From an uncultured Saprospiraceae bacterium (GTDB lineage: Bacteria; Bacteroidota; Bacteroidia; Chitinophagales; Saprospiraceae), in NCBI GenBank assembly GCA_937934275.1, contig CALHAM010000074.1:1-51540 (forward strand): a stretch of 51,540 bases of DNA, written 5' to 3'. A model generated the notes under the pieces. The model had not been told where the DNA came from and did not search any database. It worked only from the letters and a program-made list of their open reading frames with translations. Positions within the stretch are counted from its first letter, which is position 1, and each line of letters begins with the position of its first letter. This document shows, piece after piece, positions 1 through 51,540 of this stretch. The position numbers and the translations under genes were made by a program.

Positions 1-69
1 GGCTTGGGCTTAGAAGGGTATGCCCTGGCCATTGAGTACTTGCTGCACCTGTCTGAGCGCAAAGACTAA
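1..69 (+). CDS. C-terminal end of an unidentified protein (cut by window edge)
   Basis: The first 69 bases are an open frame ending in TAA at 67-69 that encodes 22 residues, finishing LLHLSERKD. The gene starts before the window. It lies about 150 bases upstream of the fatty-acid oxidation gene on the same strand, so it could share its function or regulate it. The visible tail is too short to assign a family. Confidence 0.5.
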   Translation, partial: GLGLEGYALAIEYLLHLSERKD

Positions 70-218
70 TTTTTAGACCAAACGCCACGTGCTTCGTTCA
101 GCAGTTTGCGGGTCGGTGTAGGGCATATCCATGCTCTTGCCCTACCTTAGCGCGGCGAAAGTTCGCCACTTCCTTTTTTGCTCACCGTTTCTGCTGTTTA
201 GAAACTTCCTTGTTTCGC

Positions 219-2618
219 ATGTTGGTTAAACACATTCAGAAAGTTGCCGTGCTTGGCTCTGGTCTTATGGGCACGGGCATTGCGGCCCACTTGGCGGGCT
301 GTGGTTTTGAAGTACTCATGCTTGATATTTTGCCGCCCGACCTTTCGGAAAGCGAGGCTCAAAAGCCCGAGGCGCGCAACCGAATCGCTCAGCAGGCACT
401 TCAAAATGCGTTGAAAGCTAAGCTTAATCCGTTTTACGACCCCAAATTCGCTAGCCGCATTGCGGTCGGGAACTTCGAGGATGACTTTCCCAAAATCAAA
501 GACTGCGACTGGGTGGTCGAAGTCGTGGTGGAACGCTTAGATATTAAGCGTCAAATCTTCGAAGAGGTAGAGAAATACCGCGCGCCCGGCTCATTGGTGA
601 GTTCCAATACTTCAGGTATCCCTATCCACCTCATGACGGAAGGGCGCAGCGAGGATTTCAAAAAACACTTTCTCGGTACGCACTTTTTCAATCCTGTGCG
701 CTATATGCGGTTGCTGGAGATCATCCCCACAGCAGATACCGACCCAGCGGTTACCGCATTTTTCATGCATTTTGGCGACGTGTTTTTGGGCAAACAAACG
801 GTGCTTTGCAAAGACACGCCTGCTTTCATTGCCAACCGCATTGGTGTCTTCTCCATGGCCAAGGTGTTTCAGCTCACCTACGAACTCGGTCTGGACATCG
901 CCACTGTCGATGCGCTCACTGGCCTGGCCATTGGTCGCCCTAAAACGGGCACCTTTCGACTAGCAGACTTGGTGGGCATGGACACCGCTGTGCACGTCAT
1001 CGGTGGTCTGCGCCAAAACTGCCCCGACGACGAACAAGTGCAAGCCTTCCAAATGCCGCCGTTTTTGCAATTTTTAGTGGAAAACAAGTTTTTCGGCGAC
1101 AAATCGGGCAAAGGCTTTTACCAAAAGACCGACCAAAAGGATGATAAGGGTCGCTCCGTAGTGCTGGCGCTCAACTTACGGACGCTCGAATACGCACCTT
1201 CGCAGAAGGCCAATCTGCCCGTCCTGGACGCGCTCAAGCAAATAGACGAGCTGCCGCGCCGTATGAAGGCCATTTTCAAAGCCGATGACCCGGGCGCCGA
1301 GCTGCTTCAGCGCTACTTCTTAAGTTTGTTTGCCTACGCCTCTAAGCGCGTGCCGGAAATTAGCGACACCCTCTACGCCATTGACGACGCGCTGCGCGCC
1401 GGCTTTGCCTGGGAAAAAGGCCCTTTCGAATACTGGGACATGGTTGGAGTAGCCGAAGGAGCGGCAGTAGCCGAAACCCGAGGTGAAACAATTGCCCCCT
1501 GGGTAAAAGAAATGTTGGCTGCTGGCCATGAGCAGTTTTACAAGATGGAAAGCGGTAAGCGCTTTTGCTACAACCCACTGACAAAGACCTATGAGCCGCT
1601 TCCCGGTGGCGAAGCGTTTATCGTACTCGACGCTTACCGAAACCAAAAGCCCGTATTCCACAACGCTGAGTGCACTTTGCACGATATTGGCGACGGTGTG
1701 CTGTGTTTGGAGTTTCACTCCAAGATGAACGCCATCGGCGAGGGCATTCTTCGCGGCCTGCAGGAGAGCATCCGCATTGCAGAGGAAGAGGGCTGGCATG
1801 GCCTCGTTATTGGCAACAACGCTCAGAACTTCAGCGTCGGCGCCAACTTGATGATGATTGCCATGATGGCCTACCAGCAGGAATGGGAGGAGCTAAACAT
1901 GGCCGTACACTTCTTTCAGCAGACCTCCATGCGCCTGCGTTACAGTAAGGTTCCAGTCGTCATGGCTACACAGGGCTACGTCTTTGGCGGCGGCTGTGAG
2001 TTTGCCATGCACTGCGATGCTGTAGAGGCGGCGGCCGAAAGCTACATAGGCCTCGTCGAAGTAGGGGTGGGCCTGCTGCCCGGCGGTGGTGGGACGAAGG
2101 AATTTGCCGTACGCGCCTCTGATACCTACAGCCGGGAGGGCGACGTGCAAATACCGACGCTGATCGAAAAGTTCAAAACCATTGCGACCGGCCAAGTAGC
2201 CACCTCAGCCTTTCAGGCCTTCTCATACGGCTACCTGCTGCCGCAGAAAGACCGCGTCGTGCTCAACACCGCCCGCAACATCGGCGCAGCAAAGAAGCGC
2301 GTGCTCGAAATGGCGGATGACTACGTAGCGCCTCTGCCGCGAAAGGATGTGTACGTACTGGGCCGCACGGGCTTGGGAGCGCTCTACGTTGCCGCACACT
2401 CGCTCTATTTGGGCCATTATGCTACAGAACACGACATCAAAATCGCTCGCAAGATCGCTTGGGTACTCTGTGGCGGCGACTTGACTGGGCCGCAAAACGT
2501 CTCGGAACAATACCTGCTCGACCTTGAGCGCGAGGCCTTCTTGAGCCTGTGTGGCGAGCCAAAAACGTTGGCTCGCATTCAGCACATGCTCGAAAACGGC
2601 AAGCCGCTGCGCAACTGA
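219..2618 (+). CDS. fadN: 3-hydroxyacyl-CoA dehydrogenase / enoyl-CoA hydratase fusion (FadN type)
   Basis: Bifunctional beta-oxidation enzyme of about 799 residues: hydration of trans-2-enoyl-CoA and NAD-dependent oxidation of 3-hydroxyacyl-CoA. The N-terminus is a Rossmann fold (VAVLGSGLMGTGIAAHLA, residues about 9-26), followed by the 3HCDH C-terminal domain (NRIGVF, then the KTGTFRLADLVGMD region). The crotonase domain fills the C-terminal third, with an NFSVGANL oxyanion-hole-like segment and GYVFGGGCEFAMHCD. The dehydrogenase-first order and the length match Bacillus FadN, not E. coli FadB/FadJ, which put the hydratase first. ATG at 219 is preferred; an in-frame TTG at 210 would add three residues. 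No thiolase or acyl-CoA dehydrogenase gene follows, because the next gene is convergent only 6 bases away. Confidence 0.9.
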   Translation: MLVKHIQKVAVLGSGLMGTGIAAHLAGCGFEVLMLDILPPDLSESEAQKPEARNRIAQQALQNALKAKLNPFYDPKFASRIAVGNFEDDFPKIKDCDWVVEVVVERLDIKRQIFEEVEKYRAPGSLVSSNTSGIPIHLMTEGRSEDFKKHFLGTHFFNPVRYMRLLEIIPTADTDPAVTAFFMHFGDVFLGKQTVLCKDTPAFIANRIGVFSMAKVFQLTYELGLDIATVDALTGLAIGRPKTGTFRLADLVGMDTAVHVIGGLRQNCPDDEQVQAFQMPPFLQFLVENKFFGDKSGKGFYQKTDQKDDKGRSVVLALNLRTLEYAPSQKANLPVLDALKQIDELPRRMKAIFKADDPGAELLQRYFLSLFAYASKRVPEISDTLYAIDDALRAGFAWEKGPFEYWDMVGVAEGAAVAETRGETIAPWVKEMLAAGHEQFYKMESGKRFCYNPLTKTYEPLPGGEAFIVLDAYRNQKPVFHNAECTLHDIGDGVLCLEFHSKMNAIGEGILRGLQESIRIAEEEGWHGLVIGNNAQNFSVGANLMMIAMMAYQQEWEELNMAVHFFQQTSMRLRYSKVPVVMATQGYVFGGGCEFAMHCDAVEAAAESYIGLVEVGVGLLPGGGGTKEFAVRASDTYSREGDVQIPTLIEKFKTIATGQVATSAFQAFSYGYLLPQKDRVVLNTARNIGAAKKRVLEMADDYVAPLPRKDVYVLGRTGLGALYVAAHSLYLGHYATEHDIKIARKIAWVLCGGDLTGPQNVSEQYLLDLEREAFLSLCGEPKTLARIQHMLENGKPLRN

Positions 2619-2624
2619 GCCAGC

Positions 2625-3134
2625 TCACTGGCAGTTTTGCTGGGTAGCAGTTATCAGCTTGCGCGAAAATTCTAAGTAAGGTCGAATGGCCCCGTTTTCC
2701 GGCGCCCGAGCGCTTTCGGCCAGATGCGTCTCTACCTCCTTGAGGTGCCCTGCACACAAGAGGCGCTCATAGTTGAAAAGGTGGGCGTCGCGGAAATGTT
2801 CGAAGGCGGCCAAAACCTCCGATTTGGGCTGAAAAAAATACGCGTAAGCGACGCATAAAAGCAGGGCGCTTACAAAACCAGAAAGACCCGATAGTGTCAG
2901 CATTTTTAAACCGAAGCCTCCTTTTTGTACACGCAGGCGCTCGTAATCTTGTTGAATGCGGTGCCGGTCTTCGCGCAGCTGGCGCACCAGCTGGCGTTCG
3001 GCAAACAGATCGTCGGCGTAGCGCTGCCGAAGCGCGTTCAATTGCTCTCGATTTTTTTGCTCTGCCAACTCTAAGGCGGCCACCGTTTTTCTTAATTCCG
3101 ATATTTGGGCCAAGAGGTCCGAATATGATTGCAT
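2625..3134 (-). CDS. Coiled-coil protein with one membrane segment, function unknown
   Basis: Protein of 169 residues starting MQSYSDLLAQ. Residues about 5-70 are rich in L, E, R and Q in a heptad-like pattern (ELRKTVAALELAEQKNREQL), which predicts a coiled coil. A single hydrophobic segment follows at about 80-100 (SGLSGFVSALLLCVAYAYFF), then about 70 residues presumably on the other side of the membrane. I do not recognise a family. An upstream in-frame start at 3254 would run through the divergent bshB1 gene, so the ATG at 3134 is preferred; a TATTTTTG box lies just upstream at 3158-3165. The gene converges on fadN with 6 bases between stops. Confidence 0.7.
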   Translation of the reverse strand: MQSYSDLLAQISELRKTVAALELAEQKNREQLNALRQRYADDLFAERQLVRQLREDRHRIQQDYERLRVQKGGFGLKMLTLSGLSGFVSALLLCVAYAYFFQPKSEVLAAFEHFRDAHLFNYERLLCAGHLKEVETHLAESARAPENGAIRPYLEFSRKLITATQQNCQ

Positions 3135-3157
3135 AGTAGAGTCTGTTTTTTCTCCAA

Positions 3158-3165
3158 CAAAAATA
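3158..3165 (-). promoter_or_regulatory. Putative -7 box (TATTTTTG) for the coiled-coil gene
   Basis: On the minus strand this matches the Bacteroidota -7 consensus TAnnTTTG and lies 23 bases upstream of the ATG at 3134. The divergent gap to bshB1 is only 34 bases, so promoter elements of the two genes must overlap each other or the opposite coding region. Confidence 0.45.
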
Positions 3166-3168
3166 CCT

Positions 3169-3894
3169 ATGCTCGTTGACATTTTAGCCATTGGCGCGCA
3201 TCCTGACGACGTAGAGTTGAGCGCTTGTGGAACGCTGCTGCGCCATGCCGACAAAGGCTACACTTTCGGCCTGCTCGACCTCACGCGCGGCGAACTGGGT
3301 TCGCGCGGCTCCGCCGAACTACGCACTCAAGAAGCCCACACAGCGGCACAACTCTTGGGCGCAGCCTTTCGCACACAGCTCGATCTGCCCGATGGTTTTT
3401 TCGACTATTCACGCGAAAATCTGCTTGCCGTCATCCGCCTCATTCGGCGACATCGTCCTCGCATAGTGCTTTGCAACGCTCCTAACGACCGACACCCCGA
3501 CCACGGTAAGGCAGCCCGGCTGGCCGCTGATGCCTGCTTCTATGCGGGCCTGCTCAAAATCGAAACGTCCGATGAGTGCGGCACCCCCCAGCAGCCTTGG
3601 CGCCCAGAATCGGTGTTTCACTACATCCAAGATCGCCATCTAGCGCCTCACTTCATCGTGGATATTACCCCCTATTTCGAGCGCAAAATGCAGGCTATAC
3701 TCGCCTTTCGCTCCCAATTCTACAATCCCGATGCTCCCGACGAAGGCCCTCAAACGCCTATTTCGAGCAAGGACTTTCTTGACTTCATGGAGGCCAAGGC
3801 GCGCGTCTTTGGTCGCTCCGCCCAAGTGCGCTATGCCGAAGGCTTCATCGCCGCGCGCATTCCAGCCGTTAGCGATTTGTTTGCGCTGCACTAG
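3169..3894 (+). CDS. bshB1: Bacillithiol biosynthesis deacetylase BshB1
   Basis: PIG-L/LmbE family zinc deacetylase of 241 residues. It removes the acetyl group from GlcNAc-malate to give GlcN-malate, the second step of bacillithiol synthesis, in the cytoplasm. The zinc/catalytic motif AHPDD is at residues 10-14 and the second motif NDRHPDHGKA at about 106-115; the DLTRGELGSRG segment is typical of the BshB1 branch. Length fits the family (about 235-240). It is divergently transcribed from the coiled-coil gene. The first enzyme of the pathway, BshA, is encoded 26 kb away at 29425-30567, so the pathway is split in this genome. No BshC was seen in the window. Confidence 0.93.
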   Translation: MLVDILAIGAHPDDVELSACGTLLRHADKGYTFGLLDLTRGELGSRGSAELRTQEAHTAAQLLGAAFRTQLDLPDGFFDYSRENLLAVIRLIRRHRPRIVLCNAPNDRHPDHGKAARLAADACFYAGLLKIETSDECGTPQQPWRPESVFHYIQDRHLAPHFIVDITPYFERKMQAILAFRSQFYNPDAPDEGPQTPISSKDFLDFMEAKARVFGRSAQVRYAEGFIAARIPAVSDLFALH

Positions 3895-4015
3895 CCGCCC
3901 AATACCGCTGCTCAGAACGACTCGATGCGCTGCGGCGAGGGCGGAGGCTTTCACTCCATTTAGGTGTTGCCAAGAATTGAGCACATCCCCTGCCGACAGC
4001 TCGCGCGCTTGGGCG

Positions 4016-4882
4016 TTAAAAGATCGTTAGGTCGAGGATGGTGAGCAAGCCAAAAACCACGCTAGCCACGCCGTTGGTTGTAAAGAAAGCCATGTTCACC
4101 CGACTGAGGTCGTCGGGCCTTACCAAGCGGTGTTGGTAAATAAGCATGGCCAAAAAGACGGCTGTGCCCAACCACGACAGCCAGTGCGCTTGGGGTAGGC
4201 GGCTGTGCATCAGCCCGCCAGCCATTACCACGAAAGCTGCCGCTCCCAAGTGGAGCCATTCCGAAAGGTGCAAGGCCCGCGCCTTACCCATGCGAGCAGG
4301 TATGGAAAACAGGCGATTTTCTCGATCGAATTCCTCATCCTGTAGCGCATAGATGATATCGAAGCCCGCCGTCCAGAGCAAAACAGCCATGCCGTAAAAA
4401 ATAGATATCCATCCAAAACGCCCGGTGGCGGCCAAATAAGCACCTACTGGGGCCAAGGCTAGGCCTAAACCCAAAATGAGATGGCACAGCGAAGTAAAGC
4501 GCTTCGTATAGCTATAACCCAACACAACGGCCAGTGCTACCGGCGATAAAAGAAAGCACAGGGTATTGATAAAGTAAGTCGTAGCCATGAACAGCGCGCT
4601 GGCCAACACCACGAAACGCAGCGCCGCCTGCGGCGAAAGGATACCCGCCGGGATTTCGCGCATCTGTGTGCGCGGGTTGAGCGCATCTACATCGCGATCG
4701 AGCCAACGATTGAACGCCATAGCCGCGCTGCGCGCAAACACCATGCACAAGATGACCAACCCCAAAAGCCTCCAACTCAAGCCCTCGCCGCTCTCAGCAG
4801 CACCAACAAAGAAGCCTACCAAGGCAAAAGGCAGGGCAAAGAGCGTATGGCTGAATTTAATGAGCGATAAATAATGCTTCAT
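4016..4882 (-). CDS. mqnP: UbiA-family polyprenyltransferase, MqnP-like (menaquinone)
   Basis: Integral membrane prenyltransferase of 288 residues that attaches a polyprenyl chain to an aromatic quinone precursor. The two Asp-rich motifs are visible: NRWLDRDVDALNPRT at about 58-72 and DIIYALQDEEFDRE at about 175-188. Roughly eight hydrophobic segments follow the MKHYLSLIKFSHTLFALPFA start. It resembles the UbiA subfamily common in Bacteroidota and assigned to the futalosine menaquinone route (MqnP) more than MenA. The ATG at 4882 is chosen because homologous proteins begin with this short polar stretch; the longer frame to 4924 adds 14 unlikely residues. It is divergent from fabH. The exact substrate is inferred from family, not seen. 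Confidence 0.8.
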   Translation of the reverse strand: MKHYLSLIKFSHTLFALPFALVGFFVGAAESGEGLSWRLLGLVILCMVFARSAAMAFNRWLDRDVDALNPRTQMREIPAGILSPQAALRFVVLASALFMATTYFINTLCFLLSPVALAVVLGYSYTKRFTSLCHLILGLGLALAPVGAYLAATGRFGWISIFYGMAVLLWTAGFDIIYALQDEEFDRENRLFSIPARMGKARALHLSEWLHLGAAAFVVMAGGLMHSRLPQAHWLSWLGTAVFLAMLIYQHRLVRPDDLSRVNMAFFTTNGVASVVFGLLTILDLTIF

Positions 4883-4889
4883 TTGCCTG

Positions 4890-4897
4890 CAAAAATA
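4890..4897 (-). promoter_or_regulatory. Putative -7 box (TATTTTTG) very close to the mqnP start
   Basis: Minus-strand TATTTTTG matches TAnnTTTG and ends only 7 bases before the ATG at 4882, which would make the transcript leaderless or nearly so. Proposed from the motif alone. Confidence 0.4.
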
Positions 4898-4913
4898 CGC
4901 TTGCTCCCTTCTA

Positions 4914-4942
4914 TTGGCTGCCAATCTTTACCAATACCTTTG
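4914..4942 (+). promoter_or_regulatory. Putative fabH promoter (TTG-N18-TACCTTTG)
   Basis: TTG at 4914-4916 and TACCTTTG at 4935-4942, 18 bases apart, resemble the Bacteroidota -33/-7 pair. The ATG of fabH follows 24 bases after the -7 box. Confidence 0.5.
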
Positions 4943-4966
4943 CGTCAATTTTAACACATACTTAAT

Positions 4967-5959
4967 ATGCCAAACAAATTGCGAGCCGCCATTACAGGCG
5001 TCAACGGCTGGGTACCGGAAGACCGGCTGACTAACGCCGACTTAGAAAAAATGGTGGACACTTCCGACGAATGGATCACTACCCGCACTGGCATCAAGGA
5101 GCGCCGCATTTTGCGCACTCCGGGTTGGGCCACCAGCGATATGGGGGCTGAAGCCGTACGAGGCCTAATGGCTAAAACAGGCCTCGCTCCCGGAGAAATT
5201 GACCTGCTCATTGTCGCTACGGTGACGGCTGACATGGTCTTTCCCGACACGGCCAACACGATATGCGATAAAGTTGGCGCCAAAAACGCCTTCGGTTTCG
5301 ATATCAACGCAGCCTGCTCGGGCTTCCTCTACGCCCTAGTCACCGGTGCCCAGTTTATCGTCTCCGGCGCCTACGAAAAAGTTGTCGTGGTAGGAGCCGA
5401 TATGATGTCTTCCATCACCGACTACACCGACCGCAACACCTGTGTCCTTTTTGGCGATGCTGCCGGCGCTGTGCTGCTGGAAGGGCGCCGCGACGGAACG
5501 GGTATCCAGGACTTCATCTTGCGAGGCGACGGCGCTGGGCGCGAATTCCTGCATATGAAAGCCGGTGGTTCACTGCGCCCACCCTCTGCTGAAACCATCG
5601 CCCGTCGCGAACACTATGTTTATCAGGAGGGCAAGCGCGTTTTCAAATTCGCCGTTGAAGGGATGGTCAGCACTGCCCAAGAAGTACTTCGCCGCAACCA
5701 CAAAACCGTGGGCGAAGTGGACTGGGTCGTTCCTCACCAAGCCAACATGCGCATCATTACTTCCGTAGCCGAACACTTAGGAATACCCATGGAAAGGGTG
5801 ATGGTCAATATCCACAAATACGGCAACACCACTGCCGCTACTATTCCATTGTGCTTGTGGGAATACGAAGAGCGCTTGAAAAAAGGCGACAACCTCATCC
5901 TGAGCGCCTTTGGCGGAGGCTTTACGTGGGGATCTGTCTACGTCAAGTGGGCCTATTGA
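4967..5959 (+). CDS. fabH: Beta-ketoacyl-ACP synthase III
   Basis: Condenses an acyl-CoA primer with malonyl-ACP to start fatty-acid synthesis. All three catalytic residues are in place: Cys117 in INAACSGFLYAL, His257 in VVPHQANMRI and Asn287 in NIHKYGNTTAATIP. Length (330) is typical. The start MPNKLRAAITG fits the usual short N-terminus. It is divergent from mqnP with an 84-base gap and a good promoter candidate. Bacteroidota often carry several fabH copies, so this need not be the only one. Confidence 0.95.
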   Translation: MPNKLRAAITGVNGWVPEDRLTNADLEKMVDTSDEWITTRTGIKERRILRTPGWATSDMGAEAVRGLMAKTGLAPGEIDLLIVATVTADMVFPDTANTICDKVGAKNAFGFDINAACSGFLYALVTGAQFIVSGAYEKVVVVGADMMSSITDYTDRNTCVLFGDAAGAVLLEGRRDGTGIQDFILRGDGAGREFLHMKAGGSLRPPSAETIARREHYVYQEGKRVFKFAVEGMVSTAQEVLRRNHKTVGEVDWVVPHQANMRIITSVAEHLGIPMERVMVNIHKYGNTTAATIPLCLWEYEERLKKGDNLILSAFGGGFTWGSVYVKWAY

Positions 5960-6037
5960 AACGGCAAGTAACAAAAAGAGCCATACGCGACGCGATAGTG
6001 GTACACATTTCGTTCTAAAGGCATAGACTTTCAAGGA

Positions 6038-6694
6038 ATGAAAAACGCATCTTTTTTTTCACTGGATAAATTGGGCACGTTAGGGCTATTTCTGACGGCC
6101 CTCCTATCGCCCTGTTGTTTTCCGCTCTTTGCTGTGATAGCCTCGGCTTTAGGGCTGGGCAGTTTTGAGCTGTTGGGCGGCTGGACGATGTGGATTTTTC
6201 AGGGGATGGTGGCGCTAAGTGTCGCCGGTTTGGCGCTGGCCTATCGGAAACACCGTTTTATTTACCCTTTGGCCTTGGCTGTGGTTAGCGGAGTGCTCAT
6301 CTTATATGGCTATCATGTGGATGAGAGCGAATATTGGAGGTATTTCTTGTACGCTGGAATGGCGGGCCTGCTGGGCGCTACAGGATGGAATCACTACCAC
6401 AGTCGTCGGGCAGCGCTTTGCGCTTGCGATGCTTGCAGCTCTGAAGCGGCCGGAAAGATGCATTTGACTGAGCCGGCAGCGAAAGCCGAAGTTTCTGAAA
6501 CATACAACTCTACTATCAACTGCCCTAAATGCGGCTATGCTCAGACGGAGGTGATGCCAACCGACGCCTGCCTTTTTTTTTACGAATGCACCTCTTGCCA
6601 CGCGGTGCTGAGGCCGCTTCCGGGCGATTGCTGCGTATTTTGCAGCTTTGGCACAGTCAAATGCCCACCCGTAACGGCCGCTAAAGTTCGATAG
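6038..6694 (+). CDS. MerC-like membrane domain fused to a GDCCVxC cysteine domain
   Basis: Protein of 218 residues. Residues 1-120 form four hydrophobic helices with an SPCCFPLFA motif at 24-32, as in MerC-type mercury transporters. A linker with several Cys and His residues follows. Residues about 160-210 form a separate soluble domain: CPKCG at 162-166, ECTSCH at 183-188, and the signature GDCCVFCSFGTVKCPP at 196-211, which is the GDCCVxC family also known in selenoprotein form. Here all positions are Cys codons, so no selenocysteine is needed. A role in metal (Hg or other soft metal) transport and thiol handling is likely but not proven. The 3' end overlaps the convergent nuclease gene by 14 bases. 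Confidence 0.78.
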   Translation: MKNASFFSLDKLGTLGLFLTALLSPCCFPLFAVIASALGLGSFELLGGWTMWIFQGMVALSVAGLALAYRKHRFIYPLALAVVSGVLILYGYHVDESEYWRYFLYAGMAGLLGATGWNHYHSRRAALCACDACSSEAAGKMHLTEPAAKAEVSETYNSTINCPKCGYAQTEVMPTDACLFFYECTSCHAVLRPLPGDCCVFCSFGTVKCPPVTAAKVR

Positions 6695-8072
6695 GCAAGA
6701 TGCGCACTGCACTTTTATGCTGGTCCAAATAATTGCGGATAATGCGCGCCGCATCGGGGTCTTTTAGGGGTGCTTGTGTGGTATCCAGTACTTGATGAAG
6801 CGGTAGCATGTCCTCCACAGAGCAATAAACATAGCCGGCAAAGTTGCCCTCCTGTACTACGACCAACGCCTGCTCGTCAGGAGTGCGCCCCGGTTCTACG
6901 AGGATGAAGCTGCCCGATAACCTGCGCGATAGGGCGGAGATGGCTTGCTCGACCCGCTCGTTGTAGGCCTCAGGTGGCTCCTCACCTACGCATGCACCGG
7001 CACAGCGGTGCAAAGTGTAGTGAAAACACGCGCCGGTAGTCTCCTCCAGATGACAGAGTTTATGGCACAGATCGAAGCGGCGAGCAGTGCTTTGCAACCA
7101 CTTGCGCGCATTTGACAGACGAGGCAGCTCGGCAATGCGCTCTAAGGCTGAGCGCGAGCGCTGTGGCAAGCGCCCCACCGACAGGCAGCGATAGCCGCGC
7201 TCATCGGTGTAGGCGTAGATCGCTGCATTGAACTCGCGCGTGCGCAAGGCCCGATTGATGCGCGGCTGTAGGCGCTTAATTTCAGCGCTTTCCAACAACA
7301 ACGCCACCAGCTCACTACCCGTTACCTCGTAGCTAAAGTCTGCCACTCCCGCACGCAGCTTTTCGCCTTTAGGAGAAGTATCGGCAAAGTGCTCGAATAG
7401 GCGCTTTCGAATGTCTTTGCTCTTGCCCACATACAGCACGTGGCCGTGGGCGTCGTGTAAGTAGTAAACGCCACAGGCCTCCGGGGCTTCCTGCAGACGC
7501 TCTAATGTGATACCCTCGGGCAGGCGTGAGGCCTGTACGCCGTACTGGAGCAGCGCCTGAAGGTTTTGCTGGCCGTTTTGGGCGGCCAAAATGCGCTCTA
7601 AAAGTTGAGCCGTGGCCAGCGCGTCGTCCAATGCCCGATGCGCACGCTCTGAGCCGATACCAAAATGGGCGCGCAAGTAGTCTAGGCTGTAGCTAGGCAG
7701 CCCGGGAAATACTTTGCGCGCCAGCCGCACAGTACACAGCCGCTGGCGACAGCTGAATGCGTAGCCTAAGCGCGCAAACTCCTCCTTGAGGAAGCCGTAG
7801 TCGAACGATACGTTGTGTGCCACAAAGACGGCTTCGCGCGTCATTTCTACCAGGCGTCGGGCCACCTCAAAAAAACGCGGCGCTTTGGCCACCATTTCAT
7901 CAGTGATGCCTGTAATGCACGTGATGTTCCACGGAATGCTGCGCTCCGGATAAAGCAGCGTCGAGAAAGTCTCTACCACTCGCTGCCCATCGTGCAATAC
8001 AACGGCTACTTCGATCACGCGCTCGTAGCGGGCCGAACCGCCAGTGGTTTCCACATCGACAATAGCATACAT
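6681..8072 (-). CDS. DEDDh exonuclease fused to a GIY-YIG (UvrC N-terminal/Cho-like) nuclease
   Basis: Protein of 463 residues. The N-terminus is a DnaQ-like 3'-5' exonuclease: DVETTGG at about 6-12 (ExoI), HNVSFDYGFL (ExoII) and HRALDDALAT (ExoIII, with catalytic His and Asp). From about residue 200 there is a GIY-YIG endonuclease domain (CGVYYLHDAHGHVLYVGKS followed by KRLFEHF), as in UvrC and Cho, and a C-terminal region with conserved Cys/His residues (CHLEETTGACFHY). This architecture is known in Bacteroidota and Actinobacteria and is usually annotated as exonuclease domain-containing protein; a DNA repair or proofreading role is inferred. ATG at 8072 is preferred over TTG at 8081 because DVETTG then sits at the usual distance from the N-terminus. 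Confidence 0.85.
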   Translation of the reverse strand: MYAIVDVETTGGSARYERVIEVAVVLHDGQRVVETFSTLLYPERSIPWNITCITGITDEMVAKAPRFFEVARRLVEMTREAVFVAHNVSFDYGFLKEEFARLGYAFSCRQRLCTVRLARKVFPGLPSYSLDYLRAHFGIGSERAHRALDDALATAQLLERILAAQNGQQNLQALLQYGVQASRLPEGITLERLQEAPEACGVYYLHDAHGHVLYVGKSKDIRKRLFEHFADTSPKGEKLRAGVADFSYEVTGSELVALLLESAEIKRLQPRINRALRTREFNAAIYAYTDERGYRCLSVGRLPQRSRSALERIAELPRLSNARKWLQSTARRFDLCHKLCHLEETTGACFHYTLHRCAGACVGEEPPEAYNERVEQAISALSRRLSGSFILVEPGRTPDEQALVVVQEGNFAGYVYCSVEDMLPLHQVLDTTQAPLKDPDAARIIRNYLDQHKSAVRILPIEL

Positions 8073-8136
8073 CGGCAGCAAAACTATGGCGCAGGCTCGG
8101 TGTGGGCCACCCTAAAAAAGAGACGGGTTTGAGGCC

Positions 8137-9027
8137 TTAGGGCACCAAAGCAATGCGCTGCACAGTAACCGCGCCAGCCTCTGAATAAGCGCTTAAAAGG
8201 TAGATGCCCCGAGGCAAATGGCCCACGGGAACCTCCGAAAGATCACCGCTCAGCGCAATGTTCTCCCATACGAGCCGCCCTTGCGCGTCAAACAAGCGCA
8301 GCATTTTATAAGTACCACGCGTCCATAGCTGGGTTCGAGCCGGATTGGGCCACACACGAACGAGCCTCGCCTCGTCGTCAAAATTAGCAGTGTTTAGAGT
8401 CTGACAAACGTCAGGGAAAGGCCAGTATAGGTCGTTTTCATCCCTTCTGAAACAGCGAAAATAGAAGCTGTAGCCGTCCACATAACCCATGCAGAAAGGC
8501 ATATCCAGCAATAAAAAGGAGCAGGCATTGGGGTTGGTAGGGTCTTGTGCCAAACCAGTCATACCGATGCCTTCAATGGCAATATAGACTGGCCCCGCCC
8601 CCTGCCATTGAAAATGCTGAACGCGGCGCTGCTGATGGCCCACCATTAAGCGCGAGGTATCTACGACGACATACCACTGAAGGGCGCTCAGCTGCACGGT
8701 GTCGCCCGGCACCAGCGAGAAGTCGTAGATTTTAACGCGGCTAAGCGGGCTTCCTTCGGTCCTTAACCGATATACTTGCTGGCCCTCGGCTCGCACGTAA
8801 AAGTCTTCCGGAGGCAACGTAATCTGCCGATAAGTAATTTTTTTCCAAAGAGTGTTGTCGATGAGGGTGTCGCCTTCTACCGTGAGGGTATGAAAGCCCC
8901 AGTTACTTCCGTTCCAGCCCGTAGTTACATAATAAGTCCACTGGTCGCCTGTTTGGAACCACGGCTGAGAGAAAAGCGCTGGAGCGAGTATGGCAAACAA
9001 TGCGGCTAAAAGTGTCTTTTTGGTCAT
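8137..9027 (-). CDS. Secreted protein with type IX sorting tail, function unknown
   Basis: Protein of 296 residues. The start MTKKTLLAALFAILAPALFSQ is a signal peptide, with cleavage likely after FSQ. The middle is beta-rich without a motif I recognise. The last 75 residues are a Por-type C-terminal sorting domain: VRVWPNPARTQLW, LRLFDAQGRLVWEN, then LPRGIYLLSAYSEAG and a final QRIALVP. Such tails direct export across the outer membrane by the type IX system, for which gldJ and a porP/sprF-like gene lie at 24-27 kb. The longer frame to 9123 adds a basic non-signal extension and is rejected as the start. Confidence 0.8.
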   Translation of the reverse strand: MTKKTLLAALFAILAPALFSQPWFQTGDQWTYYVTTGWNGSNWGFHTLTVEGDTLIDNTLWKKITYRQITLPPEDFYVRAEGQQVYRLRTEGSPLSRVKIYDFSLVPGDTVQLSALQWYVVVDTSRLMVGHQQRRVQHFQWQGAGPVYIAIEGIGMTGLAQDPTNPNACSFLLLDMPFCMGYVDGYSFYFRCFRRDENDLYWPFPDVCQTLNTANFDDEARLVRVWPNPARTQLWTRGTYKMLRLFDAQGRLVWENIALSGDLSEVPVGHLPRGIYLLSAYSEAGAVTVQRIALVP

Positions 9028-9352
9028 GGCGCGAAGCGAGTGTTGCAAACGAATGCTTTCAGGAAGCTCGGAGAGCCTGAGTCGACCTTTACGCCTCCTT
9101 TCTCCTTGTTTAGAGCGGCACACAGGAGCAAACGCTGCTTTGTAGATTGGCTTTTTCTCACCTTGTTTTGTGCTTTGTTCCTTTTGGAAAATGCCCTTTG
9201 AAGCCCTCGACGCATTCCTCGAGCTGCTGTTGGCTAAAAAGCCTCCCGCCGTATCTTCGCCGCGTCAAAAAAGTAGGGTATGCCTGCAGACCTCTCTTTG
9301 ACCAGCGATTTCAGATCGAAAAGCATTGCCTAACCAATTTAACATCAACAAC
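9028..9352. other. Intergenic region of 325 bases
   Basis: Divergent spacer between the type IX cargo gene and pckA. It contains the pckA promoter candidate (9230-9259). The open frames crossing it have no recognisable protein character. No RNA gene or repeat was seen. Confidence 0.6.
9230..9259 (+). promoter_or_regulatory. Putative pckA promoter (TTGG-N18-TATCTTCG)
   Basis: TTGG at 9230-9233 and TATCTTCG at 9252-9259 (one mismatch to TAnnTTTG) have spacing close to the Bacteroidota consensus. The predicted leader to the ATG at 9353 would be roughly 85-90 bases. Confidence 0.4.
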
Positions 9353-10966
9353 ATGCAAGACATTGGACTTCGCAACCCAGCTGCTTCGCTCGAAAGTATC
9401 GGACTGAAGGGCTACAAAAAGGCTTATTGGAACCTCTTGCCTGAAGAGCTCATGGAGCATTCGATCCTCAAGGGCATGGGACAGTTGGCCGACAACGGCG
9501 CGCTAGTCATTTCTACCGGCGAATTTACGGGCCGCGCTCCGGAAGACCGCTTTATTGTGGAAGACAGCATCACGCGCCACAAGGTACACTGGGGCAAAGT
9601 CAACAAACCCTTCGATGCGAAGCAGTTCGACCGACTCTGGCGCAAAGTGTGCGCTTATCTGAAAAAGAAAGAAATATATGTGCGAGATGCGAAGGCCAAT
9701 GCCAGCTCCGATCCGCTCTATCACCTGCGCCTGCGGGTGATTACCGAGTATCCTTGGAGCAATCAGTTTGCCTACAACATGTTTCGGCGCCCTACACGCG
9801 AGGAAATTGAGGGCTTCGAGCCACACTGGACGGTGCTGTGCGCCCCTGGATTTCGCGCCGATCCGGCAGTGGATGGCACGCGCCAGCACAACTTTGCCAT
9901 CATCAACGTCAAGAAAAAGCGCTTGCTCATCGGTGGCACGGGCTATACGGGTGAAATCAAAAAAGGCATCTTTTCCGTCATCAATTTCATCTTGCCCACC
10001 CGCACCAGTGCACTGCCCATGCACTGCTCGGCCAATGTGGGCCCGAAAGGCGACATTGCGCTATTCTTTGGCCTTTCTGGAACGGGCAAAACTACCCTTA
10101 GCGCCGATCCCAATCGCCCGCTCATTGGCGACGACGAACACGCCTGGACGGACACAGAGGTCTTCAACTTCGAAGGCGGTTGCTACGCCAAAGTCATTGA
10201 CTTGAGCGAGGAAAAAGAACCCGACATCTACCGCGCCATGCGCCACGGTGCGATCCTGGAGAACACGGTTTTCTTCCCTAACACGCGCACCATCAATTAC
10301 GCCGACCGCAGCATTACGGAAAACACGCGGGCATCCTATCCCATTCACTTTATAGCCAACGCCGTGCCCAGCGGCAATGCGGCGGGCAATCCTAAGAACA
10401 TTTTCTTCTTGACGTGCGACGCTTTTGGCGTGCTGCCTCCTATTAGCCGCTTAACGCCCGAACAGGCGATGTACCATTTCATCAGCGGCTATACCGCCAA
10501 AGTCGCCGGTACCGAAGTGGGCATTACCGACCCTAAAACGACTTTCTCAGCGTGTTTCGGTGCCCCCTTCTTGCCGCTACACCCAGCCAAATACGCAGAA
10601 ATGCTGGGCAAAAAGTTGCGCAAGAGCAAAGCAAGCGTCTGGCTGGTCAACACCGGTTGGAGCGGTGGTGCCTTTGGCGTGGGCAAGCGCATCAAATTAG
10701 CCTACACGCGCGCCATGGTTACTGCAGCCCTTGAAGGCGCCTTGGATAATGTCCCCTACACAAAGCACGAGGTATTCGGCCTCGCTATGCCGACGACTTG
10801 CCCAAATGTGCCCGACGAAATACTGAATCCGCGCAACACTTGGGAAGACAAAGCCGCCTATGACGCTAAGGCCCGGCAATTGGCCCAAGAGTTTGTGGCT
10901 AACTTTCAAAAGTTTGCCGGCGAGGCTAGCCCAGAAATTTTGGCAGCTGGTCCGGTGTTGAAATAA
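9353..10966 (+). CDS. pckA: Phosphoenolpyruvate carboxykinase (ATP)
   Basis: Interconverts oxaloacetate plus ATP and phosphoenolpyruvate, CO2 and ADP, the committed step of gluconeogenesis. Length 537 is typical of the ATP-dependent family. Visible motifs include the kinase-1a P-loop GLSGTGKTTLSADP (about 240-253), kinase-2 LIGDDEHAW (about 257-265), and the substrate-binding stretch STGEFTGRAPEDRF near the N-terminus. The C-terminal NTGWSGGAFGVGKRI and TRAMVTAAL segments are also standard. The ATG at 9353 is chosen over TTG at 9326. A strong hairpin terminator follows directly. Confidence 0.97.
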   Translation: MQDIGLRNPAASLESIGLKGYKKAYWNLLPEELMEHSILKGMGQLADNGALVISTGEFTGRAPEDRFIVEDSITRHKVHWGKVNKPFDAKQFDRLWRKVCAYLKKKEIYVRDAKANASSDPLYHLRLRVITEYPWSNQFAYNMFRRPTREEIEGFEPHWTVLCAPGFRADPAVDGTRQHNFAIINVKKKRLLIGGTGYTGEIKKGIFSVINFILPTRTSALPMHCSANVGPKGDIALFFGLSGTGKTTLSADPNRPLIGDDEHAWTDTEVFNFEGGCYAKVIDLSEEKEPDIYRAMRHGAILENTVFFPNTRTINYADRSITENTRASYPIHFIANAVPSGNAAGNPKNIFFLTCDAFGVLPPISRLTPEQAMYHFISGYTAKVAGTEVGITDPKTTFSACFGAPFLPLHPAKYAEMLGKKLRKSKASVWLVNTGWSGGAFGVGKRIKLAYTRAMVTAALEGALDNVPYTKHEVFGLAMPTTCPNVPDEILNPRNTWEDKAAYDAKARQLAQEFVANFQKFAGEASPEILAAGPVLK

Positions 10967-10988
10967 GAGCGCTTCGGCCCGCGTTTGC

Positions 10989-11036
10989 CGCATCCGCGTT
11001 TCGGCTCTTACCAGCTGGAGCGCGGATGCGTTTTTC
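10989..11036 (+). terminator. Rho-independent terminator after pckA
   Basis: CGCATCCGCG (10989-10998) pairs perfectly with CGCGGATGCG (11021-11030), with a 22-base loop, followed by TTTTTCT. Confidence 0.75.
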
Positions 11037-11094
11037 TCATGACCCGACGCATCTGGCCTACATCAGAAAAATCAAAAAATCAAAATCCTGACCG

Positions 11095-12522
11095 ATGTTT
11101 TGTGTTTTTGCGACAACACTTGCCCAAAAGAGTGATAGGCCCTGCGCTTCAAAACCAGCGCCCGAACGTTTGAACCAACGGCTCAAGGGCCTATTGTGCC
11201 TCATAAGTTTAGTCCTCGTTTTGACCCTCATTTTGCCCGTTGGGCTTTTGGGGCAAAGACCCGCAGCAGATACAGTAGTAAGCCGCCTTTTTCCGCCCAA
11301 TGCGCGCTTGCAGTGGGTGCGCTATTACCGCGGTCGCTTCGATGACATGGCAGAGGTACTGCTCTCGTTGGGGTACGACGGCACCAGCTGTCGCGGCCAG
11401 ATGACCTATCTGCGCAGCAAAGTCACCCTTGCACTAAATGGCACCTTCGACGATGCCCTCTTGGTGCTGACCGAGAGCACTCCCGACGGGGTAGTCTGTG
11501 GTCAGCTGAGCGGAGCAATTCAAGGAGAAATCCTGCAGGCCGAATGGATGAATGTGGCCAACACAATAGGCGCTGTCTTGCACGCCCGCGAGGTGAAAGC
11601 ACCCAATACTGTACCCAAACCCTGTGGCGACAACAAGTGGGCCGCGCGCTATGTCGCCCGTTGGAACGACGCCCGCCTCGACCTAGTCCTAACTCGACAG
11701 AGCAACCTCCAGCTAAGCGGCTACCTGTGGATAGAGGCCGAAAACAAAACGTATCCCCTTCGCGGCAAGATGCTCAGCGAAGAGCGCTACGAAGTGCAGG
11801 CCCTACTGCCCAACGGAAAGGTGGCCGCTCATCTGCAGGGTAACCTTCAAAACCCACAAGCCCACGAATGCCAATGGATCGGCTCCGGCGAAAAACGCAC
11901 CTTCAAACTCACTCAACGCGCCCGACTGGCCAGCGACTGCATTGAGTACGCCGACTATTTGAGCAGCTACGATCTCCTGTATCCGCGCTTAGAGTGCGCC
12001 AACTGCCACCAAACCCTCGACCGAATCGCTACTGAATGGATAGAGCGAGTCAAAACGGCTATCAGCGCGCAACAGCGCCCCCTGACACCTGAAAATCGCA
12101 ATGCCCTGCGCGCCAGCGCTTGGTATAGCATCAGCTGCTGGACGGAGACCGTCTTTTGCGGCCAACTTTTCTTTAGCGAGTCCTGGCAACAGCCTTCCTC
12201 AGCCCGGGCGTTCAACTTCGACCTGCGCACAGGCAAGGAAATCACCTTTGAAGACCTCTTTAACCGCAATTTCAATGCCCGCGAATGGTTGGCCGATTAC
12301 GCCCGCAAAGAGTCGCCTAAGTTGCCTAAATACGCCACCGACTCTCCCTTTCGCGAATGGCTGGCCAAAGAGGGCTTCCCCATTGCCGTCATTCGCCGCG
12401 AAGGCCTCGAAATCTGCACGCCCTTTCACGCCATTTACGGCCAGCATAGCCTCATCGTACCCTACAGCCTGCTGAAGCCCTACATGCGGCGCGACAACCC
12501 GATCACCGACTTGGTAAAGTGA
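11095..12522 (+). CDS. Exported protein with C-terminal DUF3298-like domain
   Basis: Protein of 475 residues. A strongly hydrophobic segment at about 31-53 (GLLCLISLVLVLTLILPVGLLGQ) is preceded by a basic stretch, consistent with a signal peptide or anchor. The middle is rich in short beta strands (DARLDLVLTRQSNLQLSGYLWIE). The last 150 residues resemble the DUF3298/RsiV-type domain: FNFDLRTGKEITFEDLF, then an FHAIYGQHSLIVPYSLLKPYM ending. The function of these domains is not settled; some bind lysozyme or peptidoglycan fragments. Two Cys pairs (CANC, and the SCW/FCG region) may form disulfides. The 29 residues before the hydrophobic segment are long for a signal peptide, so the true start may be a later non-ATG codon. 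Confidence 0.6.
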   Translation: MFCVFATTLAQKSDRPCASKPAPERLNQRLKGLLCLISLVLVLTLILPVGLLGQRPAADTVVSRLFPPNARLQWVRYYRGRFDDMAEVLLSLGYDGTSCRGQMTYLRSKVTLALNGTFDDALLVLTESTPDGVVCGQLSGAIQGEILQAEWMNVANTIGAVLHAREVKAPNTVPKPCGDNKWAARYVARWNDARLDLVLTRQSNLQLSGYLWIEAENKTYPLRGKMLSEERYEVQALLPNGKVAAHLQGNLQNPQAHECQWIGSGEKRTFKLTQRARLASDCIEYADYLSSYDLLYPRLECANCHQTLDRIATEWIERVKTAISAQQRPLTPENRNALRASAWYSISCWTETVFCGQLFFSESWQQPSSARAFNFDLRTGKEITFEDLFNRNFNAREWLADYARKESPKLPKYATDSPFREWLAKEGFPIAVIRREGLEICTPFHAIYGQHSLIVPYSLLKPYMRRDNPITDLVK

Positions 12523-12575
12523 ACTTAACGGTATATCGGCCGTTTCTTTAAGCCTAAAAGGTTTTATGCGGACAC

Positions 12576-12583
12576 TACTTTTG
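12576..12583 (+). promoter_or_regulatory. Putative -7 box (TACTTTTG) for the M28 peptidase gene
   Basis: Exact TAnnTTTG match 23 bases before the ATG at 12607. No convincing -33 partner was seen. Confidence 0.45.
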
Positions 12584-12606
12584 GCTCTCTAAAACAGGTA
12601 AACATC

Positions 12607-13854
12607 ATGAAGAGAAGCATCCAAACCTTAGCGCTGTCTTGCCTCCTAGGCTTGGCGCATCTATCCCTATTGGCCCAGGCGACCATTTCCGAACAACGCT
12701 TGCGCCGAGACATCACCTATTTAGCCTCCGATAAGCTCAAAGGGCGCGGGACAGCCACCCCCGAAGAACAAAAGGCCGCCCAGTATATCGCCAAGCAATT
12801 CAAGAAAGCGGGCCTTAAGCCCATGGGCGACAACGGTACTTGGTTTCACACGTTTACTTTCAAAAAATCGAACGACCCCCACGGCGGCGAAGCCATTGAG
12901 GCACCGCTGCTTACGAGCCGAAACGTCGTCGGTTTTCTAGATAACGGCGCCCCACATACCGTCATCATCGGCGCCCACTACGACCACCTCGGCCTAGGGC
13001 ACGACCGCAACTCGCTAGACGCTAATCCGATAGGTAAAATACACAACGGCGCCGACGATAACGCTTCGGGCACTGCCGGCGTCCTCGAATTGGCCCGCTA
13101 CTTGGCTAAAAATGGCGTCCGCGAGCGCTACAACTATCTGTTCATTTGCTTTTCCGCTGAAGAACTCGGCCTCATCGGCTCTAAAAAGTACACTGAGCGC
13201 CCAACCATTGACCTCAGTCAAGTGCATTTCATGATCAATATGGACATGATTGGCCGCCTCAACGACGAGCGCCGACTGGTGGTCGGGGGCGTGGGTACGG
13301 CGCCCGATTTCGTCCCTCTATTGGAAAGCCTCCCTCAAAAACAGGTAGCCATCAAAATGGACAGCAGTGGCATCGGCCCCAGCGACCACACTTCCTTTTA
13401 CTTAAAAAACATCCCAGTCCTCTTCTTCTTTACCGGCCAGCACGCTGACTACCACAAACCTACCGATGACGTGGATAAAATCAACTTTTCGGGCCAAAAG
13501 GCTGTGCTCGAACTCATAGTGCAAGTCATCGAAGCCCTCGACCAAAAACCCAAGCTGGCCTTCCAGCCCACGCGCTCCCGCACCGAAGACACTCCGCGCT
13601 TCCGCGTTACCTTAGGCATCATGCCGGACTATACCTTCGAGGGCGAAGGCGTCTACGTAGACGGTGTTACCGAGGGCAAACCTGCCGCCAGCGCTGGGCT
13701 ACAGCGCGGCGATCGCATCATTGCTTTGGGCGACATGGAAGTGCACAGTGTGCGCGAATACATGCAGGCGCTGTCGAAATTTCAAAAAGGCGACACCACC
13801 ACCGTTCGCTTCGTGCGCGGCAACGAGACGTTGGTGCGCGAGGTCACCTTCTAA
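12607..13854 (+). CDS. Secreted M28-family zinc aminopeptidase with C-terminal PDZ domain
   Basis: Protein of 415 residues starting with a signal peptide (MKRSIQTLALSCLLGLAHLSLLAQ). The di-zinc M28 core is complete: His124 in IGAHYDHLG, Asp150/151 in NGADDNASG, Glu185/186 in FSAEELGLIGS, Asp213 in INMDMIGRL and His283 in ADYHKPTDD. Residues about 335-415 form a PDZ domain (GVYVDGVTEGKPAASAGLQ, then GDRIIALGD). It probably acts in the periplasm or outside the cell on peptide N-termini. Unlike other exported proteins nearby it lacks a type IX tail. It stands alone between a weak upstream hairpin and the strong palindromic terminator. Confidence 0.9.
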   Translation: MKRSIQTLALSCLLGLAHLSLLAQATISEQRLRRDITYLASDKLKGRGTATPEEQKAAQYIAKQFKKAGLKPMGDNGTWFHTFTFKKSNDPHGGEAIEAPLLTSRNVVGFLDNGAPHTVIIGAHYDHLGLGHDRNSLDANPIGKIHNGADDNASGTAGVLELARYLAKNGVRERYNYLFICFSAEELGLIGSKKYTERPTIDLSQVHFMINMDMIGRLNDERRLVVGGVGTAPDFVPLLESLPQKQVAIKMDSSGIGPSDHTSFYLKNIPVLFFFTGQHADYHKPTDDVDKINFSGQKAVLELIVQVIEALDQKPKLAFQPTRSRTEDTPRFRVTLGIMPDYTFEGEGVYVDGVTEGKPAASAGLQRGDRIIALGDMEVHSVREYMQALSKFQKGDTTTVRFVRGNETLVREVTF

Positions 13855-13879
13855 GGAATTAGCCGTTGGCCAAAACAAG

Positions 13880-13917
13880 AAAGCGCCCTTGCTTTCCATG
13901 GAAAGCAAGGGCGCTTT
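13880..13917. terminator. Bidirectional terminator: perfect 38-base palindrome
   Basis: A 17-bp perfect stem (13880-13896 with 13901-13917) closes a CATG loop, so the whole 38 bases equal their own reverse complement. It sits between two convergent genes (M28 peptidase and the next cargo gene), with T-rich flanks (GTTTTG) mainly on the minus strand. Confidence 0.7.
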
Positions 13918-13938
13918 GTCGCACTCAAAGGCATCGGC

Positions 13939-15348
13939 TCAGTGCCGGACAAACAGGGCTTTAGGCGGCGAAGGTGTACCTACCTCCGCCAGCCAGTAGA
14001 GGCCTTCGGGTAGGCCATTGAGGTCGAGGGGGAAGCGGTTTTCGCCCTCTGTGAGCCACAGGCGGATTTCACGAGCAAGCGAGCCGTCAAGTGCCCACAG
14101 GCGAAAGGTCGCCTCGCGCAGGTTTTCTTGGGTGTTGGCTACCAGCCAAGCCCGCCCCAGATTAGGTTCGTATTGGAGGTCCCATTTATCTGCAGGCACT
14201 TCAGCCTCTTGTAGCGCATGGTCGGCCAGCATACTCAGGGCGTTGCCGGCCGAGCGGTAGAAATATGTGTTCATGCCGTCGGAGAAAGCAGCTCCCGTCA
14301 TAGCGTAATGCGCGCCATCGCGGATGAGCGTGGCCGCATAGATGGGACCAGGAGCGGCAATTTCGCGCTGCTCCACCACATTGCCGTTCAGGTCAGTGCG
14401 CGTTACGGAGATGTTGTCGCCTACCTTGCCGGTGAAGAGAATGTTTTGGGTATTAGGGAGGAAGGTTACGCTGAAGCCTTCGTTCTCGTCGTAGTCGCTG
14501 CGGGTAGCACTGCGAAAATAGCGTTCCCACATCCACTCGCCGCGCTCGTTCCCAACAGCAGCATAATGAGCGGTATGGAGTGCTGTGGGCAGCTCTCGAT
14601 ATACCGAGCCGATAACCGCAAAGCGACCGTCGCTCAGAGGAGCAATATCGGTCAGCCGGCCAATTTCGGGCGCTCCGAGCGGCAAAGCGGGAAAGGAGAT
14701 GGTCCGCGACCATACCACCTGTTTAGTCCCTAGATGCACCTTACTCACGCGGTTGGCGCCCATGACGATACAGGCCTTACCGCTACTGGTGAGGTAGGCA
14801 TCAATGGCTTCGGGCACCGGATAGGTGTTCTGCCACAACACCGAGCCGTCGGCACTCAGTTGGACCAGTTGCAATAGGTTCCCCAACGCCCCCACGGCCA
14901 AGTAACCACCGGCGGGCAGGGGAAGCAGTTGGGTGAACTTCGTGGTGTTAGGATAGGTGTTCTCCCACATGACTTGACCAGAGGCATTCAGGCGCACCAC
15001 CCAGCCGCGGCTTGTCGGAGCAGATTTTGCACCAGCTACCAACCACCCATCTGCTAAGGCAACTACCCCACGCCCGAAAGCCTCGTCGGTATCGGGCGAA
15101 CCGTATGCTCGGTGAAACAGAGCGTTACCGCCTTGATCTACGCGCAGAAAAAAGGCATCGGGGCGCGCCCCAATGCTTGAGCGCTGTTCGCCAAAGATGG
15201 CATATCCTCCACCCGCAGCCGGCAGAATGGCCCACCCTGCATCGTAGCCGGGCGCCAGATTAAAAACCTTATTGATGGCCGTCTGGCTCGCACCCAGGAT
15301 GGGCAGCCACAAACACAACAGGCTTAAACATCGCGTAAGAGTAAACAT
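13939..15348 (-). CDS. Secreted repeat (probable beta-propeller) protein with type IX-like tail
   Basis: Protein of 469 residues with signal peptide MFTLTRCLSLLCLWLPILGASQ. Repeats of the form GGYAIFGEQR, DGWLVAGAKS, GGYLAVGALG and DGRFAVIGSV, each followed by a W-V-RLN-x-G-x-VMWENTYP-like strand, suggest propeller blades as in outer-surface proteins of Bacteroidota. The C-terminus (FRLWALDGSLAREIRLWLT, then LNGLPEGLYWLAEVG, final ALFVRH) matches a somewhat degenerate Por sorting domain. No catalytic motif was seen; a binding or adhesion role is possible. Confidence 0.75.
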   Translation of the reverse strand: MFTLTRCLSLLCLWLPILGASQTAINKVFNLAPGYDAGWAILPAAGGGYAIFGEQRSSIGARPDAFFLRVDQGGNALFHRAYGSPDTDEAFGRGVVALADGWLVAGAKSAPTSRGWVVRLNASGQVMWENTYPNTTKFTQLLPLPAGGYLAVGALGNLLQLVQLSADGSVLWQNTYPVPEAIDAYLTSSGKACIVMGANRVSKVHLGTKQVVWSRTISFPALPLGAPEIGRLTDIAPLSDGRFAVIGSVYRELPTALHTAHYAAVGNERGEWMWERYFRSATRSDYDENEGFSVTFLPNTQNILFTGKVGDNISVTRTDLNGNVVEQREIAAPGPIYAATLIRDGAHYAMTGAAFSDGMNTYFYRSAGNALSMLADHALQEAEVPADKWDLQYEPNLGRAWLVANTQENLREATFRLWALDGSLAREIRLWLTEGENRFPLDLNGLPEGLYWLAEVGTPSPPKALFVRH

Positions 15349-15568
15349 AAAACAGGATTTTGTTGTGAAAAAAATGCGCCTCCCTCACGTAGGCACAGGA
15401 CACAAAAGTACACTTCGCAGGCGCTTTCTGAGGCGGCGAACTGCTGCAAAGCCAACTTGCGGACATTCCCGAGTAGGAGTCTCCCCAACACCCGTTTTCG
15501 GGCCATAAGCCCAAAACTTATTTTCAAAAAAACTCACTCGCTAGCCCTTTTTCATAGTTGAGATCGCG

Positions 15569-15576
15569 TACTTTTG
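15569..15576 (+). promoter_or_regulatory. Putative rpsA -7 box (TACTTTTG)
   Basis: Exact TAnnTTTG match. Transcription from here would give an rpsA leader of about 105-110 bases that includes the paired elements at 15598-15657. Confidence 0.5.
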
Positions 15577-15597
15577 CGCGCCTTTTTGAGTATCCTC

Positions 15598-15657
15598 ACT
15601 GAAAAGGAAAAGGGGTAAGAGCCTCGCCCGTGCAGAGAGGCTCGCATTTAGTTCAGT
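15598..15657 (+). promoter_or_regulatory. Structured rpsA leader (nested stems)
   Basis: An inner stem GAGCCTC (15619-15625) pairs with GAGGCTC (15637-15643). An outer stem ACTGAA (15598-15603) pairs with TTCAGT (15652-15657). Together they could fold into one stem-loop with an internal loop in the 5' leader. There is no U-run after it, so it is not a terminator; autoregulation by S1 is a plausible role. Confidence 0.4.
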
Positions 15658-15688
15658 AAATCCCCCAAAAAACGCAATCACTCACATT

Positions 15689-17848
15689 ATGATGCTCGAC
15701 GAAGAAAAAACACCCGCCCCTGAAGAGCAAACCTCTTCCGCGACGGAAGAAGCGCCAGCAACCGAAAAAAGCGAGTTCCCTTCCTCTGAGCCAGCAAGCC
15801 CTGAGGCTGAAGACACCGCTGAGGAAACATCCGCTCGTGTAGAGGTGTTGGCGCAAGAGGAGCCTACCGCTGTCGTAGAAGAGACGGAATCCCTCCCCGA
15901 AGCACAAGCAGAAGTAAGCGTTACCCAGAGCACAGAGGATGACCAGGAAGACGATGACCTTCCGGCTGAAAAAAATGCGGAGGACGACGTGATCATAGCT
16001 CCCGAATCGGACGACGAGGTAGATCTCCCGATGGAAGAACTTACGGGCGCCGGCCCTTCGCACGACGACTTTAACTGGAGCATTGATAAGCGCGGTGCTA
16101 TAACCTATCCGCCCGAAGAGCGGCAGCGCATGCTCCAACAGTACGACGCTACGCTGACTGAAATTACTGAGAACGAAATCATTCGGGGCAAAGTGAGTGC
16201 CATCACTTCAGGCGATGTTGTGCTCGACATCAACTACAAAAGCGACGGCTTGGTTCCGCTTAGCGAATTCCGAGATGTGCCCGAGCTGAAAAAAGGCGAC
16301 GAGGTTGAGGTGTACATCGAAAGCCAAGAGGACAAAGAAGGCCAAATTGCCCTTTCGCGAAAAAAGGCCAAAATCTTGCGCGCTTGGGAGAGCATCGTGG
16401 ACTCCTATAAGACAGGAGCCATCATCACCGGCACCGTCATTAGCAAAACGAAAGGCGGCCTGATCGTGGACTGCAACGGCTTAGAAACGTTCTTGCCAGG
16501 CTCTCAGATTGACATCAAGCCCGTAACGGACTACGACCAATACGTGGGCAAGACGATGGAGTTCAAGGTGGTTAAGATAAATGAACAAATTAAAAACGCC
16601 GTTATAAGCCACAAGGCCCTCATCGAAAGCGACTTAGCCGAACAGCGCGAACAAATCTTAGCCAGCTTAGAGCGCGGTCAGGTGTTGGAAGGCATCGTTA
16701 AGAACATTACCGACTTCGGCGCCTTCCTCGACTTAGGCGGTGTAGACGGCTTGCTCTACATCACCGACATCAGTTGGGGGCGTATTTCTCACCCCTCCGA
16801 AGTGCTGCAGATCAATCAGCGCTTGCACGTCGTGGTGATGGACTTCGACGAAAACAAAAAGCGCATCAGCTTGGGCCTCAAGCAGCTGACGCCGCACCCC
16901 TGGGACGTGCTGCCTCCTGAAATTACCGAGGGCGCGACGGTCAGTGGGCGCGTGGTGAATATTGAGGACTACGGAGCTTTTGTAGAAATCATGCCCGGTG
17001 TCGAGGGCCTTATTCACATCAGCGAAGTCAGCTGGAGCTCACAAAGCGTCAATGCGCGTGAATACTTTACCGTCGGCCAGCAGGTAGAAGCCCGCATCGT
17101 AACCATCGACCGAGCGGAGAAAAAGATGTCGTTGTCTATCAAACAACTCACACCCGACCCTTGGACGGAGATAGACCAGCGCTTCCCAGTAGGCTCGCGC
17201 CACACGGGCACGGTCAAGAACATGACCAATTACGGCATCTTCGTCGAGTTAGGCGAAGGCATTGGTGGCATGGTACACGTGAGCGACCTGAGCTGGACCA
17301 AGCGCTATTCGCACCCCAGCGAGTTCGCTAAAGTAGGCGACCCTATTGATGTGGTTGTTTTGGAGATCGACCGTGAGAAGCGCCAAATTAGCCTCGGACA
17401 CAAGCAAATCGAAGAAAACCCGTGGGATACCTTTGAAACCATCTACTCCGTTGGCTCCTATCACGAAGGCACCATCACGCGTCGAGACGACAAAGGCGCC
17501 ACCCTGCAGCTGAGCTCGCGCGGGGCCGAAGTGGAAGCGTTCGTTCCGGCTAAGCACCTGCGCAAAGAAGACACTACGTTGCCCGAAGTAGGCGAAACGA
17601 TTACCGTCAAAATCATCGAGTTTTACAAAGACGACCGCCGTATCATTGCCTCGCACGTCCGATACTGGGAAGACATCAAACAAAAAGCAGAGGCCGCAGC
17701 AAAAGAGGAAAAGATGCGCGAAGTAGCCGAAACGCAAGCCATCATCGGAGAGGTCCAGAAAAAAGTGGAAAAGGAAACCCTGGGTGATCTGGCCGCTTTG
17801 GCGCAACTGAAGAAGCAACTCGAAAAGGAGGACAACAAAGAGTCGTAA
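15689..17848 (+). CDS. rpsA: 30S ribosomal protein S1 with acidic N-terminal extension
   Basis: RNA-binding ribosomal protein of 719 residues that recruits mRNA to the 30S subunit. Six S1 (OB-fold) domains can be read, starting near residues 160, 243, 330, 415, 502 and 590; repeats 3-5 are canonical (GIVKNITDFGAFLDLGG, GRVVNIEDYGAFVEI, GTVKNMTNYGIFVEL). The first 130 residues are an extension made largely of E, D, S, A and P, ending near the AGPSHDDFNWSIDK stretch typical of Bacteroidota S1. The tail is a charged helix (KKVEKETLGDLAALAQLKKQ). Two consecutive ATGs (15689, 15692) are possible starts. A hairpin terminator follows. Confidence 0.95.
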   Translation: MMLDEEKTPAPEEQTSSATEEAPATEKSEFPSSEPASPEAEDTAEETSARVEVLAQEEPTAVVEETESLPEAQAEVSVTQSTEDDQEDDDLPAEKNAEDDVIIAPESDDEVDLPMEELTGAGPSHDDFNWSIDKRGAITYPPEERQRMLQQYDATLTEITENEIIRGKVSAITSGDVVLDINYKSDGLVPLSEFRDVPELKKGDEVEVYIESQEDKEGQIALSRKKAKILRAWESIVDSYKTGAIITGTVISKTKGGLIVDCNGLETFLPGSQIDIKPVTDYDQYVGKTMEFKVVKINEQIKNAVISHKALIESDLAEQREQILASLERGQVLEGIVKNITDFGAFLDLGGVDGLLYITDISWGRISHPSEVLQINQRLHVVVMDFDENKKRISLGLKQLTPHPWDVLPPEITEGATVSGRVVNIEDYGAFVEIMPGVEGLIHISEVSWSSQSVNAREYFTVGQQVEARIVTIDRAEKKMSLSIKQLTPDPWTEIDQRFPVGSRHTGTVKNMTNYGIFVELGEGIGGMVHVSDLSWTKRYSHPSEFAKVGDPIDVVVLEIDREKRQISLGHKQIEENPWDTFETIYSVGSYHEGTITRRDDKGATLQLSSRGAEVEAFVPAKHLRKEDTTLPEVGETITVKIIEFYKDDRRIIASHVRYWEDIKQKAEAAAKEEKMREVAETQAIIGEVQKKVEKETLGDLAALAQLKKQLEKEDNKES

Positions 17849-17892
17849 AGCAGAAACCCTGAGAAGCGGGCGAAGAACCCGCGCAAAAAGGA

Positions 17893-17933
17893 AGCGGCCC
17901 TCTCTAGCATTCGCTCAAGAGGGCCGTTGCTTT
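17893..17933 (+). terminator. Rho-independent terminator after rpsA
   Basis: CGGCCCTCT (17895-17903) pairs with AGAGGGCCG (17918-17926), extendable by a G-T and an A-T pair, followed by GCTTT. It directly abuts the 3' end of the convergent tRNA gene. Confidence 0.65.
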
Positions 17934-17934
17934 G

Positions 17935-18008
17935 TGGGCCCGGCAGGAATTGAACCCGCGACCGTCTGATTATGAGTCAGCTGCTCTAACCGCCTGAGCT
18001 ACGGGCCC
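17935..18008 (-). tRNA. tRNA with CAU anticodon, probably tRNA-Ile2
   Basis: The minus strand reads GGGCCCGTAGCTCAG at the 5' end, has an anticodon arm CTGA-CTCATAA-TCAG (anticodon CAT), a T-arm with GGTTCAATTCC, and a perfect 7-bp acceptor stem GGGCCCG/CGGGCCC with discriminator A. CCA is not encoded. A CAU tRNA can be initiator Met, elongator Met or Ile2 (lysidine-modified). The first pair is a normal G-C, against an initiator. Acceptor pairs C4-G69 and C5-G68 are the determinants described for E. coli tRNA-Ile2 recognition by TilS, so Ile2 is favoured. Confidence 0.85.
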
Positions 18009-18056
18009 CAACAGGGATTTGATGCGGCAAAGATAAGAGCGCGCGCCTACTTTGCA

Positions 18057-18902
18057 TCAATCCTTTTTAGAGAGCAGCGGATATTTTAAGTTTTTATATT
18101 CTTTCAACACCATCTTCACCGACCCCACCGCGATCGGCGTCTCAAGGAGCAGCGGAATCCGATTCTCGTCGTCCGATACCCACACGGTCATCTTAGAGTC
18201 GTCGCTGAAGATATTTCCTACAATGACCTGTGGCTGAAATTTCAGGGTATTGTATCGCCCTAGGCCGCGAATTTTGGTGTTTTTCTCTTTGCCCAGATAG
18301 CGCATCCGCAAGGGGTATTCTTCTTGGTCCATGAAGATGCGGAAGGGTTGTTCGCTTCCAGTGGGTTTTTCCGAAAAATTGAGCGTGCGTAAGAAATACA
18401 GCGACGACAACACGTCGAATACGCGCTCTTGCACAGTGTGCTCGGTGCGCGTCTCCGGGTCTCCGCGCTTAGGAGCGCGCCAGACGGTGGCTTTGCGGTT
18501 ATTTTGGTCGAATTGAATGCGTTCAAAAATGCGGTAGTTGCCCTCTTGCACACTGCGCTCTGAATAGCGCGGCAGCAGAGTGTTCTTGTCGGCCCAAGAG
18601 TTGTACACGTCGTGTACTTGGTAAAACCACTCATAAGATTTATATGTGCTACCCGTGGCCTTAAAGTGATAGCCTCTATCGTCCTCACGGACTTCAAAAG
18701 TTACCTCGCCGGCGGCTAGCCACACGAAATTCCAGTTATAATAAACCCTATAGGTCAACTGCTCACCCGGTTGAAAGGCATGGGAATTGCCGTTGTCGTT
18801 TGCCGGCGAGGTAGGAGATGGCGCGGCAGCCTGGGAAAAGACTCCGCCAATACCGCAGAAAGTCGCTAGAAGCATCGACCAGTGTTTCATCTTGTTTGTC
18901 AT
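18057..18902 (-). CDS. Exported DUF3108-family protein
   Basis: Protein of 281 residues. An N-terminal signal peptide (KHWSMLLATFCGIGGVFSQA) is followed by a Pro/Ser/Asn-rich linker and then a beta-rich domain beginning FQPGEQLTYRVYYNWNFVWLAAGEVTFEV, the hallmark of DUF3108, and running to VGSVKMVLKEYKNLKYPL. These proteins are periplasmic and occur widely in Bacteroidota; their function is not established. Starts at 18902 and 18890 are both possible, and the signal peptide fits either. It lies downstream of the ompA-like gene but is separated from it by a strong hairpin, so it probably has its own promoter. Confidence 0.8.
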   Translation of the reverse strand: MTNKMKHWSMLLATFCGIGGVFSQAAAPSPTSPANDNGNSHAFQPGEQLTYRVYYNWNFVWLAAGEVTFEVREDDRGYHFKATGSTYKSYEWFYQVHDVYNSWADKNTLLPRYSERSVQEGNYRIFERIQFDQNNRKATVWRAPKRGDPETRTEHTVQERVFDVLSSLYFLRTLNFSEKPTGSEQPFRIFMDQEEYPLRMRYLGKEKNTKIRGLGRYNTLKFQPQVIVGNIFSDDSKMTVWVSDDENRIPLLLETPIAVGSVKMVLKEYKNLKYPLLSKKD

Positions 18903-18970
18903 AAGAGCTAGTGTGTTAATGCCGTCTTTAACGCATGATTTTGAGGCGTAGTTTGCGCTCCAAAACCAAA

Positions 18971-19006
18971 GCGGACGTCTTCGGCACAAAAACCGAGGAC
19001 GTCCGC
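18971..19006 (-). terminator. Hairpin terminator after the OmpA-family gene
   Basis: A 14-bp stem (18971-18984 with 18993-19006; one G-T pair) with an 8-base loop. Read on the minus strand it is followed by TTTGGTTTTGG. It lies about 160 bases after the stop of the OmpA-family gene. Confidence 0.6.
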
Positions 19007-19163
19007 AGACAGATGAGGTCTATTGAGTGGTCGCTGAGTTCTGGCTACCTGCCTTTTCGTCGGGTTTTAGCTGCGCTCAGCCTGTGATAAGGTTGTCGGC
19101 TGCTCAAACCCTCAAACAGCATTTCTGGTGTCGAGAACTCTCTGGCGGAGACCGTGTAAGAGA

Positions 19164-20636
19164 TTAGTAGCCCGTGGCTTTGTTGCCCATGAAGCGGCCT
19201 TGGCCAGCTTCAGGGCCTTCCGGACGCGGCTTGTCGGTTTCGCCCGACTTGGCTACGCGAAATTCAACGCGGCGATTGAGCTGCGAAGCACGAGCGGGCA
19301 CTAGCGCATTGCTCTTGCCGGCCCAGTCGAGCACCAAGCGGTCGCGTGCAATGCCGTGTTGGCTCACCAAGAACTCAATAGCAGCCTTGGCGCGGTTGTA
19401 CGACAGCACATTGTTGTACGTATCGGAGCCTACTTGGTCGGTATAACCCGTAACCACAATGCGGATTTTCGGGTTGTTTTTCATCACCTGAGCCACTTGG
19501 AACAGCTTAGTGTATTCGCTGTAAGCGATGTTGTAGCTGTTGTTAGCGAAGTTGATCACCGGCAGGAACCACTCGGCCAAGCCTTCTTGCATCGGGAGTT
19601 TGAAATTAGCCAATTTGGCATCCACGATGCGATTTACATCGGCTTCCGTGAGTGTAGGTGGCACTTGAGCCACACCGTCGGCATTAACCGGATAGCCCGG
19701 AGGCGAGAACGGCTCTTTGTCTTTGTAGTCGGGCACGCCGTCTTTATCGCTATCCAGCGTTACGCCGCGCGTATCTACGGGAGCACCAGCGGGGCTTTCC
19801 TTTTCTTGGTCGATCATGTCGATGATGCCGTCGCCGTCAGTATCCGTTGGGTCGTATACTGGGCGGGCTTCCAGCGCAGCGATAGCATCGCTCACTTGAG
19901 CCAGAGGGTTGTTCCAGTAGAGCGGCTCTGCGCGCATAGCGCCCGATTTGTCCTTCCCGCCGAGATTGAAGTTGAGGCGCAGATTCGGGTAGTGCAGATA
20001 GTCGCGATAAGTGGTCGTGCGTGAATCTACATTTTCGTTGCCGTCGAGCAGGTCGCCATTGCCGCCCAATACGAAGCCAACGCCGTATTCAAGGCCAATG
20101 TTGAACTTCGGACTGACGCGGAAAGCTAGACCCAAGCCCGTCTCCATGTAAGGAGACAAACCGCTCTTAAACTGACCGTTGTTTGAGCCGTCGACTTGTA
20201 GAACGTTGGTGTAGTCGGTCGTGAAGCTGCTGGCGCCAACGCCGAAAAAGGCATTGAGCAGCACTTTGCGATTCGGCTTGTCAAAGCGAATGTTGTTGAC
20301 CGCAGCTACTACTTGAAGCGAGCCGGAAAACCAGCTCATTTCCGAAGAGCTCTGCGAGGCTTTCAGTTCGTTCTTCGTTTTGGCATAGAGAGCGCCTAAG
20401 CGCAAAGAGAAAACATGGTCAAGCGCTTTGCGCACGTGCAAACCGCCGCCGAAGCCGAGTTTGCTGTCTAAATCGCCCGATACAAAGGGTACGCCGACGT
20501 TCAGTCCAAGTTCCCATTGGTCGGCTGGCGTGAAAGAACGGTACGTTCCGCCTGCTGGGGCAGCCGCATCCTGAGCCACCAGACTCGAAGCAGCAGCCAT
20601 GAAGAGAATGCTTAAAAGCAAGTTCCTAACTGTCAT
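19164..20636 (-). CDS. OmpA-family outer membrane protein with calcium-binding type 3 repeats
   Basis: Protein of 490 residues. A signal peptide (MTVRNLLLSILFMAAASSLVAQ) is followed by a membrane beta-barrel of about 200 residues with alternating strands (KALDHVFSLRLGALYAK, PKFNIGLEYGVGFVLGG). Next come Asp-rich thrombospondin type 3-like loops (DPTDTDGDGIIDMIDQ and DSDKDGVPDYKDKEPF). The C-terminus is an OmpA peptidoglycan-binding domain (VTGYTDQVGSDTYNNVLSYNRA and LNRRVEFRVA). It likely anchors the outer membrane to peptidoglycan. The order barrel-TSP3-OmpA is common in Bacteroidota major outer membrane proteins. Confidence 0.92.
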   Translation of the reverse strand: MTVRNLLLSILFMAAASSLVAQDAAAPAGGTYRSFTPADQWELGLNVGVPFVSGDLDSKLGFGGGLHVRKALDHVFSLRLGALYAKTKNELKASQSSSEMSWFSGSLQVVAAVNNIRFDKPNRKVLLNAFFGVGASSFTTDYTNVLQVDGSNNGQFKSGLSPYMETGLGLAFRVSPKFNIGLEYGVGFVLGGNGDLLDGNENVDSRTTTYRDYLHYPNLRLNFNLGGKDKSGAMRAEPLYWNNPLAQVSDAIAALEARPVYDPTDTDGDGIIDMIDQEKESPAGAPVDTRGVTLDSDKDGVPDYKDKEPFSPPGYPVNADGVAQVPPTLTEADVNRIVDAKLANFKLPMQEGLAEWFLPVINFANNSYNIAYSEYTKLFQVAQVMKNNPKIRIVVTGYTDQVGSDTYNNVLSYNRAKAAIEFLVSQHGIARDRLVLDWAGKSNALVPARASQLNRRVEFRVAKSGETDKPRPEGPEAGQGRFMGNKATGY

Positions 20637-20766
20637 AGGGTGACTTTTTTAGAATTTGGTAATGTTAAAAGTTTTAGTTTAACGTCAATGAATTGATTTT
20701 CAATTTTTTTAAACAAGGCCTCCCCTCTTGCGGCTCTGACATAAGCCCCCGTTGCAGTGCGCCCGT

Positions 20767-22047
20767 TCAGTCGGCTAATCTCTTGAGGGCCAAATATAAG
20801 GCAGTAGATGAAATGTTATTTGGAACAGTGTGTTTTTTTATGATTTCTTTTAGGGTTCGGCCAATCGTTTGAGAGACGTCTTCAAAAATTGCCTCGTCGG
20901 TTAGCGTCGCGCTGGGCTGCATTAAGTAGGCAAATACGCGGGCCATACCGCAGTTAGCAATGAAATCAGGGATGAGGGCCGTGTGCTTGTCGGCGTAACA
21001 CGCCGTTGGGCCAAAAAACACCTCATCGTCTACAAACGGCACATTGGCCCCACAGGCGATGACCTCGACGCCACCCTCTAGCAAGGCATCTACTTGTTGG
21101 CGACTGACTAAGCGCGAGGCAGCTCCAGGGATGAAAATAGCTGCGCCTAAATTCCAAATCTGTTCGTTAACTACTTCGAAGGGCAACAGATTGGAGGCAT
21201 GGAGCCGGTTGCCCAACTTGTTGTGAAAGAGGGCGTATACTTCTTCGGCGGAGAGGCCCTGCGGACAGATAAGTCCGCCTTCGCGGTCTATAATGCCCAC
21301 AATGCGCACCCCTTCTTTCGCCAGATAACAGGCGGCTGCAGAGGAAACGTTGCCCCATCCTTGAATGATGGCTGTCTTGCCCGCCAGCGAGGTGTCGTGA
21401 TAAAGGGCATAAAAGTGCCTTACGGCTTCCGCCACTCCATATCCAGTAATCAGGTCTGCCACGGCATATCTGCGCAGACCACCGCCCTGAGGCACATAGC
21501 GCGGATCTTCTACCACTTTTGCGCAGCCCTGACGCAACTGGCTCAATATGCGCACCTGCTGTCTCTCTGTAGGCTTTAGATGCCCCCGCACAATGCCTTC
21601 TTGGGGGTGCCAAAGGCCCAAAGCTTCGGTGATGGGTACCACATCCCTTAGCTCGTCCACGTTAAGGTCGCCACCAGTGCCGTAGTAATGTTTTAAGAGA
21701 GGTAGTACTGCCTCAAACCAACGCCTAAGTACGCCTTCACGACGAGGGTCGGTAGGGTCGAAGTTGATGCCGCTTTTGGCCCCGCCAATGGGCGGGCCAG
21801 CAACGCTGAACTTGACCTCCATGACTTTAGCCAGCGCTACTACCTCGTCACGCGTAAGGCCCTTGCGCATGCGGGTGCCTCCACCAGCTGCACCGCCGCG
21901 AAGCGAATTGATGACAATCCAGCCCTCTGCATCCGTCTCCGAGTCGCGCCATTCAAAGACAATTTCAGCTTCTTTCTCTTTATATCGAGCGAGCAATGCC
22001 TCCAGTTCTGGAGCGATATCTGTTTCAGGTGTGCGCATCTCCACCAT
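20767..22047 (-). CDS. Glu/Leu/Phe/Val dehydrogenase family enzyme
   Basis: NAD(P)-dependent oxidative deamination of an amino acid, most likely glutamate or a branched-chain amino acid. The catalytic lysine motif PPIGGAKSGI is at about residue 85-94, GTGGDLNVDEL contains the catalytic Asp region, and the Rossmann motif is QGWGNVSSAAACYLA. Length about 426 is close to NAD-glutamate dehydrogenases (about 420). The substrate cannot be fixed by eye. A TACCTTTG box lies at 22056-22063, 8 bases before the ATG at 22047; if transcription starts near 22050 the message would be almost leaderless, or the in-frame ATG at 22038 would be the start. A TTG at 22068 inside the promoter box is unlikely. Confidence 0.88.
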   Translation of the reverse strand: MVEMRTPETDIAPELEALLARYKEKEAEIVFEWRDSETDAEGWIVINSLRGGAAGGGTRMRKGLTRDEVVALAKVMEVKFSVAGPPIGGAKSGINFDPTDPRREGVLRRWFEAVLPLLKHYYGTGGDLNVDELRDVVPITEALGLWHPQEGIVRGHLKPTERQQVRILSQLRQGCAKVVEDPRYVPQGGGLRRYAVADLITGYGVAEAVRHFYALYHDTSLAGKTAIIQGWGNVSSAAACYLAKEGVRIVGIIDREGGLICPQGLSAEEVYALFHNKLGNRLHASNLLPFEVVNEQIWNLGAAIFIPGAASRLVSRQQVDALLEGGVEVIACGANVPFVDDEVFFGPTACYADKHTALIPDFIANCGMARVFAYLMQPSATLTDEAIFEDVSQTIGRTLKEIIKKHTVPNNISSTALYLALKRLAD

Positions 22048-22055
22048 ACTCGCGG

Positions 22056-22063
22056 CAAAGGTA
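22056..22063 (-). promoter_or_regulatory. Putative -7 box (TACCTTTG) abutting the dehydrogenase start
   Basis: Exact TAnnTTTG match on the minus strand, 8 bases from the ATG at 22047. Together with the box before mqnP this suggests near-leaderless messages. Confidence 0.45.
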
Positions 22064-22183
22064 GGCAAAGGTTTCAGTCAAAAAACAAGCCGCTGTCACC
22101 TATTCTCGACCCAATAGGCGAAAATAGAATTGGTAGACTAAGCCTCAACATCCGTTTTTTGCAAAAAAAAATCCGCTTACACG

Positions 22184-23287
22184 ATGCTCCATCATTGGAT
22201 AAGACCGCTTCCGAAAACCCTTCGCGAGCGTTTGCCTACCCTACCTGAGGGTACTTTTGGTCGAAACATACAAGTTTTCGACCCAAAAGATGCCGACCTC
22301 AGTCAGGTTAAAGTAGCCTTGCTGGGCGTTGGCGATGCGCCGGCGCGAGCGGTGCGCGAGGCACTGTATCGGATGGCTTGCCCATTTGCCCCCCGAGCAG
22401 TGGCCGACTTAGGAAACTTGCGCCGCAGCGAGGCCGCCTCAATGCGGGCGGTGGTCTTCGAACTGGTCAGTGCCAATATTTTGCCTATCGTAGTAGCAGC
22501 TGCCGACGAATTGGCGCGCCTGCAATTTCTCGCGTATGAGGAGACCAAATCGGCCGTTAGCCTAGTGGTTGTGGACGAACAGGTCCGGATGGGCGACGCT
22601 TCGCTCTTTTCGCCGGAGCAGTGCGTGTACACACCGCTGTTGCGCCCGCGTCATCGGTTGCTGTTTCACCTAGGTCTTATCGGCTATCAGGTGCACCAGC
22701 TCCCCGAAGCCTGGGCTACGTATTTAGAGGACCAACATTTTGATATGTTGCGCTTAGGTAAATCGCGAGCCGCCCTAGAAGAAGCCGAACCCATCTTGCG
22801 CGACGCTGACCTGCTGTGCTTTCACTTAGCGGCGCTCAAAGCCGCGGAAGCACCCGGAGTGTTGTCGCCTTCGCCCTCTGGCTACACCTGGGAAGAAGCC
22901 TGCCAGCTGTGCCGATATGCCGGCATGAGTGAAAAGTTAACTTCCGTGGGCATTTACGGTTTTGCTCGCGAGGAGTGCCTGCTGACGGCTCAGGGCGTAG
23001 CGCAAATGGTCTGGTATTTTTTAGACGGCTTCTTTCACCGAAAGGGAGATTTTCCACTATCCAATGATGGGATGAAAGAATATGTGGTGGACTTTCCGAG
23101 CATGAACTTTCAAATCACGTTTTGGAAAAGCGCGCGCACTGGGCGTTGGTGGCTTCAGGCGCCGTCGGCTTCGGTGGCCAACTATGGGCGCCATTACTTG
23201 GTGCCGTGCTCTTGGCAAGACTATCAGGCGGCCTGTCGGGAGGAGCTGCCCGAGCGCTTAATGCAGGCCTTGCGGCGCTTCGCCTGA
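22184..23287 (+). CDS. Arginase/formimidoylglutamase-fold protein lacking the metal site
   Basis: Protein of 367 residues with the ureohydrolase layout: an N-terminal VALLGVGDAP strand-turn, and a C-terminal stretch APGVLSPSPSGYTWEEACQLCRYAG that mirrors the arginase motif after the third metal site. The manganese ligands are missing. The usual GGxHS is AAADEL (about 105-110), DAHxD is VVDEQVRM (about 129-136), and SxDxDxxDP is CFHLAALKAAEAP (about 212-224). It is therefore probably not an active ureohydrolase. Similar degenerate arginase-like proteins occur across Bacteroidota, often annotated as formimidoylglutamase, with unknown function. It overlaps the convergent murF gene by 30 bases. 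Confidence 0.75.
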   Translation: MLHHWIRPLPKTLRERLPTLPEGTFGRNIQVFDPKDADLSQVKVALLGVGDAPARAVREALYRMACPFAPRAVADLGNLRRSEAASMRAVVFELVSANILPIVVAAADELARLQFLAYEETKSAVSLVVVDEQVRMGDASLFSPEQCVYTPLLRPRHRLLFHLGLIGYQVHQLPEAWATYLEDQHFDMLRLGKSRAALEEAEPILRDADLLCFHLAALKAAEAPGVLSPSPSGYTWEEACQLCRYAGMSEKLTSVGIYGFAREECLLTAQGVAQMVWYFLDGFFHRKGDFPLSNDGMKEYVVDFPSMNFQITFWKSARTGRWWLQAPSASVANYGRHYLVPCSWQDYQAACREELPERLMQALRRFA

Positions 23288-24604
23288 AGAGGTAAACAAG
23301 CGCTCTAAGCCGATGCCGCGAGAGGCTTTGACGAGCAGGAAAGCGTGTTCGTAGCGCTGCGATTCTAGCCACTGACGAGCCGAAGCGACGTCGGGGAAGA
23401 AAAGAGAGCGACTTTTTCGGGGCCGATACTGGCTAAAGAGCGGACCGATGAATACGCTTTGATGGAGATCCATGCTCTCTACGCAGCGGATGAGGGCGCG
23501 GTGTTCGACCTCGGCAGCTTCGCCTAATTCAAGCATATCGCCCAGGATAGCCACTTTTTGGGTGGCCTCGGCTTCTTGAAGCACACCCAAAGCCATGCGC
23601 ATGCTGCTCGGGTTGGCGTTGTAGGCGTCTAAAAAAACCGTGTTGTTGCCCCAAGCCATCAGCTGCGAGCGGTTGTTCTGGGGGCGATAGGCCTCAATGG
23701 CTGCTTTTATTTTTTCGGCGGGTACTTTAAAATACAGCCCTACGGCAATGGCTGTCATGACGTTTTGGAAGTTGTGCTGGCCCAGCAGTTGGGTCTCTAC
23801 CCGAACGAACTGGCCTGGAGAGGCGCTAAATTGGGCGCGTACAAACGGCGATGAGGGGAGGCGCTGCACGCCGATGATTCCTTGAGGCAGATGGCCTTGC
23901 GACGGCAGCTGGGTATAGTATATTTTCCGGGAGACCTTTCGAGATAGGGTCTTGAGGTGTTTTTCCGAAAGGTTGACGAAAGCGCAACCACCGTGAGTGG
24001 CTAAATAATCGAACAGCTCGCCTTCGGCCTTTTTCACTCCTTCAATAGAGCCTAATTTTTCCAAATGTTCTTTGCCGATGTTGGTGAGTAGCCCGTGGGT
24101 AGGTTGGGCAATGGCACACAGATGCTCCAAGTCGCCGGGCTGATTGGTTCCCATTTCCACGACGGCCAACTCAGCCGAAGGAGGAATGGCCAGCAGCGTG
24201 AGCGGTACTCCGATGTGGTTGTTGAGGTTGCCTTCGGTGGCAAAGCAGGCGTATTGTTGGCGCAAAACAGCCGTAATGAGCTCTTTGGTTGTCGTCTTGC
24301 CGTTGGAGCCGCCGATGGCTAGGACGGGTATTTCTAAGTGCTTACGGTGGTGGGTGGCCAATACCTGTAGGGCTTCAAGGGTGTCGGGGACTAAGAGGCA
24401 GCGGTCGGCGTCGTGGCAGCAGTCTAGTCGGTCTACGATGCAGTAGGCAGCACCTGCTTTTAAGGCTGCTTGTGCGAAGTTATTGCCGTCGAAGCGCTCT
24501 CCTTTGAGCGCCCAAAAGAGGCAGCCGGGTCGGATGCGTCGGGAGTCGGTGCAGATGTCGGGGTGTTGCTGGTAGAGGTTGTAGAGTTGTTCGAGTGTAA
24601 CCAT
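23258..24604 (-). CDS. murF: UDP-N-acetylmuramoyl-tripeptide--D-alanyl-D-alanine ligase
   Basis: Cytoplasmic Mur ligase adding D-Ala-D-Ala to UDP-MurNAc-tripeptide, the last soluble step of peptidoglycan precursor synthesis. Length 448 is normal. The ATP-binding motif GGSNGKTTTKE is at about 98-108, preceded by the N-terminal SRRIRPGCLFWALKGERFDG substrate-binding segment, with MGTNQPGDLEHL and DAYNANPSSMRMAL further on, all standard for MurF. It lies downstream of gldJ on the same strand, but a strong hairpin separates the two. Its 3' end overlaps the arginase-like gene by 30 bases. Confidence 0.95.
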   Translation of the reverse strand: MVTLEQLYNLYQQHPDICTDSRRIRPGCLFWALKGERFDGNNFAQAALKAGAAYCIVDRLDCCHDADRCLLVPDTLEALQVLATHHRKHLEIPVLAIGGSNGKTTTKELITAVLRQQYACFATEGNLNNHIGVPLTLLAIPPSAELAVVEMGTNQPGDLEHLCAIAQPTHGLLTNIGKEHLEKLGSIEGVKKAEGELFDYLATHGGCAFVNLSEKHLKTLSRKVSRKIYYTQLPSQGHLPQGIIGVQRLPSSPFVRAQFSASPGQFVRVETQLLGQHNFQNVMTAIAVGLYFKVPAEKIKAAIEAYRPQNNRSQLMAWGNNTVFLDAYNANPSSMRMALGVLQEAEATQKVAILGDMLELGEAAEVEHRALIRCVESMDLHQSVFIGPLFSQYRPRKSRSLFFPDVASARQWLESQRYEHAFLLVKASRGIGLERLFTSSGEAPQGLH

Positions 24605-24653
24605 GTGAGGGCTAAAAAACCTGCGAAAGGTAGGGTCTCTGTGCCAAAAGAAA

Positions 24654-24683
24654 GCGGGAGCGGTAGTACACTGCCGCTCCCGC
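24654..24683 (-). terminator. Rho-independent terminator after gldJ
   Basis: GCGGGAGCGG (24654-24663) pairs perfectly with CCGCTCCCGC (24674-24683), extended inward by three more pairs. On the minus strand it is followed by TTTCTTTTGG. Confidence 0.75.
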
Positions 24684-24713
24684 CCTATGGGATGTTTATA
24701 AGAGGGACGCGCT

Positions 24714-26222
24714 TTACTTATAGCGGCGTTTAACGGGCTTTTTCTTCGTTTTGAAGTGGTTCCCTGCAGGCTCGTTATTGCCCGTGGGAGCGCCTACGCG
24801 CGTCATGGCACAGCGGAAGCCCACGGTCTTGCTGGCTTTGTTTTGGTCTAAAAAGCGGCGCGATCCGGGCGATAACCACCAAGGGCGATCGGCCCAAGAG
24901 CCGCCTTTAATGACGCGGGCCTCGTCGTTGATGAGCGTACTGATACCGTAGCGGTACTCGACTTCTGACTCCTTATCGCCGTCCAGGTAGTTATACAGTT
25001 CGGGGCGCTTGTAGTTGTCGCGTAAGGCTGTTTCCGTAGTGTCCTGAATAACGTACTTCAGCCGACCCAGCTCGTTTTTCTGGACGGGAGCGCCCGTTTC
25101 TGGGTCGCGCTCTTTGTGCATGAAGATGTTGCCCCGATAAGGATTAAGGTCCATGTTTTCCACATCCACGAGGTCTTGCGAGGTCAGTGGGCGATAGACA
25201 TCGGCCGTCCATTCACTGACGTTGCCGGCCATGTTGTACAAGCCGAAATCGTTGGGCCAGTTGGAGCGCACGGGCGCGGGGCCAAAAGCCTTATCGTTGA
25301 GGGCACCGGCCATACCGCCGTAGTCGCCGCCGCTGCGTTTGAAGTTGGCCAGCATTTTACCCTGATAGCGATTGCGCTTTTGGTAGCGCAGCGTGTTGCC
25401 GTCCCAAGGGTAGATGCGGCCATCGGTGTAGAGTTCATCTTTGCTGGTCGCTTGTTTGCCGATGAGAGCCAGAGCAGCGTATTCCCATTCCGCTTCGGTG
25501 GGCAGGCGATAAGCGGGCAGCATGATGCCGTCTTCCAGGCGCACGGGGCGTTCACCCCCCGTGCGGCGGTCGGGTAAGTTTTTGCGTACGGAGCCTTCAT
25601 ACTGACCGGCCAAATACGCTTCTGTGTTGAAGGTATTTTCGTTTTTCTGGTCAGGAGTTGGGTTTAAGATGCCGCGCTCAATGAGGATCATTTCGTTCAC
25701 GCGGTCGGTACGCCATACGCAATAGTCGCTGGCTTGTACCCAGCTAACGCCCACAACCGGGTAATCGTCGTAGGATGGGTGGCGGAAATAGTACTCCACC
25801 AGCGGCTCGTTGTAGGCCAGTTCTTCGCGCCACACTAGGGTGTCGGGCAGAGCTTTAAGCAATACTTCAGGGAAACTTTCTCCCCAAGCGTTAGCTATCC
25901 AATACAGGTATTCGCGATAGTCAATGTTGGCGATTTCCGTTTCGTCCATGTAGAAAGACGCTACCGTCACGCGGCGCTGTACGTTGTTCCACTCGTATGT
26001 GGGGTCTTCTTGTGTGCGGCCCATCACGAAGGTGCCGCCTTCGATGAGCACTAAGTTCGGCCCTGTAGCTTGTCCTTCGTAGTTCAGTTTTTCAAAACCG
26101 CCCCACTTTTGGTCGTTGTACTTCCAATTGGTTGTGGAGGAGCGCTCCGTGCGACGGCCGCAGCTAACAACCAAGAAGCCCAGCAGAAGCAGGCTTAACC
26201 CGTGAATGAGTGTTTTCTTCAT
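24714..26222 (-). CDS. gldJ: Gliding motility / type IX secretion lipoprotein GldJ
   Basis: Outer membrane-associated lipoprotein of 502 residues, needed in Flavobacterium for gliding and for stability of the GldK-linked type IX secretion ring. The signal peptide ends in a lipobox with Cys21 (FLVVSCGRR). The body is an FGE-sulfatase-like fold: LIEGGTFVMG, VASFYMDETEIANIDYREYLYW, PVVGVSWVQASDYCVW, RLPTEAEWEYAAL, NMAGNVSEWTADVY, GGSWADRPWW and GFRCAM. The ALPDTLVWREELAYNEPLVE and RTDRVNEMILI segments mark GldJ rather than GldK. The C-terminus is Lys/Arg-rich (KTKKKPVKRRYK). It follows a porP/sprF-like gene on the same strand, and murF comes next. A TACATTTG box precedes it. Confidence 0.93.
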   Translation of the reverse strand: MKKTLIHGLSLLLLGFLVVSCGRRTERSSTTNWKYNDQKWGGFEKLNYEGQATGPNLVLIEGGTFVMGRTQEDPTYEWNNVQRRVTVASFYMDETEIANIDYREYLYWIANAWGESFPEVLLKALPDTLVWREELAYNEPLVEYYFRHPSYDDYPVVGVSWVQASDYCVWRTDRVNEMILIERGILNPTPDQKNENTFNTEAYLAGQYEGSVRKNLPDRRTGGERPVRLEDGIMLPAYRLPTEAEWEYAALALIGKQATSKDELYTDGRIYPWDGNTLRYQKRNRYQGKMLANFKRSGGDYGGMAGALNDKAFGPAPVRSNWPNDFGLYNMAGNVSEWTADVYRPLTSQDLVDVENMDLNPYRGNIFMHKERDPETGAPVQKNELGRLKYVIQDTTETALRDNYKRPELYNYLDGDKESEVEYRYGISTLINDEARVIKGGSWADRPWWLSPGSRRFLDQNKASKTVGFRCAMTRVGAPTGNNEPAGNHFKTKKKPVKRRYK

Positions 26223-26259
26223 CGCTATTAAAACTTATCCGGTTTTAGAAAATGAGCAG

Positions 26260-26267
26260 CAAATGTA
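26260..26267 (-). promoter_or_regulatory. Putative gldJ -7 box (TACATTTG)
   Basis: Exact TAnnTTTG match, 37 bases before the gldJ ATG, in the 123-base gap after the porP/sprF-like gene. A TTTG lies 23 bases further upstream. Confidence 0.5.
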
Positions 26268-26345
26268 ACGTATGCAGGTGGTTTGCTCGGCAAAGGGGCA
26301 AATTTTAACGCCACCCCAACAGGCCAAACCTTTTTGAGCGTGCAA

Positions 26346-27338
26346 TTATCGGAACATTTTTCCGCAGTCGTTCCAATTGAGGGGGCGTTTTCGACCGCGG
26401 TCAAAAAAGAGACCTAACGTAACTTCGTAGGTTCCACCCGCCCGGCTGGCCAGCTGGGAGAGGGTCATGTCGTAGCTAAAGCCTAATTTGAACATATCTT
26501 GTCGGAAACCCACTAAAAAAATTGCTGCATCTACGTTAGACAGCGTGTGCCTAAACCACGCTCCACCGAAAAGCGGCCCTACAGCAAGGTAAGCGCCGAC
26601 GTTTACTTGGCGATAGGGCCCTTGCGATGCAAACAGCAAATTCGGCGACATAAACGAGGACATGCCGCCTTTATTGCTGCGCCCGAGCGGCAATTCCATT
26701 CCGCCGCTTATAGTGTAGCGGATGGGCAGGCCTCTCGCCAGGTTATCGTTAATAAGAAGGAGGCCTTGGTCGGGGGTATTGAGGTGCTTTAGGCCTAAGC
26801 CCAGCCAGAAGCGCTGGCTAATGGCTAAGAAGCCCGCCGAAAGGTCAATTAAAGACTTATTGGTTAGGTCGGGCCGTAGCTCAGAGGTGGTAATGACAGG
26901 CCCTTGAAGGGGGTCGAGCTGGTCGGGAAAGATGAGTTTATCCCAATCTAGCGCGGTTTGGTGGACACCCGCTTCGGCACCGATCTTTATAGCGAGGTGC
27001 TCAGTGAGCTGCAGTCGGTAGGAGAAGAGGGCGGAAGCGCGCAAGGTGCGCAAGATACCGTTGCCGGCATCGTCGCCCTCTATGTTGAAGCCAATGCCGG
27101 TATTAAGGCGCTCTATCGTTTGCTCGTAAAATGCGGCGTAGGTGCGGTAGGCGTTGTTGAAGCCCGTCCATTGGTTGCGGTAGGCCATGCCCACGCGCGG
27201 CGCATGGCTACTGCCGGCAAAGGCAGGGTTCAGTTGTAGGGGAGCTGCGTAAAACTGGGAAAAGATGGGGTCTTGTGCTGAAGTTGTCGCGCACCACAGG
27301 CACAGTCCAAAAATCCAGGTAAAGGGTCGTACGCTCAT
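26346..27338 (-). CDS. PorP/SprF-family type IX secretion-associated outer membrane protein
   Basis: Protein of 330 residues with a signal peptide (MSVRPFTWIFGLCLWCATTSAQ) followed directly by the family signature DPIFSQFYAAPLQLNPAFAGS and RVGMAYRNQWTGF. The rest alternates beta strands consistent with an outer membrane barrel, ending GGTYEVTLGLFF. PorP/SprF proteins help export or anchor particular type IX cargo. Bacteroidota usually have many paralogues, often beside large adhesin genes; here the neighbour is gldJ instead, so it might serve the core machinery. It lies 123 bases upstream of gldJ on the same strand. Confidence 0.9.
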   Translation of the reverse strand: MSVRPFTWIFGLCLWCATTSAQDPIFSQFYAAPLQLNPAFAGSSHAPRVGMAYRNQWTGFNNAYRTYAAFYEQTIERLNTGIGFNIEGDDAGNGILRTLRASALFSYRLQLTEHLAIKIGAEAGVHQTALDWDKLIFPDQLDPLQGPVITTSELRPDLTNKSLIDLSAGFLAISQRFWLGLGLKHLNTPDQGLLLINDNLARGLPIRYTISGGMELPLGRSNKGGMSSFMSPNLLFASQGPYRQVNVGAYLAVGPLFGGAWFRHTLSNVDAAIFLVGFRQDMFKLGFSYDMTLSQLASRAGGTYEVTLGLFFDRGRKRPLNWNDCGKMFR

Positions 27339-27541
27339 AGATGCGGTGGTTTATCGGTCTTTTTCGGCAAGTGTTTGCTTTGCCTGTGCAAATGGAAGTA
27401 TTTTGCGCCGAAAGTGAACCTGTCTAGCTGTGAAAAGTGCGCAAACGACAATAAATGGCTTCAAGGTGACCCAACGTCTGCCGAAACCCTGTGGGCAGAG
27501 CCTTTGTTCTAACGAAAAATTTATTTTCAATTGCATCGCGC

Positions 27542-28579
27542 ATGTTTGCTGAAATGGCCAACCCAGACCCCACTGCCGAGACGCGCAAGCAAGATCACAT
27601 CGAGTTAGCCTTTCAAAGCCAGATTGATCGCCTTGCTTTAGATTCGCGTTTTTACTACGAGCCACTGCTGTGCGCACACCCAGCGCCAGGTAGCTTACCT
27701 ACGGTAACACTTTTGGGCAAGACGCTGCGCACGCCTATTTGGGTCTCTTCGATGACGGGCGGCACGGCAGAGGCGCGTACCATCAACCACAACTTGGCGC
27801 GCGTCTGCGCTGCCTTTGGCATGGGCATGGGCTTAGGCTCGTGCCGTCAGCTGCTGTACAGCGATGCGTTTGTGGCCGACTTCGACGTACGCGGTATTCT
27901 GGGGCGCGATTTGCCGCTAATGGTTAATTTAGGAGTGGCACAAGTGGAAGCGCTGCTCGAGCGAGGCGAAGCTGAAGATGTTTTGGGGCGGCTGCTCGAG
28001 CGCTTACACGCCGATGGTTTGTTTGTGCACGTCAACCCCATGCAAGAGGCCATGCAGCCAGAGGGCGACTGCTTTCGGCGCCCGCCCTTAGACACCATCG
28101 CCGAGTTGTTGGAGCGCGTATCCTTTCCGATAGCCGTCAAGGAAGTTGGCCAGGGTATGGGGCCAGCCAGCCTGCGCGCCTTGTTGCAGTTGCCGCTAGC
28201 GGCTATTGAGTTCGGAGCGGCGGGCGGCACCAATTTTGCTCAGTTGGAGCTGTTGCGCAGCACTCCCGAAAAGCGCCAAATCTTCCAAAAATTTGCCTTG
28301 GTGGGGCACAGTGCGGAGGAGATGCTCGACTTTGTTCGAGCGCTTTATGCGGAATTGGGCGATGTTGTGCGCACACAGGCGCTCATCCTGTCGGGCGGTG
28401 TGCGCGATTTCTTAGATGGCTACTATTTGTTGCGGCGCGCTCCGCTGCCGGCGGTCTACGGGCAGGCTTCGGGCTTTTTGCGATATGCTCGCGGCAGTTA
28501 CGAGACGCTTTATACCTACGTCGAAGCGCAAGTGCGCGCCCTAGAGTTGGCCTATGCCTACCTTCACGTGCGCGAGTGA
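27542..28579 (+). CDS. fni: Isopentenyl-diphosphate delta-isomerase, type 2
   Basis: FMN-dependent isomerase interconverting IPP and DMAPP for isoprenoid synthesis. The hallmark RKQDHIELAFQSQ start, WVSSMTGGTAEARTIN, GMGLGSCRQLL, PLMVNLGVAQ, HVNPMQEAMQPEGDC and KEVGQGM motifs are all present, as is the FGAAGGTNFAQLE FMN/substrate loop. Length about 345 fits. The start could be ATG 27542 or ATG 27554; the frame to 27491 begins well upstream of the usual N-terminus. The isoprenoids are used by MqnP for menaquinone and by other pathways. The 3' end overlaps the HemC-like gene by 16 bases. Confidence 0.93.
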   Translation: MFAEMANPDPTAETRKQDHIELAFQSQIDRLALDSRFYYEPLLCAHPAPGSLPTVTLLGKTLRTPIWVSSMTGGTAEARTINHNLARVCAAFGMGMGLGSCRQLLYSDAFVADFDVRGILGRDLPLMVNLGVAQVEALLERGEAEDVLGRLLERLHADGLFVHVNPMQEAMQPEGDCFRRPPLDTIAELLERVSFPIAVKEVGQGMGPASLRALLQLPLAAIEFGAAGGTNFAQLELLRSTPEKRQIFQKFALVGHSAEEMLDFVRALYAELGDVVRTQALILSGGVRDFLDGYYLLRRAPLPAVYGQASGFLRYARGSYETLYTYVEAQVRALELAYAYLHVRE

Positions 28580-29412
28580 GAGGCGTGCCCTTGCAAATAT
28601 TGGAGCGTCTGTTCGGCGAGTTCGGCGTGGGTGCTGTGAGATAAGCGGTAGCGCTGCAGGCTTCCGTCGGGCCACAAAATGGCGACAAAAAAATGGAAGA
28701 AGGTGTTGGCGTCTTGCTCTGCATAGGCTCCAATAGTGGTGTTCGGGTAGTGTCGGTGTCCTTCGCGCAGCAGGCGCCGCTCTGCGTTGGTGCAGGCCGA
28801 CAGGCGAGGCTGGTGCACGCACCGAAGCTGCTGGCGGGTGGGCGTGTCATCGCGGCGAACCAATAGGGCAAGAGCACCTTGGCCCGGCACAGGTGTGCAT
28901 TCGCTCGGATGAAGGAGAGTATGCGGCCATTTGACCAGGTCAATCCCTAGAGCAATTGCGTCGGCTTGAGCCACCACCAGGGCATCGGCAGCCCCCTCGC
29001 GCAGGCACTGAAGAGCCTCGACGAGGTCGGTCTGAGCCGCTGCCCAGCGAAGGTCGGGCCGAACTTCGCCGATTTGCGCCTTTTGCAGCACCGTAGCGCT
29101 CAGCACTGTGGCCTCTTGCTTTAAAAAGAAGTCCTGCTTTGGGTCGGCGGCTTCGGGGCGCCAAAGCAGGAGGTCGAAAGGGTGTTCGCGCAAGAGGATG
29201 GCGCCGACAACCACCGCCTCGTTACCTCGGGCAGGCGGCCAATCGTTCAGCCAACAGGCCGCGGCATCTGCATCGCCTCGCAATAAGGCGTTTTCGGGCG
29301 AGTCGCTCCACTCCACCATTAAATGAGCAATGCCGACATTCCGCAGCGCGGCCTGAACGCATTGGCTGTGCCAGCGGCCAAAGAGCGTGGGCGATACGGC
29401 GATGCGCAACAT
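28564..29412 (-). CDS. HemC-like (porphobilinogen deaminase fold) protein missing catalytic residues
   Basis: Protein of 282 residues aligning along its length with hydroxymethylbilane synthase: LRIAVSP at the N-terminus, an ALLRGDADAAACWLNDWP stretch in the place of HSMKDVP, CTPVPGQGALAL at 172-182, TNAERRLL at 208-215 and TIGAYAEQD at 226-234. Key residues of the enzyme are not conserved. The cofactor cysteine of GGCQVPIG is absent (EGHRHYPNTTIG, 217-228), the SSLRR and RGNVGTR arginine clusters are lost (SATVLQKAQ, AAQTDLVEALQ), and the first Arg of RQS is gone. Asp of the KD pair seems kept. It lies 12 bases after bshA in the same direction and is probably co-transcribed. It is either a pseudoenzyme or a diverged function. 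Confidence 0.72.
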   Translation of the reverse strand: MLRIAVSPTLFGRWHSQCVQAALRNVGIAHLMVEWSDSPENALLRGDADAAACWLNDWPPARGNEAVVVGAILLREHPFDLLLWRPEAADPKQDFFLKQEATVLSATVLQKAQIGEVRPDLRWAAAQTDLVEALQCLREGAADALVVAQADAIALGIDLVKWPHTLLHPSECTPVPGQGALALLVRRDDTPTRQQLRCVHQPRLSACTNAERRLLREGHRHYPNTTIGAYAEQDANTFFHFFVAILWPDGSLQRYRLSHSTHAELAEQTLQYLQGHASHSRT

Positions 29413-29424
29413 AGGGCGATGTGG

Positions 29425-30567
29425 CTACTTCGTCTTTTGTTTGCTGCTCTCCAAAACTTCGGCGTAGTAGGCCTCGTATTCGGGCAGGATGCGGTTGAGG
29501 TCGAAACGCTGAGCTTGTTTCAGAGCATTTTGCCGAAACTGAGCGTGCAGCGGCTCGTTGGTCAGCAATTGAACGGCATACTGAGCCATCTCTTCTATAT
29601 TGCCCGGATCGCTAAGGTAGCCCGTAACGCCGTGGATGTTGACTTCGGGCAGCCCGCCGCTATTGGAAGAGATAACGGGCACTTCGCAGGCCATCGCCTC
29701 TAAGGCAGCCAAACCGAAGCTTTCGTTTTCGGAGGGAATGAGGAAGAGATCACAAATAGCCAGCAGCTCTTCGATGGCGTCTTGCTTGCCCAAAAAGCGC
29801 ACGTCGGCGCAGATGCCCATCTGCCGGCAGAGGCGTTCGGCATTGGGCCTTTCGGGGCCGTCACCGATCATGAGCAATTTGGAAGGCACTCGCTCGCGCA
29901 CGTGCTTGAAGATGCGCACGACGTCTTCTACGCGTTTGACCTTCCTAAAATTGGAGGTATGAGCCAGGATGCGCTCGCCTTCGGGAGCGATGATTTTTTT
30001 AAAATGCTCTTTATTTACCTTTCGAAAGCGCTCGAAGTCGATGAAGTTATAGATGACCCGCACGTCGCGCTGGATGTTGAACAGCCGCAAAGTGTCCTCT
30101 TTCAAACTTTGTGAAACTGCCGTAACGCCATCGCTTTTGTTGATGCTGAACTCAACTACTGGGGCAAACGTCCGATTGGCGCCGACAAGGGTGATGTCGG
30201 TGCCGTGTAAGGTGGTAACGACGGGTACATAGCGCCCCTGCGTAAGCAGGATTTTTTTGGCCACGTAAGCCACAGCAGCATGGGGGATGGCGTAGTGGAC
30301 GTGCAGGAGATCTAAGTTCTGGTATTGAACTACATCGACGATTGTCGAGGCGAGCGCCGTGTCGTAAGGAGGGTACTCAAACAGGGGGTAGTCGTCGTAG
30401 TCCACCTCGTGGTAGAAGATGTTTTGGTAAAAATGACCTAGCCGCACCGGCGGACGATAGGTGATGAAGTGAATTTCATGACCCTTACGCGCCAAGCCAA
30501 TGCCCAATTCGGTGGCTACCACGCCTGAGCCGCCGTAAGTCGGGTAGCAAACAACGCCTATTTTCAT
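29425..30567 (-). CDS. bshA: N-acetyl-alpha-D-glucosaminyl L-malate synthase BshA
   Basis: GT4-family glycosyltransferase of 380 residues that makes GlcNAc-malate from UDP-GlcNAc and L-malate, the first step of bacillithiol synthesis. The N-terminal MKIGVVCYPTYGGSGVVATELG and HEIHFITYRPPVRL, the HVHYAIPHA segment, TTLHGTDITLVG, and the C-terminal ENESFGLAALEAMACEVPVISS (nucleotide-sugar binding) are characteristic of BshA. ATG at 30567 gives the usual N-terminus; the frame to 30585 adds six residues. The HemC-like gene follows 12 bases downstream. The deacetylase bshB1 is at 3169. Confidence 0.94.
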   Translation of the reverse strand: MKIGVVCYPTYGGSGVVATELGIGLARKGHEIHFITYRPPVRLGHFYQNIFYHEVDYDDYPLFEYPPYDTALASTIVDVVQYQNLDLLHVHYAIPHAAVAYVAKKILLTQGRYVPVVTTLHGTDITLVGANRTFAPVVEFSINKSDGVTAVSQSLKEDTLRLFNIQRDVRVIYNFIDFERFRKVNKEHFKKIIAPEGERILAHTSNFRKVKRVEDVVRIFKHVRERVPSKLLMIGDGPERPNAERLCRQMGICADVRFLGKQDAIEELLAICDLFLIPSENESFGLAALEAMACEVPVISSNSGGLPEVNIHGVTGYLSDPGNIEEMAQYAVQLLTNEPLHAQFRQNALKQAQRFDLNRILPEYEAYYAEVLESSKQKTK

Positions 30568-30823
30568 GCAGCGAATAAACAGCAAAGGCCTTGAAAAGGT
30601 CGAAAGTTTCTATTACTTTGGGAAAGTTGGAACTACAGCCTTTCCGTTTAATGCCCTTTACGCTTACAGAGCACCTATCGCGCGTGGCGTGGGCGTCTTC
30701 CGTTTTTTAATCAGATGATAACTCTGCAGTTCAGTTGTTGTAAGAGGCTTGCTTCGGGGAGCGAACCCGCTAAAAGATGTTGGTTTATACGAGGAAGCAT
30801 CGTTTTTTTACCTCAAAAATGAC

Positions 30824-32017
30824 ATGTGGTGCAGCGTTTTGAGCAAGGCAGGGATAGGCCTTGCCGTACTGTTGGATGGGTTTGCCGTTGTGTCGGCTCA
30901 GTCGCCTGTGCGCGTTGGAGCTGAGCGGACGGAAGTCTATTTCCCTTTGTTGGAGGGCAAGCAAATAGCCCTTGTGGTCAATCACTCTTCGCGGGTGGGC
31001 CAGACGCATTTGGTTGATACCCTCTTGGGGGCGGGTATGTGTGTTTTGCGCATTTTGGCGCCGGAGCACGGGTTTCGAGGCGACGCACCCGACGGTCAGC
31101 GCATTGCCGACGGCGTAGACGAGCGCACGGGCGTGCCGATTGTTTCGCTATACGGCAAAAAATACAAGCCTACGAGCGAAGATTTGGCGGGTGTAGAAGT
31201 GGTCGTTTACGACATCCAAGATGTGGGGACGCGGTTTTACACCTACATTTCGACGCTGTTTTACGTGCTGGAAGCTTGTGGCGAGCTGGGCATTCCGGTT
31301 GTTGTGCTCGACCGCCCTAACCCCAACGGTCACTACGTGGATGGGCCAATGCTCATAGATATGCGGTTGCGTTCCTTTGTGGGGGTGGCACCGCTACCCA
31401 TCGTGCACGGCTGTACGGTGGGCGAATTGGCTCGGCTTTTTGTTGGCGAGCGATGGATAGGCCCTCAAGCGCCACCGCTCACCGTGGTGTCGTGTGAAAA
31501 CTACACCCATCAGACGCGCTATGAGCCGATGCTCCCGCCCAGCCCCAACCTGCCCAACCTGCGCGCTATATTGCTGTATCCATCGCTGTGCCTACTGGAG
31601 GGCACCGCGATCAGCGTAGGGCGAGGTACCGACTGGCCTTTTCAGGTCATCGGACACCCGGATTACTCCGGACCGGCTACCATCGAGTTTGTCCCTATGC
31701 CCAATCGGGCCTCGCGCTTTCCGCCTCTGCAAGGCCAGCGCTGCAGGGGCTTCGACTTCCGCGCCCTATCGGTGGACAGCCTTTACGAGCAGCGCGCCCT
31801 TAGCTTGGCTCCCTTGCTCGACATGTACTGCGAGTTTCCCGACAAGGAGGTTTTTTTTCTGAAAAACCGCTTTTTTGATCGCTTAGCAGGCACTAGCGCT
31901 CTGCGAAAACAAATAGAGGCGGGCAGCAGCGAAGCGGATATTCGGGCCACTTGGCAAGCCGACTTGAGGCTCTTTAGGCAAATCCGCCAAAAATACTTGC
32001 TCTACCCCGACGGGTGA
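30824..32017 (+). CDS. namZ: Exo-beta-N-acetylmuramidase NamZ-like (DUF1343)
   Basis: Exported protein of 397 residues. NamZ releases MurNAc from the non-reducing end of peptidoglycan fragments in cell-wall recycling. After a signal peptide (about residues 1-27, AVVSAQ end) the DUF1343 pattern is clear: GKQIALVVNHSS, ILAPEHGFRGDAPDG, VPIVSLYGKKYKP, VVYDIQDVGTRFYTYISTL, PVVVLDRPNPNG and PSPNLPNLRAILLYPSLCLLEGT, followed by SVGRGTDWPFQVIG. The start MWCSVLSKAG is chosen because the signal peptide then sits at the N-terminus. Expressed divergently from bshA across a 256-base gap in which no further gene was seen. Confidence 0.9.
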   Translation: MWCSVLSKAGIGLAVLLDGFAVVSAQSPVRVGAERTEVYFPLLEGKQIALVVNHSSRVGQTHLVDTLLGAGMCVLRILAPEHGFRGDAPDGQRIADGVDERTGVPIVSLYGKKYKPTSEDLAGVEVVVYDIQDVGTRFYTYISTLFYVLEACGELGIPVVVLDRPNPNGHYVDGPMLIDMRLRSFVGVAPLPIVHGCTVGELARLFVGERWIGPQAPPLTVVSCENYTHQTRYEPMLPPSPNLPNLRAILLYPSLCLLEGTAISVGRGTDWPFQVIGHPDYSGPATIEFVPMPNRASRFPPLQGQRCRGFDFRALSVDSLYEQRALSLAPLLDMYCEFPDKEVFFLKNRFFDRLAGTSALRKQIEAGSSEADIRATWQADLRLFRQIRQKYLLYPDG

Positions 32018-32032
32018 GCGAACCTCAGAGGG

Positions 32033-33442
32033 CTATCGCTTCTCTATCTGCTTGAGCAGCCAGTCTTTCTCCATTAGCGGGTGGGTGCTTTCGATAAGGT
32101 GGCGCAAGCGCTCAGTTTGAGGCTTGGAGTAAGGGTTCCAATGTAGGAGCTTGCGCATGAGGCGGAGCATGTTCTTGTAAGCCGTCTTACGAGCGGGGTC
32201 TAAGGCCTCCTTCCGCTGCAGATAGATGCGCATGCTTTCGAGCAAGGACTCGAAAGCTTCGAACTCCGTTTGTTCATAATAGATTTTAAGGAGCATGGTT
32301 TTGGCGATAATATTGAGCAGCATGTCGTCGTATTCAAAGCGCATCAGCAAGCGCTGGGCGTTGTCGTAGTCGCCCTTTTCGTAGTAGATGCGCGCGCGGT
32401 TGAAATTGACGATGCTCTTGCGCTCGCGCTCGTCCAGGTGGTGCTGAAACTGCTCGATGAACTGCTCAGCCCAGCCGTACTCGCCGATGCGCAGAGCGGC
32501 ACCCACGGCATTGCCGAAGGTGTAGCGCGAGACGAGGCCGTTTTCCAACAAAATCTCTGTCTCCAAACCGGAGCGATACAGCAGGAAGGCCCGGCGTGCA
32601 TAGTCGGCACTGCCCTGGTTGATTTTGGGCACGCAGTAATTGATGGCGGCAATGTAGAGCACGCGCGCCTCAGAGTGGTCGAAGCATTCGATTTGGGTGT
32701 GGATGAGTTTTTCCAACTGGTCGAAATACTGCTCGTCGTTGGGCTGCGTAATGGCCATGTAGGCGTAGTAAAAGGCCGCTATAGCCGGCTCTTTGAGCAG
32801 GTCGTGGCGCAGCACGTAGTCGAGCGATTGGGGCAATAGGCCGGGTTCGTAGTTGATTTTCTGAAACACATTGCGGTGCGCAATCATAGCGCAAGCAATG
32901 CGCATTTTTTCGGCCAGGAACCACCGCTCTAAAGCATCGGCAGACTCTTGAAGGTTCACTGGAGTGTTCTGGGAAATGGGTAGGCGGTAATTGTATTCCT
33001 CCAATTCCAGAAAATATCGGTGCAACAGGTAATAGCCGTTGCGCAGAGGTTGTTGTTCTAGCCAGTCTAACCCTTGGCGGTGCACCTGTCGGTAGGCCTT
33101 GTCCAGCTTGCGCGCGCGATATATTTTCGTCAGGGTACTTAGGTAGGTGCCCTTGTCTTCTATGCTGTTTTTAAAGACGAGGTAATCCTCGATGGCCCGG
33201 AGCAGGAAGAACATGGTTTGCCGAAGTCGAGCGTCGTCGAAAGTCTCGCTGGGGAAGACGGCCTTCCAGACGCGTTTTTTTTCAGCGACGGTTTCGGAAT
33301 GCTGGTTTTTGTGCAAGTACTCGAAGAGGCGCGACACGTCTTCGCGTTGGTTATGGGCAGGCGATTGAAGCCATTTATTCAGCTCGCGGATCTCTTTTTT
33401 AGTGAGCGAGCGCATGACTTCCCATAGGACGCTTTTTTGCAT
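32033..33442 (-). CDS. Helical-repeat (TPR-like) protein, function unknown
   Basis: Protein of 469 residues with no signal peptide or membrane segment. It is almost all alpha-helical, with paired helices and aromatic residues spaced as in TPR-like solenoids (FNRARIYYEKGDYDNAQRLL near residue 344). The N-terminal ~90 residues (SLTKKEIRELNKWLQSP, then VWKAVFPSETFDDARLRQTM) look like a separate helical module. I recall long proteins of this kind from Saprospirales genomes, without assigned function. A promoter candidate lies at 33485-33513. The neighbours (namZ convergent, kdsD upstream) give no clear hint. Confidence 0.7.
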   Translation of the reverse strand: MQKSVLWEVMRSLTKKEIRELNKWLQSPAHNQREDVSRLFEYLHKNQHSETVAEKKRVWKAVFPSETFDDARLRQTMFFLLRAIEDYLVFKNSIEDKGTYLSTLTKIYRARKLDKAYRQVHRQGLDWLEQQPLRNGYYLLHRYFLELEEYNYRLPISQNTPVNLQESADALERWFLAEKMRIACAMIAHRNVFQKINYEPGLLPQSLDYVLRHDLLKEPAIAAFYYAYMAITQPNDEQYFDQLEKLIHTQIECFDHSEARVLYIAAINYCVPKINQGSADYARRAFLLYRSGLETEILLENGLVSRYTFGNAVGAALRIGEYGWAEQFIEQFQHHLDERERKSIVNFNRARIYYEKGDYDNAQRLLMRFEYDDMLLNIIAKTMLLKIYYEQTEFEAFESLLESMRIYLQRKEALDPARKTAYKNMLRLMRKLLHWNPYSKPQTERLRHLIESTHPLMEKDWLLKQIEKR

Positions 33443-33484
33443 AAGTTTTCCATTTTCGAGCCGTCAGGCGGCTTAAGGACGCAG

Positions 33485-33513
33485 CGAAGGTACAGGTGCT
33501 GTTAGTGGACAAA
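33485..33513 (-). promoter_or_regulatory. Putative promoter (TTTG-N17-TACCTTCG)
   Basis: On the minus strand TTTG (33510-33513) and TACCTTCG (33485-33492; one mismatch to TAnnTTTG) precede the helical-repeat gene by about 42 bases. Confidence 0.4.
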
Positions 33514-33583
33514 GCTGTCAGGGGCTGGTCAGTAGAGGCTCCGCCTTGCCGAAACGCCGTTTTTCATTTTTCATTTTTTGCGC

Positions 33584-34570
33584 TCACACGATGCCTTCGC
33601 GGAGCAGGTCGTGCAGATGTACGACACCGAGGTATTGACCGTTTTCGATAACTATGAGTTGCGTGATGGCGTGCTGACGCATCATTTCCAAGGCGCGTAC
33701 GGCTAAGGCATCTGGAGCGATGCACTTGGGGTGGGCGGTCATGATTTGGCTTGCCGTAAGGTTAGCGATGTCGGGGTTTTTCTGCAGCATTCGGCGCAGG
33801 TCGCCGTCGGTAATGATACCGACGACTCGGCCGTCGTCGTCGAGCACGGCGGTTGCGCCCAATCGCTTAGAGGTCATTTCGATGATCACTTCTCGCAAGG
33901 GAGCGTTTGGGGACACGGCGGGGCGTTCGTGGCGAGCGCTGAGTTCGCCTACGCGCAAGTAGAGTTGTTTGCCCAGAGCGCCGCCGGGGTGGAAGCGGGC
34001 AAAATCCTCAGGAGTGAAGCCGCGTAAAGTAATGAGGGCAGTGGCTAAGGCATCGCCCAAAGCCATTTGGCAGGTGGTGCTGACGGTGGGCGCCAAGTTG
34101 TTGGGGTCGGCCTCTTGCTCAACGGGCGTCCAGAGCACAAAGTCGGCCTGGCGGGCCAGGGTGCTCTGGCGGTTGGCCGTAATGGCAATGAGCCGATTGC
34201 CAAGCCCTTTAACCAGGGAGGCGAGCACTTTTACCTCGGGCGTTTCGCCGCTTTTCGACAGGCACATGACCATGTCGCCGGGCTGCACCATGCCCAAATC
34301 GCCGTGAATGGCGTCAGCAGCGTGCAGAAACAAAGCAGGCTGTCCCGTTGAGTTGAGAGTGGCGGCAATCTTTTGGGCTACGATAGCGCTCTTGCCCACC
34401 CCAGTGAGTACCACACGCCCTCGGCCGTGAAAAATGGCTTCGACGCAGGCTTGGAAATCGAGCGAGCGCTCTAAACTGTCGGCGAGCATCAAAAGCGCTT
34501 GCGCTTCTAAACGAATAGTTTGCTGCGCCACGTCGAGCGGAAAAGGAGCAATAGGCGATGAGAGATCCAT
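33584..34570 (-). CDS. kdsD: D-arabinose 5-phosphate isomerase (KdsD/KpsF family)
   Basis: Converts ribulose 5-phosphate to arabinose 5-phosphate, the precursor of Kdo for lipopolysaccharide. It has 328 residues: a SIS domain (VVLTGVGKSAIVAQKIAATL and HAADAIHGDLGM, with MCLSKSGETPE) followed by the FHPGGALGKQL linker and two CBS domains (EMTSKRLGATAVLDDDGRVVG and MMRQHAITQLIVIENG). The ATG at 34570 is the right start; the open frame continues antisense through radC to 34957, giving a basic unlike-protein extension. It is divergent from radC with a 49-base gap. Confidence 0.93.
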   Translation of the reverse strand: MDLSSPIAPFPLDVAQQTIRLEAQALLMLADSLERSLDFQACVEAIFHGRGRVVLTGVGKSAIVAQKIAATLNSTGQPALFLHAADAIHGDLGMVQPGDMVMCLSKSGETPEVKVLASLVKGLGNRLIAITANRQSTLARQADFVLWTPVEQEADPNNLAPTVSTTCQMALGDALATALITLRGFTPEDFARFHPGGALGKQLYLRVGELSARHERPAVSPNAPLREVIIEMTSKRLGATAVLDDDGRVVGIITDGDLRRMLQKNPDIANLTASQIMTAHPKCIAPDALAVRALEMMRQHAITQLIVIENGQYLGVVHLHDLLREGIV

Positions 34571-34585
34571 GCTGGAAAATGCGCA

Positions 34586-34593
34586 CAAAAATA
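34586..34593 (-). promoter_or_regulatory. Putative kdsD -7 box (TATTTTTG)
   Basis: Exact TAnnTTTG match on the minus strand, 15 bases before the kdsD ATG. Confidence 0.4.
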
Positions 34594-34619
34594 TAACCTT
34601 TGTAGTCAAAAGCGTTGCC

Positions 34620-35333
34620 ATGCCGAAAAGCAATCCCCTCGAGTATCGCCCCATCAACGCTTGGGCCGAAGACGACCGCCCGCGCGAGAAATTGCTGCTT
34701 AAAGGCCGAGAAGCCCTATCGGATGCTGAACTGCTGGCCATTTTGCTCGGCTCGGGCACCAAAGGCGTCAGCGCCGTGGACTTAGCGCGCCAAATCCTTG
34801 AAGCGGCGGAAAACAACCTCCACGAACTGGGCCGCCAGAGCATCCACCACTTGAAGCAATTCAAAGGCATGGGCGAAGCCAAGGCCATTACCATTGCCGC
34901 CGCCCTCGAACTGGGCCGACGCCGCCAAGTAGCCGACCTGCGCGAACGCCCGCGCATTACGTGTAGCCGCGACGCCTATGCCTACATAGCGCCCCTGATC
35001 GCCGACCTAAACCACGAGGAGTTCTGGCTGCTGATGCTCAACCGCCGCAACGAAGTCATCCGGCACGAGCGCATCAGTAGCGGCGGCACCCACGCTACTG
35101 TAGTGGATGCCAAAATGGTGTTCCAAAAAGCCCTTATGGCTCAGGCCTCTTCCATCATCGCCGTACACAACCACCCCAGCGGCAGCCTCAAGCCCAGCCC
35201 AGCCGACGTTGAACTTACAGAGCGCTTGGAAACCGCCGGCAAAGCCCTCCAACTGCCTTTACTCGATCACATCATCGTCGCTCAGCGCGCTTACTACAGC
35301 TTTGCCGACGAAGGCAACCTCAGCGCCAGGTAA
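34620..35333 (+). CDS. radC: RadC-family JAMM/MPN-domain protein
   Basis: Protein of 237 residues. An N-terminal helix-hairpin-helix region (LSDAELLAILLGSGTKG, then LKQFKGMGEAKAITIAAALELGRR) is followed by a JAMM metal-binding domain with HNHPSGSLKPSPAD (His183, His185, Asp196) and an upstream Glu. The family's biological role is unsettled despite the radC name; proposed roles are in DNA repair or natural transformation. The ATG at 34620 is chosen because the upstream extension to 34434 is antisense to kdsD and out of character. Confidence 0.92.
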   Translation: MPKSNPLEYRPINAWAEDDRPREKLLLKGREALSDAELLAILLGSGTKGVSAVDLARQILEAAENNLHELGRQSIHHLKQFKGMGEAKAITIAAALELGRRRQVADLRERPRITCSRDAYAYIAPLIADLNHEEFWLLMLNRRNEVIRHERISSGGTHATVVDAKMVFQKALMAQASSIIAVHNHPSGSLKPSPADVELTERLETAGKALQLPLLDHIIVAQRAYYSFADEGNLSAR

Positions 35334-35421
35334 CTCGCCCTTTGGGCATTAGCTTCTCCTTCTCGCTTTGCCTATTTTGGGCAAAATGGCGCTTTAGCCT
35401 CCCTATCTCTGCCAGATGGCA

Positions 35422-35429
35422 TAAGTTTG
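35422..35429 (+). promoter_or_regulatory. Putative -7 box (TAAGTTTG) for the FG-GAP protein gene
   Basis: Exact TAnnTTTG match, 37 bases before the ATG at 35467. Confidence 0.45.
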
Positions 35430-35466
35430 CCCGCTCAACAAATTTGTAACACATCCCGGCTATTTC

Positions 35467-37758
35467 ATGCAGCATCGGTTCGTTGCATACCTCTGCCTCG
35501 CTGTAGCGCTGTTTCTCTCAGGCAATGCATTAGGCCAACAGCGCTTTCCCGCTCTTAACTTTCCTGCGGTTCAAGGAGGGCGTCTTTTGCCGTATGCTTT
35601 TGCTGGCGGCCTGAATGCTCCGCAGTTTAGCCCCGCCGACCTCAACAACGACGGTATCGCCGACTTAGTGGTCTTCGACCGCGCGGGCGATGTTTTCTTG
35701 GCGTTTCTCAACGAAGGCAAGCCCAACGCAATCAGCTACCGGTACGCTCCAGAGTACGCCTGTTATTTTCCCCAGCTGAAAGAATATGCGGTCTTGCGCG
35801 ACTTCAACGGCGACGGTGCCGCTGACATTTTCTGCTATGGGTTAGCACCCGGCTCGCAAGAAATGCAGGTCTTTCAGGGCTATTTTGAAAACAATACCCT
35901 CCAATTCAAGCCCTTTCTTTTCCATTATCCGGGCTGCTCCAACTGCAACCGCTCGCTCATCTACTATCCTTCCTCAACTATTCCCGGCGTGTGGCTCAAT
36001 TTGGTCATCGCCCAAACGGATGTGCCCGGCATCGCCGATGTGGACGGTGACGGCGATTTAGACCTCTTGACTTTCGAGGGTGTGGTAGGCGGGCACGTGT
36101 GGTGGGTCCGGAACATGTCGGTAGAAAAAGGCTTTGGCTTAGACAGCCTGCACTTCATCGTCGAAGATCGCTGCTGGGGGCGCTTTTTTGAAACTGGCCT
36201 TAACGGCTGCAACAACAACCTCAGCCCGCGCCCCGACACGTGCGTGGATTTTTTGACCAACGCCCCCACAGAGGCGCGCGCCCAAAAGCGCCACCCAGGC
36301 TCCACGCTGATGCTCTACGACGACGACGGCGACGGCGACCTGGAGTTGGTCAGCGGAGACATTTCCTTCCGCTGCCTCAACCAAATGATTAACTACGGCA
36401 CTCCACAACAAGCCTGGATGGCCGAACAAGACGCTTATTTCCCTTCGTACAGCACGCCGGTAGACTTGCCCCAATTCCCAGGGGCTTACTACATAGACGT
36501 TAACAACGACGGGCGAGGCGACATGGTGGTGGCCCCCAACGTCCGCTATGGCGCAGAAGATAGAAACAATGTGTGGCTCTATGAGAACAACGCCTCGGTG
36601 GGCCACTACTTTGAACTCGAAAGCCGTCGCTTTTTGGTCGGCGACATGATTGACCTGGGAAGTGCGACTCATCCGGCCATAGCCGACGTAAACGGCGACG
36701 GCTTGCTCGACCTCGTCGTAGGAAATGCAGGTTATTACACTACAGGCCCGTTGGGCACCGCGACACTGCACTTGTGGCTAAACACGGGTACGCCCACGGC
36801 GCCTCGCTTCGAGCTGGCCCATAGCGACTGGCTGGGCCTTTCGGCTTACGCCAATATCAGCAGCGATTACGCTCCTGCCTTCGGCGACTTAGACAACGAC
36901 GGCGACTTGGACCTGCTCATCGGCAGCAATGCTGTGGGGCTGTATTGCTTCATCAATACGGCAGGGCCTGGGCAACCCATGCAACTCCAACAGGACTTCC
37001 GACCCATGTGGGCCAGCATGAATACGGGTACGTATGGAGCGCCGTTTTTGGTAGATGTAGATCTGGACGGCAGCATGGATGTGGTAGTGGGCCGCCGCAA
37101 CGGCACCCTTGCGTATTTCCGCAACATAGGCGCCCCCGACAATCCGCTGTTTGCCTCTCAGCCGACCATTAGCCGCCTGGGCGGCATCGACACGCGAACG
37201 CCCATTGGCGTGGGCTTCAGCCGCCCCGCCGTCATTGAGCAACCTAACGGCGAGCGCTGGGTAGTCTGCGGAAACTTAGACGGCACGCTCGAGGCCTACA
37301 TTGGCCTCACGCCTACGGAGGCTTCTTTCCCGCTGGTGTCCAAGGTTTGGGGCGGCATAGACGAGGGCGAGCGCTCCTCACCCGCTTTTGGCGACTTAGA
37401 CGGCGACGGTAAATTGGAAGTTGTCGTCGGCAACCTGCGCGGTGGCCTGTCCATCTTTCGCACCGACCTGCAAGATTGCACCGTAAGCGCACAGATGCCC
37501 TCGCCCGCAGGTGGTGCCTCGTCAGTGGCGCTATGGCCCAACCCTGTGCGCTACAGCCTCCGCCTCGAATGGCCTGTCGGGCAGCCCTTTCATTGGGCCA
37601 TCAGCGATGCGCTGGGCCGCTTAATGGCTCAGGGCACTGGCGCGGCCAATACCCCGCAGTTTGTCCCCGTCTTTGGCTGGACGCCCGGCCTGTACTACCT
37701 TCGCCTGCACACCTCCAGCGGCGAATACCGCCAACAGACTTCTTTTGTGAAATGGTGA
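35467..37758 (+). CDS. Secreted FG-GAP/VCBS repeat protein with type IX sorting tail
   Basis: Protein of 763 residues with signal peptide MQHRFVAYLCLAVALFLSGNALGQ. Calcium-binding FG-GAP-like loops recur: DLNNDGIADLVVFD, DFNGDGAADIFCY, DVDGDGDLDLLTFE, DVNNDGRGDMVV, DVNGDGLLDLVVG, DLDNDGDLDLLIG, DVDLDGSMDVVVG and DLDGDGKLEVVVG, indicating an integrin-alpha-type propeller on the cell surface or in the medium. The C-terminus (VALWPNPVRYSLRLEW, then WTPGLYYLRLHTSSGEYRQQTSFVKW) is a Por sorting domain. No enzyme motif was seen; an adhesion or binding role is plausible. The thioredoxin gene follows 34 bases downstream. Confidence 0.88.
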   Translation: MQHRFVAYLCLAVALFLSGNALGQQRFPALNFPAVQGGRLLPYAFAGGLNAPQFSPADLNNDGIADLVVFDRAGDVFLAFLNEGKPNAISYRYAPEYACYFPQLKEYAVLRDFNGDGAADIFCYGLAPGSQEMQVFQGYFENNTLQFKPFLFHYPGCSNCNRSLIYYPSSTIPGVWLNLVIAQTDVPGIADVDGDGDLDLLTFEGVVGGHVWWVRNMSVEKGFGLDSLHFIVEDRCWGRFFETGLNGCNNNLSPRPDTCVDFLTNAPTEARAQKRHPGSTLMLYDDDGDGDLELVSGDISFRCLNQMINYGTPQQAWMAEQDAYFPSYSTPVDLPQFPGAYYIDVNNDGRGDMVVAPNVRYGAEDRNNVWLYENNASVGHYFELESRRFLVGDMIDLGSATHPAIADVNGDGLLDLVVGNAGYYTTGPLGTATLHLWLNTGTPTAPRFELAHSDWLGLSAYANISSDYAPAFGDLDNDGDLDLLIGSNAVGLYCFINTAGPGQPMQLQQDFRPMWASMNTGTYGAPFLVDVDLDGSMDVVVGRRNGTLAYFRNIGAPDNPLFASQPTISRLGGIDTRTPIGVGFSRPAVIEQPNGERWVVCGNLDGTLEAYIGLTPTEASFPLVSKVWGGIDEGERSSPAFGDLDGDGKLEVVVGNLRGGLSIFRTDLQDCTVSAQMPSPAGGASSVALWPNPVRYSLRLEWPVGQPFHWAISDALGRLMAQGTGAANTPQFVPVFGWTPGLYYLRLHTSSGEYRQQTSFVKW

Positions 37759-37792
37759 ACTTTGTGGTGTCTTTCGCACTAGATTTAGGCCT

Positions 37793-38107
37793 ATGATGCT
37801 CGACTTTGAAACCCTCATTAGCGCCGACAGGCTAACGCTGGTGGACTTTCACGCTACTTGGTGTGCGCCCTGCCGGGCCATGATGCCGATGCTCGATGAG
37901 GTACAGGCCGAGTTTTCGGATCGCTTGCGCATCGAAAAAATCGATGTGGACGAACACACGACTTTGGCCGTGCAGCAGCGCGTCATGGGCGTGCCCACCC
38001 TCATCCTCTTTCGCAAAGGAAGAGAGCTGTGGCGCCACGCCGGCACCCTGGGCAAAGAAAGCCTGCTACAGGCCATTCGCACTGCTGAAGAGGCTGCTTC
38101 GGAATAA
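37793..38107 (+). CDS. Thioredoxin-family protein
   Basis: A short thioredoxin of 104 residues. The redox motif WCAPC at residues 23-27, with FHATWCAPCRAMMPML around it, KIDVDEHTTLAVQQRVMGVPTLILFRKG with the cis-Pro (VPT) and the C-terminal helix are all present. There is no signal peptide, so it acts in the cytoplasm as a disulfide reductase. WCAPC instead of the classical WCGPC is a common variant. Two adjacent ATGs (37793 and 37796) are possible starts. Confidence 0.88.
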   Translation: MMLDFETLISADRLTLVDFHATWCAPCRAMMPMLDEVQAEFSDRLRIEKIDVDEHTTLAVQQRVMGVPTLILFRKGRELWRHAGTLGKESLLQAIRTAEEAASE

Positions 38108-38202
38108 ACGGAGATAGGCTTGAGCCGGCCCATAACTGCGCGCCGGAGAGGAGGCGGAGTGCTCCCAGACTAAGCGCTGCCCGCTCACCCACAGCCGCCA
38201 AC

Positions 38203-38241
38203 GGCTCTCGAACTGAGAGCCAACAGACGGCTTGCTGTTGG
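38203..38241. other. Two tandem hairpins between thioredoxin and the next gene
   Basis: GGCTCTC/GAGAGCC (38203-38209 with 38215-38221) and CCAACAG/CTGTTGG (38220-38226 with 38235-38241) form adjacent stem-loops that share two bases. There is no U-run, so a terminator is not clear. The surrounding 38108-38305 holds no convincing gene. Confidence 0.35.
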
Positions 38242-38305
38242 GAAATAGCCCTTGCTCGTTTTTGCTAGGAAACGCACCTATGCCGCCTTATTTTTGTCTC
38301 TCGAA

Positions 38306-38746
38306 ATGAGCGCTCAACAATACGACGAGTTTGGCTTTGTCTTACCCGAAAAGCCGATGCCGCCTTCGGAGCCTCACCTTCCGATGCGCGAGTGCTTTCC
38401 AGCCGCAGGCACGGAGTATTTGGGCGGCCAAAGCGATGGTTGGGAATACCGCAGTGTCTTCGCCGGCAAAACGCTCAGCGACACGTTTGACATGATTCGG
38501 CGCTTTTTGCAGGAAGAAGGCTACGGCGATGTGCCGCTGCCCGCTAATGCGGCCGAGTTGAAGCTCTTCCGCCGGCCCCGTTCGCTGCAATTGGAGCTGT
38601 TTGGCGAATGCGGATACGTACACAACCCCATCAAAATACTCTTTCCAAGAGGGGCCAAACTGCGCAATGCCCTCATCCTGTGCGTTTACAACGAACAGGC
38701 CCCTCAGCATTTGCTGCGGTTTCACGGCGTCTTGCCGCAAAAGTGA
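38306..38746 (+). CDS. Small cytoplasmic protein of unknown function
   Basis: Protein of 146 residues starting MSAQQYDEFGFVLPEKP, with no signal peptide or membrane segment. It has an acidic-aromatic N-terminus, an FDMIRRFLQEEGYG helix and a C-terminal beta-rich half (LQLELFGECGYVHNPIKILFP, then LILCVYNEQAPQHLLRFHG). I do not recognise the family. The codon pattern and clean N-terminus suggest a real gene. The frame to 38252 adds 18 residues but reads through the hairpin region and is less likely. It is followed by the promoter region of the M4 protease. Confidence 0.6.
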   Translation: MSAQQYDEFGFVLPEKPMPPSEPHLPMRECFPAAGTEYLGGQSDGWEYRSVFAGKTLSDTFDMIRRFLQEEGYGDVPLPANAAELKLFRRPRSLQLELFGECGYVHNPIKILFPRGAKLRNALILCVYNEQAPQHLLRFHGVLPQK

Positions 38747-39021
38747 TCGGCCTCTGGTCTCAACCTTGTTAACAACACTTGCTCTCTACAAATGGGAAGG
38801 CCCTTGAGCATCTCTCGTTGCCTTGCACCCATTTACAAATTTTTAATAAAATAATCCGAAAAATACTTAGGATATTCGCCTTCGTAAAAGATTATGCTTT
38901 TTTTCAGAGGACAACGAAGCGGCCTCATTTAAATCCAGGCCGTCTCCATCAATCCTTGCGAACCTACCCTCCCAAGTAAGCTTCCTTTGTATTCTTTCAC
39001 CCACTTATAAGCCTTCATATT

Positions 39022-42000
39022 ATGAAACAATCCCTCCTGCTGTTGGCGTGCGCAGCCCTCCTTCAGCACGTCGTTTTTGCTCAAAGTGCCAAGATCGTTG
39101 CACCTGCCGAAGGGCCAATGCCCCCTCCTGAGCGGCTTCAGATAAACCCTTGGCCAGGTCGTTCTGGTGTTCCTCCAGCGGCTCCGCTCTTGATGCCGGG
39201 GGCCTTTCCGTTTCGCTCCATAGGTGTGTTGCAGTTGCCCAAAGCCCTGGCAGAGGCGCAGTCGGTAGAGCGCGTGCTCGACGCCGACAGCGGGTTGCCC
39301 ATCTGGTTCAGCGGGCGGGTGAGCACCCCTGAAGTAGCCGAAGCCGACCGCTCCATCGAGGCGCGCGCCGTAGCCTACTTAGCTGCTTTGCGCCCCAACG
39401 GCTTGGAGCGCCCTGAGGTGGAGTTTGTCCCTCGCAGCGCGCATCAGGACGAGCAGGGCAATTGGCACATCCGCTTGCAACAGGTTTATCAGGAGGTGCC
39501 GGTATACGGAGCGGAAGTGGTGGCCCATACGCAAAACGGCGCTTTTGCCTTGCTCAACGGCCGCTATTACCCGACGCCACAGCTCGCTTCTACGACACCT
39601 TCGCTCAGCGCTGAACAAGCCATTCTGCGCGTGCGCATGCACGCGAGGCCACCCAAAACGGAGTGGACCGACGAGGAGCGCGCCTTAGTGGGTGGCCAGG
39701 AAGCCCGTGCTGAACTGACCATTTATCACCATGAGCGCCAACTCGACGCCGAACGCCTCGCATGGGTAGTTACCTTGTACACCGACCTACTGCACCGCAA
39801 AGTCTACTTTGTGGATGCACACGACGGCGCCATCCTGCATCATTTTGACTACTCGTGCCGCATAGCGCCGTTTCAGGATGCTCCAGCGCCTACGCTCACT
39901 ACTGCTCCTGCGCTTTGCGAACACACCTATGCCGCCGCTACCCTCGGCAACGGAAACCCTGTAACGGGCAGCGGCTTAGACTTGAAGAACATCAACCGCA
40001 CCTTCGGCGCTTGGCAAATCGGCGCTAATTTCTACCTGGAGGACGCCAGCAAGCCCATGTTCAACGCCGCAGCCTCCCAAATGCCCGGCAAGCCGGTAGG
40101 GGCTATTGTTACCCTCAACGCCAAGAACACGACGCCAACTAAGCCCAACACCTTCGACTACACCATCTTCATCTCCAACTCGACGGTCTTCAACAACAAA
40201 AGCGCCGTAAGCGCCCACTGGAACGCCATCCAAAGCCACGACTACTTCCGCAACACGCACGGTCGCAACTCCATTGACGGAAAAGGTGGCAATATCTTTT
40301 CGTTTTTCAACGTCGCCGACGAGGATGGCGGACCAATGGACAATGCCTTTTGGAATGGCTTTGCCATTTGGTATGGCGCGGGCAACGTCGAATTCTTCGA
40401 CCTGGCGCGCGGTCTCGACGTGGGAGCACACGAAATGGGCCACGGCGTCATCGAAAACACGGCCAATTTGGAATACCAAAACGAAAGCGGCGCCCTCAAC
40501 GAATCCTTTGCCGACATCTTCGGCGTTTGTGTAGACCGCAGTAATTGGCTCATCGGTGAAGACGTCGTGCGCCCTGGGACTACGCCCAACAACTGCCTGC
40601 GCGATATGCAGTTTCCCAACAACGGCTCGCCCGCCCAGCCCAAACATATGAGCGAAAAGTACACCGGCCCACTAGACAACGGCGGCGTCCACATCAATTC
40701 GGGCATCGTCAACCGCGCCTTCTTCCTCTTTGCTACCCACGCCGCCGTTGGCTTAGAGCGGGCCGAACGCGTCTATTACAAAGCGCTTCGCGACTATTTG
40801 GTCAAATCCAGCCAGTTCATTGACTGCCGGCTCGCCGTTATTCAGGCCGCTACCGACCTCTACGGCAGTGCCGTAGCCAATGCGGCCGCCGACGCCTTCA
40901 CGGCAGTGGGCATCGGCAGTGGGCAACCCAGCAATCCCTTTGGCTTGCTCAAAGAAAACCCAGGGGTTGGGCTTATTGTCTCTAAAACGAACAACGGCGC
41001 CTTGCTCGACTTACACCGCGACAACGGCCAGTACATCGGGACGCTGTACAACGGTGGGGTGGCCAGCCGCCCCAGCGTCTCGGACGATGGGCAGCAAATC
41101 GTCTTCATCAACAGCGAAGGGCACATCATTGGCATGGACCTGCAGTACGTCGCCCCCAATTTTATCTATCAGGCGTACCAACTGAGCCAGTTTCCGGAAT
41201 GGCGCAATGTGGCCATCTCGAAAAACGGCCGCTTCTTAGCCGCCCTCACCCAAAACGCCAATAACAACATCTACGTGTTTGACTTAGGCGATCCTCTGGG
41301 CAACTCGCGCGTGTTTACGCTGTACAACCCCACCTACTCGACCGGACAGACGACCAGCGACGTGCGCTATGCCGATGTGCTCGAGTTCGACTACTCCAAC
41401 GAGTACCTCATGTACGACGCCTTCAATGAATTGGTCAGCACAACGGGCCAAATATTGGAGTACTGGGATATTGGCTTCATGCGCTTTTGGCAAAACAATG
41501 CCTTCACCGCTTCGGTGCCGCCCATTTCTAAGCTCTTTAACGGCCTTCCTCCCGGAGCCAGCGTAGGCAATCCGGTGTTTTCGCAAATGGCGCCTTTTGT
41601 CATCGCCTTCGACTTTGTGGATGGCCTCGCCAATGAGTACCACGTGCTGGGCGCCAACGTACAGACGGGCGATGTGGGTCTTCTCGTGCCCGACAACGGG
41701 GTGTTGGGTTGGCCCAGCTACACGCGCACCGACAACGCGCTGCTCTTCGAGCGCCGGCTGAACAACCAATACAACCTCTATCGGCGCACGGTAGCCTCCA
41801 ACCGCATTGAGGGCACGGGGGCTTCAGCGCCGCTGGTGATTTCTTCGCACGATTGGGGCCGCTGGTTTGGCTTTGGCACGCGCAGCCTGCAGGTCGGCGC
41901 GCCCGCTCCTGAGGCAGCGGCTCTTCAGCTGCGGGCCAGCCCTAACCCCACCGCCGATGCCTTGCACCTGACTTTTGACTTAGCACAAGGCGGCTTGGTG

Positions 42001-42171
42001 CGCGCCGAAGTACTCGACCTGCTTGGCCGCCCCGTTCGCACCCTGACCCAAGAGCTGCCCGCCGGCGAACAGCGGATGGAGCTCGACCTGCGAGAGTTGG
42101 CCGCGGGCACCTATTTCGTGCGCCTTTGGGCAGGCGGTGTTGCCACAGGGCTAAAGGTGGTGAAACAGTAG
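39022..42171 (+). CDS. Thermolysin-like M4 metalloprotease with type IX sorting tail
   Basis: Secreted zinc endopeptidase of 1049 residues. A signal peptide (MKQSLLLLACAALLQHVVFAQ) is followed by an FTP/PepSY propeptide (about 100-270). The catalytic domain contains GAHEMGHGV with His470, Glu471 and His474, NESFADIFGV with Glu494 as third zinc ligand exactly 20 residues on, and GGVHINSGIVN with His557, as in thermolysin. Residues about 650-930 are a beta-propeller-like module (SDDGQQIVFINSEGHIIGMDL, then NGRFLAALTQNANNNIYVFDL). The C-terminus (LRASPNPTADALHLTFDL, then LRELAAGTYFVRLWAGG) is a classical Por sorting domain. It likely degrades external protein. A strong terminator follows. Confidence 0.94.
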   Translation: MKQSLLLLACAALLQHVVFAQSAKIVAPAEGPMPPPERLQINPWPGRSGVPPAAPLLMPGAFPFRSIGVLQLPKALAEAQSVERVLDADSGLPIWFSGRVSTPEVAEADRSIEARAVAYLAALRPNGLERPEVEFVPRSAHQDEQGNWHIRLQQVYQEVPVYGAEVVAHTQNGAFALLNGRYYPTPQLASTTPSLSAEQAILRVRMHARPPKTEWTDEERALVGGQEARAELTIYHHERQLDAERLAWVVTLYTDLLHRKVYFVDAHDGAILHHFDYSCRIAPFQDAPAPTLTTAPALCEHTYAAATLGNGNPVTGSGLDLKNINRTFGAWQIGANFYLEDASKPMFNAAASQMPGKPVGAIVTLNAKNTTPTKPNTFDYTIFISNSTVFNNKSAVSAHWNAIQSHDYFRNTHGRNSIDGKGGNIFSFFNVADEDGGPMDNAFWNGFAIWYGAGNVEFFDLARGLDVGAHEMGHGVIENTANLEYQNESGALNESFADIFGVCVDRSNWLIGEDVVRPGTTPNNCLRDMQFPNNGSPAQPKHMSEKYTGPLDNGGVHINSGIVNRAFFLFATHAAVGLERAERVYYKALRDYLVKSSQFIDCRLAVIQAATDLYGSAVANAAADAFTAVGIGSGQPSNPFGLLKENPGVGLIVSKTNNGALLDLHRDNGQYIGTLYNGGVASRPSVSDDGQQIVFINSEGHIIGMDLQYVAPNFIYQAYQLSQFPEWRNVAISKNGRFLAALTQNANNNIYVFDLGDPLGNSRVFTLYNPTYSTGQTTSDVRYADVLEFDYSNEYLMYDAFNELVSTTGQILEYWDIGFMRFWQNNAFTASVPPISKLFNGLPPGASVGNPVFSQMAPFVIAFDFVDGLANEYHVLGANVQTGDVGLLVPDNGVLGWPSYTRTDNALLFERRLNNQYNLYRRTVASNRIEGTGASAPLVISSHDWGRWFGFGTRSLQVGAPAPEAAALQLRASPNPTADALHLTFDLAQGGLVRAEVLDLLGRPVRTLTQELPAGEQRMELDLRELAAGTYFVRLWAGGVATGLKVVKQ

Positions 42172-42200
42172 GTACCTCATCGGAAAGATCCGATCGGCTT

Positions 42201-42241
42201 GGGCGGTGTAGGGTGCTCCTACACCGCCCTGCTGTTTTTTT
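42201..42241 (+). terminator. Rho-independent terminator after the M4 protease gene
   Basis: GGGCGGTGTAGG (42201-42212) pairs perfectly with CCTACACCGCCC (42218-42229) around a 5-base loop, followed by an 8-base T-run at 42234-42241. Confidence 0.85.
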
Positions 42242-42255
42242 AGGGTGCGTCGCGC

Positions 42256-42852
42256 TCAAGTCAGGAGGCGCAGGGCCGCTCGCACGAGGTCTTCTATGCG
42301 TTGCAGCTGGGGCTGTTCGCGCTGCAGTTGGTGGAGGGCCTTTTGGGCAGCAGCGCGCGGATAGCCTAAGGCCATAAGGGCAGCGATGGCTTCCTCGCGC
42401 GTGGGGGGTTCGGCCGCGGACAAGGGAAGGTGGGTGGCGGCTTCGGGAGCCTCTTTAATTAGGCGGTCTTTGAGGTCTAAGATGATTTGTTTGGAGGCTT
42501 TTGGGCCAATGCCTTTGGCGCGCTGCAGCACGTGCGCCTGCTCGCCGATGATGGCGGTGCGAATTTCGTCTACGCTCATGGCCGACAGCAATAAAAGGGC
42601 CGAAGTAGGCCCAACCCCGGTAACGCTGATGAGCTGGGCAAAGAGGTTGCGCTCGGCCTCCGTAGCGAAGCCGTATAGGGTGTGTGCCTCTTCGGTAACG
42701 TGGAAATGGGTATAGACTACAGCTTCCTCGCGTCCTTGCAGCGCCGTATAGGTGCTCAGCGGAATGTGAACGCGAAAACCAATGCCACCAACTTCTACGA
42801 TGAGATAGGACGCCGTTCGGTGGGTAATTCGACCTTTCAAGTAGGCGTACAT
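42256..42852 (-). CDS. ruvA: Holliday junction branch migration protein RuvA
   Basis: DNA-binding subunit of the RuvABC resolvasome; binds four-way junctions and loads RuvB. It has 198 residues: OB fold (MYAYLKGRITHRTASYLIVEVGGIGFRVHIP), tandem helix-hairpin-helix (ISVTGVGPTSALLLLS and AKGIGPKASKQIILDLKDRL) and a C-terminal UBA-like domain III (EEAIAALMALGYPRAAAQKAL). Start MYAYLKG is the usual one; the frame to 42927 is longer but not family-like. Confidence 0.96.
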   Translation of the reverse strand: MYAYLKGRITHRTASYLIVEVGGIGFRVHIPLSTYTALQGREEAVVYTHFHVTEEAHTLYGFATEAERNLFAQLISVTGVGPTSALLLLSAMSVDEIRTAIIGEQAHVLQRAKGIGPKASKQIILDLKDRLIKEAPEAATHLPLSAAEPPTREEAIAALMALGYPRAAAQKALHQLQREQPQLQRIEDLVRAALRLLT

Positions 42853-43032
42853 GCGGAAGTGAATTTTGCGCTCCTGTGGTCGCTGCAGAGGTGGTGGATG
42901 GCCAACGACCTCACACCGGACAGGCAAGCATGTTTTGATGGCGAGCCGTTCGGCGATGGGAAGGCCCTCGAAGGTATCCTATCGCTGAATGAGCACTTTT
43001 TCGGCGCAAAGAAAGCCCGCTTTTAGCCATCG

Positions 43033-44697
43033 TTAGCGGACAATAGCGACGGGCATATTGGGGTCGTAGCCGCCTTTGATGACGGGGCTTTGGCGATTGC
43101 CCGTATAGGCCCGCACGTGCTCGTAAACGAAGTCGTGTAGTTCCTGAACGGTTACAATTTTGTCGCGGTTTTTATCGGCTTCGCCTTTGAGGCCGCGGAT
43201 GAGGAAGTGGCTAAACACCCCTTGGCGCAGGCCGGCAGACTCCAAGGAGGTTTCGTCGGCTTTCGAAGACATGAGTAGGGCTGTGCCTGAAACGGCTTTG
43301 GAGAGCACCTGATAGTACTGGGCTAGCCCGGTTTCACCGGTACCCGAGCGCATGGCGATGAGGCTGCCGGAGTGGCAAGCGTCGGCGATGATGAGTTTGT
43401 AGCGGGCTTTGCTCTTGTTAAACATTCCGGCAATTTCCTCGTGGGCAATTTTGTTGTTGTAGCCGTCGAAGTCGATGGGCAGGAACGAGCCGTTGAGGCC
43501 GTGGCCAGAGAAATAGAAGATGACCAAGTCGTTGGGGCTGGCTAAATCGAACAGCTCTTGCAGGGTGCCCAGAACGTTGTGCCGCGTTGCGTCCTCGTCG
43601 ATAAGGATACGCACCTGTTCGTCGGGCAGGGCGCCGCCCTCATAGCTTTTCAGGAAGGCGTAGAAGCGATAGGCGTCGTCGTCGGTGTAGCGCAGGGCGG
43701 GCATGTGGTCGTAGGCAGCAACGCCCACGACGAGCGCCCAGACTTTAATTTGGGTGACGCCCGGGGGCGTGGGGGCAGGCAGCGAGACGACGGGCTTGAC
43801 CTCAGTGGGCGGCTGTTTGCCGATGTATTCGCCGGCGCGCCAGTAGCCGACTACTTCGGTGCCGTCTTTGAGGTAGAGCGTGCCCTTGCCCGAGTAGGCG
43901 CCTTCGGCCCATTCTCCGCGATAGTAGTCGCCGTTGGCATACAAGCAGGTGCCGAAGCCATGCGGCTGCCCATGGACAAACTCGCCGGTGTACTTGGCCG
44001 ACCCTTCGCGATACACGTAGGTGCCCTTGCCGTTTTCGCAGTCGCCCTCGATGCAACCGATGCGGTCGCTTTCGATGAGGCCCGAGCCGATGAACTCGCC
44101 TTCGCGCCATTGGCCGGTCTCTTGCTTGCCGTTGGCATAGGTGCGCGTACCGCGGCCGTGCGGATAGTTTTCCTTGAACTCGCCGACGTATCGGCTGCTG
44201 TCGGCAAAATAGAAGGTGCCTTGACCGTTGAACTTGCCGTTGACGAATTCACCCTCATATTTGCTGCCGTCTGGGTAGGCAAAGATGCCAAAGCCGTTTT
44301 TGCAATCGCCTACCAGACAACCCGACTGAATGTTGGTGCCGTCGTCTTGCTGCTCCTCTTTCTTCTTGACGATGTATTCTTCCAGGATGTTGCCGTTTTC
44401 ATCTACGGGTTTGCCGCGCTTCCACAACCCCGTGCGCTTCGTACCGTCGGGATAGGTTTTAGTGCCGCGGCCATCCGGATAGCGGTGTTTCCACTCGCCG
44501 CTGTACTTACTGCCGTCGGTGTAGTAGCACACGCCAATGCCGTGAATTTCACCGTCTTTGAAGTCGCCGATGTATTTCGCCCCCGAAGGGTAAATGTAAG
44601 TGCCACGGCCGTTGATGCAGTCCCCTTGCACGCATTGGGCCTGAGCGCCGAGCACTAAGGCGGCCAAGAGAAACAGGAAGAGCACTATTCGCTTCAT
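43033..44697 (-). CDS. Exported MORN-repeat protein with C-terminal caspase-like (C14) domain
   Basis: Protein of 554 residues. A signal peptide (MKRIVLFLFLLAALVLGAQAQ) is followed by a long series of MORN repeats (YIGDFKDGEIHGIG, YSGEWKHRYPDGRG, YEGEFVNGKFNGQG, YVGEFKENYPHGRG, YTGEFVHGQPHGFG, YRGEWAEGAYSGKG). These are arranged in three blocks each opened by C-x-x-GDC-x-NG (CVQGDCING, CLVGDCKNG, CIEGDCENG). After a Pro-rich linker the caspase fold begins (KVWALVVGVAAYDHMPALRYTDDDA) with catalytic His399 in YFSGHGLNG and Cys441 in ADACHSGS. Both catalytic residues are present, so it should be active, probably outside the cytoplasm. Related caspase-MORN proteins occur in Saprospirales; their role is unknown. 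Confidence 0.88.
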   Translation of the reverse strand: MKRIVLFLFLLAALVLGAQAQCVQGDCINGRGTYIYPSGAKYIGDFKDGEIHGIGVCYYTDGSKYSGEWKHRYPDGRGTKTYPDGTKRTGLWKRGKPVDENGNILEEYIVKKKEEQQDDGTNIQSGCLVGDCKNGFGIFAYPDGSKYEGEFVNGKFNGQGTFYFADSSRYVGEFKENYPHGRGTRTYANGKQETGQWREGEFIGSGLIESDRIGCIEGDCENGKGTYVYREGSAKYTGEFVHGQPHGFGTCLYANGDYYRGEWAEGAYSGKGTLYLKDGTEVVGYWRAGEYIGKQPPTEVKPVVSLPAPTPPGVTQIKVWALVVGVAAYDHMPALRYTDDDAYRFYAFLKSYEGGALPDEQVRILIDEDATRHNVLGTLQELFDLASPNDLVIFYFSGHGLNGSFLPIDFDGYNNKIAHEEIAGMFNKSKARYKLIIADACHSGSLIAMRSGTGETGLAQYYQVLSKAVSGTALLMSSKADETSLESAGLRQGVFSHFLIRGLKGEADKNRDKIVTVQELHDFVYEHVRAYTGNRQSPVIKGGYDPNMPVAIVR

Positions 44698-44786
44698 GTT
44701 GCAGTCGGATAAAGTCGATTTAGTAACGAAAATTTTTTGCGCCTGTTTAAACCCGTTGGTGCGCAAATTATTGCACTGGTAACCCC

Positions 44787-44794
44787 TACTTTCG
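44787..44794 (+). promoter_or_regulatory. Possible -7 box (TACTTTCG) for the ChaN-like gene
   Basis: One mismatch to TAnnTTTG, 33 bases before the ATG at 44828, in the 130-base divergent gap shared with the caspase gene. Confidence 0.3.
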
Positions 44795-44827
44795 CCCTGC
44801 GCTTGCGTTTGCGCTAAAAAAGTTAGG

Positions 44828-45688
44828 ATGGTGAAGAAAAGGTACTTGCTCTTGCTTGTTCTGTGGATAGGCGCTTTTCCCGCTTTTTCCCAAAAAAAGA
44901 TGGCCTACCGCCTCTACGACGCCCGCGGGCGGGCCGTGTCGTACGAAAAAATGCTCAAAGCCCTTAGCCGACAAGACATCGTGCTCTTTGGCGAATTTCA
45001 CAACAACCCCATCGCCCACTGGCTTCAGCTGGAGCTAACAAAGGACCTCCACTCGCTGCGCCCGCTGACGCTGGGTGCTGAAATGTTTGAAACCGACAAC
45101 CAGTACTTCCTCAACGCGTATCTGAGCGGCGAAATAGACGAGCGCGGGTTAGACTCACTGGCCCGCCTGTGGCGCAACTACAAAACCGACTACGCTCCTG
45201 TGGTGCGCTTTGCCAAAAGCCAGGGCCTGCCCTTTGTCGCCACCAACATCCCGCGCAAGTACGCCGCCATGGTAGCGCGCGGCGGCTTCGAGGCGCTCGA
45301 CACATTGCCCCTCATCGAAAAAGCCCTGATGGCTCCCTTACCTATCTCCTACGACCCCGAACTGCCCGGCTACAAGAACATGCTGACGATGTTTGGCGAT
45401 CACGCCAGCGAAAACTTCCCCAAGGCACAGGCGATAAAAGACGCCACCATGGCGCATTTCATCCTTCAAAACTTCGCGCCTGGGCGGCTCTTCTTACACC
45501 TCAACGGCGCCTATCACTCCGATAACTACGAAGGTATTGTGTGGTACTTGCGCCGCCAACGCCCCGAACTGCGCTGTGCCACCATCTCCACCGTGCAGCA
45601 AGCCGACGTGACACGCCTGCTGCCTGAGCACCGCAAACGGGCCGATTTCATCCTCTGCGTGGACGAAGATATGACCACCACCTACTGA
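44828..45688 (+). CDS. ChaN-like haem/iron-associated exported protein
   Basis: Protein of 286 residues with signal peptide MVKKRYLLLLVLWIGAFPAFSQ (no lipobox Cys). The ChaN/haem-binding uptake fold is visible: DIVLFGEFHNNPIAHWLQLEL, LTLGAEMFETDNQ, FVATNIPRKYAAMVARGG, AIKDATMAHFI and LHLNGAYHSDNYEGIVWYL. Campylobacter ChaN binds haem pairs through a surface Tyr and is iron regulated; whether this protein binds haem is not evident. It is convergent with the conflict gene cluster, the stops being 16 bases apart. Confidence 0.85.
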   Translation: MVKKRYLLLLVLWIGAFPAFSQKKMAYRLYDARGRAVSYEKMLKALSRQDIVLFGEFHNNPIAHWLQLELTKDLHSLRPLTLGAEMFETDNQYFLNAYLSGEIDERGLDSLARLWRNYKTDYAPVVRFAKSQGLPFVATNIPRKYAAMVARGGFEALDTLPLIEKALMAPLPISYDPELPGYKNMLTMFGDHASENFPKAQAIKDATMAHFILQNFAPGRLFLHLNGAYHSDNYEGIVWYLRRQRPELRCATISTVQQADVTRLLPEHRKRADFILCVDEDMTTTY

Positions 45689-45704
45689 AGCCTCGCAGCC
45701 AACC

Positions 45705-48101
45705 CTATGGCTCAACGGAATCGGCGAGATCATCCAATTGCCTCAGCAGCCCGGCGACAATCTGAGTGTGCGGATGTTGCTCTCCCAACTGCCGCGCAAA
45801 GACTCGATGCGCTTTTTCGAGCAGCCTTTGCGCCTCCGCCAACTCGCCCATCTCGGCCAGCACAACGCCCAGGTTGGAGTAACTCACCGCCGTGGTGGGA
45901 TGGTCCGGCCCGAAATTGCGTTCGTAGGATTTCAGCGCCTTTTCCAACAGGCCCTTGGCGCCGGCGTAGTCGCCCAAAGCATGAAGTACAGTAGCCAGGT
46001 TGGAGTACCTCACCGCCGTGGTGGGATGGTCCGGCCCGAAATTGCGTTCGTCGGATTTCAGCGCCTTTTCCAACAGGCCCTTGGCGCCGGCGTAGTCGCC
46101 CAAAGCCTTAAGGACTAAGCCCAGGTTGGAGTAACTCACCGCCGTGGTGGGATGGTCCGGCCCGAAATTGCGTTCGGCGGATTTCAGCGCCTTTTCCAAC
46201 AGGCCCTTGGCGCCGGCGTAGTCGCCCAAAGCCTGAAGGACTAAGCCCAGGTTATTTTGGAGTCGCGCTTTTTCCAAAAAATCTTCTTTGGAGAGGGCCT
46301 GGAGCAATTCCAGCCCGTAGGGTATCCATGGGAATTTGTCTATCGGGTTGTCTTTGGTTTGGTCTATCGAGAGTTTTTCGGTGAAGGTTTCTACCAGCGG
46401 CATCAAATCCGCTGCGCTTGCGGGCTGAAGGTGGGCCACTGCGGTGCGGATGAGGCGGTGGCAGCCGAAGCGCTGGTCGCTTCCCGATTGGGTCAGCCAG
46501 CCCAATTGGCGCAGTCGGCGCACGCGATTGGCAAACGGCGCTTTGCGCTCTTGCTCCACCTTCAACCACGCCATGAGGTCGGCGATCGGATAGCCCTCGG
46601 CGCTGGGCGGCAAGGCGGCGATCTGTTTCAGCGTCAGCATCAGATCGGCATCCGATGCGATGCCGGACAAATCGAAGGCCCACTGCAGGTGCCGGTAAAG
46701 CTGGGTCTCCTCGCCGGCATGGGGGACATAGATGTCGATCCGCAGCCGTGGATCATCCAGCGCCCTCTTGTCGAAGTAGTCGGTCAGCTCCTTTACCGCA
46801 CGGATTTCGGGGTGATGCGCCAGCGTTTTGGCAAACAGCTCGATGCTCAGCGTGTGGTAGTCCAGCTTTTGTAAGAAGGCTGCCAGGTCTTCGTCGGATT
46901 GCGGTTTGTCGGGGCAGTGCCGCCGGAAGAGTTCGATGGCGGCCTCTTGGCTCAGCTTGCCCAATTCATACACGGCGAAATCGCCGAAGGTTTGTCTGGA
47001 AGTGAGCAGGATGTCCCAGTGCCTGTCGGAGGGCAGCCAGTCTTTCACACGGCAAACGGCATCGTCTGCGTTGTCCAACACCATGAGGTTTTTGCCGTCC
47101 TGGTTTTGAAGGGCCCGCAGCGCGCGTCGGAGTAGGTCGTCGGGGGTTTCGCCCTGCTCTTTTCGAATTTCGAGCGCGCCGAGAAGCGCCGCATCGCCGG
47201 CAACGGATTGGGCCAAGGACTCCTTTACCTCTATCCACAACAAGCGGTCGTACTCGTCTTCGTAGTTGTGGACGTATAACTTGGCCAGGGTGGTTTTGCC
47301 GATACCTCCGACGCCGTTCATGAGCAGGAGTTGGGAGGAGTCCGCCAGCTTTCTCCTAAGTTGGGCGAGATCGTCGCCCCGACCTATGACTTCCCGGTTG
47401 CTGATGCGCGGCACTATGGTGAGGCGTCGGGCGCTTCGCGAGCGACTTTCGCGCTTGGCCGTTTCCCAATACCCATCGCTTGAGTGGTGGTGCGCCTGGT
47501 TTTCGCGGTACGCGTCTTCGAAATGGCGCGCAAACAAACCAGCCGGTAAGATGAGGGCGTCGTCGCTGGGCGCTTTCATCCAATACACGACGCCGAAAAA
47601 CTCGGCGGTGTCGGCGTTGAGCACCGGCGTGCCGCTGCTGCCCGGATGGATGGCATCCAGCGAAATCCGAAAAACCGAATGTCCGTTGTGGACGGCTTCC
47701 TCCTTCAGAACGGGTACGATACCCGCTCCGCCCGGGTACAGGCGGTTGTAGGTCCACGCCCATAGCTTTTGTTCCGCCCGACTGGACGCGGCGGCCTTGA
47801 GGTTGACGCATCGGGTAGAGACGTCCCGCCCCAGATCCACCACCAACAGGTCGAGGTCCGGAAAGTATTTGGTGTTGTCATCGCGCAGAGCGAACTCGCC
47901 TTCGACGCCGTCTAATCGAAACGAGGCCGTCAGCCAGGCGCGAGTGGCATCGTCGTAGAGCACGTGGCGGCAGGTAGCGAGCTTTCGGGGCGTAATGAAA
48001 AAGCCCGTGCCCAGTATGTCGTCGTTGGGTCCGGTGATTTTCACCGTACAGGCTTTTGTCAATCGTTTAAGCGGCGAGCGATCGAGATGGGTCGGTGTCA
48101 T
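45705..48101 (-). CDS. Trypsin-like protease / NB-ARC STAND NTPase / TPR protein (conflict system)
   Basis: Single 798-residue polypeptide without a signal peptide. Residues about 15-190 are a trypsin-like serine protease with an intact triad: His46 (ATCRHVLY), Asp82/84 (PDLDLLVVDL) and Ser156 (HPGSSGTPVLN). Residues about 235-430 are an NB-ARC/STAND NTPase: Walker A GVGGIGKTT at 263-271, Walker B LMVLDNAD at about 339-346, ILLTSRQ and LDYHTLSIEL. A winged-helix region (about 470-560) follows, then TPRs of kinesin-light-chain type from about 610; three 42-residue units (624-749) are nearly identical. This is the design of prokaryotic STAND conflict proteins: protease effector, NTPase switch, repeat sensor. 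It directly follows the Trypco1-like gene (TGA then ATG, no gap). Targets and triggers are unknown. Confidence 0.9.
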   Translation of the reverse strand: MTPTHLDRSPLKRLTKACTVKITGPNDDILGTGFFITPRKLATCRHVLYDDATRAWLTASFRLDGVEGEFALRDDNTKYFPDLDLLVVDLGRDVSTRCVNLKAAASSRAEQKLWAWTYNRLYPGGAGIVPVLKEEAVHNGHSVFRISLDAIHPGSSGTPVLNADTAEFFGVVYWMKAPSDDALILPAGLFARHFEDAYRENQAHHHSSDGYWETAKRESRSRSARRLTIVPRISNREVIGRGDDLAQLRRKLADSSQLLLMNGVGGIGKTTLAKLYVHNYEDEYDRLLWIEVKESLAQSVAGDAALLGALEIRKEQGETPDDLLRRALRALQNQDGKNLMVLDNADDAVCRVKDWLPSDRHWDILLTSRQTFGDFAVYELGKLSQEAAIELFRRHCPDKPQSDEDLAAFLQKLDYHTLSIELFAKTLAHHPEIRAVKELTDYFDKRALDDPRLRIDIYVPHAGEETQLYRHLQWAFDLSGIASDADLMLTLKQIAALPPSAEGYPIADLMAWLKVEQERKAPFANRVRRLRQLGWLTQSGSDQRFGCHRLIRTAVAHLQPASAADLMPLVETFTEKLSIDQTKDNPIDKFPWIPYGLELLQALSKEDFLEKARLQNNLGLVLQALGDYAGAKGLLEKALKSAERNFGPDHPTTAVSYSNLGLVLKALGDYAGAKGLLEKALKSDERNFGPDHPTTAVRYSNLATVLHALGDYAGAKGLLEKALKSYERNFGPDHPTTAVSYSNLGVVLAEMGELAEAQRLLEKAHRVFARQLGEQHPHTQIVAGLLRQLDDLADSVEP
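45855..46232 (-). repeat. Three nearly identical 126-base tandem repeats encoding TPRs
   Basis: Three in-frame units of 126 bases (42 residues, ALGDYAGAKGLLEKALKS followed by xERNFGPDHPTTAV). The same 33-base segment recurs at 45891, 46017 and 46143, exactly 126 apart. The few differences fall mainly at codons within helix surface positions (S/D/Y before ERNFG; Q/K/H before ALGDY; S/R after TTAV). A fourth, diverged unit follows at the C-terminus. Confidence 0.93.
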
Positions 48102-48434
48102 TCAGGCATTTTTATTGCCGTGATCAAACTCCCAGGTTAGCGAAAATTTGATGCTTCCCTTTCCGGAGACATTGCAGATTTTGGAAAACACGTCGCCGCC
48201 TTTTTTTTCCAGTTCAATGGAAAATTCAGCGGTAACCTTATCGGGCTTGGCGCTCTGGATGGCGGCCTTGATGTCGGCGGCCAAACTCGACACCGCCTTC
48301 AGCGCCTGCTGCGCGCTCAGTTGCATGTTCCGCACAGAAACAGGACCGTCGTAATCGGAGTCGGCGGCGACTTCCATCAGGATGACGACGCCGTCCGAGA
48401 GCTTGACTTCAGCAGAAGTGGTGGAGTTTTCCAT
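48102..48434 (-). CDS. Trypsin-co-occurring domain 1 (Trypco1)-like small protein
   Basis: Protein of 110 residues starting MENSTTSAEVKLSDG. It follows the Trypco1 pattern: an N-terminal strand pair (VVILMEVA), a central helix (LSAQQALKAVSSLAADIKAAIQ), then VTAEFSIELEKKGG (68-80) and a final GSIKFSLTWEF (93-103), comparable with the family's EFGxKLSAEAG and VTLTW ends. Trypco1 proteins are encoded beside trypsin-STAND conflict proteins and are proposed to be recognition or activation partners. Its stop codon is immediately followed by the ATG of the protease-NTPase gene, so the two are probably translationally coupled. The frame to 48494 would cross the promoter and is rejected. Confidence 0.8.
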   Translation of the reverse strand: MENSTTSAEVKLSDGVVILMEVAADSDYDGPVSVRNMQLSAQQALKAVSSLAADIKAAIQSAKPDKVTAEFSIELEKKGGDVFSKICNVSGKGSIKFSLTWEFDHGNKNA

Positions 48435-48466
48435 AGGCTCCGATGGTTTAAGCAGTAAATGAGCAC

Positions 48467-48495
48467 GAAAGGTAAACAAAAACGCGTTTTTCAAA
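48467..48495 (-). promoter_or_regulatory. Putative promoter of the conflict operon (TTTG-N17-TACCTTTC)
   Basis: On the minus strand TTTG (48492-48495) and TACCTTTC (48467-48474; one mismatch to TAnnTTTG) lie 32 bases before the Trypco1 ATG. This gives the module its own promoter, independent of sodA, whose terminator lies further upstream. Confidence 0.4.
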
Positions 48496-48669
48496 GTGTG
48501 CGTTTATTTTCATTTTTTTCATTTCGTTGTGCTTGCCATTGGAATAATACAAGGGCGAAGGGCTTTATGAGGCCGTTTCGCTCCACTTTTAGCCAGTGGG
48601 GAGTCTTGTGCCGAGGGAAAAGCCGGAAGGTGAGAAGCCATAAACCTTCCGCAAGTTGGAGCAAAAAGG

Positions 48670-48703
48670 GCAGGCTCTCCGCCTTTTTGGGCGGAGAGCC
48701 TGC
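48670..48703 (-). terminator. Rho-independent terminator after sodA
   Basis: A 14-bp perfect stem GCAGGCTCTCCGCC (48670-48683) and GGCGGAGAGCCTGC (48690-48703) with a 6-base loop. On the minus strand it is followed by CCTTTTTGC. Confidence 0.85.
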
Positions 48704-48737
48704 TTTCGAAAAGTAAAACGAGTGGTCTAAGCCGTTT

Positions 48738-49349
48738 TTATGAGCGCGCAGCCGCGTAGTGCCGAGCAACGGCGTCCCAGTTGACTACATTCCACCACGC
48801 TTCTACGTAATCGGGCCGGCGGTTTTGGTAGTGCAGGTAATAGGCGTGCTCCCAAACGTCAATGCCGAGGATGGGGGTACCGGGCTTTTCGGCCACGTCC
48901 ATGAGCGGGTTGTCTTGGTTGGGGGTGCTGGTGATGAACAGGTTACCATCGGCACCTACACACAGCCAAGCCCAGCCGGAGCCAAAGCGCCCAATGGCGG
49001 CAGCGGCAAATTGCTTTTTAAACTCCTCAAAAGAGCCGAAGGTACTCTCAATAGCCGAAGCCAAGCTCCCCGAGGGCTGACCGCCGCCTTTTGGCGACAT
49101 GAGGTTCCAGAAAAAAGTGTGGTTCCAGTGGCCTCCGCCGTTGTTGCGAACGGCAACCGGCAATTTAGACACTTGGGCGAGCAAGGCCTCCAAAGACTTG
49201 TTCTCGTGCTCGGTGCCTTGGATGGCTGCATTGAGGTTGTTCACGTAAGCGGCATGGTGCTTACCGTGGTGGATTTCCATGGTGCGCGCATCAATGTGCG
49301 GCTCCAGCGCATCGTGCGCATAGGGCAGGTCGGGAAGTGTAAAAGCCAT
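48738..49349 (-). CDS. sodA: Superoxide dismutase (Fe/Mn family)
   Basis: Converts superoxide to oxygen and hydrogen peroxide in the cytoplasm. It has 203 residues with all four metal ligands: His27 (MEIHHGKHH), His77 (GHWNHTFFW), Asp164 and His168 ([20 protein letters not shown]). [10 protein letters not shown] is also conserved. Fe or Mn preference, or cambialistic use, cannot be fixed by eye, so the symbol follows the Mn-type convention. Monocistronic: a strong terminator follows. Confidence 0.96.
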
Positions 49350-49753
49350 AGAGCAAAAAGGGTTTTTCTTACTTGCACAATAACTTTCACAACAGCAGCC
49401 GCTCCGGATAGTTTAGGCGCTTCTCAAAAGTTTAACGCCCGACATTCCTTTGAATATCGGGCGCCTTCATCTGACTAACGTTTGTTTGCCTGCATCGTCT
49501 CTTGGTATAGCGTGTTGCTCGAGAACGATACAAAAGATGCGAACGCTGCGACTGATTGTTTACATTCGAGAGCGGATTCTCTCGCTTTTTTTGAGTACTT
49601 GTGTGTAAAGGGCTTTTAAAAGAGTGGGGGGCAGGGGCAGTAGATTCTGTAATGCGGTCTTTGTGATGCCCACGGTACAAAAGTGTGGGCATTGGCGCAT
49701 TCGCCTATCCGTACAAATACGCGATTTTAACACCAGGGAAAACCCTGAGTGCG
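49350..49753. other. Intergenic region of 404 bases
   Basis: Spacer between the histidine kinase and sodA, both on the minus strand. It contains a hairpin at 49436-49463 and a 5-bp hairpin (49734-49738 with 49743-49747) just after the kinase stop. A minus-strand frame of 86 residues (49432-49692) is basic and low-complexity and is probably chance. Confidence 0.6.
49436..49463 (-). terminator. Hairpin with one mismatch, possible terminator or sodA leader element
   Basis: CGCCCGACATTC (49436-49447) pairs with GAATATCGGGCG (49452-49463) apart from one C-A mismatch, with a 4-base loop. On the minus strand TTAAACTTTTGAG follows. It could end the kinase transcript or lie in the sodA promoter region. 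Confidence 0.4.
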
Positions 49754-51540
49754 CTATCGGGATTTCACGGGAACGGTGATGAGGGTGCTCACGCCCTGGC
49801 CTTTAGCAGTTTGTATGCTCATTTCCCCGTGAATGAATTGGACGCGCTGGCGCAAGTTGTCGGTTCCCATACCTTTCACTACATCGGCGGGGTCGAACCC
49901 AATGCCGTTGTCTTCGACCAAGATGGCAATATCGTCGCCATTTTGGGTGAGTTGCACGAGGATTTCGGTAGCTTGGGCGTGCTTGAGGCTGTTTTGCAGG
50001 AGTTCTTGGATGATGCGGTAGCAATTGAGGGCCACGGTGTGGTCTAAGTTTGTAAAGTCGCCAAAATGCTGGAAGTGAATGGTTGGGCCGTTGGGTGTTC
50101 GGAATCGGATGATTAGGTCGTGCAGAGCTTTGACCAGCCCAAATCGGCTCAGCGAGCTGGGCTGCAGGTTGTGGGCGATTTGGCGGGTTTCAGCAATGGT
50201 GTCGGTGAGTAGTTCTTTAATTTTTTGGAAATCTTCGTTTTTAGTCAATTGCGGGGCCTGCTGGGTGAGGCCCTCCAAGCGCATGCGGATAGCGGCGAGC
50301 ATGCCACCGACGCTGTCGTGTAGGTCGTGTGCGATGCGCTTTCGCTCGCTTTCCTGGCCTTCGAGCATACTCTGCATGGACTCGATGCGCAGAGCGTCTT
50401 CGAGTTGACGAATGGTTTGCTGGTTGATTTTTTCGCGCTGTTCGGCAATGACGCGGCTGGTCCGAAGGCGATGCCGATAGTCGCGCACCATGAAAAACAT
50501 GGCGATGACGCTGGCGGCGAAGAAGAGCGAAATAGCGAGCAGGGAGTTGCGCTGTTGGCGTTTCGACTCTTCGATGGCCTCTAATTCGCGGCTCAGCTTT
50601 TCTACCTTTTGCGTCTGTTCGCGCGTGCCGTATTGGGCGGCTAAGCGCTGAGAGGTAGCGACGCGGTCTCGGTGCAAGAGGGTGTCGGTCAGTCGGATGT
50701 GTCGCTGGGCATAGTGAAGCGCTCGAGGGAGGCTGTCTAGGGCCGCATACAGCATGGATAGATAGCGGTACAAGTCGCGCCTCAGCTCGTACTGATTGGA
50801 GGGGCAGGATTGTTCGGCGCGCTGGAGAGCGCGCAGTGCCATAAGATAATCTTTGGCCAAGAAGTTAAAGTATCCAATTCGATATTCGGCCTCGAGGGCA
50901 TAGACTTGGTGATGGCTCTGCCGGGCCAAGTCTCGCGCGCGGAAGGCCAACGGGAGGGCTTCGGAGTAGTTCTTACCGTCGGCCAAGTAGTCGGCTTCCT
51001 GCAAAAGGGCAGTAATTAGCAAGAGAGTATCGCCCAAGGCAAGGCCGCGCTCTCGGAAAGTGCGCCGCAAGGCGCTGGCTTGGACAGTGTCGCCGCGCAT
51101 CTGATGAACGCGAGCCATTTGGGCCAACAGAAGGGCTTCAGAGCGCTTGTTGCCGGTTTTCTTGAAATATTGAAGGGCTTCTTGCTGCATGGCAACGGCT
51201 TCATCGGCCATGCCGCGTTCGGGCAAGCGGGTAGCCAATTCGGCGCGGGCGCGGTGATAGGCTAAGGAGTCTCCTGCCTTTTGAAAGAGCTCCACGCTGC
51301 GGGCCAAATACTGAAAAGCGGAGTCGCGGTTGAGGGCTTCTTGCTCGCGGTAGAGCGCCCATTTATACCACCCTAAGCCTTGCTTTCTCAGGTCGCGCGC
51401 TCGAATGCCTTCGCTAAGTACTGCTTGGATTTCTTCGAACGCCATGGGCTTGTCGAAGAGGTTGTCCTCCTGAGCCTTTACAGGCGTCGGGCCTGCACAC
51501 AGGGCATAGAGGAGCAGGCTTGCCATGGTCAAAGACCGGC
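49754..51540 (-). CDS. TPR-containing sensor histidine kinase (HisKA_3 type), 5' end beyond window
   Basis: At least 592 residues. The N-terminus is a signal-peptide-like hydrophobic stretch (LLLYALCAGPTPVKAQ), then helical TPR-like repeats to about 290, a coiled coil, one membrane segment (about 329-348, LLAISLFFAASVIAMFFMV) and a cytoplasmic kinase. The dimerisation/phosphoacceptor motif is ERKRIAHDLHDSVGG, with His405 the likely phosphorylated residue. ATPase motifs are NSLKHAQATEI and VEDNGIGFDPAD. NarL-type partners are usual, but none is in view. The open frame continues to the window edge with Arg just before the hydrophobic stretch, so the real start probably lies outside; ATG 51526 would leave a signal peptide without basic residues. 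Confidence 0.88.
   Translation of the reverse strand, partial: RSLTMASLLLYALCAGPTPVKAQEDNLFDKPMAFEEIQAVLSEGIRARDLRKQGLGWYKWALYREQEALNRDSAFQYLARSVELFQKAGDSLAYHRARAELATRLPERGMADEAVAMQQEALQYFKKTGNKRSEALLLAQMARVHQMRGDTVQASALRRTFRERGLALGDTLLLITALLQEADYLADGKNYSEALPLAFRARDLARQSHHQVYALEAEYRIGYFNFLAKDYLMALRALQRAEQSCPSNQYELRRDLYRYLSMLYAALDSLPRALHYAQRHIRLTDTLLHRDRVATSQRLAAQYGTREQTQKVEKLSRELEAIEESKRQQRNSLLAISLFFAASVIAMFFMVRDYRHRLRTSRVIAEQREKINQQTIRQLEDALRIESMQSMLEGQESERKRIAHDLHDSVGGMLAAIRMRLEGLTQQAPQLTKNEDFQKIKELLTDTIAETRQIAHNLQPSSLSRFGLVKALHDLIIRFRTPNGPTIHFQHFGDFTNLDHTVALNCYRIIQELLQNSLKHAQATEILVQLTQNGDDIAILVEDNGIGFDPADVVKGMGTDNLRQRVQFIHGEMSIQTAKGQGVSTLITVPVKSR

Follow-up and report, generated by a model that had tools for sequence, protein, structure and literature searches.

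A two-gene cassette of Trypco1 and a fused protease-NB-ARC-TPR protein: a predicted conflict system with a repeat sensor that looks built for rapid change

Here we describe a pair of adjacent genes predicted to be a so far unseen form of conflict system, in which a small Trypco1 protein precedes a single protein that fuses a trypsin-like protease, an NB-ARC switch and a TPR array. Judged from sequence, the cassette probably serves in immunity or cell death. We put at roughly 55% the probability of our main reading, namely that the pair is a two-gene NLR-like intracellular switch in which TPR sensing and NB-ARC-driven activation of the protease, with Trypco1 as partner, would lead to cell arrest or killing.

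The window, i.e. the whole analysed stretch of 51,540 nucleotides, derives from a Saprospiraceae bacterium, the source of the two-gene cassette. The pair is laid out as follows:

48102..48434 (-): first gene of the pair, Trypco1-family small protein (P0002), 110 aa (PF19493, 48.8 bits; NF041216)
45705..48101 (-): trypsin-like protease / NB-ARC STAND NTPase / TPR protein (P0001), 798 aa (Pfam, translation)
47589..48011 (-): Trypsin_2 domain, residues 31-171, triad H46/D84/S156 (Pfam, alignment)
46989..47369 (-): NB-ARC domain, residues 245-371, P-loop GVGGIGKT with K269, Walker B D343 (Pfam, alignment)
45753..46256 (-): four 42-aa TPRs, residues 616-783 (Pfam, repeat analysis, helices in the model)
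45879..46256 (-): three near-identical inner TPRs, residues 616-741 (repeat comparison)

The TGA of the small gene (48104-48102) abuts the ATG of the 798-aa gene with zero bases between them, and on re-reading, the coordinates, lengths and TGA|ATG junction given by the sequence-only reading were all correct.

The Trypco1-like ends noted earlier in the 110-residue protein proved to belong to a significant full-length match in Pfam (PF19493; E 1.1e-12, 48.8 bits against a cut-off of 24.6, profile positions 1-97 of 98), and the protein likewise exceeds the cut-off of NCBIfam CU044_2847 (NF041216). Trypco1 takes its name from its gene neighbourhood. Neither Pfam nor NCBIfam matched an enzyme family to the protein, and an alignment of seven diverse members retains just seven invariant columns (M1, L12, D14, G15, E21, E70 and L99), with no recognisable catalytic motif among them. 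The predicted structure (beta-beta-alpha-beta-(short helix)-beta) has a mean pLDDT of 68, which is too weak for inference. Searches for Trypco1 returned no match at E 0.01 in 50,697 phage and 72,556 plasmid records, no confirmed match in viral contigs and no match to the PADLOC 2.0 models.

The 798-aa protein matches the Pfam families Trypsin_2 (residues 31-171, E 1.2e-9), NB-ARC (residues 245-371, E 4e-9, 36.5 bits against a cut-off of 23.5) and, over four stretches, TPR_12 (E 4.9e-54). With the TPRs at residues 616-783, the domain order is effector, NOD and repeat, tripartite as in STAND and NLR-like receptors. H46, D84 and S156 are all present, the triad being conserved in 18 of 18 aligned Trypco1-linked proteases, and the P-loop GVGGIGKT (residues 263-270, with K269) and Walker B D343 are invariant in a five-sequence alignment. 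Profile searches and alignments thus agree with the initial assignment of a serine-protease triad, an NB-ARC P-loop, a Walker B and TPRs to this protein. Pfam detected no CARD, and among PDB sequences kinesin light chain matches best. With a mean pLDDT of 55, the full-length model was usable for the TPRs only, the rest being poorly predicted. Counting against the conflict reading, no PADLOC 2.0 model covers the whole protein; its matches are partial, the best being RT-Protease_XI over the protease (E 3.3e-7).

Trypco1 and the protease are co-inherited. A trypsin-like protease gene lies directly after Trypco1 at 18 of the 25 places examined, seven of the 25 having the protease-NB-ARC-TPR form, and Trypco1 distances correlate with protease distances (Mantel r 0.925 for 18 pairs, 0.644 for the 12 distant pairs). 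Behind the protease, the switch may be NB-ARC, NACHT, nSTAND3 or a metallophosphatase, and the sensor TPR or pentapeptide; since switch and sensor vary, Trypco1 plus protease appears to be the constant unit. One relative adjoins a NACHT protein, a resolvase and an N6-methylase/HSDR_N gene, and the Trypco1 place in G476, a genome of the same family, looks ternary (trypsin, then an AAA ATPase, then a CoxE-type vWA). The absence of a trypsin-like next gene at seven of the 25 places counts against the conflict reading; a CHAT protein adjoins Trypco1 at four of these seven, one of them below the cut-off.

That Trypco1 and the protease co-vary also suits a scheme in which the true effector would be Trypco1, made as a proprotein and cleaved by the protease into an active toxin as in nuclease-protease pairs; indeed, a small upstream gene followed by a protease-fused immune protein mirrors the nuclease-protease order reported for Avs, Hachiman, Lamassu and DRT (PMC12799240). 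We consider this scheme distinctly unlikely for a 110-aa protein that matches no enzyme family, whose invariant columns hold no recognised catalytic motif and which is also found without a trypsin-like neighbour. In the switch that we favour, Trypco1 would instead be a dedicated partner binding the protease domain, most likely restraining the protease or presenting a substrate, and it may itself be the first substrate.

The module is accessory. It occurs in two of 42 genomes of the genus among the matches listed, with Trypco1 in three of 37, and rarity is also seen in the phylum sample (2/395) and the family sample (22/398), the window's own genome being counted in both. The sequence-only reading had proposed an accessory cassette rather than a fixed housekeeping locus, and comparison of the sodA-chaN interval upheld this: in a close relative (G018), the one relative that served as a comparator site, the module is absent and the gap is occupied by a toxin-antitoxin-like pair together with a restriction-like nuclease, defence-type genes that we count in favour of the conflict reading. 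Between the two carriers compared, synonymous divergence is 0.05-0.28 across the module (STAND gene 0.16, Trypco1 0.28) and 0.74-1.20 in four flanking genes; because the module lies so far below its flanks, the cassette moved between the lineages recently, after their split. An origin from phages or plasmids was rejected on searches with Trypco1, which finds no counterpart among the phage and plasmid records, and on a plasmid search with the large protein: the 160 plasmid records that match it do so partially, all at <60% identity and none over >80% of its length.

These observations bear on whether the 798-aa protein could be a MalT/AfsR-like STAND protein whose TPRs sense an endogenous protein and whose protease, under regulation, serves in internal stress, in the quality control of proteins or in signalling. 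Its active-site loop, DAIHPGSSGTP, is one that we take to be closer to HtrA than to Lys/Arg-specific trypsin; the protein partially matches AfsR, STAND-TPR proteins also serve as regulators, and the module adjoins sodA and chaN. A housekeeping regulator would not, however, be expected to be so patchily distributed, to combine transfer after species divergence with high dN/dS or to carry a diversified repeat array, and the other five protease-NB-ARC-TPR loci have different surrounding genes, as far as these are visible. We therefore regard a stress or quality-control role as unlikely, though a serious contender.

Selection between the two carriers is uneven along the module. Residues 1-118 hold the highest share of amino-acid change, with a dN/dS of 0.95 (0.58-1.84), and the C-terminal TPR part reaches 1.09 (0.48-5.99), high values that the short divergence can inflate. 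The excess of amino-acid change in that protease part is modest (Fisher p 0.037, from rounded counts), and a divergent recombination tract is disfavoured as its source because its synonymous divergence barely exceeds that of the other parts (0.21 against 0.13-0.18, with overlapping intervals). Relaxed constraint in a degrading or neutral remnant of a once active system could likewise give such ratios. The reading frames of the module are open in both carriers, though, the triad is kept 18/18, and dN/dS is low in Trypco1 (0.23; 0.09-0.55), residues 119-232 (0.22; 0.10-0.49) and the NOD (0.47; 0.30-0.74), which makes a remnant very improbable.

The three inner TPRs share 90-95% DNA identity and are homogenised within each carrier, and the differences among them are nearly all amino-acid changing and fall mostly in the inner helix. 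The window array differs in amino acid at repeat positions 1, 4, 5, 8, 27 and 41, five of these six lying in helix A (helices taken from the model). Across pooled arrays, seven of the 42 repeat positions carry 36 of 97 nonsynonymous changes (permutation p 0.001), a count that leaves out both L102 genes and L099, where no repeat pair reaches 80% DNA identity, as well as single repeats without an 80%-identical partner, including the last degenerate repeats; a slightly different repeat selection gave 39 of 110 (p 0.0013). Counting against the conflict reading are the contact-position test on the window array alone (p 0.053), overall purifying selection in two larger arrays (nonsynonymous fraction 0.55 and 0.62 against ~0.75 expected) and the lack of near-identical repeats in three arrays that belong to this module type, those of the two L102 genes and L099. 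Homologues have from 2 to at least 13 repeats, counted as TPR_10 stretches; in G035 and L058 the contig breaks off within the array. Diversification by a DGR was rejected: when the repeat DNA was compared with the assembly, only the gene itself matched over its length, and the other three matches span 15-28 query bases in an assembly of 157 contigs, from which a template copy may have been lost or collapsed.

The repeat sensor thus looks built for rapid change: the array would shift specificity through copying and homogenisation of near-identical repeats, with amino-acid change retained at contact positions. A diversified array and recent exchange between lineages both fit a conflict role. Tentatively, and at odds well below even, we propose that the cassette encodes a mobile NLR of bacteria in which repeats of the TPR sensor are copied and homogenised, amino-acid change being concentrated on the face that meets the ligand and no DGR being involved. 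It would be the bacterial equivalent of the incompatibility NLRs of fungi, joined to a protease gated by Trypco1, and STAND proteins of the genus with other N-termini would use diversified TPR arrays of this kind as well. A limited search of titles and abstract openings of open-licence papers found no description of hypervariable TPRs in bacterial NLRs. The close parallel with the fungal NB-ARC-TPR case (PMC4986451) could suggest a device for kin or non-self recognition, like the fungal TPR NLRs in incompatibility, whose diversity is kept between strains and not against phages, an alternative that PMC10907252 raises for bacterial conflict systems. Nevertheless, we saw no sign of contact-dependent exchange or of within-population polymorphism with one genome per species, and we judge allorecognition decidedly improbable.

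The window also contains sodA (upstream of Trypco1), chaN (downstream of the pair), a histidine kinase, a MORN-caspase gene and ruvA; counting against the conflict reading, the 15 other genes scanned look housekeeping-like and not like a defence island. Signals between sodA and the module are:

48670..48703 (-): strong intrinsic terminator with a 14-bp stem, downstream of sodA and dividing it from the module (computed)
48467..48495 (-): weak promoter candidate TTTG-N17-TACCTTTC (by eye only)

The idea that the module has its own promoter is weakly supported. The strong terminator separates it from the sodA unit; upstream of the module, no sigma-70-type site was found and no exact match to the Bacteroidota-type pattern, leaving TTTG-N17-TACCTTTC, one mismatch from the Bacteroidota promoter consensus. 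The MORN-caspase gene (43033-44766) was rejected as a third component, as G018 carries a relative of it although the module is missing there; the gene also evolves slowly, at a dN/dS of 0.05. We also rejected a VMAP/MoxR-vWA ternary system, whose required VMAP, MoxR and vWA genes are absent from the module's neighbourhood; a VMAP-C search of the genome gave no match, the control in the same search being silent as well.

For the favoured NLR-like switch, we infer an antiphage or death function along the following steps. The C-terminal TPR array would bind a non-self or danger ligand through inner-helix residues, ligand binding would trigger nucleotide exchange and oligomerisation of NB-ARC, and oligomerisation would cluster and activate the N-terminal serine protease, which would then cleave cell proteins so that the infected cell is stopped or killed. 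With two genes, 908 residues and no MoxR, vWA or VMAP neighbour, the cassette is a very compact system for studying the effect of Trypco1 on a protease, and homologues with varied repeat numbers and interchangeable switch domains provide natural variants for comparison. If the array is a fast-changing sensor, it would be a bacterial model for the emergence of new NLR repeat specificities, a process elucidated up to now in fungi.

Kaur et al. 2020 (PMC7159879), who defined Trypco1, place it next to trypsin-VMAP genes in MoxR-vWA ternary systems. Those systems share with our pair the Trypco1-trypsin component and a predicted NTP-dependent conflict role, but here there are two genes, the protease is fused to a STAND NB-ARC-TPR, and no VMAP, MoxR or vWA gene is adjacent. 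That such modules were already catalogued as conflict systems is therefore borne out in part: Trypco1 beside trypsin-VMAP is, whereas no two-gene Trypco1 / STAND-TPR module is seen in that paper's account of Trypco1. In the Avs, Hachiman, Lamassu and DRT systems, the protease fusion is paired with an MBL nuclease (PMC12799240); here the upstream gene is Trypco1, preceded by sodA, with chaN downstream and no MBL-fold nuclease gene beside the fusion, and the switch is the NB-ARC-TPR of a 798-aa protein. DGR-diversified STAND sensors (PMC10907252) are likewise diversified sensors of bacterial STAND conflict proteins, and Trypco1 and trypsin occur near some DGR loci; our sensor is a TPR array and not a C-type lectin, with no template found in the assembly. 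LypABC-type bacterial CARD-NLR systems (PMC13236601) have separate peptidase and TPR-NLR genes and a CARD, whereas here the two are fused, with no CARD by Pfam; common to both are a trypsin-like peptidase and an NLR-like NTPase with TPRs, with lysis as the outcome for LypABC. Finally, the sesB-like/NB-ARC/TPR protein Pa_2_10340 of Podospora (PMC4986451), whose TPRs were modelled on kinesin light chain, has another effector domain in a eukaryote, and positive selection was tested there on several wild isolates, as against few genomes here; what the two have in common is an NB-ARC followed by near-identical TPRs, signs of concerted evolution and change on the concave face.

The interval between sodA and chaN holds two abutting minus-strand genes, a small Trypco1 gene followed by a STAND gene:

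48738-49349, sodA, one flank of the module
48102-48434, minus strand, Trypco1 gene (110 aa), the first of the two
from the base directly after the Trypco1 gene, minus strand, STAND gene (798 aa)
44828-45688, chaN, the other flank
43033-44766, minus strand, protein with MORN repeats then a caspase-family (C14) domain, adjoining chaN

The Trypco1 identity proposed for the 110-aa protein in the sequence-only reading is confirmed by Pfam (E 1.1e-12; 48.8 bits against a cut-off of 24.6; profile positions 1-97 of 98), and NCBIfam CU044_2847 also matches above its cut-off. The 798-aa protein carries Trypsin_2 (31-171), NB-ARC (245-371) and then TPRs (Pfam), with the protease triad (H46, D84, S156) and the P-loop (K269) both intact, as that reading had described. 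Its active-site loop, DAIHPGSSGTP, presumably resembles HtrA more than a Lys/Arg-cutting trypsin. The promoter of its own once ascribed to the pair is uncertain, but since a strong terminator lies downstream of sodA, the two genes probably do form their own transcription unit.

Searching with the Trypco1 alignment returned named records at four loci, two labelled 'uncultured Saprospiraceae' and two on Phaeodactylibacter MAG contigs. With the window genome included, Trypco1 is present in 3/37 same-genus genomes and 3/60 of that relatives sample, in 22/398 of the family sample and in 2/395 of the phylum sample. Among the matches listed, those covering the protease part of the large protein come only from the window genome and one relative, G035, out of 42 genus genomes; other parts find matches in all 42. 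The G035 STAND gene is divided between contigs C6 and C39, both of which stop within the TPR array; one of these contigs carries sodA and the other chaN, and we infer that sodA and chaN lie close together there too.

Synonymous divergence between these two carriers is far lower in the module than around it: 0.28 (0.14-0.46) for Trypco1, 0.16 (0.12-0.20) for the STAND gene and 0.05 (0.01-0.09) for its C-terminal 144 codons, against 1.20 for the flanking histidine kinase, 1.00 for sodA, 0.74 for chaN and 1.12 for the MORN-caspase gene (synonymous differences versus flanks, rounded counts: Fisher p 2e-57 for STAND, 2e-8 for Trypco1). Amino-acid identity is 84% for both the STAND protein and chaN, which, taken alone, would appear clock-like. 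The simplest reading of these divergences is that the cassette was transferred, or homologously replaced, after the lineages split. The dN/dS of the STAND gene is 0.52, versus 0.05-0.13 in the flanks, reaching 0.95 (0.58-1.84) over residues 1-118 and 1.09 (0.48-5.99) in the C-terminal TPR part; because high values are partly expected at short divergence, these figures are suggestive only.

The site itself can be compared in few genomes. A sodA match occurs in 42/42 genus genomes and chaN in 6/42; the two share a contig, a few kilobases apart, in the window genome and in G018, lie on separate, and hence uninformative, contigs in G022, G029 and G062, and G010 has sodA with no chaN match. In G018, a close relative, a toxin-antitoxin-like pair (an XRE antitoxin-like and a Gp49-type toxin-like gene) occupies the gap (L040:5048-7225) together with a gene for a PLD nuclease bearing a DpnI_C domain, which suggests a small locus at which defence genes are swapped. 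The earlier view of an inserted cassette has a single comparator, G018, the one genome in which sodA and chaN are linked without the module, and the gap there is occupied by other defence-type genes rather than empty. We rejected the MORN-caspase gene as a module component because its relatives adjoin chaN in both G018 and G035 and it evolves slowly. Further along the window, 39022-42171 (+) encodes a large metallopeptidase of the M4 (thermolysin) type that carries a Por secretion tail.

We surveyed 25 Trypco1 places, 24 in 22 family genomes and one in G240. The next same-strand gene is trypsin-like in 18, counting G570 and the first of two G649 genes, which are assigned by alignment and conserved triad and fall short of E 0.001 in Pfam; the triad is conserved in 18/18. 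In 13 of the 18 the protease and a STAND-type NTPase form a single fusion protein (Pfam NTPase match below cut-off in four: G575, G240, G650 contig 249 and G650 contig 549, whose protein shares 54% identity with that of the window; P-loop called by eye in G027). The remaining five have the protease on its own or accompanied by a different domain; G476, where AAA ATPase and CoxE-type vWA genes come next, is one of these five. The protease-NB-ARC-TPR form occurs in seven places (window, G035, G570, G578, G650 contig 549, G485 and G649); in G649 (L102:6444-13949) one Trypco1 gene precedes two tandem genes of this form, of 1210 and 1119 aa, with long, diverged TPR arrays. A Phaeodactylibacter MAG (L059:3683-13090) has the module between a NACHT protein and resolvase and N6-methylase/HSDR_N genes.

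In the other seven places the next gene is not trypsin-like: G810 (EAD11-CHAT, with a second CHAT gene nearby), G615 (EAD11-CHAT), G718 (LRR-Roc-COR-CHAT), G724 (CHAT-like, below cut-off), G488 (EAD11-NACHT-pentapeptide), G474 contig 11 and G739. In the first four of these (L082, L086, L088 and L092), Trypco1 thus sits beside a caspase-like CHAT protein instead of trypsin, two of them with EAD11. Since 22/25 places have a trypsin-like or CHAT neighbour, Trypco1 may track proteases more broadly than trypsin alone. Distances among the Trypco1 proteins go with those among the proteases (correlation r 0.925 for 18 pairs; 0.644 for 12, with six close relatives dropped), which co-inheritance alone can explain.

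In the mechanism we propose, the TPR array would sense, NB-ARC would switch and oligomerise, and the protease would act, with Trypco1 as its partner. The main ground for linking Trypco1 with the protease, and not with sensing, is that this pairing stays constant across changing switches and sensors. We favour Trypco1 as an inhibitor or gate of the protease, tentatively (probability about 0.4), ahead of an adaptor and then a substrate.

The three inner TPRs of the window protein (126 bp each) are 90-95% identical in DNA, differing in amino acids at repeat positions 1, 4, 5, 8, 27 and 41 and by one silent change at position 6. Position 25 is Lys (AAA) in all three window copies and Glu (GAA) in all three G035 copies, which shows homogenisation of the repeats within each lineage; the Ala-Thr copy holds the same place in both arrays. 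A search of the assembly turned up no DGR-type template repeat. As contigs of two relatives stop inside such arrays, the copy number in the window may be wrong. Genus STAND-TPR proteins with other N-termini (L047:5927-7801 on G035 contig 11, L048:5759-7681 and L049:121-2493) also have TPRs of near-identical sequence, in which many of the same repeat positions have changed.

We counted changes in six arrays, five of this genus and one of a Phaeodactylibacter MAG, restricting the count to repeats at least 80% identical to another repeat; since the window and G035 arrays have common ancestry, the six are not fully independent. Nonsynonymous changes concentrate at seven of 42 positions (36/97, permutation p 0.001; 30/91, p 0.003 without position 1), and silent changes show no such excess (7/50, p 0.72). 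By our own mapping of the 42-aa repeat onto the 34 TPR positions, these seven correspond to positions 2, 5, 9, 12, 13, 33 and 34, the most variable, concave-face positions according to PMC1261162. The window array alone gives 4/8 (p 0.053). In a structure model confident over residues 631-770 (block means 80-93), helix A, the inner TPR helix, holds five of the six changed positions and helix B one. The strongly changing positions 27 and 41 fall outside the seven. Two larger arrays are under overall purifying selection, and near-identical repeats are lacking in three others that belong to this module type; both findings count against contact-face diversification.

Both the components and the idea of a conflict system are already published (PMC7159879 and PMC10907252); our searches of open-licence papers gave no description of the two-gene module, nor of diversification at the contact face of TPRs in bacterial NLRs. 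PADLOC returned partial matches only. The arrangement here falls outside the definition of the ternary system, the VMAP/MoxR-vWA setting in which Trypco1 was originally placed. G476 (L093:180-4507) does resemble such a system: Trypco1 is followed there in turn by a trypsin-like gene, an AAA ATPase gene and a CoxE-type vWA gene. For the TPR array the likeness is to fungal NB-ARC-TPR receptors, whose repeats change in the pattern seen here and in which concave positions are under positive selection (PMC4986451).
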